A DNA stretch of 9,261 nucleotides from Gammaproteobacteria bacterium (GTDB lineage Bacteria; Pseudomonadota; Gammaproteobacteria; SURF-13), in contig JAMDBH010000034.1 of assembly GCA_023487615.1 (NCBI GenBank), positions 1 through 9,261 on the forward strand. Direction: 5' to 3'. The position numbers and the translations under genes are program-made. Below, one piece after another: positions 1-9,261 of the stretch. The notes beneath the pieces were generated by a model. The model searched no databases and had not been told where the DNA came from. It saw only the letters and a list, made by a program, of their open reading frames with translations. Position 1 is the stretch's first letter. The number at the start of each line of letters is the position of its first letter.

Positions 1-13
1 GCTCTTCCGATCT
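1..13. other. Illumina sequencing adapter remnant at contig end
   Basis: The first 13 bases, gctcttccgatct, are identical to the 3' end of the standard Illumina adapter. They are very probably untrimmed adapter and not genomic DNA. This marks the window start as a physical contig end. The last four to five codons of the transposase frame running into it are therefore artefactual. Confidence 0.9.
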
Positions 14-636
14 CGTTGCTTGAACCGGTCATTTCCTAACACCCAGGCTTTATTTGTCGCTTCTCTTATTTCGGTGACGCTTTTTTCAGGAATGTGATGC
101 TTGAATAGCTGACGGTAGGCAGCCTGACGCTCTTCGTCTGTCTTCCCCAAGCGCCGGTATTCAAGATAGGGCCTCACCAAATCATTCAGCTGACCCATGG
201 CATTGTAGTGATAACTTGACCAAGGATGCTCAGACGGATGCGATACCATGCCAGCCCGTACCGGATTTAACTCTATGTAGCGCATGCACGTCAATAGGTA
301 GGCTTCGCTATCAATCAGGGTGGCTTTGTAGCGGCCTTCCCACAGGGTGCCGTGCGCCTGGTAGCTGTAGTTGAAGTACTGGACATAGTAACGCCCCAGC
401 ATTTGCATGGCTTTGGGCAGACTCTGTTCTTGGTGCGGTGTGATAAGTAGATGTACGTGGTTGGTCATCAGGACATAGGCATGAACGTCACAGCCGTGGT
501 GGTCGCAGGCTAACCGCACCTTTTCAAGATAGAAACGGTAATCTGCGTCGGCACAGAAGATTTCTGTACGATTGTTGCCGCGCAGGATGATGTGTTGCGG
601 TTGGCCGGGAATCACAAATCTAGGTAAGCGCGCCAT
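1..636 (-). CDS. REP-associated tyrosine transposase (RAYT, IS200/Y1-like), 3' end missing
   Basis: The frame is open from an ATG at 636 to the window edge (212 codons, the last few being adapter). The protein begins MARLPRFVIPGQPQHIILRG, the usual start of REP-associated transposases. It carries the HUH metal-binding motif HVH at residues 60-62 in the context MTNHVHLL, and the catalytic tyrosine is expected at Y120 in RYIELNPVRAG. These enzymes are single-strand DNA nucleases related to IS200/IS605 TnpA. They are thought to process or spread short palindromic REP sequences, and most are single-copy genes that do not move themselves. A good ribosome site (GGAGG, 643-647) lies 6 bases before the ATG and fixes the start. 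The visible 207 or so genuine residues include the whole catalytic core, and only the C-terminal tail is lost. Short tgacccc repeats directly upstream are probable substrates (inference). Confidence 0.92.
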   Translation of the reverse strand, partial: MARLPRFVIPGQPQHIILRGNNRTEIFCADADYRFYLEKVRLACDHHGCDVHAYVLMTNHVHLLITPHQEQSLPKAMQMLGRYYVQYFNYSYQAHGTLWEGRYKATLIDSEAYLLTCMRYIELNPVRAGMVSHPSEHPWSSYHYNAMGQLNDLVRPYLEYRRLGKTDEERQAAYRQLFKHHIPEKSVTEIREATNKAWVLGNDRFKQRDRKS

Positions 637-665
637 TGCCTGCCTCCAGCTCCATAGGAATAGGC

Positions 666-694
666 ACTGTACTGTGTTTTCATTCAAATATCAA
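666..694 (-). promoter_or_regulatory. Candidate sigma70-type promoter for the transposase gene
   Basis: On the minus strand TTGATA (689-694, five of six matches to the -35 consensus) is followed after 17 bases by TACAGT (666-671, four of six to the -10). Transcription would start near 659 and give a leader of about 23 bases that includes the GGAGG ribosome site. The -35 box lies just inside the edge of the tgacccc repeat region. This is a visual match only. Confidence 0.35.
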
Positions 695-701
695 TCGAGT
701 C

Positions 702-739
702 TGACCCCATTGATTCTCCGTGACCCCATTGATTCTCCG
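702..739. repeat. Two perfect tandem copies of a 19-bp repeat
   Basis: The unit tgaccccattgattctccg occurs at 702-720 and again, identically, at 721-739. The block ends one base before the stop codon of the HNH-NTPase gene (741-743) and starts just upstream of the transposase promoter candidate. From general knowledge, sequences of the form ggggtcaga(g/c)tc are often found next to RAYT genes in environmental proteobacteria. These copies are therefore probably RAYT-linked repeats. The pair could also result from replication slippage or from duplication at an insertion boundary. Confidence 0.85.
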
Positions 740-740
740 G

Positions 741-3296
741 TCAGGGTTGCTCCTCCGCCTCCGTTATGGCTGCCGCAACTCTAGCCTTATCGTCTTCGGT
801 CAAGTAGCAATTTTTCGATATCAATTGGACACTCTCATTTCGTAGGTATGTGCTTTCGCGCACGGCCTTGCCTCTAAAGTTGGGATCGCCTGCGTATCTC
901 ACGAGCGCCTTCGCCACGAAGTCATGGTTCGCATTAATTGCCAAAGCGTACAGGCCTGAGCGCCGGTTATCGAATACCCGCTTCAAATCGTCATAAGTCA
1001 GAGTGTCCCGCAGAATGTCAGAGTACCGACGTCTCTGACCGTCCGATTCGGTCCTAAACGTGTATCGTGCGTCAAGCAGAACGTACTTGCACAGTTCTAC
1101 CACATTGGTGTCCTTTCCCCGAATCAACTCAACAAGCTTCTCTGGTTCAATTCTCTCCAGAAAGTAGACCCCGAGCTTAAGGCCATGTAACCGTTTTAAA
1201 AGCCAATGCAACTGTGTGAAAGAGCTATGGCGCATCGCGAGTCGCCGAATAAACTCAGCCCGGCAATCGTCGATGACCTTCCTCACGAAGCAGCGAACGG
1301 CCTCCTTCGCCTCAGGAGTGGGCGCGTAGTAGTAGATGTTCTTGAATATTTCCATCCATTTCGCCAACGACGTTACGCCACCCTCAGTCCCGTCGGCCAG
1401 AAACGTCTTGCTCACGGCATCGGGAGTCAGAAGACAGAAGAGCTCGTACGCCTTCGCTGGCGAGACTCGATACAGTGCTCGGAGCACGTACAGCTTGCTA
1501 ACTATGTACGCCCCACTGCCGTTCACCTGCCGTGCAAACGCCTGCAGCACGTCGCCATCGAAGAAAGCGTTGATCGCAGAGTCATCAAGAACGGCGAGGC
1601 GGCGAATCACCCCGTCGAGCTTCTTCCCCAGAGGCCGCTTAAGCAGATACCAGCGAGTGATGGCGCGGACTCTTGCATTGCTATAAACGAGGCGCATTTC
1701 CTCCGGATCAGAGTAGTGTCCGAGAATGTGGTACAGGCATTGCGGAAACCGCTCGGCGTAATCGGCCAGAGCTTCGGCTGGATCGGCTGTGTATCCGTAG
1801 TATCTGGTGTAGAGGCGTGCAAGTAGCTTGGCCTTCGTTGGATGCAGGCGAGGGGCGACGACAAGAGCGCTCGTATGGGCGTGTTTCTCTGATTCCCAGT
1901 CCTGTTCAACGACGGCGAGAACACCCTGTGCGGCGAGAGTGCGCAGTACTTCGCTGGCGCCTCTACCAATGAGCTCGGAGGCATAGTCTGCGTGGATGGC
2001 AACACCAAGACCGAACAACGGAAGCAGCAGAGAGAGGGTCTCGCGAAAGTCGAGAAGAAAGCTCTCTTTTCGCCGCAGGAAAGCATGGGCGCGCTTGAGA
2101 ATGTCCTCTTCCGTGACTGGTTTGATCGATCCCGCAGCGAGGGAGCGGAGAACCTCGTTCCAGAACGCCATGTTGCGGTACTTGATGGGAAGGCCTGTAA
2201 GTTTTGCAGCACCAACGCTTTCAAGGAAACCTGAGGCGGCGTCGGGTTCTCCCAACTGCCGGAATCGGAGTCGGACAAGCCGTTCAAAATCCACGAAGTG
2301 CTCGCGCATCGTAAGCACGGGTGTGTTGGCGCCAAACGTATCCAGCAGCGTGTCGTCATCAAGGGGGCGTGTCAGAAACAGAAACAACGGCCTGCCCGCG
2401 TAGGTACCCGCCTGAGATATGGCGGAGATCAATTGTTCCGCCTTAATCAGGTCATGCTGGGAATTGTCAACTATCAAGATCGTTGAATCGTCGTCTCTGA
2501 TTGCAAGCGGCCTGAGGCTCTCTGGGGTCAGGCTGGTCGAGCGGATATCGTGGCAGTAGTGGACCGCGTACCCCTCTCGAGACAGCTGGAGCGAGAGCAG
2601 CAGAGCGTTGAAGGTCTTACCAGAACCTTCGTGCCCAGAGACAAGGAGGCGGTTGACGGTCCCCGGCCTCAAATGGTCGTTGAAAAGGCTGAAAAATAGC
2701 CGACGAAGATCTCCTGATAGGAGCTCGACATAGTCGGACTTCGGACCGTCGAACTCGAACAGGAAGTTCCGTGTGATCAAGGCAGAAAAGGCATCCGCAG
2801 CCGGCAGAAAGCACGACGGTAGTTCGGGCGGCTGGGGCTTGGGCTCGGGAGCGACGGTGATGTTCAACGTACCGGCAGTAATGCCGCCGGTTTGGTTGTG
2901 GGAACTGACGACCGTGCTGCCAGGGCCCGATACATGAAAGGTTGCCAAGAATTGGCTCGCTATTTCATCGGACGGCTCTGGCTCTGTGTGGACCGACGTT
3001 TCATGGCTGCGCTTGATTTCTGACAACCGCGCTACCGAGTAGCTAACTTCATCATCATCGACGACATCATGGTGTATCGGGCAGAGCAGAATGAGGTTGT
3101 CGAAACCGTGTCGCTCGTCGTCATCCTGTAATGGGTCATGTCTCGGGCCACGAGGTCTTCTCCCCTTGATATGAGAGATTCTTCCCGTAACCTTACCCGA
3201 CGGATCAACGAGTGAATTGGAGCACTCCGGGAAGGCGCACCTATTGCCCGAAACTCCAAAGAGGCGTTTTATCGTGGGCAGAGTGGGTCCCGTCAT
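741..3296 (-). CDS. HNH endonuclease fused to a STAND/NACHT-like P-loop NTPase; candidate anti-phage defence protein
   Basis: This is an 851-residue, apparently intact protein. Residues 8-100 form an HNH nuclease domain with zinc ligands C20, C25, C72 and H75, and probable active-site residues H42 (SHIKG), N67 (FDNLILLC) and H75/H76 (CPIHH). A linker with NQTGGITAG (134-142) and a proline-rich stretch (150-160) follows. The NTPase domain has Walker A GHEGSGKT (221-228), Walker B TILIVD (272-277) and a sensor-like LFLFLTRP (304-311). Residues 415-495 may be a winged helix. Residues 500-851 look all-helical with no recognised domain. An N-terminal effector, a central NTPase and a C-terminal helical sensor is the layout of STAND defence ATPases such as Avs proteins. 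The inferred role is an NTPase-gated nuclease that attacks DNA on sensing infection, but no named system is recognised. No clear Shine-Dalgarno sequence precedes the ATG. The start is chosen because the HNH domain begins within the first 20 residues. No partner gene is adjacent. Confidence 0.87.
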   Translation of the reverse strand: MTGPTLPTIKRLFGVSGNRCAFPECSNSLVDPSGKVTGRISHIKGRRPRGPRHDPLQDDDERHGFDNLILLCPIHHDVVDDDEVSYSVARLSEIKRSHETSVHTEPEPSDEIASQFLATFHVSGPGSTVVSSHNQTGGITAGTLNITVAPEPKPQPPELPSCFLPAADAFSALITRNFLFEFDGPKSDYVELLSGDLRRLFFSLFNDHLRPGTVNRLLVSGHEGSGKTFNALLLSLQLSREGYAVHYCHDIRSTSLTPESLRPLAIRDDDSTILIVDNSQHDLIKAEQLISAISQAGTYAGRPLFLFLTRPLDDDTLLDTFGANTPVLTMREHFVDFERLVRLRFRQLGEPDAASGFLESVGAAKLTGLPIKYRNMAFWNEVLRSLAAGSIKPVTEEDILKRAHAFLRRKESFLLDFRETLSLLLPLFGLGVAIHADYASELIGRGASEVLRTLAAQGVLAVVEQDWESEKHAHTSALVVAPRLHPTKAKLLARLYTRYYGYTADPAEALADYAERFPQCLYHILGHYSDPEEMRLVYSNARVRAITRWYLLKRPLGKKLDGVIRRLAVLDDSAINAFFDGDVLQAFARQVNGSGAYIVSKLYVLRALYRVSPAKAYELFCLLTPDAVSKTFLADGTEGGVTSLAKWMEIFKNIYYYAPTPEAKEAVRCFVRKVIDDCRAEFIRRLAMRHSSFTQLHWLLKRLHGLKLGVYFLERIEPEKLVELIRGKDTNVVELCKYVLLDARYTFRTESDGQRRRYSDILRDTLTYDDLKRVFDNRRSGLYALAINANHDFVAKALVRYAGDPNFRGKAVRESTYLRNESVQLISKNCYLTEDDKARVAAAITEAEEQP

Positions 3297-3376
3297 GGAT
3301 GTGTTCGCTGGCTAACGGATGGAGTTGAGCGACGCTCGTGGCAAAGTAGGCCGGGGAAGTGTGAGCATGTTCCCCG

Positions 3377-3390
3377 CGAGCGATCGCTCG
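3377..3390. promoter_or_regulatory. Perfect 14-bp palindrome upstream of the HNH-NTPase gene
   Basis: The sequence cgagcgatcgctcg equals its own reverse complement. It lies about 80 bases before the HNH-NTPase start codon, where a repressor or activator dimer could bind. No regulator is encoded next to it, so a regulatory role is only a possibility. As RNA it would form a 5-bp stem with a 4-base loop. Confidence 0.25.
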
Positions 3391-3478
3391 AACGAATAGT
3401 TCAACGTGAGAGGGGGCGGTTCAGTCTTGGCAATGAAAATGGACACCTTCATGCAATCATCACTCCAGAAAAATCAGA

Positions 3479-3640
3479 TCACGCAAATGTCGGGGTCAGA
3501 TCTTGCACAAACACATTGCTCCCATGAATGAGTTCTATTGCTGCTATTGCAGGGTACGTGTAAAGCACTTCAGTATCCGTACCGAGTAAGCCCATACGGA
3601 CTAGATTAAACGCTTTATTTTGTTTCATGGCAAGCGGCAT
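3479..3640 (-). CDS. Possible 53-residue hypothetical protein or gene remnant
   Basis: A short frame starts MPLAMKQNKAFNLV and ends VFVQDLTPTFA. The segment encoding QDLTP is the ggggtcaga repeat read on the minus strand, so the C-terminus is contributed by a repeat. No Shine-Dalgarno sequence precedes either possible ATG, and no family is recognised. It lies just downstream of rlmD. It may be a chance frame, or the tail of a gene broken when the accessory DNA arrived. Confidence 0.18.
   Translation of the reverse strand: MPLAMKQNKAFNLVRMGLLGTDTEVLYTYPAIAAIELIHGSNVFVQDLTPTFA
3492..3500. repeat. Short ggggtcaga motif, inverted relative to the tctgacccc at 700-708
   Basis: The 9 bases ggggtcaga are the exact reverse complement of tctgacccc at 700-708. 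The two copies bracket the HNH-NTPase gene in opposite orientations about 2.8 kb apart. A second tcagatc...gca match sits 22 bases to the left (3474-3485 against 3496-3507). The match is short, so bracketing by chance is possible. The link to a RAYT-type repeat rests on general knowledge of such repeats. Confidence 0.45.
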
Positions 3641-3661
3641 CCGTAGGCAATGGGGGCGGAG

Positions 3662-5059
3662 TTAGCCACTATTTTCGCATTTTTCAAACAACGCGATGGA
3701 TTCAACATGCGTGGTGTGAGGAAACATATCCAGCACGCCCGCGCTCATTAACGTGTAGCCGTTTTCCGTCAATGCGCGCGCATCGCGCGCCAGGGTGGCT
3801 GGGTTGCATGAGACATAGACGATGCGTGCGGCATCGAACGCGGGGAGTTGTTGCATAATCTCCAGGGCGCCGGTGCGCGGCGGGTCGAGCAGGATTTTAT
3901 CAAAGCGCTGTTTGGCCCACGGCTGCCCGGACAAATCCTGACTGAGGTCGGCGGCATAAAATTCCGCATTGTGGATACCGTTGCGTTGAGCGTTGTCCTG
4001 TGCGCGCTGAATCAGTTTCGCCTCCCCCTCCACGCCGGTGACTTGGGCGGCATGGCGCGCCAGAGGCAAGGTGAAGTTGCCGAGTCCGCAGAATAAATCC
4101 AGCACGCGCTCGTGCGCTCCCGGCTGAAGAAGTTCTATCACGCGGCTTATCATGGCGCGATTGACATCGGCATTGATTTGCACGAAATCGGCCGGAGAAA
4201 AGAACAGTTCCAGATTGAATTGTCGCTCCCGGCGTCCTGCCTCCCGCGACATTAGTACATCCCTGTACGTCACAGGCAGGCGGTAGCTCAGGGCGGCGGT
4301 CTCCGGCCATATCAGCGTCACGCTGTCCGGCCCGGCCGGTTGCAGGTAAATCTGCATGTTTTGCTGTTTGCCGAAGTCTTGCAGCTTGACCAGATCAGTG
4401 TTGCTCAACTCCGCCAGATTGCGAAACACCAAGGCCGTGGCTTCGTCGCCCGCGGCCACTTCGATCTGGGGAATACAGTCGTAGGCTTCCAGCCCGGCAA
4501 TGAGTTCGCGCAGCGCCGGAAGCAATCCGCCCACGGGGGGATGCAACACTTCACAGCGCCCTATGTCGGCGAGCAACGAACTGCGCTTCTCGCGGAAGCC
4601 GATCAGCAGTTTGTCCTTCTTGATGACAAACTTGACGCCCAGGCGCGCCCTGCGCCGGTAACCCCAGGAGGGGCCGGTGAGCGGCGCAAGAACAGTCTTT
4701 GGTTCGATCCCGCCTATGTGTTTCAGGCTGTCCAGCAACACCTGCTGTTTGGCTGCGATTTGCGCCGTGGGAGAAAGGTGCTGCAAGCTGCACCCGCCAC
4801 AGATGTTGAAATGCGCGCAACGCGGTTCGACGCGATCGGGCGACGGTTTGATAATTTTCTCGACCTTCGCTTCGTCATAGCGTTTGCGTTGCTTGATATA
4901 GGTAAACAACACCTGCTCGCCCGGCAAGGCGCCTTCAATGAACACCGCCTTGCCGTTGATGTGCGCCACACCACGCCCGTCGTGTGATAGCGACTCGATA
5001 TGTGCCAAGACAGGCTCTTCTTGTGAGAGAGGTTTATAACTACGGGAGCGGCGGGGCAT
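3662..5059 (-). CDS. rlmD: 23S rRNA (uracil-1939-C5)-methyltransferase RlmD
   Basis: RlmD uses S-adenosylmethionine to make 5-methyluridine at position 1939 of 23S rRNA. The 465-residue protein has an N-terminal TRAM domain (about 14-72, with ESLSHDGRGVAHINGKAVF) that binds RNA. Four cysteines, C81, C87, C90 and C169, match the [4Fe-4S] ligands of E. coli RlmD (C74, C80, C83, C162) with a constant +7 offset. The methyltransferase domain has VLDLFCGLGNFTLPLA (319-334), LLDPPRTGA (390-398), catalytic C418 in YVSCNPATLARDA and a catalytic base E453 in HVESIALF. These last two are +29 relative to E. coli C389 and E424. About 22 extra residues thus lie between, mostly at 263-280 (see the feature at 4220-4273). 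No Shine-Dalgarno sequence is seen, but the N-terminus fits the family. It follows the exonuclease gene by 58 bp. In pseudomonads and others relA follows; here it does not. Confidence 0.95.
   Translation of the reverse strand: MPRRSRSYKPLSQEEPVLAHIESLSHDGRGVAHINGKAVFIEGALPGEQVLFTYIKQRKRYDEAKVEKIIKPSPDRVEPRCAHFNICGGCSLQHLSPTAQIAAKQQVLLDSLKHIGGIEPKTVLAPLTGPSWGYRRRARLGVKFVIKKDKLLIGFREKRSSLLADIGRCEVLHPPVGGLLPALRELIAGLEAYDCIPQIEVAAGDEATALVFRNLAELSNTDLVKLQDFGKQQNMQIYLQPAGPDSVTLIWPETAALSYRLPVTYRDVLMSREAGRRERQFNLELFFSPADFVQINADVNRAMISRVIELLQPGAHERVLDLFCGLGNFTLPLARHAAQVTGVEGEAKLIQRAQDNAQRNGIHNAEFYAADLSQDLSGQPWAKQRFDKILLDPPRTGALEIMQQLPAFDAARIVYVSCNPATLARDARALTENGYTLMSAGVLDMFPHTTHVESIALFEKCENSG
4220..4273 (-). 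repeat. Probable in-frame palindromic insertion within rlmD (about 54 bp, 18 codons)
   Basis: Residues 263-280 of RlmD have no counterpart in E. coli RlmD as recalled, and removing them joins LSYRLP directly to FNLELFFSPADF as in relatives. The DNA has two potential hairpins. At 4222-4250 there are outer arms gtcgc/gcgac, a symmetric 4x4 purine internal loop in the mRNA strand, an inner ggc/gcc stem and a 5-base loop. At 4255-4268 the arms are gtaca/tgtac with a 4-base loop. The insert is basic (MSREAGRRERQ). It is probably a small mobile palindromic element tolerated in a surface loop, comparable in behaviour to Rickettsia palindromic elements. Its exact ends are uncertain by a few codons. 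Confidence 0.65.
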
Positions 5060-5117
5060 TTAGAAGCAGGGAAAAGTGGAAAGTATTAAAGTAGCAAGGA
5101 GATGCGATAGGGGTGTG

Positions 5118-5888
5118 TTAAAGCCAGGCGGCGAGAAATTCGTTGAGGTGTGGTTTGCTTTCCTTAACCAGCACATCGCGTACAAGCTGACACTCTGTTG
5201 CATAACCTTCGGCCGTTAAGTGTCCGCGTATCAGTTCAAAGCGCAGATAGATGAGATAGGTGTTAAGCACATCGGTCTCGCAATAGTTGCGGATAGCGGT
5301 GATTTCTCCGGCGAGATAGCTGTCCCACACCTGCGAGCCGTTCATGCCCATCTTGCCGGGAAATCCGAGCAGTGCCGCGATCTCATCGAGCGGCGCGCTG
5401 GCGCGCGGCTGATAGCCCGCGAGCACGTCCATCAAATCGGTGTGGCGTGCATGGAAACGGCTTAGATAATTATTCCATTTGAAGCTGCTGTCTTCTTCGC
5501 CGGTGTCCCAGTAACGCGGGCAGGCCACGCCGTGCAGCAACGCGCGGTAATGCAGCACCGGCAGATCGAAGCCTCCGCCGTTCCAGGACACCAGGGTGGG
5601 TGTGTACTTTTCGATGCCGTCGAAAAAGCGTTTGATTAACTCGTGTTCGGACGAATCCGGTTCGCCGAGCGACCAGACTTTAAGATGTTCGCGCGAGCGC
5701 AGCACCGCGGAGATGGCGACGATGCGCTGCATGTGGAGCCGCAGAAAATCCGAGCCGCCGGTCTCCTGGCGGCGGGCGTGAAACATGACCTCGGCGACTT
5801 CTTTATCGCTCAACCCTTCGAGGTGATGTAATCTGCGCCCGCTCGCCACGTCGGGGACGGTTTCGATATCGAAGACCAGAACGTTCAC
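5118..5888 (-). CDS. PolB-like DEDDy 3'-5' exonuclease
   Basis: This 256-residue protein belongs to the family of stand-alone exonucleases related to the proofreading domain of DNA polymerase B (Pfam DNA_pol_B_exo2 type). The metal-binding residues are visible: D7 and E9 in VFDIET (Exo I), D108 with N103 in SWNGGGFDLPVL (Exo II), and Y202-x3-D206 in YCETDV (Exo III, the DEDDy form). D151 in HTDLMD is also conserved in the family. It should remove nucleotides from single-stranded 3' ends, but the physiological role of the family is poorly known. The start is GTG at 5888. An in-frame TAG lies 30 bases upstream, and no later start keeps D7/E9, so this start is well constrained. Its ribosome site lies within a G-rich repeat (5889-5941). 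The gene ends 58 bp before rlmD and may be cotranscribed with it. Confidence 0.9.
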   Translation of the reverse strand: MNVLVFDIETVPDVASGRRLHHLEGLSDKEVAEVMFHARRQETGGSDFLRLHMQRIVAISAVLRSREHLKVWSLGEPDSSEHELIKRFFDGIEKYTPTLVSWNGGGFDLPVLHYRALLHGVACPRYWDTGEEDSSFKWNNYLSRFHARHTDLMDVLAGYQPRASAPLDEIAALLGFPGKMGMNGSQVWDSYLAGEITAIRNYCETDVLNTYLIYLRFELIRGHLTAEGYATECQLVRDVLVKESKPHLNEFLAAWL

Positions 5889-5941
5889 ACCCTCACCCCC
5901 ACCCTCTCCTACCCTCTACCCTCACCCTCATTCCCTCTCCC
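5889..5941 (-). promoter_or_regulatory. G-tract leader: potential G-quadruplex at the exonuclease ribosome-binding site
   Basis: Read on the mRNA strand, the 53 bases before the GTG start contain eight runs of at least three G. They correspond to C-runs at 5890-5892, 5896-5900, 5902-5904, 5912-5914, 5919-5921, 5925-5927, 5933-5935 and 5939-5941. Intervening loops are 3, 1, 7, 4, 3, 5 and 3 bases, so any four neighbouring tracts satisfy the usual G3N1-7 quadruplex rule. The nearest tract is one base from the start codon, so the Shine-Dalgarno element (GAGGG or GGGGG) is part of it. Folding would hide the ribosome site. The tract derives from a CCCTC-type repeat, and a regulatory role is inference. 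Confidence 0.5.
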
Positions 5942-6019
5942 AAAGGGAGAGGGAAGAGCGAAGCGAAGGGTGCCGAGCCGCAGCGCACTGCGTGCGAACT
6001 TATTCACTTTGGGAGAGGG
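5931..6019. repeat. REP/MITE-like palindromic repeat unit between the DUF1318 and exonuclease genes
   Basis: An 11-bp perfect stem (ttccctctccc at 5931-5941, gggagagggaa at 5945-5955) encloses a 3-base loop. The left arm also matches, as a 13-bp inverted repeat, a second partner: ccctctcccaaag (5933-5945) against ctttgggagaggg (6007-6019). The outer pair bounds an 87-bp unit with a core of about 60 bp. The two pairings exclude each other. CCCTCTCCC palindromes of this type are widely scattered in environmental proteobacterial genomes. The stem could also act as an mRNA stabiliser or weak terminator after the DUF1318 gene, but no U-tract follows. Confidence 0.75.
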
Positions 6020-6030
6020 GATCGCCAATA

Positions 6031-6678
6031 TTATTTTTGTTTCCAGGCGCCGCTACTGTCTTGATACCACCAGCCTGGCGCGGCATTCTCCACCCAGCGT
6101 TTTGCGAAGGTATTGCGAATGTCCGCTTCCCATTCAGGATGGCCGTTGGCGCTGGCAATCTCTCGATAGAGAGCAGCACGATCCGCGTTTTCTTCAGGGA
6201 CGAGCCGCTTGACGGCGTTGCGATCTTTGAGAGGCGTCGCACTCGGGTCGCGCTCCGCCACGAGTCCGTTCGCACTAAAGCCGATAACGCCACTGTCGTA
6301 GTAGGGGGCCAAGGCAGTATTGCGCGCCTTCATCGAGGCGCGCAGGGCGTCAATCGCCGGCGTGGCGATATTGAGGTCGGCTTCGGCGGCCTGGGCAGGC
6401 GCAATGATGATGTTCAGCAAGTCCGCGGCAAACAGGTTGTGCGATGACCCGTGATACTGCGAGCTTTTATCTTGCATGGGCGGCTTTTCAGGCATCTTTG
6501 GCGCAGGGGTTTGCTCTGGAGATTTCTTCTTGCCTTCGGCCTGCTTGCCCAGCACATCCTCGATGATGCGATCTGCGGCCTTTTCCGCCGCGGCAGCGGG
6601 GAAATAGATATTCACCGTGACGCAGGCGAGCAGCATCAGCGGTAGAGCGAAGGGTATTACTAAGCGGGTTGATGTCAT
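6031..6678 (-). CDS. DUF1318 / YdbL-family outer-membrane lipoprotein
   Basis: The 215-residue protein starts with a short signal and lipobox LLAC, with lipidated C19. The strand-like sequence VTVNIYFPAAAAEKAADRI follows directly. Residues 45-80 are a Lys/Pro-rich linker. Residues 87-98 (LLNIIIAPAQA, then AEADL) look like a second, internal signal-peptide-like segment. Residues 101-215 are the DUF1318/YdbL domain, including SMKARNTALAPYYDSGVIG, PEENADRAALYREIA and the C-terminal PGWWYQDSSGAWKQK. In E. coli, YdbL acts with the lipoprotein YnbE and the AsmA-like YdbH in the bridge between inner and outer membranes linked to phospholipid transport. No separate ynbE is present here, so this protein may cover both lipoprotein and YdbL roles (inference). 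It has a good ribosome site (GAGG, about 6 bases before ATG) and lies 30 bp after the ydbH-like gene. Confidence 0.88.
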   Translation of the reverse strand: MTSTRLVIPFALPLMLLACVTVNIYFPAAAAEKAADRIIEDVLGKQAEGKKKSPEQTPAPKMPEKPPMQDKSSQYHGSSHNLFAADLLNIIIAPAQAAEADLNIATPAIDALRASMKARNTALAPYYDSGVIGFSANGLVAERDPSATPLKDRNAVKRLVPEENADRAALYREIASANGHPEWEADIRNTFAKRWVENAAPGWWYQDSSGAWKQK

Positions 6679-6708
6679 GATTTCCTCTCGAACAGTGACG
6701 ATGTAAGA

Positions 6709-8757
6709 TTACTGTACCACCGGTCCTTCACTGCGTGTGGCCTGTTTGAGACGCTCCAGAAACACATCCCAGTCCACCTCTTTTGCGTAGCCTATCACAT
6801 CTATGCGGGGGATACCGCCGCCCTTGACGATGTAATAACCCTTGTTGGCCTGTTCTACGCCGTCCATCTTGCACACGCCGTGCTGTAGTCGGCATGTTAG
6901 ACCCAATCGGTTATAGGAAAATTCATCGAAGAAGCGTAAAAAACTGCGCGACAACACGCCGCCCGCACCGCCCAGGCTGGAGAGGCTATCCACAGCCTTT
7001 TGACTTATACGATGCCGTGAGGCGTCGCCCTCGGGCGTGGCGAAGCGCGCGTCGAAGGCGACCGGGTTCCAGTTCTCCATGCGTAGACCATGCACCGTGC
7101 CGTTGAGCCGCCCCTGGATGCGCCCGAAGGAAAATGTTTGGGTGAGCATGTCGAGGTCCAGATTATCCATGTCCACATCGGCGATCAACACCGGCGTTGT
7201 GCCTAAAGGATCGGCCAGACTCAGGTTGCGCACTACCACGTCGCCGTCGAAGACCTTCATCAGCAGCGCCCCGCCTATCTCCAGTTTGCCTTGTGAATAA
7301 CTGAGCGCCGGAATGATGCCTGAGAGTTTTCCGTTCATGTCGGGCCACTCCATCGCGCGGGTGAAGGCCGGCATGGATATCGGCGTGAGCGCGCCGGCCA
7401 GTTCGATGCGCTGGTCGGGCCGGCCTAAATTTTCCAGCTTCGCGCTGTCCATTTTTAGAACACCGTCAAGCAATGGAATTTCCACGCCTTCTGGTAGGCT
7501 GAGACCGGCATTGACGGACTCCGCACGTGCCCTCGCCGCGCCCAGTGCGAGCTTATAAATAGATCCACCCTGCCATTGGAAATCGGATAGCAGAGGTGTG
7601 TTGCCGCGGGTCCAAGCTAAAGAACCGTTGAGAGAGCGTAATTCGTAACGTCCCTGCTGATCCTTGATGCTGAGATCTTTCAGATCGGTCTTAATAAACT
7701 CAAGGCCTTGGCCATTGTATTGCAACGTGGCAGCGAGGGCGCCGTCTCCTTGCAGGGCCTCGAATGCCGTGCCGCTCAACATCGCCTGCAGATAGCGCCG
7801 ATAAAACTGACCGGCTTCGGGTGTGTTGAGTTTAAGTGTCGCGGCCTGTAAACGTAATGGGTTACGGGACAGCGCCACCTGCGCCTCGGCCTGGACAACT
7901 GTCGGGTGGTCGAGTATCAGACGGCTGAGGGTGATGTGCTCTTTACTCCATTCGCCGCTGGCATCGAGTTTCACCTCATCACCGGTAAACTCCACAAGCA
8001 TCGGCGCGACATAGATCTGGCCTTGGTGAGGAGCGAGGCGTGCCTGAAATTGCCAGCGATCAGCGATGGGTTTGAGTGAGAGTATAAAATCGGAAGTCAG
8101 GTCCTGAGCGGCCTGTTGCCCGGAGGTTTCCGTGAAATTTAAGGCAGTGAACTTGCCTGTCGTTTCGATCTTAGCGAGCTGTGACCCATGTCCCTCCAAC
8201 TTTGCAGTCAGGCTGAGTCCACCCTTCATGGCGTACTCTTTGGGCCATTCAAAAAAATCGCCCAAACTCTGCGGGAGCAGTGCTATGTTCAGCGACTCGC
8301 CCTGGAATTGTACCCGCCAGTCCTGCCTTGGCGTGAAACTCCCACTCAAGCCCGCGTTACCCTTCGCCAGGCCAAATCCCTGCAATGCAAAACGAATCTC
8401 TCCCGACCGGCGATCATAACCGAGGTCTGCCTTGCCCTGCTTGCGGTTGAGCATAGGACTGTCGAGGCTTAGCAAACCGTTTTTGCAGTCTATAGGCCGG
8501 TCTTCGGCCATCACCAAAGGGCATTCTAATTTCAAACCATGCAAGCCGTGCAGTGGCTTTGGGAGTTGCAGTTTGGAGATGGACAGCGCCAGCTTATCCG
8601 CGCCGCCGCCGGGAAGATCTGCATCGAGATGGATGTCGCGCAGTTCCCAGCCGGACCCTCTGACTGTGGCAGCATAAAAGTGCAGAGTGTCAACGGCATG
8701 CGCAGGCAGCGCGGCAAGACCGGTTAGCAATACCAAGGCGTAAGGCGGTATTTTCAT
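6709..8757 (-). CDS. ydbH: YdbH-family AsmA-like envelope protein (intermembrane phospholipid transport type)
   Basis: The 682-residue protein has an N-terminal hydrophobic segment (4-20) ending in PAHA, a good signal-peptidase I site after A21. The rest is rich in beta strands with alternating polar and hydrophobic residues, as in AsmA/TamB-like lipid-bridge proteins. The conserved C-terminal part (about 400-682) includes SFGRIQGRLNGTVHG, GGAGGVLSRSFLRFFDEFSYNRLGL read as separate blocks, and GGGIPRIDVIGYAKEVDW. Two cysteine pairs, C79/C91 and C622/C629, could form periplasmic disulfides. E. coli YdbH is longer (about 880 residues). Identification rests on this pattern plus the adjacent DUF1318/YdbL gene. 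AAGG lies about 6 bases before the ATG. The gene follows cysM by 48 bp in the same direction and may be read through from it. Confidence 0.8.
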   Translation of the reverse strand: MKIPPYALVLLTGLAALPAHAVDTLHFYAATVRGSGWELRDIHLDADLPGGGADKLALSISKLQLPKPLHGLHGLKLECPLVMAEDRPIDCKNGLLSLDSPMLNRKQGKADLGYDRRSGEIRFALQGFGLAKGNAGLSGSFTPRQDWRVQFQGESLNIALLPQSLGDFFEWPKEYAMKGGLSLTAKLEGHGSQLAKIETTGKFTALNFTETSGQQAAQDLTSDFILSLKPIADRWQFQARLAPHQGQIYVAPMLVEFTGDEVKLDASGEWSKEHITLSRLILDHPTVVQAEAQVALSRNPLRLQAATLKLNTPEAGQFYRRYLQAMLSGTAFEALQGDGALAATLQYNGQGLEFIKTDLKDLSIKDQQGRYELRSLNGSLAWTRGNTPLLSDFQWQGGSIYKLALGAARARAESVNAGLSLPEGVEIPLLDGVLKMDSAKLENLGRPDQRIELAGALTPISMPAFTRAMEWPDMNGKLSGIIPALSYSQGKLEIGGALLMKVFDGDVVVRNLSLADPLGTTPVLIADVDMDNLDLDMLTQTFSFGRIQGRLNGTVHGLRMENWNPVAFDARFATPEGDASRHRISQKAVDSLSSLGGAGGVLSRSFLRFFDEFSYNRLGLTCRLQHGVCKMDGVEQANKGYYIVKGGGIPRIDVIGYAKEVDWDVFLERLKQATRSEGPVVQ

Positions 8758-8774
8758 AATACCCTTACAATATT

Positions 8775-8799
8775 TCTCTGCGTCCTCCGCGGTGAAAAA
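8775..8799. repeat. Fragment of a dispersed-looking repeat in the cysM-ydbH spacer
   Basis: Most of the 48-bp spacer is a sequence of the type tctctgcgtcctccgcgg followed by a short A-run. Variants of this kind (ctctgcgtcctctgcgg and similar) are remembered as scattered intergenic repeats in environmental bacterial genomes. No second copy is present in this window, so the assignment rests on recall alone. Confidence 0.35.
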
Positions 8800-8805
8800 T
8801 TCAAT

Positions 8806-9261
8806 TTAATCCGGAAAAACACCGGTGGACAAATAACGGTCGCCGCGATCGCAAACGATGGTGACGATCACGGCGTTTCCGACTTCTTGCGATAATTGCA
8901 ACGTCGCCCACAGCGCGCCGCCGGAGGAGATGCCCGCGAAGATCCCCTCGCGCGCGGCGAGGGTGCGGGTGGTCTGCTCTGCGTCGGCCTGGCTCACATC
9001 AATAATCCTGTCCACTCTGGCCGGCTCGTAAATCTTGGGCAAATATTCCTTGGGCCAGCGGCGGATGCCGGGGATCTGTGAGCCACTGGTCGGTTGCACG
9101 CCAATGATCTGGATAGCGGGATTTTTTTCCTTGAAGAAGCGCGAGCAGCCCATGATGGTGCCGGTGGTGCCCATTGAACTTACGAAATGGGTGATCCGGC
9201 CTTGCGTGTCGCGCCAGATCTCCGGACCGGTGCCTTCGTAGTGGGCGCGCGGGTTGTCTGG
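8806..9261 (-). CDS. cysM: Cysteine synthase B (O-acetylserine sulfhydrylase B), C-terminal half
   Basis: The last 151 codons and the TAA stop are present, and the 5' half lies beyond the window. CysM makes cysteine from O-acetylserine and sulfide with pyridoxal phosphate, and the B isozyme can also use thiosulfate. The visible segment has HYEGTGPEIWRDT, the PLP-phosphate loop SSMGTTGTIMG, PGIRRWPKEYLP (the RRWP...YLP block separates CysM from CysK), FAGISSGGA with the serine that contacts the PLP ring, and the C-terminal CDRGDRYLSTGVF. The protein ends soon after this block, slightly shorter than E. coli CysM. It is the first gene of the minus-strand series seen here, and cysM near rlmD is a known gammaproteobacterial arrangement. 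Confidence 0.95.
   Translation of the reverse strand, partial: PDNPRAHYEGTGPEIWRDTQGRITHFVSSMGTTGTIMGCSRFFKEKNPAIQIIGVQPTSGSQIPGIRRWPKEYLPKIYEPARVDRIIDVSQADAEQTTRTLAAREGIFAGISSGGALWATLQLSQEVGNAVIVTIVCDRGDRYLSTGVFPD

Follow-up and report, generated by a model that had tools for sequence, protein, structure and literature searches.

The window, meaning the whole stretch of 9,261 nucleotides analysed, contains on its minus strand a gene (741..3296, ATG to stop) for a protein of 851 residues, P0001, that combines an HNH effector, a STAND NTPase and a predicted alpha-solenoid sensor. The HNH nuclease domain (residues 8-104; 2985..3275) is followed by a Gly/Asn/Thr-rich, beta-like linker seen in the alignment (residues 122-150; 2847..2933). 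The nucleotide-binding domain (NBD; residues 195-333; 2298..2714) includes the Walker A motif GHEGSGKT (residues 221-228, with K227), the Walker B motif TILIVDN (with D277) and a sensor-1-like LTRP (residues 308-311). A helical domain with the family signature YRNMAFWNE at residues 373-381 (residues 334-416; 2049..2297) and a winged-helix domain that terminates in LHPTKA (residues 417 to about 485; 1842..2048) come next; residues 485-849 (750..1844) are predicted to fold as an ARM/HEAT-like alpha-solenoid, the putative sensor.

The original prediction described complete HNH residues joined to an intact P-loop NTPase and about 350 helical residues. In the alignment C20, C25, H42, N67, C72, H75, and H76 all lie where it placed them, and both NTPase motifs, including K227 and D277, were located; chance would not give such agreement. 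The helical part came to 365 residues, which when modelled alone form an alpha-solenoid (mean pLDDT 92.3). Profiles, fold matches and residues invariant across the family back the layout of HNH, STAND NTPase and helical sensor. In the full-length AlphaFold model the predicted secondary structure runs from the NBD through the helical domain and winged helix to the solenoid; together with the Walker A and B motifs, these post-NBD domains and repeats are those of a STAND protein, and the whole has the effector-STAND-sensor order of Avs/AVAST proteins. The HNH domain is unfolded in this model (pLDDT ~28), a point against reading P0001 as a receptor.

Upstream of the gene, also on the minus strand, Pfam identifies an RNA-methyltransferase (which we take to be rlmD-like), a PolB-like exonuclease, a DUF1318 protein, a large protein without a Pfam domain, and a PALP (cysteine synthase-like) protein; these are core genes in gammaproteobacterial order. 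A protein of 682 residues encoded at 6709-8757 (minus strand), adjoining the DUF1318 gene, has no Pfam match at E values up to 1. Downstream is a Y1_Tnp (RayT-type) transposase ORF (1-687), cut at the contig end. The description of the gene as standing alone beside a transposase is accurate for the visible sequence, the contig ending beyond the Y1_Tnp ORF, and Pfam revealed no known defence gene among the neighbouring ORFs of the window.

The HNH domain and its relatives

Among PADLOC models, the P0001 HNH domain matches PDC-M68A, itself a candidate system (1.4e-27), the best 'Effector' endonuclease model (3.4e-19), SAVED_HNH (4.2e-18), and SduA (6.1e-18); we take SAVED-HNH effectors to be Cap5 of CBASS and SduA to be Shedu. 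The solved HNH proteins that match (among them 9om4, 1.7e-13, and 7rwk, 1.1e-10) are mostly SAVED-domain proteins, with which H42, N67, C72, the HH pair and the Cys/His ligands align. The HNH of P0001 is of the same type as that of CBASS Cap5, with ligands and catalytic residues aligned. Cap5 also has a SAVED domain, whereas P0001 has no SAVED match outside the HNH stretch and the window no CD-NTase, a domain absent from the six other ORFs scanned within a view bounded by the contig ends. The Cap5 HNH is activated by assembly; its signal is a cyclic nucleotide, whereas the P0001 HNH would be activated by the STAND module.

The closest HNH domain is that of the HNH-NB-ARC-TPR protein P0018 (58.7% identity). 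Nine proteins with other C-termini (P0019-P0027) have HNH domains 41-52% identical to that of P0001, and the lowest match is to P0013 (32%), a member of the core family described below. P0018 has an asparagine (ICNI) at the position of the catalytic histidine, and its HNH may be inactive. P0019, of 539 residues, fuses HNH with TIR and formylglycine-generating-enzyme-like domains.

The linker motif of P0001, NQTGGITAGT (NQSGGITAHTV-like), also follows the HNH domain in seven of these proteins, P0020-P0026. A somewhat similar beta-like segment, with no enzyme, forms the N-terminus of family member P0012. To the eye alone, the P0001 linker gives the impression of an amyloid signalling motif. Families of bacterial amyloid motifs are described, without motif sequences, in the accessible parts of two papers (PMC8086366; PMC12261475).

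Searches with whole P0001 retrieved relatives of this N-terminal part. The genome contig search gave a single locus (L001), whose match is confined to residues 1-153, and tblastn of plasmids gave 94 records, the best 20 of which reach residues 1-149 at most. The plasmid surroundings of two relatives that share just the HNH were set aside as having no bearing on the core.

The NTPase-solenoid core and its N-termini

All Pfam matches around the P0001 P-loop fall below cut-off: nSTAND3 (9e-5), nSTAND_NTPase5 (1.6e-4), and AAA_16. For nSTAND3 (PF20720) the score was 22.7 bits with P0001 and 30.5 bits with the homologue P0014, against a gathering cut-off of 27.2. The NCBIfam scan of P0001 returned no match, and no Pfam, NCBIfam or PADLOC model matched the solenoid. 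PADLOC-DB 2.0 contains Avs models; no named Avs model matched P0001, and all 15 of its matches (E up to 10) peak in residues 8-119. In the 14 other family members scanned with PADLOC the only core match was a weak one to mad8 (0.0015) in P0014. The claim that an HNH effector with such a C-terminus fits no named system stands in that the core has no PADLOC or NCBIfam match in P0001; the idea of an 'HNH system' does not, the core family of P0001 carrying seven kinds of N-terminus.

The core matches the folds of SAMD9 (5.2e-8), NOD2 (8.3e-6), and EfAvs5 (9.8e-6), and those of NLRP3, Avs4, Apaf-1, CED-4, and RPP1 too. Like Avs1-Avs4 and eukaryotic NLR/STAND proteins (Avs4, NOD2, NLRP3, Apaf-1, CED-4, SAMD9), it joins an NBD to a helical domain, a winged helix and a sensor made of repeats; Foldseek E values against the Avs4, NLR and STAND structures run from 5e-8 to 5e-4, whereas a sequence-level relationship is absent when the family profile is compared with the PDB, where the only match was a designed helical repeat protein (E 0.9). 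ORC/Cdc6 and RuvB are also among the core fold matches, and in the VIA ranking AAA+ proteins generally score level with EfAvs5, which counts against the receptor reading.

Three protein searches, in each of which about 8,000 candidates were scored, yielded at least 27 cluster representatives, P0001 included, that share the NTPase and solenoid; this count is a lower bound. The 26 homologues are 30.7-87.6% identical to P0001 over the core (residue 157 onward), and two of them are listed with an organism name, one as a Candidatus Altiarchaeota MAG and the other as a candidate division NPL-UPA2 bacterium. Across all 27, seven dissimilar kinds of N-terminus occur: a Cap5-type HNH (2/27; P0001 and P0013), a second HNH type (1/27; P0010), AlbA/Schlafen (3/27, plus the divergent P0032, assigned by precomputed Pfam), PNP (2/27), SMEK (3/27), a helical module (12/27), and, with no enzyme, a short beta segment (1/27; P0012). 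Two of the 27, P0016 and P0031, have no N-terminus; these and P0032, most of whose C-terminus is missing, were excluded from both the tree and the conservation analysis, leaving 24 rows in each.

PADLOC recognises the N-termini of six of the 15 members scanned as defence-system modules: HNH in P0001 and P0013, the PNP 'PN-superfamily' effector in P0011 and P0037, and SMEK in P0015 and P0034, through Aga_REase models that are presumably Argonaute-associated. The other nine gave no N-terminal match (P0010; the AlbA members P0003, P0008, and P0032; the helical-module members P0002, P0006, P0014, and P0036; and P0012).

The helical module, the commonest N-terminus, is found in P0002, P0004-P0006, P0009, P0014, P0017, P0028-P0030, P0033, and P0036, with a longer, different start in P0005. 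It has about 95 residues, often with LLKKxPPGxS, and no known domain; Pfam gave nothing above cut-off for it in the members scanned (P0002, P0004-P0006, P0009, P0014, and P0017). A clear membrane segment is absent (19-residue hydropathy maxima 0.5-1.7), and the module of one member had no plasmid match. No enzyme is recognised in this module, which is a further point against the receptor reading.

The P0001 core, searched alone, has no homologue in 72,556 plasmid records; none was found in 50,697 phage records, and three scans of viral contigs gave no core member. P0012 had no match among the plasmid records, and P0015 matched 26, the best 20 of which lie inside its residues 1-234, covering SMEK and at most the initial stretch of the core. 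One weak match of 47 positions in 396 genomes of one phylum contains a stop and was discounted; a PF25199 search did not discriminate, every one of the 14 control genomes showing matches below cut-off. That the core is absent from the plasmid, phage and viral collections searched points to a family that is rare or chromosomal, and is not evidence of a non-defence role.

P0001 and P0002 are sisters on the core tree (24 rows; support 100/100). Their cores are 87.6% identical and their N-termini, HNH and helical module respectively, are unrelated, with similarity starting sharply at ELPxCFLPAADAF. On this tree the HNH domain of P0001 looks like a recent gain, or a recent loss in the sister lineage. 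Across the tree the seven N-terminal labels require at least 10 changes, where the minimum possible is 6; shuffled labels require 11.7 on average. Of 200 shuffles, 7 were as low as the observed labelling, so inheritance and replacement have both shaped the labels. Such replacement of the N-terminus is the domain-shuffling signature of immune receptors built as effector, switch and sensor.

Mean pairwise identity in the 24 rows is 0.481 for the NBD, 0.422 for the helical domain, 0.365 for the winged helix, and 0.439 for the sensor. The Walker A lysine is identical in 24/24 aligned members and the Walker B aspartate in 23/24 (P0030 has a gap); among the most constant stretches of the core are the P-loop, YRNMAFWNE and LHPTKA. 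An MHD motif with a histidine is a feature of NLRs, and H485, identical in all 24, would occupy a position like that of the MHD histidine in the predicted secondary structure. The constancy of the sensor suggests a constant ligand; with conservation about that of the NBD, this could also be an internal trigger.

Proposed function and competing explanations

Avs5 likewise has the order effector, STAND, helical repeat. The fold matches of the core include both EfAvs5 (9jap) and the filament of AVAST5 (9nc9), and nSTAND3, named as the Avs5 domain in the available portion of PMC12931631, is the best-scoring Pfam NTPase model for P0001. Avs5 carries SIR2 and TPR/Sel1, whereas P0001 has HNH and Pfam found no TPR or Sel1 repeat in it. 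The same portion of that paper states that the ATPase and C-terminal domain are both poorly conserved among Avs5 homologues (PMC12931631); the P0001 family is better conserved in both parts, in a comparison of sets unmatched for divergence. The difference thus reflects how far each set has diverged overall and does not prove that the sensors differ in kind.

A constant part with replaceable N-terminal effectors, HNH and PNPase among them, is also found in the predicted counter-invader systems TPR-GreAB-C-PIN and TRADD-N, in which HNH, REase, PNPase, TIR, and SIR2 interchange according to the part of PMC8195603 that was available. Their core differs from that of the P0001 family. The HNH protein P0027 bears the PIN-TPR-GreABC domain; no STAND NTPase was found in it.

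Alignments and structural models together show a protein of three parts whose catalytic and nucleotide-binding residues are intact, in a family that has kept its sensor and replaced its N-terminus repeatedly. From this architecture, the kinship of the modules and the shuffling we infer a role in defence. The reading that we favour, and consider reasonably probable, is that P0001 is an Avs-like STAND immune receptor belonging to a core family with exchangeable effectors, in which a trigger acting on the solenoid would cause oligomerised HNH domains to cut DNA. Against it, besides the points given above, count the nine N-termini that drew no PADLOC match, the partial inheritance of the labels, the negative plasmid, phage and viral searches for the core, and the window's neighbouring ORFs, none of them a known defence gene by Pfam.

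For Avs and NLR proteins a switch from ligand binding through nucleotide exchange to oligomerisation is established, and bacterial NLR-like receptors occur as effector-sensor combinations. By analogy, resting P0001 would have ADP bound and the winged helix closed. The C-terminal solenoid would recognise a conserved trigger, probably a molecule of the invader such as a phage protein, and binding would release the winged-helix lock and permit nucleotide exchange in the NTPase. Oligomerisation would then bring the N-terminal HNH domains together, and the clustered HNH might cut the DNA of the invader, the host or both, halting infection. In PNP, AlbA or SMEK members the same signal would lead to another output. 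We give even chances to the broader proposal that these proteins are undescribed bacterial (perhaps archaeal) STAND receptors with one solenoid sensor, and probably one trigger, serving seven outputs, one of which, the short amyloid-motif-like beta segment, may recruit a separate effector. The literature searched, which scarcely covered subscription papers, contained no description of the core family, a weak negative; it is apparently an undescribed and rare family of probable immune receptors.

Should the family prove active, what triggers one member may trigger the others too. Unrelated outputs on 88% identical cores amount to a natural experiment in which sensing is uncoupled from response. 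P0001 also suggests that the HNH type of cyclic-nucleotide receptors operates on a STAND switch as well.

Even in divergent members, conservation of the sensor almost equals that of the NBD, which fits one constant ligand. P0001 could be part of a STAND-controlled self-killing or stress switch, its solenoid monitoring a conserved host component such as a damaged housekeeping complex, its toxic effectors exchangeable and protection from phage just one of the possible outcomes. We regard this as unlikely. No virus or plasmid in the collections searched carries the core and the homologue sources look scattered, as such a switch would allow, but the replacement of effectors and the rarity of the family suit conflict systems more than housekeeping monitoring, and conserved phage proteins are also read by Avs sensors in the accessible text of PMC12931631. 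A nucleic-acid-guided restriction factor, in which the solenoid would bind invading DNA or RNA and position the HNH domain while the NTPase served as motor or gate in place of a STAND oligomerisation switch, seems to us quite improbable; it would draw on the structural matches of the sensor, which include PUF domains and ribosomal and RNA-editing solenoids, on the ability of PUF/HEAT-like arrays to bind DNA or RNA, and on the ORC/Cdc6 and RuvB matches of the core.

The gene's codon fit (-1.275) is the weakest of six ORFs (-0.998 to -1.167 for the others) by a measure trained on four of the six, and is consistent with later arrival. A simple scan of 3200-3700 found no promoter-like site, where shuffled sequences average 0.6, and the Y1 transposase adjoins. 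These features would accord with a decaying or silent passenger of the neighbouring RayT-type transposase region, without present function. The frame, however, stays open over 851 codons, those catalytic and family-invariant residues that were checked are intact, and the database entry for P0001 represents 4 contigs; we find this reading very hard to credit.

Sequences flanking the gene

Immediately past the stop codon, at 702-739 of the window, TGACCCCATTGATTCTCCG is a perfect tandem duplication of 19 bp. The sequence GGGGTCAGA occurs once per strand, at 700-708 (minus) and 3492-3500 (plus), flanking the HNH-STAND gene and directed outward; the pair possibly mark where RayT-type elements end on either side of it. 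Positions 1-13, at the contig start, read GCTCTTCCGATCT, presumably the end of an Illumina adapter. They seem to be artefactual, and further genes may have lain beyond the transposase.
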